A stretch of DNA of 64,000 bases from positions 930,001 to 994,000 of the forward strand of contig JAXBDG010000019.1 of NCBI GenBank assembly GCA_036320915.1, read 5' to 3'. This DNA comes from Linnemannia elongata. Lineage: Eukaryota; Mortierellomycota; Mortierellomycetes; Mortierellales; Mortierellaceae. Positions 1 through 64,000 of this stretch are shown in pieces (positions within the stretch are counted from its first letter, which is position 1; every line of letters begins with the position of its first letter). The position numbers were made by a program, and so were the translations under genes. Under the pieces are notes generated by a model that made no database searches, was not told the origin of the DNA, and saw only the letters and a program-made list of their open reading frames with translations.

Positions 1-51
1 TAATGTGAATAGGTAATATGAAGAAGAAAAAAAAAAGAGAAATGTCCTTCC

Positions 52-3000
52 TTACGGAGACATGACGGCGCCCATACTACCACGCCTCAAGTTCTCACTA
101 CTCCCCCTCGAAACCAACTGTTGATCCTGCTCGGACACATTATGCCGTCCCAACACCAACGAACTAGTACTGGTCGACGCCTGTTGCATATTCATGAGCA
201 TTGGACTGCCTGTCCTGGACATCGCTACTCCTGCAGCGGTACCGAAACGACCACTGCTGACACTGGGTCCGTGGCCAGTAGAGGATCCACTCTGGTACCC
301 GGCTTCGCCTGCGGACTCTTGGCCGGCATCGATGGATGTCATAGCGCCACCGCCCGTTTCAAAGTTAATTCCGGAGAGGAGTCCGGTGGACCGCTGCTTG
401 TACCGAGATCCGATTGTGGGTACTGCTGGGCTGCTGGAGTATTGTTGTTGTTGATGGTTGTGGTGGTGGTGACTCCTGTGAGATCTTGGAGATGAGGAGG
501 AGGAAGACGAGAAGGGGATGGCGCTGGCGGATCGGAAGGGTTGGTTGGAGTACTGTTGCTGGTTGAATTGAACCTGCTGTTGCTGCTGTTGTTGTTGTTG
601 TTGTTGCTGCTGGTATTGTTGAAACGCCTTGTGGTCAATGGACCCAGTAGTCGAATGGTTAGGAGGTCGGCGATCCATGTACCCCTCACCTTCGTCATCT
701 CCGTCACCACCATCTGCACTCCACTCTTCCCGCTCGTCAGCAGAGGTCACAAAGCCCGAAGAGGCAAACCCAGAGTTGTGGATCTGGGTCTGTAACATGG
801 CCGAGCCTAGGTTGAGTGTTGACGAGGGGGCGGATGAGGAGCCGTCCTGGTGTTGTAACTTGTAACGTGCCATGGGTGTCAGAAGTGGGCTTTGGCCTGA
901 GGAATGGACCACAGTGTTGTAGCTGCGAGATGTTGACAGGAGTGAGGGCATGGGGACATCATCAGCCTCCTCTTCAGGGATCCAGCCTTGCTTCCATGTG
1001 CCTCCAGTAGCAGGCTGGTCGGGGGTGTTGATACTGTTGGAGATCGACGAGGTGCTGTTGTTGTTGTTGCTCCAGAGTCCCGACAAGTTGGTCGACGATG
1101 CAGTCCGAGCCGTCAGCTCAACTGAGCTCGTGGTCTGCTTCTGAAGCAGCGCAGTGTTGACTACACATCCATCAGCTCCAGTACCACTGCCACCGGGTCC
1201 CATCTTGCTGCCAAACAACGACTGCGAATCGCCCGAAAACCGCTTCTTGTTGATTCGGAAGAAATTGGGCTTGGTCTTGGGTGGACCCCGCTGCGCCGAT
1301 TGCGACGAATGTGAACGATGGAAACCCGTATCAAACATGCCCCCAGGTCCTGCTCCCGCTCCATTGCCAACAATGCCTCCAGCACCTCCCTCAGGGATAG
1401 TGTTCAGTCCGGAGGTCCCAAAGCTTCCAGCAGGGGTGCCACCATGGTGGCTCGTCATGCCTCCCATAGGCATTGTGTTTGTAGTACTCGAGTTGCCATC
1501 ATACCCAGCAATAGTAATCGCTTCAATCATCTCGCCAGGCTGGCCGTCCAACGGATCAAATCCTCCCCGGGGCTCCGGCCAGAGACGAGACGTGATCGAC
1601 CACCAGACCGATCGAGTGTGGTGGACCACCGAGAGGTAAAACACCTTGAGTCCAAAACTGCGCCCATACGTCGCTGTCGACCCTGCTGTACCAGATTCCA
1701 ACGCACTGTAGTCTGCATTCGAGGGTCCACTCGTCCGACGGAACCTACCAAAGAAGGGCAACCCTCCTCCACCACTGCCACCGCTATTAGACCCTCCAGG
1801 AGATGTAACTCCGCCAGCAGAACCCAGCCACCTCCGGACGGTAGGCCAAGTCTTGGAAGATCTCGACCGGTAGACCCAAAAGACGGCCAGGCCAAAGAGT
1901 ACAATCGCCAGCAGCATGAAATGGTTGTAGTTGTCGAGCATCCGTTCTGGATAGGTGTCCTCATGCGGTGCTTTGTGGTCCGGTGGTGGCAAGATCGACG
2001 CTGGCGAATGATGATCTCCTCCCAGATGAGGGTTGGGAGCGTCGAGGGACCCACTCGAGATCAACAACATGGCTCCCAAAGTCCACGTCACCTGGATGTC
2101 CTTGATGGCATTGATACTTTGAAATGGCGATCTCCAGTTCTTCTTGTTGATCGACTCCTCTGCCTTCTCCAGGACCTCACTTGATTGCTCCTTCGACCCC
2201 TGAGCACCCTTCTCGCCAAACCGGGGCAATCCAAACCCACCATGGAGCACATTCGACAACCAAGCAGACTTGAAACACTGCATCTCCAACCGCTCCTGAA
2301 GCTGGTCCTTAAACTCTGGCCGGGCCTTGATATCATTCCACTCGGAATTACAAAACTCGGCCGATTTCCGCTCAAACTCTGCATAGTCATACGCGCCTCC
2401 AAGACCCAGAATATCGTGTGAAGAGTACCAGTACTCTGATACACCAATAAACGTGTTGATGTTGAAGTCGATGGGTGGGGTATGAACTCCATTGAAGAGG
2501 CAAGGCTCGTCATGACACTCCTTGTCCTTGTTCAACAAGACTTCGACCTTCTTGAGACACTCCTTGAAGGATCCCGAACCCGTCAACGGCACATGAGGTA
2601 GCGTGTGTGTCTCACTCAACTTCAAGTTCTTTGGCAAACAGGGGTCCTCGATTGTGATCTGGACACCAGGCTTTTCCTTGTCCAGTAGCTCCTTGTTGGT
2701 CGCCAGAAGGTAATCTTTAACGTACCGCCGCCGGGCCTGGTTCGATCCATAGCCGAGGAAGGTGGTGACAAAGACGTTGTACTCCATCGTATGTCCGTCA
2801 AGTGTCCGCAGATGAACCGCCATCAAATCGTTGGCGTGTGCTCGCGATGCCTCTGGTGAGGGTTCAAAGGCGATCTGTGTACTGGCGCCTCCCATGTCCA
2901 GAAAGCCCAATGTATGGCGATGTGAAAAGCTGTCGCCTTCACTGTTGGCACCACCCGATTGGTTGTTGTTTCCATTAGTTTCTGATGATCCATGGGAGTC

Positions 3001-4035
3001 GATGGTGGGGACCGACCCTTGGTCATCCGAGTCGTGCAATTCAGAGTCAGGTACCTCTGGCTTTATCATCTTGACTCCGCCATTATCAAACCCACCCATA
3101 AGGTAATTGATCGCCACCCATCCATAAATCCCTTCCTCCTCGCCCGAGATGTTCTTGATATGGGTCTTGCAGTCCCCAAGGCGAAAGTTGTAGTTGTCCT
3201 TGATGTAGTTGCAAGAGTTGGTAAGAATCTGTTCCCGGATATCGTCCTGAACGAGACGCAGACCGGCAGTGGCTAGGACATAAACAGGTGTGCGTGCGAT
3301 TTCTGATTCTGGGATGACGGTGAGGGCGTGGTCGAGGAGTTTTTCCAGGTGCTCGCCTACATCGTCTGGCCTGTCCTTGAATTCCGCGATGCCTTTGTGT
3401 TTGTTTTTTTTTCAAGCAGAAGTAAAGGAAGCGCAGGGAGAGTAGGTTAGGAGTGGAATACCTCAACGATGTGTCCGGTTGTTATACACTCGAAGGGGGT
3501 GTATGGTGTACTTGTTTTGGCTTCAGAGAATGATCCTTTGGTATGTGCCCCTTTATCCCTGTCTGTGTTTTGACCCTTTTTGTTTCCTTTTTTCCTTTTA
3601 TTTTTCACTCCTGACACAATGACTGACTGACCTTTGACAGTCGCAGTGTTCAACTTTTTTTTTTTTTTCATCGCCTCCCGCCTCATTCCACTTAACAATC
3701 CCCAGACCTCCCCTTCGGCCAACAACATCGCCCATCACTCCTTCTCAGCCCTTCTGTCGTTTAGGATGGTTGCCGTCCTGATGAAAAAGTTTGTTACCTG
3801 GCTCAGTCCGTTTAGTCCATTCGCCATAGTGTACAGAATCCGATTCCACCCCAGGTTCAATGGTCGGCAAGGCTCCCGCGATCTGACTGTGGGGTGCAGT
3901 CTGGAGTATATGGTTGCGGTTGATCCAGCTGTAGATGTGTAATCTCGATCCTGAAGAGCCGGCGTCGATCACGATTCCGAACTGACGGTTCTTTATCCAT
4001 TCCTCTGTGTGCGGGATGGGGAGGGATGTCGACAT
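52..4035 (-). CDS. Golgi/endomembrane apyrase (GDA1/CD39 family, YND1-like)
   Basis: This is a nucleoside di/triphosphatase of the GDA1/CD39 family, which in fungi hydrolyses luminal NDPs made during glycosylation. Exon 1 is 3798-4035 and exon 2 is 52-3392; a GT-AG intron (3393-3797) joins them in frame to about 1192 residues. Apyrase conserved regions appear in order: VIDAGSSGSR (ACR1, exon 1), VYVLATAGLRL (ACR2), EEGIYGWVAINYL (ACR3), LGFLDMGGASTQIAFEP (ACR4, near 2880) and FIGVSEYWYSSHDILGLGG (ACR5, near 2440). One hydrophobic segment (HFMLLAIVLFGLAVFWVY, near 1900) fits a single C-terminal membrane anchor. There is no obvious N-terminal signal peptide, so an internal anchor as in yeast Ynd1 is likely. 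After the anchor comes an unusually long (about 600 residue) Gly/Ser/Gln-rich tail with a polyQ run (near 560-620), presumably cytosolic. Family assignment is firm; the exact cellular location is inferred. Confidence 0.93.
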
Positions 4036-5551
4036 GATGAGAGGAGCTCCGAGAGCTTAATTGAAAAGAAGGTACGGCGTGTGTGCAAGGGAAGATGAGC
4101 AAATACGGGGAGGAGTGGAGTGTGAAGTAGGTAAAGTGGGTGAAGTTGCGAAGTGAAGAAGGGAGGAAGGTGTGAAGGAGTAAGAGAGGGAAAGGAGACT
4201 AGAGGAGGGAGAAGGAGGAAGAGGAGGTTGACAGGGCGAGGCAAGGGGTCATAAAGCTGCTTCTTTCTTCTTTCTTCTTTTGTGAAGAAACGAAAAGGAA
4301 AAGGACAGAAAGAAAGAAAGAAAAAAAAAAAAAAAGGCAATCAGAACGAGATAACGAAAAGTGAATAAGGGTGAGCTGAGTAGGAAAAAAGAACGAACAC
4401 GTTCATCGTTGGTGGCTATTTTATTCTATTTCAAAAATAGGTTCCCCTGTCGTGGGTGGGGTGGTTAAAAAAAGGGGATCGTTTATTGATGTGGCCTTTT
4501 CCTTTTTGCTTTTACTTGTTCCCATGTATCATTTGATCCACTGTTCCATGTTTCATGCCTATTAGACCCTTCCTCTTTTATGAGATGGTTCTGATCGCTC
4601 GTTACTGATAAAAACCGTTGCTTGGATCACTTTGATCACTTTGATCAGAGGAGGAACCATCAAGGTCCCAGGCACAAAAAATAAAGTTGTTATAAAATAT
4701 AAGAAAAAGGGTTGTGGGATCAGTGCACGTGATGTCGTCATACCAATGTCTTGCTCCCGTGTTGGTTGTCATCCTTCCATTGGACAACAGCCCCCCTTTT
4801 CCTTCTTTCAAATACTATCCATTGCTAGACCATTGTTAAAAGTGTTCACTTCTTATTTCTACGCTAACCGTAGAAGAACAAATAATTGTTGTGTTTTCTT
4901 GACTCGCAGGGAGAGGAGCCCTTTGAAACCACTCACTCTTTTACCCACTGACATATTGCAATTTGTTTAATTTGTTTGAAATTTATATCAACATCATTTA
5001 TCATTCGCATTAGACCCTGAATAAGGGAAGGAACCAGGGGCTCTTTACTTGTTTGGAAGCCGCCTCTCACACGATGCATCAATTGCTTTCAATGTACCAA
5101 GCTGCTTGATTCGAGCATGATCAAAAAGGCAAAGTAGGGTCTGAAGCAGGGTTGCCAGAGTGAACACAGGGTTTATCCCGTTTGTCAAACAGATCCTGCA
5201 ACAGAAGAAGATTACATCATTGTCCTAGCAGGAGGGAACTTGACCCGTTCGTTATTCAGAACGAAAAAGATGCAATTCATCCGTTGGTTCACAAATACTC
5301 GTCGAGATGTGTGTATGGAATGAGGGAAGGGAGACAAAGGAGGGAGAAAAGAGAGATCCAAGCGCTTGGAGGTCACAGGCGAAGATGTGACTGTTTGCAG
5401 TTCTCTGGGCGTATTCACTCTTCGTTCTTGTCCTTTCTCCTCTCCACCCCTCTCTACTCCACTCCATCCACTTTCACTACCGCAGCAACTCCTCTATCGT
5501 CAACGAACTAACCAGACAACAAACCGACGAAAACCTCAAAAAGCAAAACAA
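4036..5551. other. Intergenic region between divergently transcribed genes
   Basis: I see no convincing gene here. The left part holds the purine/pyrimidine-biased leader of the apyrase gene, including GAAA microsatellite runs and an A-tract near 4321-4336. The right part is the CT-rich leader of the EF-hand gene. Short open frames in between have no recognisable motifs. Confidence 0.5.
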
Positions 5552-6376
5552 ATGTCTGAGATCCGCCCCGACGAAATCAAGCAGGCTTTTGCCCTCTTCG
5601 ACCCGCAAAACACTGGCAGAATCGAGCCCCAAGCATTTCAACAGTTCCTCGACGCAAGTTCTCCTCTGCTTCTCTTCTTCTTTATTCCCTTATCTTCCTC
5701 AACGAAACAAGAACTAACTTCATCTATTCTCATTACATCCAACAAAATAGACCCTAGGAGATGAAGAGTTGAAGGCAACAATCAGGATCCCAACTCACCC
5801 TTTGTCCCTCCAAGAGTTCACGACCCTTGTCTCACGCTACAACGAAGACGAATCAAAGGACCCCGAAGAGCCATATCGTCGTGCCTTCAACTCTATTAAC
5901 CGTGATGGGTCCGGACATGTCTCCTCTCAGGAGTTGAAAGTCGCCCTGGAGTCCTTCCTTGGACCTAATGTTCTCTCTGAGGTAAGCTAGAGACGGCTTT
6001 CGCGGAGGAGGAAGACGGTTGAGGTTATGGGCGAACATGGGAAAACATATAGAAAAGAAAAAGGGTCGGAAACGATGACCGAATGATGAACAGTCAGTTT
6101 GTGTCCAAGTGCACAAACTCAAACAGAAATGTTGACACCAAAATCGAAAAACAGCCTAGCGCCAAATGCCTGCATACCAGACCCCCTTTCCTCTCTCTAT
6201 CACCAGACACTAACCACATGTATAACACACGAACTCCACATTATTCAATATAGACCGACGTGGACGAGATCATTAAGGAGGGAGATGTCTCTGGCGACGG
6301 AAGAATCACCCTCGAGGAATTCCTCAAGATCGTCCACAAGAGCGAGCAGAAGCACCGTGGCGAGTACGTCCTCTGA
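5552..6376 (+). CDS. Calmodulin-like four-EF-hand protein
   Basis: Three exons (5552-5657, 5758-5981, 6254-6376) with GT-AG introns give a 150-residue protein, the usual calmodulin/troponin C length. The protein starts MSEIRPDEIKQAFALFD. EF-hand loop 1 (DPQNTGRIEPQAF) is degenerate: the position-12 acidic residue is absent, so calcium binding there is doubtful. The second hand is poorly preserved. Loop 3 (NRDGSGHVSSQE) and loop 4 (DVSGDGRITLEE) carry Asp/Asn at position 1, acidic or polar ligands at 3, 5, 7 and 9, and Glu at 12, so they should bind Ca2+. The protein is a calcium sensor or light-chain-like subunit; it is more diverged than true calmodulin, and a centrin, myosin light chain or calcineurin-B-like role cannot be excluded. 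It converges on the SLA2 gene with a gap of about 115 bp. Confidence 0.85.
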
Positions 6377-6490
6377 ATACCTTTCATCGTTTTTCTTCCC
6401 TTGCACCATGTTACCCATACACACTTCAAGGCCAAATAAAAGAAAATCTTCAAAGCACAATAAATGTATTCAAAAAGACGCGAGGCAAAG

Positions 6491-9400
6491 TTAATCGTCG
6501 CCCTGGTGGTAAGATACCTTACGCATCTCACCAAGGACTCTCCTCGCCAAAGTCAACTCCTTCTCCAACTTCAAGATTTCGACCTGCTGTCCCATCTCCT
6601 TGATCTTGAACTCGTGCGCGTTCATATTCTGGTAATCCACCGCACTCTCCCTATCCTTCATCTCACGCTCCATAATTGCCTTCACAGCCCTCACAAGCGC
6701 CCTCGACGCCTCCGTCACCGCCTTGGACGCCCGCTCCAGATTATCCTGCGCTTTGGACATAAAGTTAGCCTTAACTCTCGATGCTGCCACCAGCTGTGCA
6801 GTAGCCGCCGCAACCTCGTTCGAAGCCACCAGCAACTGCTCCATCGAATGTGTCTTTGAAATCACTCCATCCGCAGTTTCGACCAGTAGAGTCGTCGCGA
6901 CAGCCACAGCCTTGGCCGCAGAGATCAGACCCTCAGTCCATCGGTTATTCTTCTTGTAGAATGCTGCATTCGTCGATGACCCACGGCCCTGTGCAACGAC
7001 CTCCTGTTGTGAGATAGTCGCACACTTGATCAAATGCCCAATCGCCTGCATCATTGCCATGGCGCTTTCGAGAATCGATGCATTCACCTGCAACTCGATC
7101 GCTGACAGACCATCTTTCTTGGGCTTTGCCATCAATGCCTGCAAACGCGCCGTCGCTTCCTCAATCGTCCTCGCCGCATTACCCATCTCCGTCTCCACCA
7201 TATCTCCCAAATCTAACTTTGAAGGATCCAACTGGCTGCTCTTGGGGATCAAAAGCTCTGCAGATTTCGCCAACCGCTCCATTGCAGCTTGGACGGACTC
7301 ATTCGACTTTTCAATCGTCCGGATACTCCCCTCGGGCGACAAACCACCAATCCTGGAAGACGTCACGTTCGTAAAGAACTCTTGCGTCGCCACAGCAGAC
7401 GACTTGGCATGTCGGATAATCTCCTCCGCATCCTCATCCTTCTTGGCCAACCTCGTGATCCCCTTGGCGTTGCCCAAAACATCAGCCAGAGTCTGGGAAA
7501 GGTTCAAGGCTGCACGGATAGCTTCGACTTGGTTGACCTCGCTCGAGGGGCGGAGGTATTGAAGTAGGGCGAGTTCGAATTCTGTGGATGCGGTGTGCGC
7601 CTTTTCGATCATCGAGAGTGTGAACTCTGGTGTTGCGTTCTGGTTCCCGAGCTGCGTTGGTGATTCCAGGTCGTAGATGCTTTCCTCCACTTTGCTAATA
7701 CACGTCTCCAAAATCGAGTCTGGAAGGCAAAGTTAAACAGGAACATTATTGTTTGTTAGCAAGCCATGGATTAAAGCAAGCAGCCATTGCGAAGATAGCA
7801 TTGACTTCTCTGGCAAAATGCTTGCCAACTCACCAAGGATCTGCTGCATCTTGCGTTTGTGGGAACTCATCATCTGGTCAAGGCGCTCTTGCAGCACAGC
7901 AGACTTCTCGCCCTGTCCGTCGCGCAAGGTCGCCAATTCGAGCAGAGTCTCGTCAAGACCGCTCTCGAGGACAGCCTTCTCCTCCTCGTTTTCGATCTGC
8001 ATACGCTCAATTTCGGCCTTCTGGTCCTCCATCTGACGCATCAGCATATCAATCTCGCGTTGTCGGCGCTAATCAGTCAGTAGACAAAGAGAACGTCAAG
8101 TTAGTATGCAGGCAGATAACGAGGTGCTGCAAACCCTGCAAGGCAAACAGTAAACGGGAAACCTACCTTAGCAAGGTCTTCAAGGTCCTGCTTCTCCTTA
8201 TTGAACTTGGCGACCATAGACCCAACCTCAGAACTCTTGGACCGTCCCAAATCCTCGACACGTCCATTCGCCATCTCCAAATCCCGCTTCAGACGAGCAA
8301 TCTCGTCATTCTGAGTGTTTTGCCATCTTAATAACTCGTTCTTGGCACGGTCGCGCTCACGGACCATATCCGCCATCTGCAAGTTCTTGTCCTTGATTTC
8401 CTTTTGCATCTTCTCCATCTTGTCGACCGCCTCCTGGGCAGAGTTGGCCTTGAGCTGGACGGTCTTGAATTTGCCGAGGAGATCCAGGTGTTCTTGACGC
8501 AGTTGTGAGTATAGCTTTGCCAGTGCCTCGTACTTGGACCTCCAGATGTTGATTTGGTCTATTTATGAGTATATGTACATGCATGTTAGTGTATACTCAT
8601 GGTACTTGTGGTAGCATTGGGTCACTGTGTTATGATTTGGTAATGATACCTTGAGTGCTTCGGATCATCTCATCCTTGGAGGCGAGCTGTTGCTGGGCAT
8701 TCATATTGACCAGCTGCATCTCCTGCTCCAATCCCTTGACCCTCTATAACCAAAACAACATCAGAGAGTAGCACTGTAAGTAACACAACTCATTATTCAC
8801 GAGGTTTGTATGAGGCAATTAAAAAAGTGGAAAACAACGCGATGAACGTACCCGGTCATATTGATCAATAAGCATTTGATCTCGCTCATACTGTCCACGA
8901 AGAGCCAAGACATCCCTCTCCAACTCCGCCAACCGCCCCTCAGCTTGCCGCTGCATCTGCTCCCTCGCCAACTGTTCACGCTGTAACCTCTCCCGCTCCA
9001 TCTGGAGTCTCTTCTGCTCATCAAACTCCTGCTGCAACTTCAACGCCTCCATCTGCTGTTGCTGTTGCTCGAGCTCCCGTTGCTGCTGCAACCTTTGTTG
9101 CTCCAGCTCGTATTCGCGTTGCTTCCTTGCAATATCTCGTTGCTGCTCTGCCCAATCGGGGCCGGGAGATTGTGGGGGGGTCTCCCGGACGGGTTGCTGC
9201 TGGCGAGGAGTGGCTGGCTGGCGGGTAGGGAGCAAAGGAGGAGAGTCGCCCCCAATGAGACTGGGTGGGTCTTGGGGCAGCTTGGGTACGCTGATCAGGC
9301 TGGTGAGGTACTTTAGGTTCGAACACTCATAGTAGAACTTGATTAATGCATAGTGTTGCGCGTTATACCGCTGTCTCAATAAAACCAATCCTTCTGGATC

Positions 9401-10767
9401 ATTCGTGCCTGTTAGTAGTATTGGTCATTGAATGGGTGTTTGAAACCGGTTAGAAGAGTGCAACAAGTATGCCAGCCAGAAGGAGAAAGCAATCCTTTGT
9501 GTTTGCAACGGAGGAAAGTGAAACGTACGTCTGTGCATGGCACGCAGCATGCTGGTCGCAAACTGGTAGATGGCATAGGATTCCTGGACCAAAGGAACCA
9601 ATGCAGCGATTCGACACTCGTTATCCGACGAAGGACGAAAATTGGCAAAGATGAGCTTCTGGAACTGGTCCATCTGGTCCTGCAAGTTCATCAGGTCGCT
9701 AATTGTCTCGTAACTATGTGGAAGACGGAGAAGGGAAATAGGTTTGTGAGATTGGAGCCCATTGCCCTAACACTGCCTTCTGTCGTCTCCAGTTGTGAAA
9801 AAAAAAGATAACACATACCCTTCGTTGGGATCATCGATGCCTTTGAGCGAGATGTACTCGTTGTAGTCAAAAGTTCCGTTGAACTCGGGATGGTTGCTGT
9901 GGTATCGAAGCTTGGAGTGCAAAAAGTCGACATACGCCCGAATCAGCGTTGCATAGCCTTGAAGTTTCCAAACGACACAGAACGAGCATGACGTTAGGTC
10001 ATTTTCGAATGGGTGCATAAATGAAAGAGCCGAAGCAAAGACAACACAAAGAAAATGACTTGCCTCGACTGTCGAATTGTTGAGTTGAGCGAGCGCATTG
10101 ATCCAGCCAGCCCGTCTCCTTCTGCGCATCCTTCAACGCCTACAGAAGAAAAGGAAAAGAAGGTTTAGTAATATGCGTGCTGGTTCATAAACAATGACGC
10201 CGTTACTTCTACTATCGATGCTCCATTCTAAGAGAAAAGATGATTCGCTTACTGAGGGGTGTCCCTCTCGGATGATCTTGTGGACTGAGATCAAGGCCTT
10301 GAAGGTCTGCACCTCATCGCCCAGCAAGGGTTGTGTCCGGAATCCTTGCCACAGTGCTGTCGACGAGCGGTAGTCCCATGTATACACAATGCATGCTATT
10401 ATGAACAAGTCGATAGGATGGGCAAGTTTATTTTGTTAATTCTAATTTTGACGGCAGCAACAACACAAAAGCCCTCTCCCTCTCCATTGTCTTGATGCTA
10501 TTCATTTCCACAGCCCACGAAAACGGCTGTATGTCTCTAAAACGACACAATTGCTATTCGTTCACCTTTCTTCGTTTGCTCTTGAAGAATGCTGATACAC
10601 CAAAACTACAACAGAAAAGTGCCAAGCATCCAACACTTCCTCCCTCTTTACATACCTCGAACGTGCTTCTGTTTGGGAGCAGTCTCGTCAGGGCTGGTGG
10701 CCTTCTTGATATGCAGCTGCAGCTCAGCATCGGCCTTATCCCTGTTCAGTGGGCGAGTCATGGTCAT
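6491..10767 (-). CDS. SLA2: Endocytic actin-membrane adaptor SLA2 (HIP1/End4 family)
   Basis: The order of domains is diagnostic for Sla2/HIP1R, which links clathrin coats and PI(4,5)P2 membranes to actin during endocytosis. The N-terminal ANTH domain is spread over several small exons (10656-10767, 10253-10395, 10064-10139, then from 9957): it starts MTMTRPLNRDKADAELQLHI, then GDEVQTFKALISVHKIIREG, then YVDFLHSKLRYHSNHPEFNG. A long Gln/Glu/Arg-rich coiled coil follows (about 9200 down to 7730). The last exon, ending at 6491, carries the C-terminal I/LWEQ (talin-type) actin-binding domain (for example SAAKAVAVATTLLVETADGV and VAAATAQLVAASRVKA). About ten exons are needed. Intron 3 (9958-10063) appears to be GC-AG: donor G|GCAAGT keeps the family-typical RGY junction. 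A GT donor eight bases upstream would also stay in frame but lose two residues. The start ATG at 10767 is followed by a second in-frame ATG two codons later. Confidence 0.93.
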
Positions 10768-11717
10768 GGCTCACAATATTTTCTTCTTGGCTATATGCTG
10801 TTTAGCAACAGTCTTTTATACAACCGAGAAAGTCGCGAACAAAAGGGCAAGTATGAGTACAAAGAAAAGTATACCTTCCAGAAGGTCGAGGTCAAAGGAA
10901 TGAGTGTTCTTGCATTCGTGTCAGAAGAGCAAGCGCGGATGATTGGCAAGTGTGTGTCGTTTTTACCAGTGGTTGAATGGTTGAATGGTTGAAATGAACT
11001 GACCAGTAGAGAAGTGACGGAAGAGAAGGAGGCCAAGAGGTTGAACGGTGTGTTTTTAAGGAAAAAGGAAAGAAGTAAAGGATAGAGAAATGAAATTTGA
11101 AAAGTAAGGAGCAGGCAAGAAGGGGAAGGAAGGAAGGAAGGAGGAGGGAGGAAGGAAGGTGGATGGTGTCTGTTATCAAGTAGCTGTCTGTGATAACGAA
11201 CGGGATCAATCATGCCAGAGCAATGTCGACTTTTGTCTGTTTCTCTGCGCTTTGTTCGCACGAAGGATGGGGGGTGTGACATCGTTGTTCAAGGGAAGAG
11301 CAATGGCTTTGCTGGCAGAACTGAGGATCCGAGCACACAGTCCAGCTAAAGTGATACGATGACGTCTGTTCCATTTCATCCTATGCTGGTCTCGTCTGTC
11401 TAACACTTCGCTTTTTGGCGATCCAACGGCACCTGAGACACGGTACCTGAAATCATGTCTTGCACACCTTGCAGAGATGGAGTACCTAAACGGCCGTGCC
11501 CCCCTGGACACATTTGCTAACAGTTGCTTTTTTCTTTCAACTCTATTGAGACTGCGATAACTCTCAACTTTCAAACCACGAAATGGAAAAGTAACCTCCC
11601 ATGGATATAGGCTCTCTCTTTTAAATCTCTCTTTTTCACATTCAAGCATGCTTGGAAGAAAACAGTCCATCCAGGAGTATAAAATAAACTCTCAACTGTG
11701 AACCTAATTGCTCTTTA
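10768..11717. other. Intergenic region between SLA2 and the U2 snRNA gene
   Basis: The left part is SLA2 leader with strong AAGG microsatellite runs (about 11126-11158). I see no supported coding sequence. The segment immediately before the U2 gene carries a TATA-like element. Confidence 0.5.
11678..11686 (+). promoter_or_regulatory. TATA-like element upstream of U2 snRNA
   Basis: TATAAAATA lies about 40 bp before the inferred U2 5' end. snRNA genes in many fungi use TATA-containing Pol II promoters, so this is a plausible promoter element. The assignment rests only on position and match. Confidence 0.45.
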
Positions 11718-11902
11718 CCCGCTCTAGCTTTTTGGCTAAGATCAAGTGTAGTATCTGTTCTTATTATTCTAATCGAATAATATGGTGGCCACGGCCACCA
11801 ATCGATTAATTTCATTTTTGAACCGCGCTGGTCAAGCTCTGGCTTGCTACCTTGACCGGCACTGGTGTCCTCGGTATTGCACTACCTCCGAGTTGTACGC
11901 CG
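11718..11902 (+). ncRNA. U2 spliceosomal small nuclear RNA
   Basis: The highly conserved U2 core TTGGCTAAGATCAAGTGTAG is present at about 11732-11751 and continues into the branch-point recognition GTAGTA and TCTGTTCTTAT. Downstream are a perfect stem IIa (TATTATTC/GAATAATA), a stem IIb (TGGTGGCC/GGCCACCA), an Sm site (ATTTTTG, about 11813-11819), stem-loop III (GGTCAAG/CTTGACC) and stem-loop IV (CTCGG/CCGAG, loop around ATTGCACT). The length of about 185 nt fits fungal U2. The 5' terminal bases differ from the metazoan ATCGCTTCTC form, so the first nucleotide is uncertain by a few bases. The gene encodes the snRNA that pairs with intron branch points. Confidence 0.95.
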
Positions 11903-12305
11903 AACTCTTATTCTTTATCAATTCAAAAACCAATTACTCCGTGGATAGTGCGTGTTCATGCCTTCTGTGCTCAATGTTCAGGAGTGGAGGACGAGCTCGT
12001 GGCGAGTGAGAGGTGCAAGGTTAGGGTTGTCTGGCGGACTGTGCCATAGCTTTGGTACTATTGTCCATGATATATATGAGTATGGTCCATGTTTGGCAAG
12101 GTAGCGCAAAAAAGACGTACAGTGACGCTGGCGCAGTCCATACAATAGCCTTTTGTTTATTTTGTCTCTGTCCTGTCGAAGTAAACAGCCATCCCTCTTT
12201 CTTCCATCCCTTACTCATCCACGTTCACATCCACGCGTCGCTCCTCCCTCCTCCTCTTTTCTCTCCCATACTTACATTGCCCTCCCTTACACTCTTGAAT
12301 CAACA

Positions 12306-13892
12306 ATGACAGGAATACTCGACCTACCGGAAGAGATCCGCCCATTCATCGGCAAGTTCCTCGACACAAAGTCCATCCAGGCCTGCCTCCTCGTCAGCCG
12401 CTCCTTCCACCAGTCCTTTGAACCCATCCTCTGGCAAAAAGTCGTTATCCGACCCTCCATATCCGATCCTGGCTATGATATAAACGTTCACCCTGTCGAC
12501 GTCAACGCTCTCAGAACCCGAACCAGGGACGTTCACAACTATGTCATCCACGACACTGTCGCCTCGGAGTTCTACCAGTTGTCCTTCCCGCATTTAAGAC
12601 GTCTACAGTTGTCCGACAAAGGGCTTGAAGTTTCGAGTAGAGCGGCCAAGAATGAGGATAGTGCTCCTCTTCCATTGATTTATCTACGACAGGCTAGCGA
12701 CCAGACGCAACTCGTCCGGCTCAACCCAACTCCTCGAACCCTTGTCGTTACTAGCCTACCAGCCACGCCTGATGCAGAGTTCTGGGAGACTATCTATTCG
12801 ACTTGGGTTAGCCCTCGGATACTTCATGCCACAGGACCCGTTGCATCAACCGAAGAAGCAGCCAAAGCCTTCTGGAGAGCCTGTACGCGATTCTCCGAGC
12901 TTAGTTTGCTCAGCCTCACTGCCTCACCCTCTCCTATCCTCTCAACCCTCACTTTCCCCCGTGTCCGCCGTCTTAACCTCCAAACGACATCTAGCGCCCA
13001 GACCCTCGAAGTCAAACCCCAAGACCACCTATTGCTCATGAAGGCCTGTCCACAGCTAAAACACCTCACCTGGGACGCTATACCGTATTCGTCGACTTTG
13101 ACATCATCCGCATCAGCTCTACTTTCGGATTTCCGACAGGCGATCGAACAGAACCATTGGCCCTACCTCGATAGTCTGGAGTTCAGTAGACTATACAACA
13201 AACTCGGCAAGGAGCTGGTACTATTACTCCAGGCCTTCCCTAACCCTCTGACGGCGCTTCGACTCAAGACATGTGCTTTCAACAGCCGTGTACTGGCGCT
13301 TCTGAAGGATAAAAAGTTCGAGTCGCTCAGAATATTAAAGATTTATGCCAATTGTGGCATCACCAGCAAGGCAACCCTCGACATCCTAACAAGTTGCCCC
13401 AACATCGAAGTCTTCCGGTCGACACATATCTTTGCAAGCGACATCAACCCTTCAAAACCCTGGGTCTGTAAACGCCTCCGCAGTCTCACCGTCTGCTTCA
13501 TCCATCGCGAATCTACACCGAACCGTGTAGCATTGGACCAACAGGTGTACACACAACTCGCAAAGCTGACTGACCTGACCCGACTTGATCTTGGACAGTA
13601 CTCGATGGGCTATACGATTTCTGACCCAGAGTTCCACCTCAAGGATGCAATGAACACACTGGACCTTCGACTCAAGGCAGGACTGGGACAGCTCTCGACA
13701 TTGACCAAGTTACGGTTCTTTGGATACGCCAATTCGTTTCAAGTTACGGGACAGGCAGAGCTTTCGTGGATGATGGAGCATTGGAGAGAATTGAGAACTT
13801 TGATTGGCCAGTTGGATGGGATTGAGCGGTCGGCACTTAGGGCTATGGAGGCGCGTGGAGTCGAGTACCGGCTGTCTGGGTGTGAAATTTGA
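12306..13892 (+). CDS. F-box/LRR-like protein (528 aa)
   Basis: The protein starts with an F-box (TGILDLPEEIRPFIGKFLD, then a LVSRSFHQSF helix and a W near residue 42). The rest is built of degenerate leucine-rich helices and strands. F-box proteins bind Skp1 through this motif and present substrates to SCF ubiquitin ligases; here the substrate is unknown. It ends with the family-typical block LSWMMEHWRELRTLIGQLDG (about 13760-13820). It is single-exon and is the most diverged member of the local family. The leader is CT-rich and the ATG at 12306 begins the F-box directly. It faces the next F-box gene tail to tail. Confidence 0.85.
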   Translation: MTGILDLPEEIRPFIGKFLDTKSIQACLLVSRSFHQSFEPILWQKVVIRPSISDPGYDINVHPVDVNALRTRTRDVHNYVIHDTVASEFYQLSFPHLRRLQLSDKGLEVSSRAAKNEDSAPLPLIYLRQASDQTQLVRLNPTPRTLVVTSLPATPDAEFWETIYSTWVSPRILHATGPVASTEEAAKAFWRACTRFSELSLLSLTASPSPILSTLTFPRVRRLNLQTTSSAQTLEVKPQDHLLLMKACPQLKHLTWDAIPYSSTLTSSASALLSDFRQAIEQNHWPYLDSLEFSRLYNKLGKELVLLLQAFPNPLTALRLKTCAFNSRVLALLKDKKFESLRILKIYANCGITSKATLDILTSCPNIEVFRSTHIFASDINPSKPWVCKRLRSLTVCFIHRESTPNRVALDQQVYTQLAKLTDLTRLDLGQYSMGYTISDPEFHLKDAMNTLDLRLKAGLGQLSTLTKLRFFGYANSFQVTGQAELSWMMEHWRELRTLIGQLDGIERSALRAMEARGVEYRLSGCEI

Positions 13893-13932
13893 AGGCAATG
13901 AAAATGAAGGACTAATAAAAACATCGATTCAT

Positions 13933-13968
13933 TTCCTCTGTCAGTTCCTCTGTCAGTTCCTCTGTCAT
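13933..13968 (+). repeat. Three tandem 12 bp units 3' of the F-box gene
   Basis: TTCCTCTGTCAG occurs three times in direct succession (the last copy ends in T), about 40 bp after the stop codon. It is probably within the 3' UTR; no function is evident. Confidence 0.8.
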
Positions 13969-14093
13969 TTTTTCCACAGGGTTCTGTAACAAGGATCGTG
14001 TACACAAGTTGACAAGTTGCGGATTTATTACACGCATATTTTACGACAGATCCATCTCCGGAGATACTAACACATTTGATATGAGATGCACTT

Positions 14094-15725
14094 CTAGTCA
14101 AATAATCGATCCAGTGTGGCATGGAAGTTTGGCACTACTGCAAGTTCCGCCTCACGCAAAATACAATCCCATCTGGCACGCTCCTCATCCCCCTTAATCG
14201 CCTTGAACTCGCCAGTGACAACCCGAAGATCTCGCCAATTCTCGATCATCCATATCAGCTCATCCATCCCCAGTTCGCGCCGATCTCCATCAAACGAAAA
14301 GTATCTCAATTGCGCTAAACTCGACCAGCATCTGATATCATCACGAACGCCGCCACTACCTCCATTCTTGCAAGACCCCGTCGAGTCGTTGCGGTCGCTG
14401 TTACTGCCACTGTTACTACTACTGGTAAGTCGCAAGTCCAATGTCTCCAAGTCCATAATGACGTCGGATCGGGACTCGTCGTCGAAAAATGTGTAGTGCG
14501 GATCGCGTTCCAAATTTAACTTCAAAAGTCGGCAAAGCCTCGAGATTTGGTGAAATACCAGCCCTTCCCACTCGGGTGCATCACTCCTTTGCTTGGCAAA
14601 ATAAAGCGTCAGACTTTCTAACCCCAGACAAACCCAAGGTTTCTGTGCCGTAGCAACATCTCGAATAAAGACATGAAACGCATCCAGAATAACGAGGTGG
14701 GCACATTCTGTCATGACCTCCTGGACCATCGCGCTAGTGACACTGGGGCACCCCCCAAGTTTCAACTCCCTCAAATGATCAAAGTAATGGTCTCGGAGAC
14801 AGTCGAATGTCAAGGAGCTAAACTTGCCGCTGGAGCGCTCCAAGGACGCTAATTTGCGCGAAGGGAGCCCTGTAAGGATTCTGGCCATACCCTCCTCAGA
14901 ACAGATGAAAGATCCAGTGCGCAGCTCACACAATTCTGGCCAGCATACCTCCTTAAACGCATCCAGGACCATCTGAATCGGAAAAGCAACCATATCGACA
15001 TTCCAAACCAGCCTCTTCAACTTCTCCGATCGTTTTACCCGTTCCAGCAGTCGCAAGGGCCACAAACGGTAAGGATCTTTCGTTTTATATGACTGTTGCA
15101 CGACCTCCAACCGACACAGACGTAAGAAACTCAGCGTGGACAAAATAGCGAGAGCATTGTTGTATCCTGAAAAATCGACTCCATTGAACGTTAGGTCCTG
15201 AACACGATCACACACTCCCCAAAAGGCTTCCTCAACTCCTTCCTCAACAGTCCCCGCAAACTCCAACACTTCCAACCCCGTCCACTCTGCCCCAACTACC
15301 TCCCAAAACTCTTTCGGCAACAAATCCTTGTGGTGATAAACCAGCTTCCTGACAAACGGATGTCGACGCACGAAAAGAATCTTCTGCGGCGGCTTGACGG
15401 CCATGTTGTTTATACACGTAGCGTTATCATAGGCGGCGCCCATCCGCAGCTCCTGAAGGCGCGGGAAGACAATGTTGTAGTGCTCCTCGGTCAGGGCAGG
15501 GTCGACAGAGATAGATTCGATATGGTGGGCGTTCGTACGGATATGGGCTGATGGTATGACCGACTTGAGTTTGAGGGTCGAGAGGTGTATGTGTGACCAG
15601 AGGTGGGGGATGAAGGAGAAGTAGAAGGAACGGCAGGTACGTATGCAGGAGTGGAGGGACCTGATTGTGAGGTGTTTTGCGATGAGAAGATAGATTTCTT
15701 CTGGGAGATGCTCAATCCTTGTCAT
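14094..15725 (-). CDS. F-box/LRR-like protein (543 aa)
   Basis: A single open frame from ATG at 15725. The F-box is TRIEHLPEEIYLLIAKHLT with the following IRTCRSFYFSFIPHLWSHI helix, the signature of this local family. Family blocks follow in order: PLRLLERVKRSEKLKRLVWN, then HLVILDAFHVFIRDVATAQK, then QLRYFSFDGDRRELGMDELI and WMIENWRDL near the C-terminus. A low-complexity Ser/Asn/Gly stretch sits before the last block, as in its paralogs. The likely role is substrate receptor of an SCF ubiquitin ligase. Intact, no introns. Confidence 0.87.
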   Translation of the reverse strand: MTRIEHLPEEIYLLIAKHLTIRSLHSCIRTCRSFYFSFIPHLWSHIHLSTLKLKSVIPSAHIRTNAHHIESISVDPALTEEHYNIVFPRLQELRMGAAYDNATCINNMAVKPPQKILFVRRHPFVRKLVYHHKDLLPKEFWEVVGAEWTGLEVLEFAGTVEEGVEEAFWGVCDRVQDLTFNGVDFSGYNNALAILSTLSFLRLCRLEVVQQSYKTKDPYRLWPLRLLERVKRSEKLKRLVWNVDMVAFPIQMVLDAFKEVCWPELCELRTGSFICSEEGMARILTGLPSRKLASLERSSGKFSSLTFDCLRDHYFDHLRELKLGGCPSVTSAMVQEVMTECAHLVILDAFHVFIRDVATAQKPWVCLGLESLTLYFAKQRSDAPEWEGLVFHQISRLCRLLKLNLERDPHYTFFDDESRSDVIMDLETLDLRLTSSSNSGSNSDRNDSTGSCKNGGSGGVRDDIRCWSSLAQLRYFSFDGDRRELGMDELIWMIENWRDLRVVTGEFKAIKGDEERARWDCILREAELAVVPNFHATLDRLFD

Positions 15726-15961
15726 GGCGAGGGACGAGGAGGGTAACGGTGATTGAGAAAAGGAGAGGAGAGGAAGTGTTTGTGAATAATAGACAAGAGG
15801 GGAGTGAAGTAAATGAAAAAGAAAAAAGAAATAACCTTCTTTTTATACGTTTACAAAAGAAAAGACGCCGCAGTCAGGAACCAAAGGCAACAGATCCAAT
15901 AATCAACAGCGGAATAGAGTTATTGACAAACCACTTCATTTTTATTTTATGATAACAAATT

Positions 15962-17560
15962 CTAATGCTTGAGATGAAGGACACCTTTCTTCGAGAACAA
16001 CTGCTCCAACTTATTAACATTATCTCCCTTCACACCCTTGAAATCGCCATAGATGCACCGCAGATCCCTCCAATGTTCAGTCATCCACAGAGCCTCCTCC
16101 ATCCCAAGGGTTTGTCGATCGTCGTCAAATATAAGGTCTCTCAATTGTACCAAACTCGACCAACATGATAGATGGCCGCCGCTGCTACTGCTGCTGCTAC
16201 TGTTGCTGTTGCTGTTGCTGCTGGTGTTGTCGTTGTTGCCATAACCGTAAATGTCTTCGGGGTTGGATGAAGGCGACAATCGAAAGTCCAATGTCTGCAG
16301 ATAAGAGATCTCACTAGATCGAATCGTCTTATCACCCGGATGAGGAAACCGCTGCAAATCCAGAGTCTGTAGGCGTCCAAGCTTCGAAATCTGCTTAAAG
16401 ACCTTCCCCTCCCACTCTCCCTTATCATCCTTCTGCTTGACGATAAATGTCACTAGGATCTCAAGCCTCGAACAACCTCAGGGCTTGAGCGCCGTGGCAA
16501 TGTCTCGCACGAAGATGTGCGGCGCGTCGAAATAGACAAGGTGCACACACTCCGTCGACAGCTCCTGGGTCATGGAGCTCGTAATTCCTGTACATCGCCC
16601 AATCTTCAGCTCCTGCAAGTGACCACAGTACAGTCCTCGCAGACGGCCGTATTTCAACGGGCCCAACTCATCACGCATACGACCAAAGCGTTTCAGCCTC
16701 TGCGATGGCAGCATCCTGAGCACCTTGGCTAGATCTTGGTCGGAGGACGTTGGCCCGGCGATATCGACTTCGCACAATTCCGGCTAGCATCCTTCTTTAA
16801 AGGCGTCCATGACCATATGAGACGGGAACGGGATATCCGTTACATCCCACTTCAGATACCTCAAACCCTCTGACTTCTTGACCTGCTCGAGCAGCTGCAG
16901 GGGCCAAGTATGATAAGGAATATCGTTCGACGACCAGGGATACTTTACAATCGTCAATTGCCGAAGGTGAGAGAAGGAGAGCGTCGATGAAACGGGAAGG
17001 TCCTTAGGAAGCCTGACTCCTGTGAGAGAAAGACACTTTAGTCGATCACATACCCGCCAGAAGACATCTACCACATCCTCTAAAACAACTCCAGACAAGT
17101 CCAAAGACTCGAAATCCTTCCACTCTGTCTCGACAACCTCCCAGAACTCCCTCGACAGACTGCCAGGCTGATCGAAGCTCAATTTCCTGATGGTCGGGTG
17201 AAGTCGAGCAAATTGCACCTTTTGGTGAGGTTGGACCTGCAAATAGTTAGGGTCTTTCCTGTCCGTAACATAGGTGCTCATTTTTATCGTCTGCAGTCGA
17301 GGATAGACGATAGTGTAGTAGTCATTCGTGAGGGTGGAGGAGTAGTTGATGGTCTCGACTCGATGAGCGTTGGCACGGAGTTGGTCTGGGCTTATTGAGT
17401 TGGCTTTGTATTGCTTGACGCGGATATCGGACCAGAAACAGGGGATATAGACAGAATAGAAGGAGCGGCAGACGCGGACGCAGGAGTAGAGGACTTTAGA
17501 GGACAATTGCTCTCCGATTAGCCGGTGAACCTCGTCTGGGAGATCGAGAATCGTCGGCAT
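15962..17560 (-). pseudogene. F-box/LRR gene with two in-frame nonsense codons
   Basis: Starting at ATG 17560 (MPTILDLPDEVHRLIGEQLS) one frame covers the whole family length, but it is cut by TAG at 16784-16786 and TGA at 16478-16480. Both stops fall exactly where the paralog at 33636-35204 has tryptophan (EGCW, and the W of the block after DIATA.K). No length change or splice signals surround them, so an intron explanation is unlikely. The N-terminal half (to about codon 258) is nearly identical to that paralog in both DNA and protein, while the C-terminal half is much more diverged. The tail has a (Asn/Ser)n stretch encoded by 16190-16235. Most likely a recent pseudogene; stop-codon readthrough or a truncated F-box-only product cannot be excluded. 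Confidence 0.8.
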
Positions 17561-17870
17561 AGGTGATGATGTAGAAGAAGAAGAAGAAGAAGAAGACAGG
17601 TGATGAATGAATGTGGATGTGAAGAAGGAAGATGTGAATGGCAGAGAGGAGAAGAGGGGCGTGGTGAATGAATGAAAGAATAGACAGGAAAGAAAGGAAA
17701 GTACGCGCATTATTTATATTCAGCAGAGGTGATAACTATAGTTTTTGATATTCTTCTTTCTCTTGAATGCTATTGGTTGTTTATCATAACTGTGACATAG
17801 CCAACAGCGGAGTCATTGATCAAACAAGGCAATCAGTCTCAGATCGGATTTAATTACACTGTTGATATTT

Positions 17871-19436
17871 CTACCCGTAGTAGGTAATACCCTTCTCCTT
17901 GAACAACCACCTCAGCCTTTCGGTATCATCACCCTCAGCAACACCATTGAACGTACCTTCGAGACACCACATATTTCTCCAATGCTCCATCATCCACAAC
18001 GCCTCCTCCATCCCCAGTGTCTGGTAGTCTCTATCAAACCAGAACAATTTCAGCTGCACCAGGCTCGCCCAGCACCTGAGATCGCTACTGCCTCCGCCTG
18101 TCTCGTCGCCGTTACTGCTGCAGTTGTCCGTTGAGATGGACTGAGAGGTGGCCAATAATCGCAAATCCAACGCCCCCGCATTTTGAAGAGCGCTGGACAG
18201 GGGTTCGTTATCCATCAGTAAGTTAGCTGCGATGGAATCCACGGACAGAGTCTGAAGTCGTCGCAGCTGTGAGATCTGCCTCATCACTTGACCATTCCAC
18301 TCTATCTCATCGCCATCTTGCTTGACGATACAAACCCAAAGACGCTCAAGTTTCAGACAGCTCCAGGGTTTTGGTGCCTTGACAATGTCCCGAATAAAGA
18401 CAAACGGAGCATCGAAATCAACAAGGTGGCTACACTCCATCAACACTTCCTGAACCATGGCGCTAGTGACTCCTGAACATCCTCCGATCCGTAGCTCCTA
18501 CAAGTGATCGAAATGTTGCTCTTGTAGAGACTTGTAAGTCAATGGACCGGCGCTTCCGTAACGCAGCTCCAAGCCCTTCAAACTCTGGGGTTTGAGTATC
18601 CTGAGAACTTGGGCCAAACTTTGATCGGGGAATATAGGGTCGGCAAGACTCAGTTCACACAAGGCTGGCCAGAGACCCTCCGCAAGAGCCTCCTGAACCA
18701 TCTGAACAGGAAAGGGGGGATCCACCATATCCCATTTGATCCGTCGCAGTCCCTCCGCAGTCTTGACCTGCTCAAGCAATTGCCGGGGCCAAGTCAGACG
18801 AGGGATGGACTCGCCGTGCTTCTCGATTGTCAGGCTTAGAAGTTGCCGGAAGGACAGCGTTGGCGGTACAAGAACACTCTCTGGAAAGATCACGTTTTCC
18901 AAGTAGAGTCTCTGGACTTGATCGCACACTCTCCAAAACGCATCTACCGCATCTGCCTCAACCACACCCTCAAACTCCAGATCCTCCAGCTGGGTCCACT
19001 CTGTCCCGATTACCTCCCAGAACTCCTTCGGCAGTATGTCGTTGTGGTTATAGACCAACTTCCTGACAGTCGGGTGAAAACGAGCAAACTCGATCTTTTG
19101 GAGCGGGGTGACCAGTAAAAAGTCGGGGTCATTCTTGTCCATAAAATAGGTGTTTGTTTTAATCGTATGTAGTCGAGGATAAAAGATGGTGTAGTAGTCA
19201 CCCGTGAGGATTGAGGGGTAGTTGATGGTTTCGACGTGGTGGGCATTGGCGCGAATAGAAGTTACGGGTACGTTGTCATATGTGTGGTGTGCGATATGCA
19301 GGTCTGACCAGAGGCGAGGGATGAAGGTCGAGTAGAACGAGCGGCAGACACGGATACAGGAGTAGATGGCTTTGAAGGGAAGGTGTTCTCCGATGATCAA
19401 CTGAATCTCGTTGGGGAGATCCAGGAACGTTATCAT
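17871..19436 (-). pseudogene. F-box/LRR gene with one in-frame TAG
   Basis: The frame begins at ATG 19436 (MITFLDLPNEIQLIIGEHLP, then IRVCRSFYSTFIPRLWSDL) and is open to a TAG at 18498-18500, in the block HFDHL*ELRIGGCSG. It then continues in the same frame to 17871 with good family similarity (MVQEVLMECSHLVDFDAPFV, LWMMEHWRNMWC). Paralogs have Gln or Arg/Lys at the stop position (HLQEL, HLQDL, YLKDL), so a CAG to TAG change is the simplest origin. The rest of the protein shows no frameshift, which suggests the loss is young or that a truncated 312-residue F-box protein is still made. It lies head-to-tail behind the other nonsense-bearing copy. Confidence 0.78.
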
Positions 19437-19857
19437 GGTGGGTGAATGTAGGAGGGGGTGATGGTCCAGAAGGATGACTGGAGAAGGAAAGGGAAAAGGG
19501 AAAATGGAGAAGGGTGAAGAGGGTTTGAACTGTGAAAGAAAAAAGGACTATAGCGCGCTTGTAACGTCGCCTTTTATCGTTGATCCAAAAGAAAGGAATT
19601 GGATGTCCGTCTTTTGCAGCCCTTTCCATTCCAGTCTCCTCCTGAACAACACGTATTCAGCCCCCTGCCCGCCCTCTGGTGCTGATGCCATTTTCGGCGC
19701 TCCTAATGAACGAGTGGTTTCAGCTGCGGCAGGCTTCATTAAGTCTGCCTTAGTCTTGGTGAGACACGATTGACTTCTACACCGTGATGTGAGTGGCTGC
19801 CCCTTTTGCCTCTTTCTCTTAACCTGTTAAGGGTTGTTGTTCACCCCCCATTTCGCC

Positions 19858-19905
19858 ACTTCTGTCCTACATCTCAACCCAGCTCTGTCCTACATCTCAA
19901 CCCTC
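19858..19905 (+). repeat. Direct duplication in the leader of an F-box gene
   Basis: CTGTCCTACATCTCAACCC occurs twice in direct succession with a short spacer, 60-110 bp before the ATG at 19968. It is in the presumed 5' UTR or promoter; function unknown. Confidence 0.7.
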
Positions 19906-19967
19906 TGCTCTCCCCTCCATTCTCCTTCCACTCCCACTCCTCACCCTAACTCATCTCATACTCCTCC

Positions 19968-21530
19968 ATGGCGATGATTCTCGACGTCCCAGAAGAAATT
20001 CATCTGCTCATCGCAGAGCACCTCAACACAAGAGCCATCTACTCCTGCATCCGCACCTGTCGCTCTTTCTACCGCTCCTTCGTCCCTCGTCTCTGGTCTG
20101 ACCTGACCGTCAAGCAATACAAGCGTGAACCAATAAACGCAGACCTTGTACGAGCCAATACCCACTTAGTCGAGGCCATCAGTTACTCCTCGATCCTCAC
20201 GCACGACTACTACACCATCGTCTATCCTCGCCTGCACACCCTACGACTCGACACATTTTACGAGGAAGAGAAGGAGCCCACCTACCTACAAGTTACGCCG
20301 CTCCAGAAGGTTGAGTTTGCTCGTCATCATCCAACTGTCAGGAAACTGATCTACCACCACAAGGACACTTTGCCAAGAGAGTTCTGGGAGGTTGTTGAGA
20401 CAGAGTGGAAGGAGCTGGAGTCTTTGGAGATGTTTGGTAATGTCGAAGCCGACTCTGTAGACTCCTTTTGGAGGGTATGTGATCGAGCCAAGACCCTTTA
20501 CTTCTCCGACCTGAACTTCTCTGAGAGCGTTCCTATCCTGTCGACACTATCTTTCCGGTATCTCCAGGACTTGAGGATCAAGATATATCCTTGGCAGAAA
20601 AGGATTTCTCACAGGACGTGGCCTTTACAGCTGCTGGAGCAGGTCAGGAGATCAGAGAGACTGAGGCGTTTGGCGTGGAATGTCGATGACGTTGTCTTTC
20701 CTGCCCGGATAATCATGGACGCTTTTGCAGAGGGCTGTTGGCCGGACTTGCAACAGCTTACCATTGGCGACGCAACTTGTTCTGACCAAGACTTAGCAGG
20801 AGTCCTTGGAGCAGTGACGTCGCGGAGGTTGACTGCCTTTGAGTATGCGAAGGGCAAGCTCGGACCTTTGACATACAATTGTTTACGGGAACGGTACTTT
20901 GGATACTTAAAGGATTTGAACATTGGGAGGTGCACTGGTGTTACAAGCGCGATGGCTCAGGAGATTCTCATGGAGTGTACACAACTTGTCGACTTTGATG
21001 CCCCCCACATCTTTGTCCGAGATATCGTCAAGGCGTCGAAACCATGGGGCTGTACAAAGATCCAGAATCTGGTGGTATACATTGCCAAGCAACCGGATGA
21101 TGAGGCAGGATGGGATGGTCTGGTTTTTGAGCAAATTTCAAAGTTGCGCTGGTTACAGAGTCTGGACTTGCAACGGGACCCACATTGCTCGTACTTTGAT
21201 GAAGAATCCCGACCTGAAGAAATCACGAATCTGGAAACATTGGACCTTCGTCTCGGCGTTAGGTTCAAGGCAGTCGCCAACGACAACAGCGGAGGAAATG
21301 AAAGAGATGGCGTCGCCGATATTAGGTGCTGGTCAAGTTTGGTGCAATTAAGGGAGCTATCGTTTGATGGCGATCGACAAACACTAGGTATAGAAGAGCT
21401 TGTTTGGATGACGGAGCATTGGAGGGATCTGTGGTGTGTATGTGGTGGGTTCAAGGGGATTGCAAGCGCTGAAGACTGTGCCAGACGGGATCGTCTTTGC
21501 CACCAGTCGGGCCTGTGGATCTTTGACTAG
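19968..21530 (+). CDS. F-box/LRR-like protein (520 aa)
   Basis: Intact single-exon member of the local family. The F-box is MILDVPEEIHLLIAEHLNTR with IRTCRSFYRSFVPRLWSDL. Family landmarks are all present: THDYYTIVYPRLHTL, KLIYHHKDTLPREFWEVVE, WPLQLLEQVRRSERLRRLAW, DFDAPHIFVRDIVKASKPWG and LVWMTEHWRDLWCVCGGFKG. It is transcribed opposite to the two nonsense-bearing neighbours and is their closest intact relative on that side. It begins MAMIL; the second Met is two codons in. Predicted substrate receptor for an SCF E3 ligase; the substrate cannot be read from sequence. Confidence 0.88.
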   Translation: MAMILDVPEEIHLLIAEHLNTRAIYSCIRTCRSFYRSFVPRLWSDLTVKQYKREPINADLVRANTHLVEAISYSSILTHDYYTIVYPRLHTLRLDTFYEEEKEPTYLQVTPLQKVEFARHHPTVRKLIYHHKDTLPREFWEVVETEWKELESLEMFGNVEADSVDSFWRVCDRAKTLYFSDLNFSESVPILSTLSFRYLQDLRIKIYPWQKRISHRTWPLQLLEQVRRSERLRRLAWNVDDVVFPARIIMDAFAEGCWPDLQQLTIGDATCSDQDLAGVLGAVTSRRLTAFEYAKGKLGPLTYNCLRERYFGYLKDLNIGRCTGVTSAMAQEILMECTQLVDFDAPHIFVRDIVKASKPWGCTKIQNLVVYIAKQPDDEAGWDGLVFEQISKLRWLQSLDLQRDPHCSYFDEESRPEEITNLETLDLRLGVRFKAVANDNSGGNERDGVADIRCWSSLVQLRELSFDGDRQTLGIEELVWMTEHWRDLWCVCGGFKGIASAEDCARRDRLCHQSGLWIFD

Positions 21531-22015
21531 GAATCGTTTTATGTAAATAAATATGAATTTCCGCTCTATTCTACCCCCTACAACACTCGCTCCCCGTACA
21601 ATGACATCATCATGTCCGGTTGAAGATGAAGGCCCTAAGGTCGCGTTTTGCTAAGAGGCGTATCGGTTACTCGGGGTAGAGTGCGTAAGGATAGGATGAA
21701 ATACATAGGACATGTTCTTCAAGTGGTTGTTTCGTTTTCTTTTTCTATTGCCGATTTCTTTCCATGTCCCCTCCTCTGCTGGCGTCATACTTTATGTTCT
21801 CATTTACTTTTACCCGCGTTTTTTTGGCTGTTGTTCATTAGGTCACTCTTTTTATTCTTTAAGGATAAGTGGTTATTAGTAGAATTAGGTGTATCATGAA
21901 AGTGGTAAGGGAAGTAGAAGAGAATATTAGGAGATTAGGTAAAGAGGATTACAATAGTACATTAAGAAAATTAGAATTTACATGCAAAAGTAAAGAGAGG
22001 CAAGGTCTTCTCCCT

Positions 22016-25000
22016 CTACTTCTGCTTGGACCGATCCATAAGCTTGAACGCAAAAAATGCCAACACATGCCAGCCCAGAAGAATGAACGCCATCGCTTGG
22101 AAACACCACCAGAACTGGTCCAATTCATATGTATGCGACAATGGCTCCTTCTGGATCTCTTCCCACGGCCGGGCTTGCACTTCGCGAAGGTAGATTGCTT
22201 CGATCGCGTATCGAGGGGCAGAAATGACCCAGAGCCAGCGGGTAGCCGCGTAGCCGCCGGAGGCGTCGGGGGACATGACATCGGCCAGATCGGGGGCGTC
22301 GCCAGAGAAGACGATTGCCCAGGCAAGTGTGAACCCTGTCCCGACGAGGCCTACGCGGTTCTGGGGCACCAAGGCTGAGAGGAGGTAGCCCATTGCGAAG
22401 GCAACGGCGTAGAGGTTGATGATGATGAAGAGGAGGTAGAAGTAATTGGACCGTTCGTTGAAGAAGATGACTAGGGAGATGGAAAACATAATTCCTGCCA
22501 GAACGATTCGGGGGATATCGGCGATGACTTTGGCGAGGTAATAGGGGAGGGTGAGGAGGCCGGAGGATTTCTCGCGCCAGTAGACGATTTTCTCATTGCC
22601 GAAAGTTGTAGTACCGACGGAGATCCCTGCGAAGCAGACGCCGAGGGCGATGAAGACGCCGACTTCTGTGAGGTGGTCCGTTGGGTGGGTGCAGGCGGGT
22701 TGGAGCTGGAAGGGCGTCATCGCACAGACCAGATCGGGTTGACGACCAAGGTAGTCGAACCTTGACGCGGCGACTGAAATGAAAAGTCCACAGCCCAAGT
22801 GCAACAACTGGTCGTACAAGAACTGGCGTTGGTTCCTGTAGATCTGTAACCGAGCCCGGTTGAGACAGAGCCAGAACATGACAAAGGGGTTGGCGGTGTT
22901 GCGGACAGGATCGTTTCGACGGAGGAAGAGACCTTCAATGGTTTCAAGGGTTTCTGCGAAAACGCCCTTCCACCACATGCGGGTCTCGATCAAAAAGATC
23001 CGGATCGATTTCTGGACGGTTTCGACAAAGGTCAAGTTCTCGGGTGGAGGTGGTTCAGAGTACATAGAGGTAAAGTCGGTGAGGGACATGGAGGGCCGAG
23101 GGGAGGAAGGGTTGGAGCGTTGATGGAGGGATTCCTGGGGGGAGAGTGTGACAGATTTGTGGTGGCTGTGGCGTTTATGATGGGCTTGTGGTGGAGGGTG
23201 GAGGGTGGCTGAAGATGCAGAGGATTGGAGGGCATGCGAGGATACGTTGTTGGAAAGAGTAGTCATGGCGAGTGACTCGGGAAGTCCATGGTTGCCAGCT
23301 TGCTGGATCGAGATAGCCGACTGGTTCAGGTTCGAGTACGAGACCAGCGCCGAGACTCTTGGGTTCAGGTGAGGAGAACTTGTCAAGGACGAAGCAAGGT
23401 GGGCGCCTGACGGGTGACGGTATTCGACTCCGTTCCTGGCATCGGCATAGTACGTCTGAGCACGCTTGCAGTACGACTCCCAGTACCGCGACAAGTAAAA
23501 GGGCTTGAACTTTTTCGTGATCTTGGACTTGACGTTGTTGGAGATGACATCCATATAAAAGTCCGAGGGACTCGAATCGACAGGGACCGGGAACCCAATG
23601 GCTGCAAAGTAGGCGGGAGCTTCTGTCCGGGGGCCATGGAAAACCACACGCCCGTTCTGACCGAGCAGAAGCAAGTCATCAAACTGGTTGAAGGCAATAG
23701 GACTCGGCGAATGAATAACTGCCGCGACAGTCAGCCCCTTCCTCCTCGCAACAGACTTCAGTAACTTACAAACATCCCCACTTGTACTCGAATCCAACCC
23801 AGACGTTGGCTCATCCAAAAACAAGATACTCGGCTCCGTCACTAACTCCATCCCAATATTCACCCTCTTCCTCTGTCCGCCTGAGATCCCCCTCTGCTCT
23901 GCATCACCCACCACACTATCCATCGTCGAGTTGAGCCCCAAAAAATCGACAATCTCCAGAACCTTCTCGGTCTTTTGGGAATGGGTCAAGTCGGAGGGGA
24001 GACGCATGTATGCAGAATGGAGGAGGACGTCGTGGACAGTCAGTTCGCGCATCATGACATCTTCTTGGGGGACGAAACCGATGAGCTTGCGGTAATAGGA
24101 GAGGTCCTGTTCGAGTCCGTTTACGCGGATTTTGCCTTCGTCTTTGGGGACTTTGGAGGTTAGCATAGAGATGAGGGTTGTTTTTCCAGAGCCTGAAGGG
24201 CCCATGATTGCGCATGTCCTTCCACTGCGAAGAACTCCAGATACATTCTATTGGCATGAAGGGTCAGTGTCCTTGTTGGTTAGTTGTTGAAGAAAAATAT
24301 GTAGATCACTCTGTATACATACAAAATGATGAAATAGAAGTAAACAAAGACATTGTACCTGAAGAATGGGTGTGCCATTAGGAAGGGTCAAGCCCAAACG
24401 CTCAAATTCAATATCAAACATGAGCTCAACCCGCCCAGAGTTCCCAACCTTCATATTCCTGACAGACGTCCCTACACTCGTCCAATCCTCCTCCACTTCC
24501 ACGTCCTCCTCTGACGAGATCTGAACCACAGCTTCCTTGCTCGTCAACTCAGATGTCGACTGGTTATTAGGATCCGTAACATGAATATCCGGCTGACTAT
24601 CATTACCTCTAACCTGCTCCACCGTCGAATCATCTTCTTCCTCAGGCAAGAGAAGGTTATCATGTTTGGCATGATGGGTATGGATCCATCTGAGTCGCTT
24701 CTCGAGATGATGTGCCCGGACAGCTTCGACGCGGTTATGGATCCAGAAAGCGATACAGATCCCGATGATGAGGAGGAGGGCAAAGAGGACGAGGCCGAAT
24801 TTAGAGGCGGAGGTGCTACCAGCTGGACATGAGGCCAACCAAAAACATGATGTCTATTTGTCAAAGGCAGAAAAGGTAAGAGCGTTAGGTGCACGTCCAA
24901 GAAAGGGCTCACTGGATGTGAAAAACATGGATGGTATATCAAGTAACACACTTACTCCTCCACCGACAGATCCGGCGGGACAGTATTGATTCTGAGGACA

Positions 25001-25625
25001 GATGGTGATGGACTTTGTGTCTTCTGAGCAGTAGTAGCCGGGACAGCAGTACATTGGCTGTGCTGTGTTTGCTGGACAATAAAAGCCCTAGGGGAGATAT
25101 GAATGAGGAGATGCTTGTGGTTAGTTACTGAGAAGCGAAAACGTATACAAGGCAGAGGGGTTTTGGCTGTGGTAGATTCTTACGGGCGGACACTTTGCAG
25201 AGTGTTTGGGCGATAGACAAAACGATCTACGAGGATGGATGAAAAAAGCAGTGGAAACGGACGAAGAGTTAGGAAGGATTTGTGGAAGGTAGATAGTAGG
25301 AAAGGCTGGCTGCTGGCCGTGTATGTGCGTATGTAAATGCTTACCCTGCGGGGCAGTTCCAGGTGGGTGTGGATGAGTTTCCCACTGAAGCAAGAGGCGT
25401 TTGGACATATTGGCAAGATGGCCCACTTCCAGCCTAAGAAAAAAAAGGAGGTGGCGAGAGTAGAGTATCAATTCATCCGATGTTAGAGATGAATGACCTT
25501 CGATCGTATGAAAACAAGCAGGAAGTTATATTGAGTAAGGATATTAACGATAGGTATGAGGGACGTACAACGATGCCGGGGGCATTGACCAGCTTCAGTA
25601 GGCCATAGTACTCGACAGGGTCCAT
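22016..25625 (-). CDS. ABCG half-transporter with Cys-rich N-terminal ectodomain (Adp1/WBC27-like)
   Basis: Six or so exons. Exon 1 starts at ATG 25625 (MDPVEYYGLLKLVNAPGIV). The next exons encode a cysteine-rich ectodomain (CPAGSFCLSPKHSAKCPPGF, then CCPGYYCSEDTKSITICPQN, then QYCPAGS), a membrane span (FGLVLFALLLIIGICIAFWI) and a charged linker. The large exon 22016 to about 24240 has Walker A GPSGSGKTT, signature ISGGQRKRVNIGMELV, Walker B ILFLDEPTSGLDSS, then a roughly 200-residue Ser/His-rich linker and a six-helix ABC2-type membrane domain. This order (ectodomain, NBD, TMD) is that of yeast Adp1 and plant WBC27-type ABCG proteins; it should act as a dimer in a membrane. The substrate is unknown, though lipid or sterol-like cargo is common in the family. 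The start is less certain than the rest because exon 1 lacks an obvious signal peptide. Confidence 0.9.
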
Positions 25626-28600
25626 TGAGGGTGTATGTCGCTATACCAGATCGAAGAAGGTATTGTGTGTGTGTCTGTGTCCTGTGTGTTGCTTTGGTGT
25701 TGCTGAATTAAGTTGAGAAGTGTGTGCGACAACGCAAGGTGAAGGAGGAAGTGTGAAGTCTGAGCGTGGTAAAATAAAGAGTGAAAGACAAGGGAGCGAG
25801 AGGAGAGGAGTTGAAGCGATGGAAAGGGAAGTGAATGGGAAAAGGAATGAGTGCAATGCAAATGCAATGGAATGAGTGAGAAGGTGAGAGTGAGTGACAG
25901 GGTATATGGGTATGGTATGCTTGTATGAGTGCAGTGTTTCTTGATCCAGCAAAAGTAGAGGGAGGAGCAGATCGTTTCCTTTTTATACCCCTCCCTCATT
26001 CCCCTGAAGTGATGGTACAACTGAATCCCGACTCAATTGATTAATTGTCACAGCTTTCAATTAGGACTTGGCCGTCATTACTCTTTTTTTTTTAATCCGG
26101 TGCTCAGACATTTTTACAAATTTCACACAAATGGCATTCTTTGTATTCAATTCCTTTAACTCTGGGCAGCCTTACGTACGTATCCTAATCGTCTCTACGG
26201 AGTTTTGTCTGTGTTCGCTTCGCCTCGCCTCGCACACATATCCGCATACACGCAATCCTTAAGAGAAAAAAATCATCCGTTCCTCTTACTAACCATCGCA
26301 TTCGCCTGTTTTAGTAACCCAGCGCACACAAGCAACAGCACAACATAACGCAACAGACGAGAGAACGGCAATTATTTTCCCCTCAGCAGTCAGTCAGTCG
26401 CCAGTCTTCCGTCTGTTACCCCTATATGTTCAACCCCGACAACTCTCTTCCCTTGCTTTACTTTTTCCCTCTCCGTAACCCGTCGTATCTCTCTGAATAC
26501 CCCGATATGGGTTACCCTTGAACCTCCAAACACGGGCATACACAACCTTGTCTGCCCTGTTCTGCTTGCTCTCTTACTTGTAGGATAATGGTGTGATCAA
26601 GGCCAGAACCCCTTTGTGTGAACGTAGCGTCATTTTTGTCAAGCAAAGGTTTTGGTCTTCTGTAATTGACTGAGTGAACGAGGGTGGTATTGTAACTATT
26701 CTGACAAAATGAACAATTGACTGTTCTGTTGGGGCATATAAATTCCTCAAATGCAACTACAGTTCTTTGCCGACCATGCTAATTTGTTGCCAAGACGTCC
26801 ATTACCAACAACACGCATGCTCTACTGCTTTGTTTGTTTTTTCTCTCTCTTTTTTTTTTTTTTTTTTTTTTTCTGATTGCTTACCGTTGGTCGCCAGCAT
26901 ATGTGTATCTCTTCAAAGCGGGTCATAATTGAAAAGAAAAATGTTTATTTTTGGTTTGAGTTTTCTCACAGTCCGATAGAGTTGTCAAGAGGATTGAATG
27001 GCTATCGACATTTTTTTTTTTTTGCTCACTCAAATTAAACAAGGGTTGCTTGATTCGAGGCGTACACGTTTTGACGCTCAGATACAAACATTCACTTCTT
27101 TCACATGCGAATGAGTTCGATCCCTTGTTGGAGCCATGTGTATAGCAAAAAAATAAGCGGGTTCCCTTCTTCATTCTCAGCAACCACAGTGACACCGAAC
27201 GAAAGGATGATAACTAACATGTTAGCGTTTGTTGTCATTGTCGTGGTTTTTGATCAAGGACATGCACATGTTACACACTTAATCGTACTCAACGTTGAAG
27301 TACGACCGTACACCCTTCTCTTGAGGGGACCCTGCACCGGAAGGGAGGACCGATTCCCTGGACCACCGCCAGCTATTCGTCGCACTAAAAACGACAAACG
27401 CACGGGCATACTCTATATCACAATAGGACCTGATCCTCACTTTCGATTTGGATACGACATCGACTGTAATAACACGACAGCATTCATATGCTAACTAGTA
27501 GCCTTATCCGCTATTTTCTTCGCCAGGAATGGTACTGCTTGGCATCCTCAACATATCTCGATCCTCAATTGCTTAACATGAGACATTTTGTTTTGCCACG
27601 TTGCTAACTTAGGACACAGCTCCTGTCCTGTTTAGCCAGGGCAAGGCAAGGTGCACACAAACAAAAAAATGCGTCATTGTTTACACTGGCCCAAGTAATT
27701 GTACCTACATTCACTGTGGGCCTTCCTCGACTTGCTTCCCGCGCAATATCTTGGGGACGTACAAATGTCTGGGTGGATTTTTCTACGTGACTAAGAGTTG
27801 CCAAGAATGCAACTCTTGAACTCGTGCTTGTCACCGTGAGCAGGGTCACGATCTCAGGGATTAGGGGTTGAAGAGAAGAGGGATATGACCTCGTGTTTCT
27901 ATGCTTTCTCTCCCTGTGTCTATCTGTCTATCTGGAGCTATGCGATGTATGCAATCGTTGTTGGTATCGATGGTGCTCTTGATGAGTCTCAAAAACGCAA
28001 TGTTCACTTCAGAGTGTGTTATGGGGATAAACAATGTCGAGAATATCTTTTTATCTCTGCTCTCCCTCTTACCGTCTGGAGTACGAATCATGGGCTGGTT
28101 AAGAGTGCTCAATGGCTGTTTAGCTATTGTTGGGAAGGGGGAAAGGGTACATCATAGCCAGTCAGAAACAAAGCAGAGGAAAGACTAGTTCTAAAATGCT
28201 TATTTGGGAGCCAGACACCCAACAATTGCAACAACCAAGCGGTTGACTGAACATCTCCGCATCGATTTAAAGAAATAAAAAGAGCGCCAGGAATCTTCCT
28301 GGCTCCCTCCTCACTGACCGAACCGAGCCGCAAAAAGCGAGGCGAACAGAAGGGATTGGTTGAGCCTTGAAGATCCCTATCTCTCTTCTCCACTTCGGAT
28401 GAGCAAACAGAGTGTTAGATGGCTTATATGTTAGCTGTCGGTTGGAATAACGGCCAAAAGCGCAGTAGACGAACCGAAGACGCGTTCATTGCTCTGCCAA
28501 CCGACAGGCTGAAGGAGAAAATTCTTGGGCCATGCCTATTTGATGCATACCCCCTAAAAAAAACCGTTTGTCCTTTGCTCTCCTCTACCTTGAAGACACA

Positions 28601-28681
28601 CGACGGGTGTGAAAACGCGACGACCACTGAGTGATTACCTACGCTTCCTCCTACACACACTCATTCATTCACGGACACTGC
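25626..28681. other. 3 kb gene-poor stretch
   Basis: The first 350 bp are the leader of the ABC transporter gene. The remainder has poly-T tracts (about 26851-26872 and 27011-27022) and no open frame with recognisable domains. A 129-codon frame at 27105-27494 has no support beyond length. No tRNA or snRNA was recognised. It could hold an untranslated transcript or decayed elements. Confidence 0.4.
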
Positions 28682-29104
28682 ATGGCACAGAAGGAAAACA
28701 CACCACGCCTGCTCTCGAATGTCGCCGTGCACAACTTTTACTCTCGGCTGCAGTCTCGTAGATCACACTCATCAACAACCGAATCCCATGATTCCAAGCA
28801 AGGCACGCTTTCCTTAAACACCACCGCTACAGAGCCTCAAGCTGTTATCCCTGTCAGTAACCATCAGGCTCCTCGTGAGGCAACAACAGTAACGCACCAA
28901 GATACACCCACTAATAGTAACATCCACAAGAAGCCCCCACGACCAGCACACTGCACAAAGACCAAGAACAAGGCCCAGACTAAGGCGATTCCCCGCAAGG
29001 AGTTCAAGGCGATCAAGAAGAAGCTACGCAAGCGGGAGCTTCGACGCCAGAATGCGGTCGAGATCTGCAGGATACGCGCCATTGAGGCTGCACAGAAACC
29101 AACG
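28682..29104 (+). CDS. Small basic protein, unrecognised (first exon, possibly incomplete)
   Basis: ATG at 28682 opens a 141-codon frame: a Ser/Thr-rich N-terminal half followed by a strongly basic Lys/Arg helix (KAIPRKEFKAIKKKLRKREL, RRQNAVEICRIRAIEAAQKP), which looks like a nuclear localisation or nucleic-acid-binding segment. The frame ends at TAA, but that stop overlaps an ideal splice donor (AAC|GTAAGTCAG at 29104), so a further exon is likely. No acceptor gives an obvious continuation before the next gene at 29381. Family not recognised. Confidence 0.4.
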
Positions 29105-29380
29105 TAAGTCAGTCCTCACAAAGCGTGTTTATGCCAATGAGGAAGCAACTGATGTGGCAGAGCACAGGCAACAAAGCGACACTTGGGTGACACCAAAACG
29201 ACACACACAACAATCCAAAAAAGGGGTTGACAAAGGACATGGCAGAGGAGGAGAAGCAGATAAAGATGCAAAAGCCCGGTGGTGATTTACTGTCAATATT
29301 ACTCCTGTTCCTTCACAGAACACTCACAATATTCCTCTTCCTTTCCTCATTCATTTTTTTCAACAAAGACGACGATCACG

Positions 29381-31815
29381 ATGGGACTAGACACAACAGA
29401 CACACTGGCCCAGGAATATGCATCAGCAATGACCTTGACTACCACCACGATGGAATCACCGCCCCATCTTGGATCGTCACTCTGGAAAGTCTTCTCTATC
29501 CCCGAGCTGGTGGAACGCGTTGCCCAATACCTCAACACCAGCCAACTCCTCAAACTTGGACTTGTCAGCAAGACTTTCTCTTATATCTTCCAATATCAGC
29601 TCTCGCTCACGCTCTTTGCAGGCGCCTTCCACGACCCACCCTATGGCCCGCAAGGCACCAATCCCATCCTACCAGACGCGTTCCGTAGACTAGCATCCCG
29701 CGTTGAGGCATTGACTCTGGACTTGCTCGGCTTCCAAAACAACTTGGCGCAGAATGCTATGCTTGAGACCATCTACGAGTGCTGCGCCGTGCCTCTGCGT
29801 CGGCTTCGCATTACTTACTGGGGCGAGGAGTTGGGTGTCCTAGAAGAATTGCTTACACAACTGCCGAACCTGACAGAATTTTCCGTCACCTTCAAGTCGA
29901 GTTCCAGCGCCTCGGCGGTCATTATGATGCTTATCAGAGTTGGGACAACTCGTCAAGCAGTAGCAGTAGCAGGAGATGGGAATACTCAGGGATCATCTTT
30001 ACAGGAAGGTGACAGTGGTGGTGGTCTAAGGTCGCTGGTTATTCAGCTTGATGTTCCAAAGGTGAGGGCTATAAATATGACTGAACTGAGTGAGCTCGTC
30101 GAAGTCTGGCCGGCCCTCACATCCCTGGAACTCGCCTGTGTCTCCCTCAAGGTCAATGCTCCTGTCCAACAACAACCAACGACAACGGGCGTCCTGCCAT
30201 CACCTCGTCCTCCACCACCACCACCAGGATTAATTGCAGCAGCAGCAGCAGCAGCAACAACGACAACAGCGTCTCTGCCTCCGCCTACCGCACCATCGTC
30301 TGACTTTACTGATGCCTTGGAAGAGCCCTCGTTCCCTCGTATGAAATCGCTCACATTGACGGAATGCCCCCTCGAAGAACTCAGCCTCCGAGCGCTAGAC
30401 AGACTATTCCCCAACCTCCAGGAACTGGAACTGAACTCGTGCCCAGGAGAATGGTACCGGACTCTCGCAGGCGTCCGCACCTCCCAGATCGGAACAAACG
30501 CAGATCTCGCCCAAGCTTCAGATGTTCCGCTCATCCATCTTCGCAAGCTGAACATCTGGGTCAAGTACCAAAGCGCCCGTGACAAGATTCTAGGAATTGT
30601 CAAGTATCGGCCTTTTTTGACCTGTGTCGGGACGGATATATTGCCGGATACAAATGATGGGCTTTTGGAGGTGGCGGCGTTTTGCTCTGGGGTTGAGGTT
30701 AGTGAGTTAGTCGCCGCGCCTGGTTCTCCTTCGTCTCCTCCCTCGGTTGTGGTGGCAGAATCAACTTTGACTGCAAGCGCTGGTGTGAACGAGGTTGTTG
30801 ATGCTGGTGTGAATGTAGGCGCGACCTCGAGTTTGAATGCGCCCACTGGCGTAAGTTCGAGTGGAGGTGCGAATGCGAGTACGGTGACGGTGACGGTGAC
30901 GGAGGATATGTCAAGAGTCAGGAACCGGATCAAACGACTTGCTATTCAGACGTACGCGTCTCCACCACACGATATAGATGTTATCGAGAGGTTCTACAAT
31001 GCTCCTGCCTTCCGCCACCTCGAGTATGTCTACATCCAGAACGTAAGTCGTACCGCCTTTTCACTCTTTGTTGTTGAATATGACATGTCACCTTCGTACA
31101 AGAACAATCACAACAAACGGAGGAAAGATAACAAACTAACATTTGCAATTTCCTTTATTTGCGAATGCGAAATTAGCGCGAACTATCAATGAAATTGTTC
31201 CCATTTGCAAAGACGCTGCGGGAGCTTAACCTTGGAGGACAGGAGAGTCGTTTACTGGAGGGCGAGATAGTGACATTGAACTCAATCTTACGCCAACTGC
31301 CTGTTCTGGAGGTCCTTAAGCTTGACCGATATGTCGATGGAGCCGCACTGTCCAAGCTTTTTAAGGATTTTGGACGAGATCCAAAACTTTCTATCCTTCG
31401 AGACGAAAGTAGGCAGGAGCAAGTTCGTGGACAACCAGCCATCAAGACCATGGCGCGTGGAAAATCAGACGGATTCTCATGCTTGCGCAAGCTGCGGTTA
31501 CTGTACAAAGGTTTGAACAACAACGACAGCAATGGCCTGTCTCTGAACGGTCTCAAGACCACGGTACTTGATCGGCTCATGTTCCTGGAAAAGTTGACGG
31601 TTCGGGTTGGTCTGGAAGCGGATCTGCCCCGCACGGAGGATGTCTTCCTGTGGCAGAAGAAGGTCTTGTCGGGGGAGGCAGCAGTTAGAGGAGAAGGAGA
31701 GGAAGAAGGAGTGGAAGAAGGAGAGGGAGGAGAAGGGTCGTTGTCGTTGTTGGTGACCAAGTGTAGAGTTGTGTTCAAGTTGCGGTCGCAGACAATTGTT
31801 TCTGCTGTTCTGTGA
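29381..31815 (+). CDS. F-box/LRR protein (766 aa), distinct subfamily
   Basis: Two exons, 29381-31042 and 31177-31815, join at a canonical GT-AG intron in phase 0 (YVYIQN/RELSMKLFPF). The F-box-like motif is KVFSIPELVERVAQYLNTSQ with LLKLGLVSKTFSYIF. Leucine-rich repeats follow (LRRLRITYWGEELGVLEELL, LTSLELACVSLKVN, MKSLTLTECPLEELSLRALD, LQELELNSC, KTLRELNLGG). Two low-complexity inserts interrupt them: Pro/Ala-rich near 30190-30300 and Val/Ala/Ser/Thr-rich near 30700-30900. It does not carry the C-terminal EHWRDL block of the clustered family. Probable SCF substrate receptor. The MGLD start at 29381 is chosen because it begins just before the F-box. Confidence 0.8.
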
Positions 31816-32196
31816 GAAATGGGAATAAAGTGGTTGTGGTCAACTACTACTGTAGCTGCAAGAGCGGTTGAGGTTGCTTAAGTCAATTTTGTGAAAAGGC
31901 TATATGTAACTCGCCTTGAAACCTCCAAGATTTCCTTGTATCTTGCCGACCCGGGTGGTAGGCACATTGGCAATGCTGGCGCCAATTGCGGTTCCTGCTC
32001 AAAGAGCCTTGTTGGTATGATAGTTGTATCGATGGATAACCCCGACGTGTGGATGAAAGGTGGCGTGATTGTTCTTGCAGACGAAAAGTGGGAATTACAC
32101 ATTTTTCACACGGCTCGTGCACGGGCAAAATAACATTTGGTACCTTTTGTGTGTTCTGATATATAGCGGGTTACAATACCTTACCTTATAAGCTAC

Positions 32197-32253
32197 GGCC
32201 ATGCACAACTAGACCCGCCGCATGGCCATGCATAATTTTTAGACCCGCCGCAT
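32197..32253 (+). repeat. Tandem duplication of a 27-30 bp unit
   Basis: Two adjacent units both begin GGCCATGCA and end AGACCCGCCGCAT; the middle differs (short A/C spacer versus a T-rich spacer). Located about 360-410 bp upstream of the small peptide gene. Confidence 0.75.
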
Positions 32254-32503
32254 CCAAACATCTGTCTGTTTTACAAACGCCGTACAGTGATCATCTGACT
32301 GTCACATAATGCGTCGCCCTTCCAGAACCTTGCGGACCACAGACTACTCCTCGCCATGTTTTGCCTCAAGACCTCAGTCCTATATAAACCCCTTCTCTAA
32401 CCGTCCTTCCCTTGCCTTTTCCCCTTGCCTTGCCCTGCCTAGTTCGTGACACTACGCCACTCGACCCGCAATTCGATTAATCCTCCTTTCCGCTCTGTGT
32501 TCC

Positions 32504-32559
32504 CCTTATCCGAGACAAGCCCCGTTATCCCAGACAAGCCCTGTTATCCCAGACAAGCC
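32504..32559 (+). repeat. Three tandem 18-19 bp units in a 5' leader
   Basis: The unit (C)TTATCC(C)(G/A)GAGACAAGCC-like appears three times: the core TTATCC and AGACAAGCC recur at 32506, 32525 and 32544. They end about 50 bp before the ATG of the secreted peptide gene, so they are probably transcribed. Confidence 0.75.
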
Positions 32560-32609
32560 CCGCTGTCCTTTCTCCTCCTCAGTACTCCCCACTATCAAGC
32601 AAGATTATA

Positions 32610-32816
32610 ATGAGAGTCTTGACCATTGCCGCACTCGCAGTTGTTGCGTTGATTGCAACGACCAGTCATGTTGAAGCATGCACGGACACCATTCCGGGGC
32701 AATGTTACTGCAACGCCTGGTGCTGCAAACAGGTTGGCTGCAATGGATACCTTCATTGCGATAGGAGCTACTTGAAAGATGGTCATAATTGTGAATGCGA
32801 TTGCAAATACAATTGA
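32610..32816 (+). CDS. Small secreted cysteine-rich protein (68 aa)
   Basis: The protein has a clear signal peptide (MRVLTIAALAVVALIATTSH, cleavage expected after VEA near residue 23). The mature chain is about 45 residues with ten cysteines in the pattern C-x7-C-x-C-x3-CC-x4-C-x4-C-x9-C-x-C-x-C. Five disulfides are possible, so this is a compact extracellular peptide. No family is recognised; small secreted Cys-rich fungal proteins act as antimicrobial peptides, effectors or cell-surface proteins, and sequence alone does not choose between them. A TATA-like element lies about 220 bp upstream, and an AATAAA signal directly follows the stop codon (32818-32823). Short length, signal peptide and Cys spacing support a real gene. 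Confidence 0.8.
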   Translation: MRVLTIAALAVVALIATTSHVEACTDTIPGQCYCNAWCCKQVGCNGYLHCDRSYLKDGHNCECDCKYN

Positions 32817-33635
32817 TGAATAAAAGTTGAAAGAGTATGTCAAGAAAGACAAAAAAAAAAAAAAACTCAAACTCACACACAATATACGTTCCTCTAAGAA
32901 GTTGGTTCTTGTAAAAACGAGGGTAGGGACTAGGACGAGGACAAAAGGACAAAGACAAGACAAAGAATGATAAGAGGTATATTTTGTTAAGTCCAACCTA
33001 CGAGGCTTGAATATCATCCGTCGTTCGTCACAGGGAGGGGGGAAAAGCTGTGAAAAAAAAAAATAATGAACATGATATTGACTAAATGCAATAAGCTATG
33101 ATGGCGTTTATATGTAAGTTTATGGTACATGATGCAGAGACCATATAACTTACGCTCGTATGTATGCAGAGCAAGCTTGGCAGGGGTTGAACTAGACCGC
33201 AAACTCTTCGAGTTTGGCAAAGAATTTACAACTTACCTCAACCACTGCCAACCATTAAGATACGATATGGATAATCTCGCCGCCTTTACGTACGCTGAAT
33301 GACAGTGCATTGTTCCAGATTGCATGCAACCCCTGCCGAAGCAACTTAACAACTCAACTCATACTCGTTTTGGATTTTGTCTTATCTCTTTAGGGCACTA
33401 TTGGGAGTTTTATTACTTCGAGGATCGGCGCACATCGTTACGAAAGAAATAGGCATAGGATGACGATGATAGAGAAACACCATGTAATGATACCTTACGC
33501 GGCGTTATGATACACTTGTTGCTCTTCAATGGGCTTGTGAGCACATGGAGGCGTAGGGTCTTTATTTTTCTGTTTCTTTGGGCAACAGATGTACATGGAT
33601 GTTACTTACTGCTCAAATAAAAATCAAGGTTAGTG
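32817..33635. other. Intergenic region without recognisable features
   Basis: It contains the 3' UTR of the small peptide gene with an A-tract at about 32851-32866. I see nothing else that is supported. Confidence 0.4.
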
Positions 33636-35204
33636 TTAGTCGAAGTATGAGATGCCCTTCTCCCGGAAAACCTTTTCCAGCTCGCCAACATCATCACCCT
33701 TGACGCCCCGGAACTCGCCACTGATACACCACAAATCTCTCCAATGCTCCGTCATCCACAGGGCTTCCTCCAACCCCAACTCCTGCCTGTCCCCATCAAA
33801 CAAAAATTCTTGCAATAGCACTAAACTCGACCAGCACCTGATATCGTCTTCGCTGCTGCTGTTGTTGCCGTCAATGTTGCTGTGATCGTCATTGCTCATT
33901 GTGCTGGACAAAGGCGACAGTCGAAAGTCCAATGTCTCCAGTTGCCGGATCGCGCCAGCTAGCATGGTGTCGCTGTACATATACGGATTCCGTTGTAGAT
34001 CTAGACTCTCAAGGCGTCGAAGTCTCGAAATTTGCCGAAACACTTGACCTTCCCATCTTGCCTCGTCTTCCTCTTGCTTGATGATGTAGATGCTCAGATT
34101 CTCAAGTCCTGAACAACCCCAGGATTTCGGCGCCGTTGCAATATCCCGGACAAAGATGTGAGGAGCATCGAAACTGACAAGGTGAACACACTCGGTCAGC
34201 ATCTCCTGGGCCATAGCACTCGAGACCCCCTTACACCGCCGCCCTATTCTCAGATCTTGCAAATGACTGAAGTACTGCTCACGCAAACAGCTGTACGTCA
34301 ATGGGCCCAGTGAATCGCTCGATCGGTCAAAGCAGGTCAATCGGCGTGATGGAAGCAACCTAAGGATCGAAGCTAGATCTTGGTCCGTACATGAAGGACC
34401 ACCAACGTACAGCTCGCATAGTTCTGACCAGCATCCTTCCTCAAAGGCGTCCATGACCATATGAGACGGGAACGAGATATCCACTACATCCCACCTTAGT
34501 AACCTCAAACCCTCTGACTTCTTGACCTGCTCGAGCAGCTGCAGGGGCCAATTATGATAAGGAATATCTTTCGACGACCAGGGATATTTAGCAATCGTTA
34601 ATTGCCGAAGGCGAGAGAAGGAGAGCGTCGATAAGACGGGAAGGTCCTTAGAAAGCCTGACTCCTGTGAGAGAAAGACACTTTAGTCGATCACATACCCG
34701 CCAGAAGACATCCACCGCATCCTCCACAACAACTCCAGACAAGTCCAAAGACTCGAAATCCTTCCACTCTGTCTCAACAACTTCCCAGAACTCCCTCGAC
34801 GGACAGTCAGGCTGATCGAAGCTCAATTTCCTGATGGTCGGGTGAAGTCGAGCAAACTGCACCTTTTGGTGAGGTTGGACCTGTAAAAAGGTAGGTTCTT
34901 TCCTGTCCGTAAAATAGGTACTCGTTGTTATCGTCTGCAGTCGAGGATAGACGATGGTGTAGTAGTCATTCGTGAGGGTGGAGGAGTAGTTGATGGTCTC
35001 GACTCGATGAGCGTTTGCACGGAGTTGGTCTGGGCTTATTGAGTTGCCTTTGTATTGCTTGACGCGGATATCGGACCAGAGACAGGGTATGTAAGCAGAG
35101 TAGAAGGAGCGGCAGACGCGTATGCAGGAGTAGAGGACCTTGGGGGAAAGCTGCTCTCCGACCAACAGATGGATCTCGTCTGGGAGATCGAGAATGGTCG
35201 CCAT
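33636..35204 (-). CDS. F-box/LRR-like protein (522 aa)
   Basis: Intact single-exon member starting MATILDLPDEIHLLVGEQLS at 35204; the frame is open further upstream, but this ATG begins the F-box directly and matches the paralogs. Landmarks: IRVCRSFYSAYIPCLWSDIR, TLTNDYYTIVYPRLQTI, WPLQLLEQVKKSEGLRLLRW, ECVHLVSFDAPHIFVRDIAT and ALWMTEHWRDLWCISGEFRG. Its first half is nearly identical to the nonsense-bearing copy at 15962-17560, 17 kb away, while its second half is not. Predicted SCF substrate receptor. Where the pseudogene has stops, this copy has TGG codons. Confidence 0.88.
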   Translation of the reverse strand: MATILDLPDEIHLLVGEQLSPKVLYSCIRVCRSFYSAYIPCLWSDIRVKQYKGNSISPDQLRANAHRVETINYSSTLTNDYYTIVYPRLQTITTSTYFTDRKEPTFLQVQPHQKVQFARLHPTIRKLSFDQPDCPSREFWEVVETEWKDFESLDLSGVVVEDAVDVFWRVCDRLKCLSLTGVRLSKDLPVLSTLSFSRLRQLTIAKYPWSSKDIPYHNWPLQLLEQVKKSEGLRLLRWDVVDISFPSHMVMDAFEEGCWSELCELYVGGPSCTDQDLASILRLLPSRRLTCFDRSSDSLGPLTYSCLREQYFSHLQDLRIGRRCKGVSSAMAQEMLTECVHLVSFDAPHIFVRDIATAPKSWGCSGLENLSIYIIKQEEDEARWEGQVFRQISRLRRLESLDLQRNPYMYSDTMLAGAIRQLETLDFRLSPLSSTMSNDDHSNIDGNNSSSEDDIRCWSSLVLLQEFLFDGDRQELGLEEALWMTEHWRDLWCISGEFRGVKGDDVGELEKVFREKGISYFD

Positions 35205-35477
35205 GGGTGATGATGACGAAGAGGGATGGTGATTGTGGATGTGAATGTGAATGTTGGATGCAAAGAGAGAAGAAAGGTGTGCGAATGAAAAGAGATGGGA
35301 GAAGGTTGTGGTGAATGAAAGAAAGAAAAGTAAGACGTGTCGCGGACATTTTTTTTTTATTTTAACTCCTTTCTGCATTCAATCGACATGACAGGGAAGA
35401 TAGGACTGATTTTCATAAAAACAAACCATCAATCAGTCTCAGATTGGGTGTATTTACGCCATCAATATTCTTTTATC

Positions 35478-35690
35478 AGTAGACAATACTCTTCTCCTAG
35501 AACCACCTATCCACCGTATCGACTTTCCCGCCCTTTGCACCCTTGGGTGCACCTTGGATCAACCCCAGATCCCTCCAATGCTCAACCATTCACCATGCCT
35601 TCTATATCATGAACATTTCTCCGTCACTATCAAACTAGAGCAGTGCCATTTACGCCAGACTCGATCACCACCGCCACCACCGGTCCCCAA
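35478..35690 (-). pseudogene. Relic of an F-box gene 3' end
   Basis: Reading leftwards, one frame still spells the C-terminal family block: SSLA*MALL*FDSDGEMFMI, then *KAW*MVEHWRDLGLIQGAPK, then GAKGGKVDTVDRWF*EKSIV. It aligns without gaps to SSLVLLQEFLFDGDRQELGL, EEALWMTEHWRDLWCISGEF and EKGISYF of the neighbouring intact copy. At least five stop codons interrupt it and no 5' part remains. It lies directly behind the 35759-37324 gene in the same orientation, so it is what is left of an older tandem copy. Confidence 0.75.
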
Positions 35691-35758
35691 AGGTGCAATC
35701 CTCTCCCATGCTGGTAACAAACGTGTCCCAAAGTCAATGCCCCCAATATTGATTTCCC

Positions 35759-37324
35759 TCAAATATCCTCATAATGCATTATACCATGTTGAACCAACAG
35801 CTGCTTCAACCTATCTCCACTCGCGATCCCAGCAGCGGCACGGAAGTCGCCACTGATACACTTTAGATCCCTCCAATGCTCAATCATCCACTTCAACTCG
35901 TCAACACCCATCCACTGTCGGTCACCATCAAATGAGAACTCTCCCAATTGCAGCAGACTCGACCATCCTCTGATATCACCACCATCACCATTGTTGCAAG
36001 AGTTCAACGTCATCCTACTGCTGGGGAGTCGCAAGTCCAATGTCTGCATGTCCAAGATGTCCTGCGATCGGCGAACTTCATCGTTATACAACGAAGGCCC
36101 ATGTGGATCCCTCGTCAGATTCAGAGTCCTCATCCTCTTCAATCTCGCAATCTGTTGAAACGCTCGTCCGTCCCAGCCTGCCTCATCATCCACCTGGCTA
36201 GCAAAATACACAGCTAACTTTTCAAGTTTTAAACAACCCCAGCTCTTCGAAGCCGTAGCAATACTCCGCACAAAGATGTAGGGCGCCTCCAAACTGATAA
36301 GGTGCACACACTCTGTCATAATCTCCTGGACCATACTGCTGGTCGCCCCTGGAGCCTGGCTCAGCCTCAGATCCCTCAGGTGCCCGAAATACATCTCTTT
36401 CAGACAGTTATATGTCAGCGGCCCAAATCTCCCACTCCAGAGCTCAAAAACCGTCAACCGCCTCGATGTTAAACTCCTGAGCACCGCCGCTACTTCCTGA
36501 TCAGAACATGCCTCACCTCCAATACTGAGCTCACACAACTCTCGCCAACAGTTCTCCTCGAACGCATCCAAGACCAACTGCACTGGAAAGGCAACATCCC
36601 CAATGCTCCATTCCAACCTCTTCAGATTCTCCGACTCCTTGGCTCGCTCCAGCAATTGTACAGGCCACATCTGTCGAGGTTGGTCCTCTTGCCACGGGAA
36701 CGTTATGATCGCCAAGTCTCTCAGTTGCCGAAAAGAAAGCGTCGACAAGATGGGCATGCTATTTGAACGGAGGGTCACATCTGACAGGTGCAAGTTCTTT
36801 ACCCGCTCACAGGCCCTCCAAAACGCGTCCACCGTATCCTGTTCAACAACACCCGCAAACATCAAATCTTCCAGCTGCACCAACGCGGTTGCAACAACCT
36901 CCCAAAACTCCCTCGATAATGTATCCTTCTGCTGATAGTTCAATTTCCTAAGAAACGGATGGCGCTTCAAAAAGTCGATTTTTTCCTGCAGTTGGACTTG
37001 CAAATGATTATCGTCCTTCTTGTCCCGGTAAAAGGCCATCATCCGCAGCGTATGCAGGCGAGGGTAGGCGATGGCATAGTAGTACTGTGTCAGGGTGGTC
37101 GAGAACGTGATCGACTCGATGCGGTGGGCGTTGAGCCGGACTTGGTCTGCGGTGACAACGGTGCTCTCCTTGAGGTATGAGATGCTCAGGTCTGACCAGA
37201 TGCAGGGGATAAAAGAAGAGTAGAAAGAGCGGCAGACGCGGATGAGGGAGTAGATTGACTTTTTGGGGAGCTCTTTTCCGATGAGGAGACGGATCTCGTC
37301 CGGGAGATCGAGAACCGTTGTCAT
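35759..37324 (-). CDS. F-box/LRR-like protein (521 aa)
   Basis: Intact single-exon member from ATG 37324 (MTTVLDLPDEIRLLIGKELP, then LIRVCRSFYSSFIPCIWSDL). Landmarks: LTQYYYAIAYPRLHTLRMM, FWRACERVKNLHLSDV, WPVQLLERAKESENLKRLEW, ECVHLISLEAPYIFVRSIAT and LKWMIEHWRDLKCISGDFRA. It is an SCF substrate-receptor candidate, target unknown. The stretch encoding the first 300 residues diverges more from its neighbours than they do from each other. The relic at 35478-35690 is immediately downstream. Confidence 0.88.
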   Translation of the reverse strand: MTTVLDLPDEIRLLIGKELPKKSIYSLIRVCRSFYSSFIPCIWSDLSISYLKESTVVTADQVRLNAHRIESITFSTTLTQYYYAIAYPRLHTLRMMAFYRDKKDDNHLQVQLQEKIDFLKRHPFLRKLNYQQKDTLSREFWEVVATALVQLEDLMFAGVVEQDTVDAFWRACERVKNLHLSDVTLRSNSMPILSTLSFRQLRDLAIITFPWQEDQPRQMWPVQLLERAKESENLKRLEWSIGDVAFPVQLVLDAFEENCWRELCELSIGGEACSDQEVAAVLRSLTSRRLTVFELWSGRFGPLTYNCLKEMYFGHLRDLRLSQAPGATSSMVQEIMTECVHLISLEAPYIFVRSIATASKSWGCLKLEKLAVYFASQVDDEAGWDGRAFQQIARLKRMRTLNLTRDPHGPSLYNDEVRRSQDILDMQTLDLRLPSSRMTLNSCNNGDGGDIRGWSSLLQLGEFSFDGDRQWMGVDELKWMIEHWRDLKCISGDFRAAAGIASGDRLKQLLVQHGIMHYEDI

Positions 37325-37679
37325 GGGGAAATAGTGGGTGAGTGAGTTGAGTTGTGAGTGTGGGTAGGAAAGAGAGTGAATGTGAAAGGAAAGAAGAAGG
37401 AAGGTAGAGGGGTGAAGGGTGAGGAGTGAGGAGTGAAATGAAGAAGGAGGTTGGAGGAGTGAAGGGTGAAGAGTGAAGAGTGAAAAAGAAGGTCCCTTTT
37501 TTATACCTCCCCACCACGTGTGTGGCTGAACTCTAACCAAGACAAGGCACAGAGGAACACGTAGCAACATCTCTTTGTTCAAACACCTATATCGACGTTC
37601 AACACATCCGAGAGAATAAAAAGTCTTTTCTTTTTTAATGGCATGTAAGCTTCCCTTGCTTACCTGTATCCTCTATCCT

Positions 37680-39302
37680 CTATTCGTAGTAGAAAGAGAT
37701 ATCCCGTTCAAGAAACAACCGATCCAACAACCCACATTCATCTCCCTCAACCTCATTAAACGCTCCTGAGATACACTTCAGCTCCCGCCAATGCTCCACC
37801 ATCCACCTCGCCTCATCCATCCCCAACCTCTGTCCATCGCCATCAAACGAAAATATCCGCATCTTCATTAAACTCGACCAACACCTGATATCATTGCCCC
37901 TGTCCCAATGACTGTCATTGCTTCTGTTGCTGTTGCTGTTACCGTTGTTGTTGTCGATAGAGTTGCCGATTCGAAGGTCCAAACTGTCAAAGTTGAGAAA
38001 AGAACTCATCCGCCCAAGGACCCTAAACGAATACGGATCCCGTGACAAATCCAGGACCTGCAACCCCCTCATCCTCCCAATCTGCTCAAAGACCTTCCCC
38101 TCCCACTCTTCTACCTCTGCCTCTGCCTCTACCTCTTCTCCGTCAGCTTTGGCTATATAAACCACCAATTTGTACAGCCCCCGACAGCCCCATGGTTTGG
38201 TCGCCTTGGCAATATCTCGCACAGTGATATAAGGTGCATCCAACTCTGCAAGGTTGACACACTCCGCCAAGACTTCCTGGACCATCACGCTCGTACATCC
38301 TGAGGAGTCTCCGAAAGCAAGGTTGGTCAAGTGGCCGAAATACATCTCTTTCAGGCACGTATTCGTCAAGGGACCAAATGCATCGTTCATAGGCTCGAAG
38401 AATGTTAACCTCTTTGACGGTAGCGATCGAAGAATCTGAGCCATATTTCCGTCAGGACAGGTCATCGCATCACCAATGCTGAGCTCGCACAACTCTGGCC
38501 AACACCCCTCCGCAAAGGCATCCAGGATCATCCGGACAGGAAACCCTACATCGACTACATCCCAGTAGATCCTCCTCAGACCCTCTGCACCCCTCTTAGC
38601 CTGCTCCAGCATCTCTTGAGGCCATGCCTTGTGGAACTCCTTGCTTTGTGTCATATACCTGCTCATTGTTAGGTTCTTGAGTCGTTTGAACGAGAGTGTC
38701 GATAGGACTGTACCAAATGGGTTACTCTCTGGAAGACTGACTCCTGTGAGATGCAGGCTCTGGATACGATCGCACACCCTCCAAAAGGATCCCACCGCGC
38801 CCTCTTCAACAACAACTCTCGACACTCCCAACGTGTCCAGCCCTTCCCACCCTCCTTCTACCACCTCCCAGAACTCCCTCGGCAACCCACTCTTATGGTT
38901 TACCACCAACTTTCTCACCCCAATCATCGAATGCGTCCTCAAGAACTTGATCTTCTCTTCCACCTTGACACGCTCCTCCTTCTTCGTCACCAAATGCTCC
39001 AACAAAAAATGACTGTCCAACTGCACACTCCTCAACCTCGGAAACAAAACCCCATAATACCCTCCTGGAAGCTTAGCGTGCAGTCGAATGGTCTGGATGA
39101 GGTGTGCATGTTTGCGGATGTGTTCTAATGAGATGGGTTTGACCTTGAAGGAGATGGCGGCGCTGATGTCGGACCAGAGACAGGGGAGGTAGGTGGTGTG
39201 AAAGGAATGGCAAGTTAGAATTAGGGAGAGGAGGGTTTTTGGAATGAGGTCTTTTGCGATTAGGAGACGGAGTTCGTTTGGGAGGTCTAGGAACGTTGCC
39301 AT
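37680..39302 (-). CDS. F-box/LRR-like protein (540 aa)
   Basis: Intact single-exon family member starting MATFLDLPNELRLLIAKDLI at 39302 with the CHSFHTTYLPCLWSDI helix. It carries the family block DEARWMVEHWRELKCISGAF at the C-terminus, and an Asn/Ser-rich insert (near 37910-37960) at the same site as in its paralogs. The end of an inverted-repeat transposon lies only about 90 bp upstream of its ATG, with TATATAAAAG between them, so its promoter may be altered or supplied by the element. Substrate unknown. Confidence 0.87.
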   Translation of the reverse strand: MATFLDLPNELRLLIAKDLIPKTLLSLILTCHSFHTTYLPCLWSDISAAISFKVKPISLEHIRKHAHLIQTIRLHAKLPGGYYGVLFPRLRSVQLDSHFLLEHLVTKKEERVKVEEKIKFLRTHSMIGVRKLVVNHKSGLPREFWEVVEGGWEGLDTLGVSRVVVEEGAVGSFWRVCDRIQSLHLTGVSLPESNPFGTVLSTLSFKRLKNLTMSRYMTQSKEFHKAWPQEMLEQAKRGAEGLRRIYWDVVDVGFPVRMILDAFAEGCWPELCELSIGDAMTCPDGNMAQILRSLPSKRLTFFEPMNDAFGPLTNTCLKEMYFGHLTNLAFGDSSGCTSVMVQEVLAECVNLAELDAPYITVRDIAKATKPWGCRGLYKLVVYIAKADGEEVEAEAEVEEWEGKVFEQIGRMRGLQVLDLSRDPYSFRVLGRMSSFLNFDSLDLRIGNSIDNNNGNSNSNRSNDSHWDRGNDIRCWSSLMKMRIFSFDGDGQRLGMDEARWMVEHWRELKCISGAFNEVEGDECGLLDRLFLERDISFYYE

Positions 39303-39410
39303 GGTGAATGAGAAGAGGGAGAGGGAGAGTGTTGATGCCGAAGGCGAGAGAGGGGAGCTAGCACAGACAAGGGAAATATATAAAAGCACCGTGACTGCTG
39401 AATTTAGGTG

Positions 39411-39419
39411 TAAAAGTAT
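39411..39419 (+). repeat. Left target-site duplication of the MULE
   Basis: TAAAAGTAT abuts the left terminal repeat and is identical to 43675-43683 at the other end. Confidence 0.95.
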
Positions 39420-40489
39420 GAATCTCCTTATGAAGGCCCCGATTTCAGGAGAAGGCTCGCCAAGGGCCATAAAATAGCAGTCTCCTTTCTTCCCATAAGA
39501 GAAATTTTCTTTAAATGCAATGCATTAAGAGAATCCTCAATGTGCCACCTACGGTTTTTCCTGTCAATAGAGTCGCTTCTAAGTGAAGTCGTTCACAAAT
39601 GGTCAGCTACCATCAGTCTTTTTAGGATGGATAGAGCACTCTAATGCCTATGTCTTCAAGAAGTTTTAGCCGTTTTGGTCTAATTTTAATACTCGTAGTT
39701 TATCCATGAAGACCAAAAAACGCGTAAAGGATGCATCCTAGACAACATTTTGATCTATTCTTCATCAACTTTCGAAAGACTTATCATGCGGAATAAGTAG
39801 TCCATGAAAACTCATGAAACTACATGAACAAGTGCTTTTTCTAATGGAAAATCCAATGACATCAAAAAAACTACGCCGTAGATAGAAAAAAGCAACCGTA
39901 TTCTCTGTTCAAAGTCTCCAGGTACTTTAATTACCCCATTTGGCGTTAACTAATAAGTAGTAGCTCTACAACTACTGCATAGAACCAAGGAAAACGAGAC
40001 TTAGGACATAGTAGTTGTTCAAGAGTATTAACCATCCAAGTTTCATGGTTATATCTTCGGTTTTGATGGAATAGCATGCGTTTTTAGATGCAAAAGTTGG
40101 GCATTTTTTATGTAAGAGCGACTGCAGAGGTTTTAGGCGGTAGCAGCTCTATCATTCCTCAACAGAATCGTCTCTTAAATGCCTTGTCTTGAAGCTCCTG
40201 AACTCTTCTCCGCGCTGGATTGAGCAGTGCTTCTCCAGTGGCAGTATTACGGCAGTTATGATCGTCCTAGCGAAGAGTGTCCTAATGCAAGAGGTCTGAA
40301 TTGTGTCGAGTCAGAGAGATAAATCCTTGATGCTTATTGGCTGATTCCCCTGTACTTGAGCATTTTTTTTACATATCAACCTCATTACACAAGTCTTGCA
40401 TACTTGTCAACCAAAGACACTTGTATTTGATCTTGGGATACACTCAAATGACTCCTTCGCAGTGACAAGTAGAGATGAATAAGCATGTT

Positions 40490-43409
40490 TTATTTAGGGC
40501 GCTGCCTTTGACGCTTGTTACTGAGACTGTACCCTTCTTTGACTGGCATATGCGCATGAAGTAGGTCGCGAGCTCTCTTCATCGTAGATAAAACCTCGTC
40601 ATCGTTCGGCACAGCCTTATCTGGGTCCATAACGCTAATGTAACTATTAATGGAATCGACAATGCTACTGAGAGTCTGAGCAACCGTCAAAACCGTAGGA
40701 GCGGGTTGCAGTGAAAGATCCTCCTCAGAGCTCAAAGGCATAGGGTCTGCTCGGAACTCCAAGTGACCTTTGGGGCGATAATCAGTGTTTGGAAATGCAA
40801 TTTCCGCCAAGGCTAGGTGTTTGCAGACCATGTGCGTACTTGAAAAGTCAGCACAGGTACACTTGCGAAACTGCCCTGCCATCCCAAGATCCCAATCGAC
40901 TGTCAGGTCGTAAGAGACGTCGGGGATGGTGAATGATGGAACCTTTAGCACTGAATCGTCATCAGATTGTAGCAGAAGGAGTTTTCCAGGGTCTTGCATT
41001 CGAGTGCGATCGATGTGGTTCTGGGCCGCCAGCCTTGCGATCAGAGCCTTCTTGCGACCAGGAGTCATCTTCCCAACTTGCACAATGTGACGGACACACA
41101 TCTGTTGAAAGTGCGGCACGGCTTTCTTGGCGAGAGTATGGATCACTGAATCCAGGCGCCGTTGTTGCTTGTCTTTGAAGAAGTGTTTCTTCAAGGTGTT
41201 ATGCCAGCTCTCGATGAAGTTATTGGTGTTGATACAACCATAAGCGACTTGTTGGCGGTGACAAAACATCCAACGCCTCCTGTCCGCCTCATGAGCCAGG
41301 TAGTTGGCGTCCAGGTACTTGATAAACTCGGACGCAATGTCTTGCCACTCATTTCTAAACGCGTCCAGCAAAGTGTTGGACTCCTCCTCCGTCCGTGCAT
41401 AGAGGATGCCTTTGAGCTGTTTCCGTACCTGGTGTAAGACGAACACAGCAATAAACGCCTACATTAATATAATCCCCTTCATTATTGGTTTCAACGCAGT
41501 ATATGAATAGCATAGTTACATCATGTCTTTAAAAGAGTCGTTTACAAACTAGTCAGAAAAGTCTCACTTACCCTGTCTTTCCTTTCCTTCTTTTTAGCTA
41601 TGGAGATATTATCCATGCCGAGTTTTTCCTTGGTGAAGTTGCGCTCCCAAGCTTGCAAGATATGCCACGCACAGTAAAATATGCGCGGCTTGAAATCGAA
41701 AGCATATTGGATGGCATTGATCTCGTTTGTGCCTTGGTCAGTGATTACAGCGGTAGGGAAATACGGCTCGGCACACAGTTGGTCCATCTTTGCTTTCAGC
41801 TGACAAAGCCATTCCTTCAAGAGTTCCCACTTTTGAGTCTTCGTCAACAGGAACGCGACAGGGATGCCGAAGCCTGTTTCCTTGTTCTTTACAACAATGG
41901 TAAATAAGTATGTGTCTCGTCTAAAGCACCATAGAGAACAGTTACAAGGAGTAAGAGACAAGATGGCAGCCAAAATCAAACAGTACAAAATACGAGTGTT
42001 CAAGGGAAACGCTTACCCGCGGGCATGATGGGTACCATCAAAGCAGAACACATCGCCCCATTGCCTGAGTTGATCCAACTGCCAGGGCGATGAGAATCCA
42101 TGGTACACGCTGTTTGCCTTGTCATAGAAGGTAAAGTAGTTGTTCCTGTCCAGTTCCTCCATCCATAGTCTTGCGGATATCATGTCGTCGTTGCTCTTCC
42201 TGACTTCCTTGGCTGTAATGGCGTACAAGATGTTGTAGACGTCGTCGTAGGTGATAAAATTGTCCCTAGATAACGCCATGGTCCCCTTTCCCTCCAAGAA
42301 GCGAGCAAACCTGGCGTGGTCTATCGTCAACTGCTCCATGATGGCATTGATGGACATTCCTCTCATGAGCATGGCTTTGATCCTCAGCTTGACAGCCTCC
42401 GATTTCCGCATGCTCCCAATGTTCTCCGCGCATCCAAGCTTGTGGTTGTGCTCGAAAAAATATTCGATCATGCATGTATTGCCGGGCATGCCATCACTCG
42501 TTGACCGTGGTCTAAACGTAGCTTTAATGGACGACCGGCAGTTACAACTGATGGAAGGCAAACGCAATCTGGTCTTTTCCTTCTTTCCACCCTTGATTCG
42601 GCCCTTGACCTCGTACTTTTTGCTTTTGCAATGACAGCTGTATCGACTGAGAATCTGCCCTGCCTTGTCCTTTTTGGCCTGAGTGCTGCTTTCTTTGACG
42701 TTAGTGGAGTAAGGGTGAGGCTTGGTGCGCAACGTGAAGCTGGTGCCGATGCAGTCCGAGTGTCGCTTCAGCCAGTCCTCGAAAAAGGCTGCCTTGACAT
42801 AGAAGACCAGACAGCGCCCTCCTTCTTCTCACTCAAGGTAATCCGTTTACCTTCCGGAAACCCATAGGTCTCAGCCGTTTCAATGATATAGGGGTCATCG
42901 AAGAGTGAATCACGGATAGCATTGAGCACATTTCGCTGGAGGTCGGCTGCCTGCCTCGCTCTCATGGGCACACGGTCTGTCTTGACGCTCACTTCGCAGA
43001 TATTCATCACCCTGCTGTCGACACCTGCAATACCGTCTCCGGAAGATGCGGCCTCATCGTGCCCGGCTCCGCCGTCTGTCTCGCTCTCGGATTCATCACT
43101 TCCTTCAGCCTCGGGTGAATCTTCGACCATGTCCTTAGTTTGGTCATTCTCAGCTTGACCGTCCTCAGCAAGACCCGAGTCCATATCAGCTAGACGTAAG
43201 ATCTTAATAATAGCGTAGACACGGATTGAGTGTGAGTAAACCAAGCATCGTGCTTATATCGACAGCGTCGTTTCATGATGGTAGGCACCAAGCAATATTA
43301 ATAATAAGCAACTCACCAACGAGCTGGACAGCTTTGATAGCGCGTCATCGAAGGGTTCTCTCGAATAGTCCTCTGTGACCATCCAGTTGACGGCCGCTTG
43401 GGTGTCCAT
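40490..43409 (-). CDS. MULE transposase with FAR1/GCM-type and SWIM zinc motifs
   Basis: Five exons with GT-AG introns (43317-43409, 42851-43202, 42017-42788, 41572-41920, 40490-41458) keep a continuous frame of 844 residues. The N-terminus (MDTQAAVNWMVTEDYS) is acidic. A zinc domain follows (YSCHCKSKK ... SCNCRSS ... FEHNHKLGC), the C-x-C/C-x-C/H-x-H layout of WRKY-GCM1/FAR1-type DNA-binding modules. The MULE DDE domain shows CFDGTHHARG across an intron, then LFTIVVKNKETGFGIPVAFL, AVITDQGTNEINAIQYAF and IFYCAWHILQAWE. The C-terminal SWIM finger is CTCADFSSTHMVCKHLALAE. The protein should cut and rejoin the element's inverted repeats. No frame-disrupting change was seen, so the element may be active. 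Confidence 0.92.
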
Positions 43410-43439
43410 GACGCGAGTGAAGAGGACGACTTTGTATGG

Positions 43440-43535
43440 GAGAGAGATGCTTGTGTGTGAGAGAAGGATGCTTGTGTGTGCGAGAAGGGTGCTTGTGTGT
43501 GAGAGAGGGGTGCTTGTGTGTGAAAGAGGGAAGAT
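43440..43535 (+). repeat. Minisatellite in the leader of the transposase gene
   Basis: About four units of roughly 21 bp built on GATGCTTGTGTGTGAGAGA(A/G)G, with small differences between copies, lie just upstream of the transposase start codon and within the MULE. Confidence 0.8.
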
Positions 43536-43674
43536 TGTGTATCGGAAGGCAGAGGAGAACAGCCTGATGTTTATTCTTGCAATTAGGGACGAGAATCAAA
43601 CCGCTGACGTAGAAGAAAGGGAGATCGCAAAAGCTGTATTTTTGTCCAGAATCGGGGCCTTCATAAGGAGATTC

Positions 43675-43683
43675 TAAAAGTAT
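43675..43683 (+). repeat. Right target-site duplication of the MULE
   Basis: TAAAAGTAT abuts the right terminal repeat and is identical to 39411-39419. Confidence 0.95.
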
Positions 43684-43769
43684 CCAAGCAGCATCTTGCC
43701 ACTTCTTTATTTCTTCTCAAGGTCCTGCAAAAGCTTATGCAGTTCAACTCTGGCTATTTGAAGGTCCTC

Positions 43770-44087
43770 TTAAGAAGATTGGAATCCAAGTGTAATACAT
43801 GCGTCCACCATATTATAACGTGCCCCTTGCGAGAAGTTATGGAGAACTTGATAACCCTCTCTGTTTTTCCTCAATTCGAAAGGGCCAATCAGGCTGTTAT
43901 TATTTCCTAGACGTTTGCTATCTGCAAGGACTGCTACGACGAGCTTGCTTATCTCTTCACGCAAGGACTTTGGAACAATCTTTTTAACGAGGCTGACTAG
44001 CTCCTGCTCTTCCATTGATGGTGATTTGGATATCTTTGTGTAGGGGAAAGAGACGAATACCTTCAAAGGATATGACTTGGACAACAT
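43770..44087 (-). CDS. Hypothetical 105-residue protein in the older element
   Basis: The frame starts at 44087 (MLSKSYPLKVFVSFPYTKIS) and contains an amphipathic helical stretch (EEQELVSLVKKIVPKSLREE, ISKLVVAVLADSKRL). No catalytic motif or known family is recognised. It lies entirely between the MULE and the right inverted repeat of the older element, so it may be a remnant of that element's own gene rather than a host gene. Confidence 0.3.
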   Translation of the reverse strand: MLSKSYPLKVFVSFPYTKISKSPSMEEQELVSLVKKIVPKSLREEISKLVVAVLADSKRLGNNNSLIGPFELRKNREGYQVLHNFSQGARYNMVDACITLGFQSS

Positions 44088-44159
44088 TTTATTGACTTTT
44101 ACACCTAAATCCAGCAGTCATCACGTCCTTACACTGAGGGGTTTACACTGAAATATATT

Positions 44160-44267
44160 CACCCGAAAAGAATAGGACCTTCTTCAACAACAACAACAAC
44201 AACAACATCAATGCTTGTATTAATTATTTGCATTGCTCAATGTCTATCGCTGCCGAGACCCTGCCTA
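44160..44267. repeat. (CAA)n microsatellite
   Basis: A CAACAACAA run at about 44187-44207 lies between the transposon and the 3' end of the Zn2Cys6 gene. Confidence 0.7.
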
Positions 44268-47200
44268 CTACGATGACGGCGATGCTAGCAGTGGTGAGGG
44301 CTTCTTACCACCAGTCTTGGGCTTATCTGTCCTCGTCTGGTGCAGCAGACTCATCTTGCTCAAGGACTTCACCGTCGCCTCCTCAACCGCTCCTAATGAC
44401 TCGGCATCCAACCACACCGTATTCATCCCAGAGTCCGTCGTCAAAAACGCGCTCGACATCTCATTCACTCCAACATCGCTGACTGTCAACCGATCAACAA
44501 CTGCCTGTCCTGCTGCACCAGCCGAGTCCGAACTGCCGCCAGTGATCGCACCCCTCTGGTTTCCTCCTGGTCCTGGGTCAAGGCTTGATCCATCAGCCGT
44601 TGCAGTTGTTACCGTCTCTGATGCTGCTGTAGCTGCTGCAGCAGATGCTCCTCCCATTATTCCTGACAGATCTCCTGCAAGAAGGGATTTTAAGAACTGC
44701 AGTTGGTCACCTCCAATTGCCCAGTATGGAGTAACATCATCCAAAAACCGGAAACAAGTCTCTAGCTGCTGCTTGGCACGGGCCAACTGGTCTGGGTTCT
44801 TGCTCGAAAACAAAATCATAATAAGCCTACATGCAAAAAAAAAAATCGGCAACCCTCGGCATTAGCATATTTGCATTGTCGTTTTATCCTCATCCCAAAG
44901 TTACCCATACCGTTCCACGCATGAACCAAATACATAATAATTGACTTACACCGTGGCTGCGATAAAGACTTGGTACGACATGATGTTGCCGCGGTACTTG
45001 ATCCAGTCATGGCTATAGTGCTCGATGATTCCGACAATCTCGTTGGCGGCAAGGGAACATGTCTCTAGAGCCGTTCTCAGAAGTACCCGGTCATCGTCCA
45101 CCGCCTCCTCCCCCTCATCCTCATCCTGATCCATAAAATCGTCAGTACCGCTGTTGTAGCCGTCTTCTTCGCCATTGTTGCCAGCGTCGGCGGCACCACT
45201 ATTAGCATCCAGCCCCTGCTCTAGGCTTTGGTGATGTATTGTCTCTTGGTTGGCCTGAACAAGCGTCGTCGCCCTGATCAGAATGGGTCGGTGGAGCAGA
45301 ATCTGGAGGACGAAATAGTAGGTCGCAATTCCCATGGCGTTCATATCCACTCGCGAGATATTGATCCTGGCTCTCCATGGGTCATACTCCTCCGGCAACT
45401 TGTTCCTGAAGTTCTCTAGCTGCTGCCCAAGCTGGATATATTGCGCCTTGCGTTCAGGACTCGAGAACAGGTCGGTATTGACGTGTCCTGGTTGCTGAGC
45501 GGACTCGACTTTCTCGACTCCAGCATTGGTGAACTTGGCGATCAAAGGCATGACTTGGAAGATGGCGCAAATGTGTTCGTAGGATCCGTATCCGCGAATG
45601 TGTCGAGGTCGCCTGATCTTATTCAGAACCGACTCTGAAAAATCGTCCAAGGGTTTTTTCTCGTGTTCGCCTTGTCGTTTGTCGGCCCACCACTCAATGT
45701 CGTCACTTGGGATCGCCACGTTTTGCCATGTGTTGCCCAATGAAGGTGGAAGGCCCGATATTGCTGCAGAAAGACAATCGCATAACAAAAGATACGAGAA
45801 TGTCCGGACGTTGACCTCGAAGACCAACCGAGCTTCCTCTGAAGGAAACGAATGTCGAACCTCCAATTTACTCCGGGATATCAGTTCCTGTGCCATCCTT
45901 CCGGCAAATCCTTCAAATCGATAACCGGTCAGACTGTTTCCTGCGCAGTACTCGTAGAACGATAGCAACGCCAGGGTGTGTACATTGTCGATCGAGTTTT
46001 CCATGATAAGCATGCCGATCCGTGCTCGAATCCTTTCCGCCCAGGGCTCTCCCGACGTATGTGGTGGGTTCTTGAGAACGGAGGGGTGAGTGGAGAAACG
46101 TGCTCCGACCATGCATATCGCATCGAGGAGGGTGGGGTTGGCTGATCCATTGGCGTATGCTTTTAGGAACGCGACCGGGTTGATGAAATGGTGATCCTGG
46201 AAACTGTACTCGAAAAACAGTCCGACCAACTCGTCGGTCACCTCCTTGGAAAAGGGATTGGTGGAAGGAACTGCTGAAGCCGTTGTGAACAGTGATGTGG
46301 GCAGTGGTCTAGGCGGCGGTGTGCCGACGACTGAAGGAGACATGGAATAATTTGATATCCCTGAGTGGTCAGAGACCTGTGGACTGGGATGCGGAGGGGG
46401 TCTGCTGCCGAGTGAGGAAGTATAGCCCGTCCTGTATGTCGAATCCATAGAGGGGAAGAGTGCTGTAGGTCCACTTGTTCTCGAGTTCACAATGTCATAA
46501 GAAGAAGGCGCCCGGTTTCCAGGTGGTATCGTGGTCGACAGAGAAGGGCTAGTCATCGGGCTTTGGATGTAATCGCTGAAGATATTCGACAGCTCAACAT
46601 CAAGTTGCCCATTGTTCTTGCCCACTGGTTGAAGTCCTTCGTGCCCTTGCAACTGCTGCTGGTGTTGATGTTGTTGAGGCTGTAGAAGTTGCTGTTGGGG
46701 GGACTGTTGCTGCTGGTGTTGCTGTACTTGGTGATGATGTTGCAATTGGTGCTGCTGCTGTATATGTTGTAGGTGTTGCTGTGGGTGCTGCTGTGATTGC
46801 CGCTGTTGCTGCAGATGTTGTTGTTGTTGTCTTTGTTGCTGTTGTTGAATTAGTAATTGGTGATGCTGATGCTGTTGCTGCTGTAGAAGTTGAAGTTGCT
46901 GCTGTTGCTGTTGAAGCATCTGTTGCTGCTGAAGCAGTTGATGATGGCCATCTTGCTGCTGTTGGTGGTGGTGTTGGTATGGTATGGGCAGACTTGGCGG
47001 TGATTGAGACCGGGGTGAAGGCAATCGATGGTAGTTATCCTGCTGTTGTTGCTGTTGTTGCGGTTGTTGTTGCTGTTGCTGTTGCTGCTGAGCCCAATTG
47101 ACCTGCGACGAGTCTCGATGATTGTTAGAGGTATCCAAAGCGAGCTGCTCGTGAGACGCCTCCTTTTTTATAGCACTTCTGGCTGCGGGTCCACGCTTCT

Positions 47201-47657
47201 TAGGTTGAATGAGAAAGGTGCAGTCGTTGTTGACTCGTTCACACTGCGAGCAACGAGGTTTTGCCAGGTCTATTTTTTTTATTTTTTTTTGTTATGAGTA
47301 TCAAGTATCAAAAATAGGACATCTATTAGTCAACAGAAAAAAACTCAATTGCTCTCACATTCACTCCCCCACTCCACAAAGATGGCCACCCCTATTCTTA
47401 TTTCGTTTGGTCCCTAGTGTAAAGCAACCCTTACCACACTTGACTCTGCGTTGGCGGCAGTGGTCGCATGCTTGGGTAACACAGCTGCGTTTGTTGGCTC
47501 CTGAGGACCCGTCGGCAGTAGAAGAGGTAGAAGTAGAAGTGGGAGCAGCGTCGGCATGGCGCTTTGAGGTCTGTTTCTTGTCTGGTGCTGCTGACCAGTC
47601 CTGTAGAATCACGGAGTAGTCGAGCAGCGATAAGGACGAGTAAAACTGTTCGTCCAT
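44268..47657 (-). CDS. Zn(II)2Cys6 transcription factor with polyQ region (1033 aa)
   Basis: Three exons (47435-47657, 44950-47269, 44268-44826) join with GT-AG introns. The DNA-binding zinc cluster is split by intron 1: ACDHCRQRRVKC in exon 1 and PRCSQCERVNNDC in exon 2, the standard C-x2-C-x6-C-x6-C-x2-C-x6-C pattern, followed by basic KKRG. Next comes a long Gln/His tract (codons 46620-47100), then the fungal-specific transcription factor domain (TNPFSKEVTDELVGLFFEYS, NPTLLDAICMVGARFS, WADKRQGEHEKKPLDDFSES and further). A C-terminal Ala/Ser-rich segment follows. It should be a nuclear, DNA-binding regulator recognising CGG half-sites; no target is evident. The middle homology region with the CAxLIF-like metabolism-type fold suggests the Gal4/XlnR group, but no specific ortholog is claimed. 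Confidence 0.9.
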
Positions 47658-48057
47658 TGTTGTGTTCTTGTATTGATTTGAAGAGTGAGTGTTTGTCCTG
47701 TGTTGATTTGAATGAATGTGAGCGAGTGAGTGAGTGGATGTAGAGTGGTATAAGTAAGATTGTGAAATGAGCGCCCTTGTTTATGTGTGATGACAGAGAA
47801 AGAGGGGATATGAGAGTGAAAGAAGTGAAGAGTGAGAGGCGGGTTTGATATGTTAAACAAGGGCAAAGAGCCAACAACACTACAACACCCTTTCCTCTGT
47901 CTTCTCCTCGTCCCACTCAAAAAGTGACGTTGAAATCGAATTGATTCATTCTCCGACTTTGATTTGCTCCCGCCCTCCCTTTTTCTTTTACTTAATTCTT
48001 TATTTTGACTGTTGGCCAAATCCGACCATTGACAACCATCATCTACATAGATGTATC
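47658..48057. other. Intergenic region
   Basis: This is leader or promoter of the Zn2Cys6 gene and 3' flank of the F-box gene. No gene is seen. Confidence 0.4.
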
Positions 48058-50058
48058 TCAATACTCAAAGAACCGCATCTTCTCAACAACAACCTCAACC
48101 GCCGGCCACCGCTCCCTCCAGAGACCAACCACCTCCTGCCGCGCTTTGTTCACAGCCCCTTCGTGCGAATCAACCCAATTGAGCTGCAAATACTCCAACC
48201 CTGGCCAACTGCTCAATCTCTCTCCTCCACAGCGTGCTTTCACCTCCCTTTCCCATTCATGCACATCCTCGACTCGACCCACCAGGTCCAATTTCAGATC
48301 CTCGCCACCACCAACCGTCAATTGGTCTCCACCTGGTGATCGTGACCGTGACCGTGAGGACGCAGCAACTGATAACATTGACAGCCCCAGCACTGGGAGC
48401 CATTTTGTTGTCGATCCTTGGGATTCCTTCAAAATCCACCCCAGATCCTGCTTGGTGAACCCATCAAAATGTCGTCCTGTCAGAACCAGCTTTTCGAGTC
48501 GCCTCAGTCGTGACAACAAACAGAACCCGGCCTCCATTGACACCGTTGTGCTCCAGCGCCGCATTTGAAGATCCCTCAGGTCCGGGCAAAACCTGCTCAG
48601 GTATCCGAAAATGATCAGACTGTCCAGAGTTGAAACGTCTTTGCCTTTACCAGAAGCAGCAGATGCTCCCTGATAGACGATTCCTTGATCATGGTCAAAG
48701 GTGACATGGAGGGTCCTGAGTCCACGACAAGCCCAAAGTGGTGGTAGTGTACCCTGAGCGCTCCAGGGCTGTGACTTGATGTTGTTTTGACAGAGTCGTT
48801 CTTGCTGAAGGATATTGTTGGTATCAAGGTTTTCGATTTCGAGAACGACATTGGGGGCGAGGAGGTGTTGAAGGCAAGGTGCATTACACAGAAACTGGTG
48901 AAGAGCGCCTGCACACTGCACATCTGGGACTCGATCGCGACCATTGTTCCGCGGAGTACGCTTCAGTTCAAGGAGTGTCAGTCGTTGATGATGGTTCGTC
49001 AGTAAGAGAGAGTTAGTTGATTGTAGCGTCCTGCACAGAGGGGTCTGAGGTGGCCTGGACTGGACCGACGGGGACAGCGCCATGGACGGCAGGTTCATCT
49101 CAATGTCCTTGTCTGAGAACGACCACCCAGTAAGATTAGGCGGTTGATAATCGAGAAACATGGCCATGTCCGCGTTGGTCCAGCCCCAACCTTGGATCGA
49201 AAAATGAAAAGTATTCAAGTGGAGACAAGATGAAGCCACTCGACGGATGATCTGGGTACTGTCTTGCTTGGTGAATTGGGCTGGATACGCCTGCCAGATG
49301 CTGAGCTGTCGGAGGGAGGAGCACGCATCAATGACGGTCTCAACTGCGCCTGGTGTCAAGATTAGGTGAGCAATTTCCAGAGTCCCGAGCCGAGACTGCA
49401 CGGGCAACGCCTCCAGGGGCAACTTTGCTTCCTTGGCCTCCAAAGCTGCAACAGTCTCGTCTCTCAGCGGCACCAGCATGGGACGTTCGGTCTTGATGTC
49501 AAGGACCTGGAGATTGGGGCACACCCGAAGAACTAGGTGCAGAAGGGAACGATCAGGTCGTTCCTTCAACTGCAGACGCAGAATCGAAATAGTAGTAGAA
49601 CAGCGGTCTAGGACGGGTAACAGCGGCTTCAGGAAGCGGACAGAGGCAAGTTCGTCACCAACATGGACTTCCTGCAATTGAATCTTGCCCTCGGCCTGTA
49701 GACCGTCGATAACACCAAGAAGTTTTTTCCAGCGTTCATCCTTCCACTCTGTCACGTTCTGAAAATGCGATCTTTTAGTGAACAGGTTTAGGATGCGCGA
49801 GGTTGAGAGGCTGGCGACGAAGGCGCTGTATTGCGGCTCGATGAGGTAGAAATCCCAGGCGGTGGGCGGTGGGTCGGCCATATGGCGACAAACGGCTTGC
49901 CACTGCTTTGAAACGAACTGGACGATGGTCAGACGACGACGGTTTGTGAGGAATGAAAAGATGCATTCGAGGATCTCTGGAATGGTCAAGGCCATGGGCA
50001 TTGGCGAGGTTGATTGTTTGGCCATCGACTGACGCTTGCTCTTGAAGAGTGATGTCAT
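48058..50058 (-). CDS. F-box/LRR protein (666 aa), separate subfamily
   Basis: The chosen start at 50058 (MTSLFKSKRQSMAKQSTSPM) precedes the F-box MALTIPEILECIFSFLTNRR with IVQFVSKQWQAVCRHM. The frame is open for 60 codons upstream, but that part looks like translated leader. Leucine-rich segments follow (LVLRVCPNLQVLDIKTERPM, LGTLEIAHLILTPGAVETVI, LRDLQMRRWSTT, LRRLEKLVLTGRHFDGFTKQ, WPGLEYLQLNWVDSHEG). It does not share the EHWRDL block of the 12-39 kb cluster. This is the layout of typical Mortierella-type F-box/LRR proteins. Probable SCF substrate receptor. Confidence 0.82.
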   Translation of the reverse strand: MTSLFKSKRQSMAKQSTSPMPMALTIPEILECIFSFLTNRRRLTIVQFVSKQWQAVCRHMADPPPTAWDFYLIEPQYSAFVASLSTSRILNLFTKRSHFQNVTEWKDERWKKLLGVIDGLQAEGKIQLQEVHVGDELASVRFLKPLLPVLDRCSTTISILRLQLKERPDRSLLHLVLRVCPNLQVLDIKTERPMLVPLRDETVAALEAKEAKLPLEALPVQSRLGTLEIAHLILTPGAVETVIDACSSLRQLSIWQAYPAQFTKQDSTQIIRRVASSCLHLNTFHFSIQGWGWTNADMAMFLDYQPPNLTGWSFSDKDIEMNLPSMALSPSVQSRPPQTPLCRTLQSTNSLLLTNHHQRLTLLELKRTPRNNGRDRVPDVQCAGALHQFLCNAPCLQHLLAPNVVLEIENLDTNNILQQERLCQNNIKSQPWSAQGTLPPLWACRGLRTLHVTFDHDQGIVYQGASAASGKGKDVSTLDSLIIFGYLSRFCPDLRDLQMRRWSTTVSMEAGFCLLSRLRRLEKLVLTGRHFDGFTKQDLGWILKESQGSTTKWLPVLGLSMLSVAASSRSRSRSPGGDQLTVGGGEDLKLDLVGRVEDVHEWEREVKARCGGERLSSWPGLEYLQLNWVDSHEGAVNKARQEVVGLWRERWPAVEVVVEKMRFFEY

Positions 50059-51164
50059 TGTGTGCGAGAAGGAATAAGAGATGAAAAGAGGAAGTGGTGT
50101 AGGGATAAGGGACAAGAAGAACGTTAAACGGGCAAATGGAGAGTGATACAAAAGGGGTGCGAGTGCAGGCGTAGGAGAGCCGAATGAGGTACAAGAAGCA
50201 CATAACGGGAAATTAAAGGTCGAAAAGATTAAAGACCACAAAAAAGAGAGAAGAGAACGCTGCTTGCCACGATAACGATGGAGAATTGGACACGCAGATG
50301 AACATGGACCATGAACACGTATGAGAGAGAATTTTAATTGAATATAAAGGTAAGAAAACTATGCCTCCGCCGGTTTTCCACATGGAGAATTGGCACTATG
50401 GCCTAACTCCACCTGGCAAAGAATGGCGATTGCTGACTTGCAGGAGAGCAAGGTCAGGCATAACTCAAACAAATGAGACTGATTAATATATGATGAGTAA
50501 ACACCACAGGGAAAAACTAGACTCCTTTGTCTGAACCTGACCGAGCTACAATCCCGCCGCATCGGTCTCGAAGTAGCCGGCGCCAGATATACATCAAAAA
50601 AGGGTTTCTTCTTTACGAAAAAGGATGCCTAATGCCGGGTGCTGAGCCAGCCAGGACTGACCAAGGGTATTATCCCCTGGAGTCACCGGCCAACAAAGCC
50701 TACTTCTGATGAGTTTTTAAAATTGGGGTTGAGGGGGTCTTCTTATTTTATAGTCCTCCCTGAAGATCCGTGACTGTGGAACAAAGACAAACGCACTCCG
50801 GATGTTCAATCCCAGTACTTCTCTGGTAAAACTAAAACGTAAATGATAAAGTCGGATCCATGGGGAAACTCGAACAAGCACAAACTCAGTCATTGATCAA
50901 ATTTTTTTCGCAGTCGTTGTGACTATCAATCTGTTTACATTTTTTTTCTTTTTCTTTTTTTTTTGGAGAGTGTTTCTGGCACCAATTTTACGCCCGGACA
51001 CAACACAGCCGAAAAGACAGACAACGAGACAGCACTCTCTCCTGTCGCAACACCTCCATCCCAACAACTTACGACTTTTTATTTCTCCGCGCACCAACAC
51101 ACCCCACATCTACCACATTCATCAACACAAAAGACACATCCTCACAGAGACACAAAACGACATA
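50059..51164. other. Intergenic region between divergent genes
   Basis: No supported gene. Contains a T-tract (50940-50964) in the leader of the SGD1 gene. Confidence 0.4.
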
Positions 51165-54100
51165 ATGGCACCACCATTCAACAGAGGCGGAGGACGAGGA
51201 GGCGGACGCGGAGGACGGGGAGGCCGCGGTGGTGGAAGAGGCCACGCACGCTACGGTGTTGCCCCAGGAGGCCGTCTCAAGACAAGCACAACCAACCTGC
51301 CCTCTGCCCTTAGCGAAGAGATGGAGCAGAGTAAGCAACTCTCTGCACTTTTATAAGGGGTCAATTGGATTATGCACAGCAGGAAATTGTTCAAACTTGC
51401 TGACCACTACTCAATTCGACGTGATAAACCCTCATTAGGCTCGTCGACATTCTTTGCTGATGGTGACGATCGCGACTTTAGCAAAAAGTTCAAAAACAAG
51501 GCAGCCGGCAGGAAAGTCCGCAGGAAACAGGAACGCGCAGAGAAGAAAAAGCACCGAGCACCCACACTCTCCAAGATTGAGATTCTAGCACGGCAACAAC
51601 ACATGGAACCACAGACCAAGACTAGCAGTCATAACAACAGCAAGGATGCCAGCAACAAAAACAAGAAGCGGAAACTGGGTCAGGATCACCTGGAGATTGA
51701 CTTGAACGAGCACGACGGCGAGACACTTGTCACCGACATTGGCAGGAAAGCAGCTTCGTCAAAGTTAAAGTCTGCAAAGGCCGCCAAGGAGGAGAAAAAG
51801 CCAGCCCTGTCCAAGGATGTCAATGATATGGACGCACGCCGATTGGAAAAGCTGGCAAAGTCGAACCCTGCCTTTTACGCCATGCTTCAAGAGGACGGTG
51901 TCGTTGCAGGAGGTGGTCCAGGTTTCGAGGAGGGCTTTGACGAGGATGAACAGTACATTCGCCACTACGAGAAAAAGCTGGGTCTCAAACGCAAGGACTC
52001 TGGCAAGCTGGCCTCCAAAAAGTCGTTTTTGGACGACGGCCTTGGAGATCTGTTAGAGGGTATCGAGCTCGGATCAAGAGGCAAAAACGCCGCTGCTACA
52101 CCAAGGAAGGCCGCTGTCGGCTCATCTGCCGCTGCCAACAGGGCTACTGCAAAGCCTGCTTCTTCTATTTCCGACAAGAAGAGGAAAGCTCAGGAGTCTG
52201 ATAGCGAGCAGGAGGATGACAGCGAAGGCGATGATGAAGATGTCGACGAACTTGACGGCAGTGATGAGGAGGTTGGTTTTGGCAGCTTTGACGAAGAGTT
52301 AGAGGGTGTCGATCCTGATGATATGGACGATTCGGAACTGGACGACGACGAAGACGATGAGATGATGTTAGGAATGGGCTCGGAAGAAGAGGGCATGGAC
52401 AGCTTTGATGAGGAATTGGAGGGTGTTGGCTCTGAATCGGACGAGGACGATGACGAACACTTTGAAGGATTCGACGACGAGGATAGCGAATTCGGATCAG
52501 AGGGCGTTGACGGTGAAGAGAGCGAAGACGGCGAAGGATCCAAGGCCAGGGCGGCTCCTGCAGCGCAGACTGGAAAGTACCTGCCTCCACACCTTCGTGC
52601 AGCCGCTGCTGCAGCTACTGCCTCAGAGGCAGCAGGTGGTGCTTCTGCCATGGCCAAGGCTATTCCCCGACAAAACACCGAGGAGCTTCTTCGACTGCGC
52701 CGCCAGCTCCAGGGATTGCTCAACAAGCTGAGTGAGAGCAACATTGAGGCCATTCTTATGGATATTGAAGCCCTCTACCGCAAGTATCCCAGAGCAGGTG
52801 AGTCTAAGCTCTTTACTACTGTTAATTGTCTTCTTTGAATACCAATTTTATCTGGGTTCTCACCTTCGACTTCTGTTCGGAACGTATAGATGTATCTGAG
52901 ACGATCACGGATATGATTCTGAGCGCGATCTCGTCAAAGGCCAACTTGCTGGATTCGTTCGTCATCCTCTACGCCACAGTGGTTGCCAGTTTGTATCGCC
53001 TTGTTGGTATAGAGTTTGCCGCCCACTTTATCCAGACCCTCGTTGAGCAGTTTGATGGACATCACGCCCTGGCGTCCAGCACCAAAAGCACGGAGATGAC
53101 AGACGAGACCCTCAACGCCGTCAAGCAGTGCACCAACTTGATTGTACTCGTCTCGGAGCTGTACAACATGCATGTCATTGCCTGTGTCCTCGTTTATGAG
53201 CTGATCCGCTGGTTCATGACAGAGTTATCTGAGCTGAATGTCGAGCTCGTGGTCAAGATTGTCAAGACGTCTGGATACCAACTTCGACAGGATGACCCAA
53301 CAACTCTCAAGACTATCATCCAGGAGTTTACCGTCCTTGCTAATAATGCCTCGGCCAAGTCTGGATCGGGATCTGCTGCACCTATTTCGTCCCGTACTCG
53401 GTTTTTGCTCGAGACTTTAACAGCCCTCAAGGCCAACAGGATGAAGGGACCCTCGGCAAATTCGACAACATCAGGAACGATCACAGAGAGCACTGCCAGG
53501 ATGAAGAAGTTTTTGTCGGGCTTGAGCAAGAAACGAACGACGTTCCCGAGTGAGCCTATGCGTGTGGGTCTGACGGATATTCGACAGGTCGGAACCAAGG
53601 GCAAGTGGTGGCTGGTTGGTTCCAGCTGGAAGAATAACATGGTTGGAGAGGAGAGCTCACGGAAATCGACATCGTCCACGACCGCCGACGATATGTTGGA
53701 GGCCGAGGACGAGCTGTTGAAGCTGGCTAGGAAGAACAAGATGAACACGGATGTGAGGAGGAGTATTTTTGTGGTCTTGATGAGCAGTGAGGACTATATC
53801 GATGCCTTTGAACGCCTCATCAAGTTGAACCTCAAGGAGGTCCAACAGCGCGAGATTGTCCGCGTCCTCCTCCACTGTGCCGGAAACGTAAGACCTTAAT
53901 TCATGTCTTTGTTTGTTAGTGCAGTTATTGAATAAGGCAAGAGTTACTGACAAGTTTCGTCTCTATCTAATAGGAAATGGTGCATAACCCATATTATACA
54001 CTTGTTGGTCAGCGCCTTTGCCAGCATGACCACTCGTTCAAGATCACATTTCAGTACTCGCTTTGGGATTTATTGCGCGAGATGGGCGCGACCGATGTCG

Positions 54101-54579
54101 GTGGCATGGAGAAGGTCAAAGACGGACAGGTCATTGGTCTGGACGATGGTATCAGCAACAGCAACGACAAGAAGGTTCCCCTCCGTCGCATTGTCAATAT
54201 CAGCAAAATGTACGCCTTCCTCATCACCTCTCAGGACCTCAGTCTTGTCATGCTCAAGACTGTCACCTTCACCTCCCTTCCTGCCCAGCCAACCCTTTTC
54301 TTCCAGCTCCTAATGACCAACATCATCCTCTCCTCCCAGCCTCAACAGCAAGAGGGGTCTAAGGAGAAACCCAAACAGAGTGCACAGGCAGTGGCAGATA
54401 TCTTTATCCGTGCTGCTGTCAATCCTACACTGGCACAGGGTATCATTTTCTTCCTGCAGGCGTTTGTGAGAAAGGGTCAGGTCTGCCAGAACGAGCGCGA
54501 GAAGGATATTGTGAAGTGGGGATGCAACACTGTCCGTGAGGTCCTCCAGAGCGCCGTCAACACTGGTGGCCGCTTCTAA
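51165..54579 (+). CDS. SGD1: Nucleolar ribosome-biogenesis factor SGD1/NOM1 (MIF4G-MA3)
   Basis: The exons are about 51165-51330, 51379-52797, 52890-53887 and 53974-54579 (roughly 1060 residues). The first exon encodes an RGG-rich N-terminus (NRGGGRGGGRGGRGGRGGGR). A Lys-rich nucleolar-type segment and very acidic stretches (near 52200-52530) follow. The MIF4G domain starts ELLRLRRQLQGLLNKLSESN and continues DVSETITDMILSAISSKANL and VGIEFAAHFIQTLVEQFD; the MA3 domain is RRSIFVVLMSSEDYIDAFER through YTLVGQRLCQHDHSFKITFQ and YSLWDLLREMG. Sgd1/NOM1 acts in nucleolar 18S rRNA processing and binds eIF4A-like helicases. The exon 1/2 junction is unresolved: donor A|GTAAGC is phase 1, but the CAG acceptors at 51379/51382 need phase 2. 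Either a non-canonical site or a one-base sequence difference is involved, or the real start is ATG 51372. Confidence 0.9.
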
Positions 54580-54826
54580 ACATATTTTTTCATACCATCC
54601 ATTATTCACGTAGATTAGCTGCATTAACTTACACTAAAACATAACTGCATTTTTACCCATTCCTCTCAAACCTCTTATTACTCTCAATGCCACATTCAAA
54701 GCTCCAAGATAAAGGCGGAATGTCCGCCAAGCATTTTACTTTACGAATGCTAACAGCTTGACCTTGCTCTCCAAGTCCTCGGACGCGCATCAACTTTTAT
54801 TCAGCGCTTTATTTCTTCGTAATCCA

Positions 54827-55260
54827 TTTTATTTCTCTGACAAACAGAACAAAGGAGACATTGGAAGTAAAGGGAACTACAGACCAAACTCTTCAGTGCA
54901 CCATCCGCCAGTCACAGTCCGGTCCGGAACCTGGCTCTGCGCAACAATTGTCGCTGCTCTTCACAGCAATAACGGAAGAAAATGGAACTAGATACGAATA
55001 AAGGGGATTCTTCCCATCCTCTCCATCAATGACAACTTCCTCCTTCCTAAAAAACTCTCCAACGGCCGCTCGTCAGCTGCGCGTGGTTCCTTGGTCGCTC
55101 CAGGGCAGATCCGATCCTCATGTGTGGCTAGCTAAGCGCCACACGGGCAGAAACCATCACGCGTGATGTAACCATATCCTTAACTCCAGTCACCACGAGG
55201 ACCTGTGTATTTGGATGTCTTGTCCTTCGCAGACTTGGGGTTCTCCTCGCTACTGGGACG
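54827..55260 (-). mobile_element. Deleted relative of the RNase H retroposon
   Basis: The first 400 bp closely match 55742-56150 (the 3' part of the neighbouring retroposon) in the same orientation with scattered substitutions. Past about 55225 the match jumps to sequence equivalent to about 56346-56375, implying an internal deletion. The poly(T) at the end is degraded (TTTATTTCTT). No intact coding frame remains. It is an older insertion than its neighbour. Confidence 0.75.
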
Positions 55261-55629
55261 GAAGAAAACGTCTCCTTTATTTTTTTTTTATTCCTAGAAT
55301 TGCCTCTGACAATTGGCCTGTCTTGTGCAGTACACGATATTTGTTATCTAAGTCTAAACTAGGTGCGCGTACTTTGCACAGAAGCATTTTAGTATGCTTG
55401 TGCAGGAAGCCGGTTACCCGACAGAATGTACTAGAACACTGAAAGGTTTGTCTAAGCGGTCCGCCGATTTGGCTGGCTCCACACGGCATTCAGACTGGCT
55501 CATCACCAGGTTAACGTAGCCATATAGTGGGCATACTCACTCTGTCCATGCACTTTGTGCGTCTGAGAATTATTTCATCTCAGGCCTCCTGGACAGGGGG
55601 AGGCTAGCGCAATACCGTCAAATCCTAAT
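55261..55629. other. Sequence between the two retroposon copies
   Basis: No gene recognised. It may include the body of the tRNA-headed element described next, since the tRNA-like head (minus strand) would be transcribed into this stretch. Confidence 0.3.
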
Positions 55630-55705
55630 TGAGCGTGTCTTCGTAGGTCTGAACCCACGACCCTCGCGCTGAGAGGGGGAAGCTTTACCATTATGGTGGG
55701 CTCGC
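55630..55705 (-). repeat. tRNA-like sequence, possibly a SINE head
   Basis: Read leftwards from 55705 the sequence has a D-arm-like CCATAATGGTAAAGC, an anticodon-arm-like CCCTC/GAGGG hairpin and a B-box-like GGTTCAGACC with a near T-stem (CGTGG/CTACG). The acceptor stem does not close, so it is not a working tRNA. A tRNA-like head followed by unrelated DNA is how SINEs are built. The retroposon at 55706-58336 inserted into its first bases. Confidence 0.4.
55690..55705 (+). repeat. Target-site duplication, left
   Basis: ATTATGGTGGGCTCGC, identical to 58337-58352, abuts the poly(T) end of the retroposon. Confidence 0.93.
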
Positions 55706-58336
55706 TTTTTTTTTTTTTTTTTTTTTTTTTTTCGTACACAATTTTATTTCTCTGACAAACAGAACAAAGGAGGCATTTGGAAGTAAAAGGGACTACAGAC
55801 CAAACTCTTCAGTGAACCATCCGTCAGTCACAGTCCGGTCCGGGACCTGGCTCTGCGCAACAATTGTCGCTGCTCTTCACAGCAATAACGGAAGAAAATA
55901 AAACTAGATACGAATGAAAGGGATTCTTCCCATCCTCTCCATCAATGTTAACCTCCTCCTTCCCAACAAGCTGTCTAACAGCCGTTCATCAGCTGCTCGT
56001 GGATTCTTGGTCGCTCCAGGGCATGTCCGATCCTCATGTGTGGCTAGCGAAGCGCCACACGGGCAGAAACCATCGCGCGTGATATAGCCATATCCTTGAC
56101 TCCAGTCACCACGAGGACCTGTGTATTTGGATGTCTTGTCCTTTACAGAGATGCCCTGGGTCTGCTCCCACTCGATAGTCGCGGAGCATCGGGGTTTCCA
56201 GATCCGCTCTGAGGCCTGCGTCTCCAGGTAGCCAACAAATTTGTGGAGGACCGTCTTGGCGATGGACAGTGGGGTTCTGAAAACCGCGCACCATTCGGTC
56301 AACATGCTCTTTGGAGTGATGCCGCGGAGTAGGTCCGATACGTTCCACTTGGGGTTCTCATCGCGATCGGGAGCAGGACTACCGCTGTGCACGGCTCGAG
56401 CTCCACCGATAGAGGAGAATCCCCGCACATGATCCGCATCTCGGGGGGGTCGCCAGTGTATGAGTACTGGTCGCGGGGCTTGACGACCGTTATCCACCGC
56501 ACGTTGGTGTTCTCGCTTCCTGGCTGCATTGTAGTTGTTTGTCGCCTGTACACCCCAATCGTCGATCTTGCCCATAGCCTCCTTCCAGATCGTAGTGGTG
56601 GTCTCAGCTGCCGAGGGACAGTTCCAGACATGCTCGTTATCCTCCTTCTTAAGCTCGCATCGTCGGCAAAGGCATGTTGGGTACAGGTTGGGCTTGCGGG
56701 CCTGCATGGAGTTCAGGGTGGGCAACATTCCATGCAGCTTTTTGACGTGATGTGTCCGTTGATGAGAGTCTTTGCTATTACTGTAAAAGGTGAAGACTGC
56801 TCGCCTGTCGTGAACATGAGCCAAGGTCGAGGTCCACTCCACGTCGTCAATGTCAGGGATCGCCCTCTTCACCCGTCTCTGCGACGTCCAGGCCTGGTGG
56901 TGTCGGATTGTCGTTTGTTGTTTGAGGAGTTGTCGTAGGTCGATTTCAACAAGCGCACCATAGCAATGTGCAAAGCTCGTGATATCCGCCTGCTGAGTGA
57001 GATCCACCTTCAAGGGTACTGTAGCGCTCTGTGCAGCCGCCTTTGCCGCCTGATCCGCCAGCTCGTTACCTTGGATGTTGCTGTGTCCTTTGATCCAGAC
57101 AACCTCAACCCCTCCTGGCCGAGATTCCACAACCTGCCATAGTACCGCCCAAATACCCGCGTATGTGCTCCTGAATCGTTTCCTCGGTAAGGCATCCCGA
57201 CGATTCTTCACTAGACGTTGGTACTGGTCCACCACCGACTCGTTGTCTAATTTGACCACAATGTCTTGTTCCGGAGGTGCTGACAAGACTGCGACTAGTA
57301 GACCTATGAGCTCTGACTTGGCCGAGGAAGCATGGCCATCCGTTCGTCCTTGTACTGTCAGGGGGTTCTCCAGAGCGAGATCCACTACTCCAAAAGCCAG
57401 TGACACTTCCGATGTTCCTGAATTCAGAAGAGATCCGTCAGAGTATATAGCTCGAGGGGTGGAGTTGTTGACTGGTGTGTCCTGGATCATGCGTATGGAC
57501 GCCGCCTCTGTTGGGGACAAGCAAAGGGGGCCGATCTGTGTGGTAAGGGGTCTTGCTATCGACGGTGGTTGAACTTGATAGCATTTTTTCAAGGGAAAAC
57601 TGATACTTGTATCGAAGGCAGGTTTGTATCGTGATGTCGTCTCCTTGGGGCGGGACCGTATCTCCTTTGGGCGGGACCGTATCTCCTTTAAGCGTGAAAC
57701 GACCGCTTGATGTTGTTGATGTAGTGCTTCTGTTTTCTGATGCTGTTGAAGGTTTCTGGTTTGAATGATTTCCTGCAGGCGTGAAACAACCTGGTGATGT
57801 TGTTGATGGAGTGATTCTGTTTCCAGCAGTTTCTCAGCTTGAAGGGATTCCTGCAGGCGAGAGGTAACTAGATAGTGCTGTTGACGAAGTTGTAGAGCCC
57901 TGTCTTGAAGAGATTCCCGCAGACGAGAGTCCTCTGCTTTCCTAATCAGTCTGGTCTCCAGGTCTTCGCGAAGTAAGGCGAGTCGACAAAGGCGGTACTC
58001 GTTGATGGCCTCGGTGGCCTGGCGACGTATCCCAAGGGCAACGGTTTTGAGGCGACTTGAGAGAGACTTGATGCGTGCAGCTGCATTGGCAGCCTGAGTA
58101 TCGAGTGTTGACATTGCGATGGCCAAGTTTTGAGGACTCTTGGCAAGTTGCTTCCGGTAGTACGTTTTGGACGTGGCATACCTTTTGTTCTCGGTCGTTT
58201 GTTTTTTCCTGGTCTCATTGGTGATGCGAAGGATCTCAGCATTGTATTCTGCCGCCGGACGGAGGAGACGTTTTCTGCAGGTCTCGTCTAGGTTGTCGAC
58301 TGCTCGCTCAAAGATACGATCGGTTGAGTCGGATGT
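55706..58336 (-). mobile_element. Non-LTR retroposon with poly(A) tail and 16 bp target duplication
   Basis: The element is bounded by the 16-mer ATTATGGTGGGCTCGC at 55690-55705 and again at 58337-58352. On the minus strand it ends in a 27-base poly(A) (T-tract 55706-55732). These two features are the mark of target-primed reverse transcription. The single large gene (55904-58114) fills most of it. There is no LTR and no visible reverse transcriptase, so it was probably mobilised in trans by an autonomous LINE, or it is a 5'-truncated copy whose remaining frame happens to be open. Confidence 0.9.
55904..58114 (-). CDS. Retroposon protein: coiled coil, RNase H, zinc knuckles (736 aa)
   Basis: ATG at 58114 (MSTLDTQAANAAARIKSLSS). 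Residues about 1-170 form a Gln/Glu/Leu-rich coiled coil with internal repeats (LHQQHHQVVSRLQEI, LHQQHQAVVSRLKEI, then RSRPKEI twice). RNase H follows: IYSDGSL (first Asp), SAKSELIGLL (Glu), VVKLDNESVV (Asp) and IKGHSNIQGNELADQAA (last Asp with conserved His). Next is a zf-RVT-like C-x2-C...H...C motif (CLCRRCELKKEDNEHVWNCP), as found behind LINE reverse transcriptases. The C-terminus has CPCGASLATHEDRTC. No reverse transcriptase motifs (such as YADD) are present. All four RNase H carboxylates are there, so the enzyme could be active. The frame is uninterrupted. Confidence 0.85.
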   Translation of the reverse strand: MSTLDTQAANAAARIKSLSSRLKTVALGIRRQATEAINEYRLCRLALLREDLETRLIRKAEDSRLRESLQDRALQLRQQHYLVTSRLQESLQAEKLLETESLHQQHHQVVSRLQEIIQTRNLQQHQKTEALHQQHQAVVSRLKEIRSRPKEIRSRPKETTSRYKPAFDTSISFPLKKCYQVQPPSIARPLTTQIGPLCLSPTEAASIRMIQDTPVNNSTPRAIYSDGSLLNSGTSEVSLAFGVVDLALENPLTVQGRTDGHASSAKSELIGLLVAVLSAPPEQDIVVKLDNESVVDQYQRLVKNRRDALPRKRFRSTYAGIWAVLWQVVESRPGGVEVVWIKGHSNIQGNELADQAAKAAAQSATVPLKVDLTQQADITSFAHCYGALVEIDLRQLLKQQTTIRHHQAWTSQRRVKRAIPDIDDVEWTSTLAHVHDRRAVFTFYSNSKDSHQRTHHVKKLHGMLPTLNSMQARKPNLYPTCLCRRCELKKEDNEHVWNCPSAAETTTTIWKEAMGKIDDWGVQATNNYNAARKREHQRAVDNGRQAPRPVLIHWRPPRDADHVRGFSSIGGARAVHSGSPAPDRDENPKWNVSDLLRGITPKSMLTEWCAVFRTPLSIAKTVLHKFVGYLETQASERIWKPRCSATIEWEQTQGISVKDKTSKYTGPRGDWSQGYGYITRDGFCPCGASLATHEDRTCPGATKNPRAADERLLDSLLGRRRLTLMERMGRIPFIRI

Positions 58337-58352
58337 ATTATGGTGGGCTCGC
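58337..58352 (+). repeat. Target-site duplication, right
   Basis: ATTATGGTGGGCTCGC, identical to 55690-55705, abuts the 5' end of the minus-strand retroposon. Confidence 0.93.
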
Positions 58353-58476
58353 CCGCCCGGGCCCGCCCGAAGAAAACGTCTCCGTTATGCCTGAAAATTG
58401 GTGGCGTTCATCAGGTGACCGATTTACACTGTGATAATATAATTGTCTCAGAACGACGGCATTCAACAACACAAGT

Positions 58477-58548
58477 TCCTAGTTGGTCCAGTGGTCAGGA
58501 TTTGTCGCTCTCACCGACAAGGCCCGGGTTCGATCCCCGGACTGGGAA
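58477..58548 (+). tRNA. tRNA-Glu (anticodon CTC)
   Basis: A 72-nt intronless cloverleaf. The acceptor stem TCCTAGT pairs with ACTGGGA (one G-U), the anticodon arm TGTCG-CTCTCAC-CGACA has CTC at 58510-58512, and the T arm is CCGGG-TTCGATC-CCCGG. The A box (TGGTCCAGTGG) and B box (GGTTCGATCC) are intact internal Pol III promoters. Discriminator base A. Decodes GAG codons. Confidence 0.95.
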
Positions 58549-59798
58549 TTACTCTTTTGCACCCCTGAAACCAGCGCGTACCCGCCGCGTCGCTGCAGGG
58601 AAAGATTTTTCTGAGATTGACGTCTTGGGTTGAGTAGAAATGAATGAATGGTTGAAAAATACTTTTTACATGCCAAACCTGCACAGATCATTCCATCCCT
58701 GTGTTACGCACAAACCGAAACGTGCTTTTTTTAGTTGGTCAAGGAGATGACGCCTCAAGCAGAAAGCCCTCTGTGGAGCCATGGTCGTCCTTCATTCTAA
58801 GTCAAGTATAATGGTTTTTTTGTCCTATGCCATGCATTTTTTCTTGATGGCTCTGAACCTTGAAGAAAGATCGCATTGCCTACAAAAAGTCGAAGGTTTC
58901 CATCGTCCCTAATCAGCTGTATAAGAGGACACTCTCAAACAAAAGTGCCTTGTTTGTTCGCGGGAGCAGCGGAAGGAATGACCTCAGGTCTGGGGCGGTG
59001 GATGCAGCAATCTCGAGGATAGTGAACAGGACGATCTCGAGGAGACCGGTATCTTGGACACATTTGCCGGTTGATCCAGAGGTAGTCCAAGGCAGATTCG
59101 ACATTTGAGAGGCATGGTGGCATATGGAGTGCAACTTTGATCTTGATCAAGGGTTTGGATTTAGCTATGTGTAAGTTGAAAGCCAAGTGTTAGGAAGACC
59201 TGGCTAGGAAATGAATAGCTAGGGTGAAGCATGCTTCAGTTGGATGAACAGCGCATTCTGATATTGAAAGGGAAAGTTAAATGCGACCCGGGGCTTGTAT
59301 TAGGACACAGCCATTCAGGAAGAAAGAAGTTAGTTCTATGCCATTTGTGCGGCCAGCGTCTCGGGTGGAAAAAAGTGGTTTATTAATGGGAAAAAAAAAA
59401 AAAAAAAAAAAAAAAAAAGAAGCATTGTGTGGCAGTTCACTCGGACGTGGAATATATATCAAAGAACAGAGAGGAAAGCATCAAACAGATGAGATCTATT
59501 TGGTAACCCTGGGTTGTTCCTTTTGCTTGACAACCCCCTATGCTTACTGTGCCAAGTCCATGCAACTTATTACTTGTAACTTCATATCGATAGCGCGTTG
59601 ATGGTGACACCAAATTATAAGGAAGGCATTCTTTTCGTTTTCGTTAGAACGAAGTATGAGACACTCCAAAGAAATGCTACAATTCGCCTGTCTCAACTAT
59701 GAAGGCGTTGTTTCAGGAAACAACCAGTCTCTAATGGAGTATGGAAAGGTAAATGACATGGATAGGTTGGGAAGCATTGACCTCTGCTAAAAAAAAGG
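58549..59798. other. Intergenic, repeat-derived sequence
   Basis: No supported gene. A long A-tract occurs at 59391-59418. The stretch at about 59500-59580 (CCTGGGTTGTT ... CAAGTCCATGCAACTTATTA) is a diverged match to the inverted-repeat element that follows. Confidence 0.4.
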
Positions 59799-60336
59799 GT
59801 TAACCTATTTGACAACCCGGGTTGCTCGAATTATTCGACAACTTCGTACTAAGTCCATGTAACTCACTTTTTTTGTTTTCAAGACGAAAACGTGGACAGG
59901 AGAGGCCAAACTCATGGAGACAGCTCGCGTCCTTTCGCGCTCCCTCGGAGCATCATTTGGGCACCCGCAGAGTAGATCACTGAAGCGTTTTGGCTGAAAT
60001 TATCACTTTTTAGCTACTGACAAGCCGTGGTGATGACGATATGGGACATGAACTCCGTGAATTGAACCACAGGAAGCAGGGCAACGAATTGAACACATTA
60101 GTAACGAGCCTGTGATATTGCAACAAAGTGCTGTGTAAAAAAACAAAAAAAGTGAGTTGCATGGACTTAGTACGAGGGCTGTCGAATAATTCGAGCAACC
60201 CGGGCTGCCAAGTAGAATATTCCTAAAAAAAACTCTTCATTTCATTTCTAGGAATGCAATGAAAAATAATATGCTTGGACGTAGGCTACGTAACACAAAT
60301 AACGCACAAACCAGGTTGCCAAGTAAATTAACCTTT
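59799..60336. repeat. Inverted-repeat (MITE-like) element
   Basis: A block at about 59810-59880 (ACAACCCGGGTTGCTCGAAT..., TACTAAGTCCATGTAACTCA...) recurs as its reverse complement at about 60139-60215 with few differences. Outside it, GGTTAACCTATTTGACAACC (59798) and CCAGGTTGCCAAGTAAATTA (60311) form a second, looser inverted pair. No coding capacity is seen. The layout fits a non-autonomous TIR element, perhaps nested. The arms contain a small palindrome (TCGAATTATTCGA). Confidence 0.6.
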
Positions 60337-61429
60337 CTACTTTGCAGGTGCAGGGAGTGGTGCCGCCTTTCTTTGCCTTTCTGAGAGTGGGTTGAGCTGA
60401 GGTATTTTTTCAATTTGCTGCCGCTTCACTTTATTATTGTTTTTTTTTTTTATGACTGAACATTAGAAAACACGTTAAAAGTATCCAAAGTACCTGCTTG
60501 GTCCTGTGCACTACATACTGTAGCAGTCTTCTTTGAGGAGGGCGCTTGTGTCGCCAAGGGTTCGTCGTAAATGCTGCAGTCGTTGTCGACATTCTGGACA
60601 GATATGAAACGATGTTCACAGTAACAACTTTCACATATCCCAACCACTCTAAGCAACGTCCTCCAGCATGAATGAAGCAGAATTGTCCAAGATGGAGCAG
60701 CTGACCGATCCGTTGATGAATAGTTCCTGGAGTTGATTACGAGAAGAGCTCGTCGGATTGATAACATTGTTGTGTGCGGCCTGACATTGATTGTGAGTTG
60801 GAGAACTGGAAGTTGATGGGAGAGGAAGAGAGAGGGGTAAAAAGGGGGTGAAAGGAGAGGGGAAGGGATGGATGGAAATGAAATCATGGTTGAAAGGGTG
60901 GATGAAAGAAAGAAAGAAAGAAGAAAGACTACGATCAGTAGAGTATTTTCAAATTTGTTTCTTTGTCGAGCTGACTCCTTTTTGAATTTCCAATGGCTCC
61001 AGTCCGTTAGTCTATGAGAGACAATGCCTTTGAGTGGGCTTTTGTTCCTATGACAGTTTAAGAAAGAGTAGACCGGACACAAACTTGACCCAGATCCAAG
61101 AACCCGATCAAGAGGAATGGCGATTGTGTTCATTCCATTGTTTGCATTTTGTTTTTTTTTGTTTTGTGAACTGAAAAGGAGAGAAAAAAAAATGAATGCT
61201 GAGGAAGGTAAGATAGAAACATAGTAGCCGACTCTCTTTAAGAACAATAAATAAGTTGACCGAGTCAAAGGATAGAAGCATGTAGACAATTCAAAAACAG
61301 ACCAAAACAACCTACCTTGTGCTATGTTGCGAATGTGAAAAGGAGCGTTCAGAGGGATAGATAGACTGGCGCAGCCATCAACTAGTATCGCGGCCATCCT
61401 CTTCCTCGTGGCTGCCCAATATCGAGCAG
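60337..61429. other. Region upstream of the Fanzor fragment
   Basis: A 315-codon minus-strand frame (60450-61397) lacks family motifs and contains poly-T and microsatellite-encoded runs, so I do not call it a gene. No plus-strand frame encoding an N-terminal Fanzor domain is present here. Confidence 0.4.
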
Positions 61430-61453
61430 GGTCAAGAGCCTGGGGGTACTACC

Positions 61454-62830
61454 ATGGAGTCATTGCTGTTGAGTATTGAGGCAGAGGAGGATGGAGAGTC
61501 CAAGGAGCCGTCGCCCAAGTTTTTCAACCTAACCGTCAAGCAGAAGGCTGTCTATCAGCCCACCTTCAAACACAGACGACGGTTGGAGCGAAGAAAGGAG
61601 CAGGCAGTTGAGGGAGGGGTTTCCATACGCCATATTGAGACCAGTCTACCTTCTCGTCGGGGTCCAGAGGCAAGTGTCAGCAACTATTTGGAGAGGGAGA
61701 GGGAGGTGGAGGCCGATCTTGATTCGTTCTATGGCAGTGTGGTTCTGAAGAAACATAAGTGGAACGCTAGAAAGGCTCGAGCAGAGGAGTACAGATTGAT
61801 CGCCGACCGTCTCTTGCGTCTTGTTGGAGGATTCACTGGGGTCAAAAGAGACAAGGACAACAAGGTCGTCATTGGCGTGGGACTTGGAAATTTTTCCTCC
61901 AAGATCAGACTGTCGTCTTTGCACAACTCCTTCCAGGCCTATTTTATTCAAAAAGTAAGTGTGTGAATTACAGCCAACTGTTTGGTTCAGACGCTTGAAG
62001 AAACACGTATTAACTTTTTTTTGCTCTTTACTCTCCTTTATTTCTTTTAGGCTCGATCTCTTGGCTACATTGTGGTTGGTGTCAATGAGTTTTACACTTC
62101 CAAGAAGTGCCCGACTTGTAGAGAGTTCGTTGGCCAAGTTGACCTCCGTCGACTTTACTGTTCAAAGTGTAAAAAGTACATGCGCCGTGATGTCATGGCA
62201 GGCAATAATATCTGCAATGCCATCCGAGGACACCTGCTCGATCAACAGCGACCACTTTACCTTCAGCCCAAGGACACTAACGGCAACTATCCTTGGATGC
62301 AGAGCGAGCGCAGGTTCCAGCCACGCCCTGGCATCCAGCCTGTGTATGTCCTCTGTGCATTAGCCCATGTACAGCCCGCATATTACCCCCTGTTTGTTAC
62401 CCAATGATAACCTCTCTACCATGCTTCGACACTTCCGCGACACACGTCTCGTCAGCATTGCATTGATACTTTTCACATTCCACATGAATAGATCGTCATG
62501 AAAGGATCTGAGGGCTCGAAAGGCTCAAACAAAGAAGCCTGGAAGAATGGGATTGACACAGCTAGGGCCGGAGCCGGGTATTTTCTGTCATTTAAAGGAA
62601 AGCCCGAGTTCAAACCTTTAAAACGCGTATCATTCCGTAGACTGACGTTATCTGAAGCACAGCGTCTTCTTCCAGCTGAGTGGGTCCGATGGGTACAAGA
62701 TTTGAAGGCCTGTCCCTACGAGCATGTCCGAAGAAGAGCAGCATCGGCTCCAACCATGACAGTTGACGACATTTACAATTTCTACAAGACCCGTATTCTC
62801 GATAATCATGAGTTAGAAATTCTCGGATAG
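61454..62830 (+). CDS. Fanzor (eukaryotic TnpB-like) nuclease, C-terminal portion
   Basis: The exons are 61454-61954, 62051-62341 and probably 62492-62830, joined by GT-AG introns. Family landmarks: NLTVKQKAVYQPTFKHRRRL, IRHIETSLPSRRGPEASVSN, KKHKWNARKARAEEYRLIAD, VVIGVGLGNFSSKIRLSSLH, then VVGVNEFYTSKKCPTC, LYCSKC and RRDVMAGNNICNAI. The last three are the relocated RuvC-II Glu (NEFYTS), the zinc ribbon (CPTC...CSKC) and RuvC-III (D..A..NI). Fanzors are RNA-guided DNA nucleases related to transposon TnpB. The N-terminal REC/WED half is not found upstream, so this is 5'-truncated or split by an unrecognised distant exon. The frame is open upstream of the ATG through GQEPGG (61430-61447), where a RuvC-I GxDPG would be expected. 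Exon 3 is not a known Fanzor part and ends in TAG. Confidence 0.82.
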
Positions 62831-62843
62831 TCTTCACGGCAGG

Positions 62844-64000
62844 TCGTGAGTGGTGGGCATGAGCTGGCATCACTTCTGCAAGACCGCCAAAGTATGTACC
62901 TGTGGCTAACTGCTGTCTTCATTCTTGTTTGTTGTTGTTTCTTGCTTCACTTGTCGTCTCTGGTAGGACAACTCAATCACGCCACAATGACGACATCTGC
63001 ATTGGTCTCTAACTTATGATCCTTGGCCTCCCTTTGCTTTTCAATGTTTTATAGAAGAAGTTCTGCCGGTTGGACGTAAACGCCCTCGGGAGCAGTTTGA
63101 TGATGACGACAATGTACAGTCATGGACACCAGAAAACACGAAGTGTATGTACAATTCAGACCGCATCATGGATAAACTGCTTTTTCATTTTTTTGTGGCG
63201 CAGACTGTTCTTCGTTCTTCCTCCACTAGCGCCCTCACCAACGCCTATTCGTACCGAGTCTGTGGACAGTCCAGTGACGATTTCTACTGTTGGTAAAGAG
63301 AAAGACCCATTCCAAAACAACGAAGACGATGATGAGGAAGATGAAGAGGAAGCTGGTGACGACGAGGATGCGGAGGAATACAACACTTTCCTCCCAGATA
63401 AAACGGAGCTCGACTATCAGTTTGTAGGATCCCTCGATGGGATCAACATTGCGGATGGATTTGAAAACCTCTTCAACGTTGTCAAGAGGAAGAAGGTTGA
63501 TATCAAGGATACAGACCAGGCCCTGTAAGTGTGTGTTTTGTGATGAGTGATTTATTTAAGGCTGATTCCTACATTAATGGATACACATTCTCACTGGTTC
63601 AAACTTGTCTTTTGCCTTGAACTTGCAGTGCCCGATCTGGCATAATCCTCTTGGAAGTGGAGGGGACGGATCTTCAGAAAAAGCACTTTGGAGAGGCAAC
63701 GATCATTGCGATGCGGGAAAAAGCACTGAAGAAGTGGCATGAGCCTGAGGCAAGCACCACCCGGAGCGATGTCCGTGACAGGCTGGATGTAAGTGTTTCT
63801 TGTAGGGCGTGGTTTGAACAAGACGACCCGAAAGAATGCAGTTTTTGACTTGTATCTACTTTTTTCAGCACCTAGAGGATTATGGCTACAATCGAATCAA
63901 GACACTGGACCATCTTCATTTGAACCGCCCAACAGATCCTAAGCGTCAGCCTCTCTGGACGTTCATGATGAGTGCTTTGCAGAATTTCCCCCAGTCTGAC
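62844..64000 (+). CDS. Unrecognised protein with acidic region, partial (runs off window)
   Basis: A chain of exons keeps one frame through canonical introns: about 62844-62891, 63055-63144, 63230-63524, 63629-63788 and 63869 to the window end. The encoded protein reads HELASLLQDRQ/KEVLPVGRKRPREQ, then SPSPTPIRTESVDSPVTIST, an Asp/Glu-rich stretch (63322-63380), YNTFLPDKTELDYQFVGSLD, ARSGIILLEVEGTDLQKKHF, and HLEDYGYNRIKTLDHLHLNR. No known domain is recognised. The KRPR motif could be a nuclear signal. The first exon shares its frame with the end of the Fanzor exon, separated only by TAG at 62828-62830, so its true start is unresolved: it may be spliced in with a 3' acceptor (CGGCAG, 62839-62844) or belong to a longer gene. 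Confidence 0.55.

Follow-up and report, generated by a model that had tools for sequence, protein, structure and literature searches.

The window, the whole 64,000-nucleotide stretch analysed here (G000:C11:930001-994000), comes from a genome assembly of 51.1 Mb in 32 contigs and carries, close to its right edge, a piece of Fanzor sequence followed by the first exon of another gene. The reading frame of the Fanzor piece is open from 61361 on the + strand, has its first ATG at 61454 and encodes 285 aa once spliced. The features of the locus, in window coordinates, are as follows.

61411-62331, + strand: Fanzor fragment, equal to the full extent of DNA alignment with the closest copy (on contig C23, 81%)
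61454-61954, + strand: first exon of the fragment's reading frame, beginning past RuvC-I and reaching as far as the RuvC-II strand (GVGLGNFSS)
61955-62050, + strand: predicted 96-bp GT-AG intron (GTAAGT...TTTTAG), at a position shared with relatives
62051-62407, + strand: second exon, with the zinc ribbon inside it and the stop codon at 62405-62407
62087-62089, + strand: codon of the relocated Glu (E180), by pattern match, six residues N-terminal of the zinc ribbon
62108-62170, + strand: C4 zinc ribbon CPTC...CSKC, from sequence and Pfam
62189-62191, + strand: codon of the RuvC-III Asp (D214, in RRD), by pattern match
62498-62830, + strand: start exon of another gene family, not Fanzor (paralogue at C31:30515-30799, 41%, E 5.9e-17)

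The initial annotation had recognised a Fanzor homolog in a Mortierella-like genome, and both parts of that identification stood. The motifs NLTVKQKAVYQP, VIGVGLGNFSSK, NEFYTSKKCPTC, LYCSKC and RRDVMAGNNICNAI follow one another on the + strand in the order it gave, divided between two exons round the predicted intron, and the relocated Glu (E180), the C4 zinc ribbon and the RuvC-III Asp (D214) that it listed as intact are all three present. The profile search that it called for upheld the product as the C-terminal region of a Fanzor (Pfam Cas12f1-like_TNB, E 8.3e-13). NCBIfam TnpB models matched the C-terminal part only and far under their cut-offs, and PADLOC matches (Cas12f, Cas12u and one Csx1-named model) were confined to the zinc-ribbon region. 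The same genome holds 104 exon-level matches, including the window's own two, and 104 public proteins match as well, the best named one being 82% identical over 81% of the query. The named protein matches all come from Mortierella and related genera, which we take to be Mortierellaceae. Judged by its sequence, 61411-62331 is a real Fanzor homolog, well beyond chance.

We set the limits of the fragment by blastn of the window from 57000 onward against nine relative loci. The nearest copy in the genome, on C23, is 81% identical in DNA over window 61411-62331 and nowhere else, and the C31 copy aligns to 61515-62297. Homology to C23 starts at 61411, about 20 codons past the RuvC-I Asp of the C23 copy, which itself runs on upstream through RuvC-I (SIKILGIDLGQAFVVGASAILPP, IDLGQAF), a TDG-bearing half in two frames and an XPG/FEN1-like exon; RuvC-I is also present in the C31 copy. 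When the long exons of the C31 copy and two C8 copies were compared with the full 64 kb, the sole match was 61415-61987. Likewise, 12 of 12 full-length public relatives gave one window match each, within 61400-62335 and from residue 874 or later, and their first ~870 residues had no match anywhere in the 64-kb window. In a control against the C23 locus, all 12 of these queries matched the upstream parts as well, among them the FEN domain. In the alignment with one of these proteins, P0150, the shared part begins at about N892, downstream of its RuvC-I D863, and no D-x-G motif occurs in the window ORF or in its 45-residue upstream extension. Since the fragment is the sole match of the 12 full-length relatives, the RuvC-I Asp and everything upstream of it are absent, and the window copy is without the WED/REC half, which holds the guide RNA and target. 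Measured against the Fanzor C-terminal motif given in the cited passages of PMC3627910, D-X(125,275)-[TS][TS]XX-[C4]-X(5,50)-RD, the copy has the [TS][TS]XX-C4-RD portion and lacks the Asp. Coding sequence past 62331 is not family sequence, and the two flanks of the fragment gave no further DNA match in the genome.

Relatives carry a conserved block beyond the gene. Among the fetched loci, 16 distinct relatives had a readable zinc-ribbon exon and stop, and within a shared block 67-158 nt past the stop we found CGGTGA[C/T], exact in 15 of them and as a near match by eye in the other (L029). This right-end block is predicted to form a hairpin, with an energy under the shuffle mean in 9/9 representatives (z -1.6 to -5.7; 300 shuffles each, of which 24 were as low in the weakest case). 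A 30-base pattern for the block, at up to three mismatches, gave 43 genome matches vs 0 for the reversed pattern; for 31 of the 43 there is a same-strand Fanzor copy 175-1538 nt upstream of the match, and such a match accompanies 27 of the 33 copies that carry an XPG exon. For the remaining 12 (C1:391565, C9:199863 and C32:630052 among them), the 2 kb upstream contain no Fanzor copy, and such lone blocks may be short non-autonomous derivatives or guide-RNA-only copies.

In three of six elements examined (those of L040, L046 and C31, of 5090, 5259 and 5697 bp) both ends could be matched. Their left ends read GGGT(G/A)CAGGACAAT(T/G)G(A/G)CGCC and their right ends GCGCCAATTGT(C/T)CTG(C/T)(A/G)(G/A)CC, and they are flanked by exact 8-bp target duplications, AAGTTCAG, TGGCGCAT and ATGCGCCT, respectively. 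The C31 element (C31:23848-29543; L032, L051) is a 5.7-kb XPG-Fanzor element nested, with its 8-bp duplication ATGCGCCT, in the right end of another Fanzor copy, and this host copy is related to the window fragment.

The right-end block could be a transposase-binding DNA end rather than a guide RNA, an alternative that we regard as a substantial if minority possibility. It adjoins the inverted repeat, 12 of its 43 matches lie away from Fanzor copies, and base pairs of the hairpin covary weakly (1 of 11 pairs, in 3 of 10 sequences). However, in the elements that were read the block is confined to the right end, the left end sharing just the outer repeat, and predicted hairpin energies fall below the shuffle mean throughout the nine representatives. 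Known Fanzor guide RNAs also sit at the right end, according to the cited part of PMC10432273.

Neither pattern nor model searches found the right-end block for the window fragment. The right-end model R1 returned nothing at E<=1 in the window, and with filters off its best match in 58-64 kb had E 0.99. The sole Rfam match at the gathering threshold in 58-64 kb was a tRNA at 58477-58548, within a tRNA-Glu gene placed at 58476-58549 (+). About 90 bp from this tRNA gene lies an 826-aa open frame (55904-58384, - strand) with an RNase H domain (Pfam 2.7e-11), resembling the end of a non-LTR retrotransposon. The guide RNA that the initial annotation suggested looking for in 62342-62900 was not borne out: homology to C23 stops at 62331, the searches for the right-end block and with Rfam gave nothing there, and 62498-62827 within the interval reads as a coding exon. 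This loss concerns the right-end type of the relatives, and a guide RNA of another kind may remain in the window.

The family of the 62498-62830 exon has no Pfam match. We considered a fusion of the Fanzor fragment to this ORF through an intron (a junction near 62342/62492 would be in frame) and set it aside: both the exon and its C31 paralogue have their own start Met, and because the paralogue does, the ORF begins its own gene. The family lies directly beyond Fanzor copies in both the window and C31, perhaps through an old joint duplication or by chance. Past the window end, at C11:994141-994620 (L034 642-1121), there is a further exon with EPDLALEI...ILEVGIGEV that on visual inspection resembles PD-(D/E)XK-type nucleases; it has five more genome matches at E<=0.001 and none in Pfam.

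Together, these comparisons do not fit the intact nuclease of the initial annotation, as the copy lacks the RuvC-I Asp, the half that binds guide and target, and its right end. RNA-guided nuclease action by the window copy is therefore unlikely, and on its sequence the copy is likely incapable of it.

To describe what the fragment came from, we sorted the 104 exon-level matches into 64 Fanzor copies or fragments. A single XPG-exon query (from L039) gave 38 matches, which fell into 37 copies; diverged XPG exons may have escaped it. In 33 of the 37, the XPG exon is followed by a same-strand Fanzor copy at a distance of 2363-3326 nt (median 2653). No XPG exon was detected with this query for 31 of the 64 Fanzor copies or fragments, including that of the window, whose C23 sister has one; 22 of the 31 are single short matches. 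Several long copies are near-identical (L039/L040 99.7%, L037/L041 96.9%, L045/L046/L050 97.4-98.1%). The long copies have a five-exon layout: an XPG/FEN1-like exon, a short second exon, a middle exon, a Fanzor exon running to the end of RuvC-II and a zinc-ribbon exon. Predicted GT-AG splicing joins these into one open frame of 1336 aa in L039 and 1317 aa in L037, and the predicted parent proteins span about 1,150-1,360 aa. In the third family (L045) the exon 2/3 junction is less clean and the gene model is incomplete.

The Fanzor half of these parents has the RuvC-I Asp, the alternative Glu, the zinc ribbon and the TDG motif, and its predicted fold is that of a Fanzor. In a set of 170 proteins, many of them partial records, RuvC-I was found in 83 (DLG in 55, DAG in 13, DGG in 11, DPG in 3 and DMG in 1). 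Both the RuvC-I and the alternative-Glu patterns matched in 27 of the 170, with a D-to-E spacing of 170-271, and TDG or TNG was present in 58 of the 66 proteins of at least 735 aa.

The N-terminal half resembles Rad2/FEN1/EXO1 nucleases. A FEN-profile match and the zinc-ribbon signature occur together in 28 of 63 public proteins and in 21 of the 27 that reach at least 1150 aa, the named hits being all from Mortierella and related genera in searches that index a limited set of words. Pfam XPG_I scored above cut-off for P0115, P0147 and P0150 and below it for P0108, P0117, P0106 and three exons of the genome itself. The FEN profile run against the PDB also listed ADAM17 chains (E 2.7e-5 to 3e-4), which we took as chance, so weaker E-values in that search prove little alone. 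The parents begin with MG, carry the seven acids that are catalytic in FEN1 and are predicted to adopt the fold. Identity to human EXO1 and FEN1 in structural alignments was 15-16%. No single model was good across both halves: the P0150 record is without the start of the FEN domain, and the P0117 model (pTM 0.40), poor in its Fanzor half, was used for the N-terminal domain only. For P0117, Fanzor was not among the 50 VIA matches listed, and Foldseek lists SpuFz at E 1e-5. Academ transposons are a candidate source of the XPG domain, one that we do not claim, as a literature search gave no match for it.

We consider it unlikely that the FEN1/XPG-like gene and the Fanzor are two neighbouring, separately read genes of one transposon. 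In favour of two genes, conservation is lower at the exon 2/3 junctions than at the other junctions, L045 was less clean, and nearly half of the Fanzor copies or fragments (the 31 of 64) have no detected XPG exon. Set against this, two families splice, by prediction, into a single frame of 1317 or 1336 aa, the two domains are joined in 28 of 63 independently annotated public proteins, themselves gene predictions, and the spacing is constant in 33 of 37 copies. One-protein splicing and both folds are predictions that we favour for the parents.

Returning to the window fragment, we looked at its state of preservation. There is no stop in its 285 codons and its predicted splice sites are intact. 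In a tree of three sequences (window, C23 and C31), computed from 226 codons without gaps, omega is 0.13 on the window branch (t 0.53), a value of 1 being rejected (p 1.1e-5), and it is equal on the three branches. We also took the 60 columns with conservation of at least 90% across 148 family rows: the window is changed at 2 of them, C23 at 2 and C31 at 1, and 23 of the 52 rows covering these columns depart at 2 or more. The conserved-column test thus reveals no decay and gives no support to reading the fragment as a relic. The absence of any sign of decay means either that truncation was recent or that the fragment has been retained or is still of use.

One such use would be a domesticated small gene, a 285-aa RuvC-II/III and zinc-ribbon protein kept by the host for non-cutting binding of DNA or RNA. 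The open two-exon frame with its intact splice sites, the low omega on the window branch with just 2 of 60 conserved columns changed, and flanks without another DNA match in the genome would all suit such a gene. Nevertheless, equal omega is expected if most of the branch passed inside a full-length element, and half a RuvC core without its first strands would likely fold poorly. A close protein of Mortierella sp. AD032 (P0008, 83% identical over 59% of the query) keeps RuvC-I and the same spacer, so long forms of the window subfamily exist, which also counts against domestication; we judge it quite improbable. It is scarcely credible that the locus is a complete Fanzor of unusually small size whose guide RNA lies in 62342-62900, for although E180, the zinc ribbon and D214 are intact, the RuvC-I Asp, the upstream half and the right-end block are absent and a coding exon lies at 62498-62827.

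We conclude that the window probably holds a 3' Fanzor fragment that is likely the dead remnant of a transposon. Full-length relatives of this transposon have as their predicted product a single protein of ~1,300 residues, with a FEN1/EXO1-like nuclease N-terminal to the Fanzor part. Sequence comparison itself shows the truncation, the C23 sister running on past RuvC-I as far as an XPG exon, the close coupling of XPG exons with Fanzor exons throughout the genome, the inverted-repeat ends with their 8-bp target duplications and the two-domain public records.

The parents share with Fanzor1 proteins (SpuFz1, PpFz1, GtFz1) the alternative Glu, six residues ahead of the zinc finger, and the TDG motif, as these are described in the cited passages of PMC10711439. 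They differ in RuvC-I, where the same passages give DPG as near exclusive, vs 3 of 83 in the parents (DLG, DAG or DGG in 79 of 83); in length, some Fanzor1s there reaching ~800 aa vs the ~1,150-1,360 aa predicted here; and in the FEN1-like nuclease in front. The window copy retains just the part after RuvC-I. Compared with the Rad2/XPG/FEN1/EXO1 family, the parents differ in being transposon-encoded and joined to Fanzor. The MuDR-like fungal elements in the cited part of PMC3627910, such as ROr-4 (Rhizopus), PBl-3 (Phycomyces) and MCi-4 (Mucor), are likewise inverted-repeat elements with a Fanzor1 and no MuDR transposase of their own, but have 9-bp target duplications vs the 8 bp found here. 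PpFz1 also has an extra domain, the FRI domain, but as an insertion in RuvC rather than an N-terminal nuclease (cited passages of PMC11423790). Fanzor variation therefore has precedent, since those passages report this inserted domain and one Fanzor with a variant catalytic triad; a FEN-type nuclease was not noticed in them. Fz1 is highly spread in fungi according to the cited part of PMC10432273, whose main text does not mention XPG or Mortierella, and XPG is likewise absent from the main text of PMC3627910. The 'Fanzor flap endonuclease homologs' of viruses in the cited part of PMC11071296 appear there without fusion. In the open-licence literature searched we found no description of an XPG/FEN1-Fanzor fusion, or of Fanzor or TnpB in Mortierella.

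Tentatively, and with our confidence a little short of an even balance, we propose that Mortierellaceae harbour a family of inverted-repeat transposons with a single recognised gene, the product of which is a one-chain dual nuclease, an RNA-guided Fanzor bearing an N-terminal FEN1/EXO1-type 5' nuclease. In the parent element, the right-end hairpin block would provide the guide-RNA scaffold and the flanking DNA the guide, which would steer the Fanzor half to the vacated site, where it would open an R-loop for RuvC to cut. The FEN1/EXO1-like half could then act on the break, either trimming 5' flaps or resecting the 5' ends, and a break processed in this way would favour repair that copies the element back into the site. 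The window copy would be a captured piece of such an element: having lost one RuvC acid together with the WED/REC half and the right end, it would be able neither to load a guide nor to cut, and any 285-aa protein made from it would be inert.

The window copy illustrates that C-terminal motifs alone can pass a relic off as a Fanzor enzyme. The Fanzors described in the cited passages are single-nuclease enzymes. A FEN1/EXO1-type fusion, in several diverged families and dozens of copies within one genome, would show how a eukaryotic RNA-guided cutter can be coupled to end processing. For genome editing, having 5' resection linked to the cut could bias repair. For the transposons themselves, such a fusion makes testable the question of what Fanzors do for the elements that carry them.
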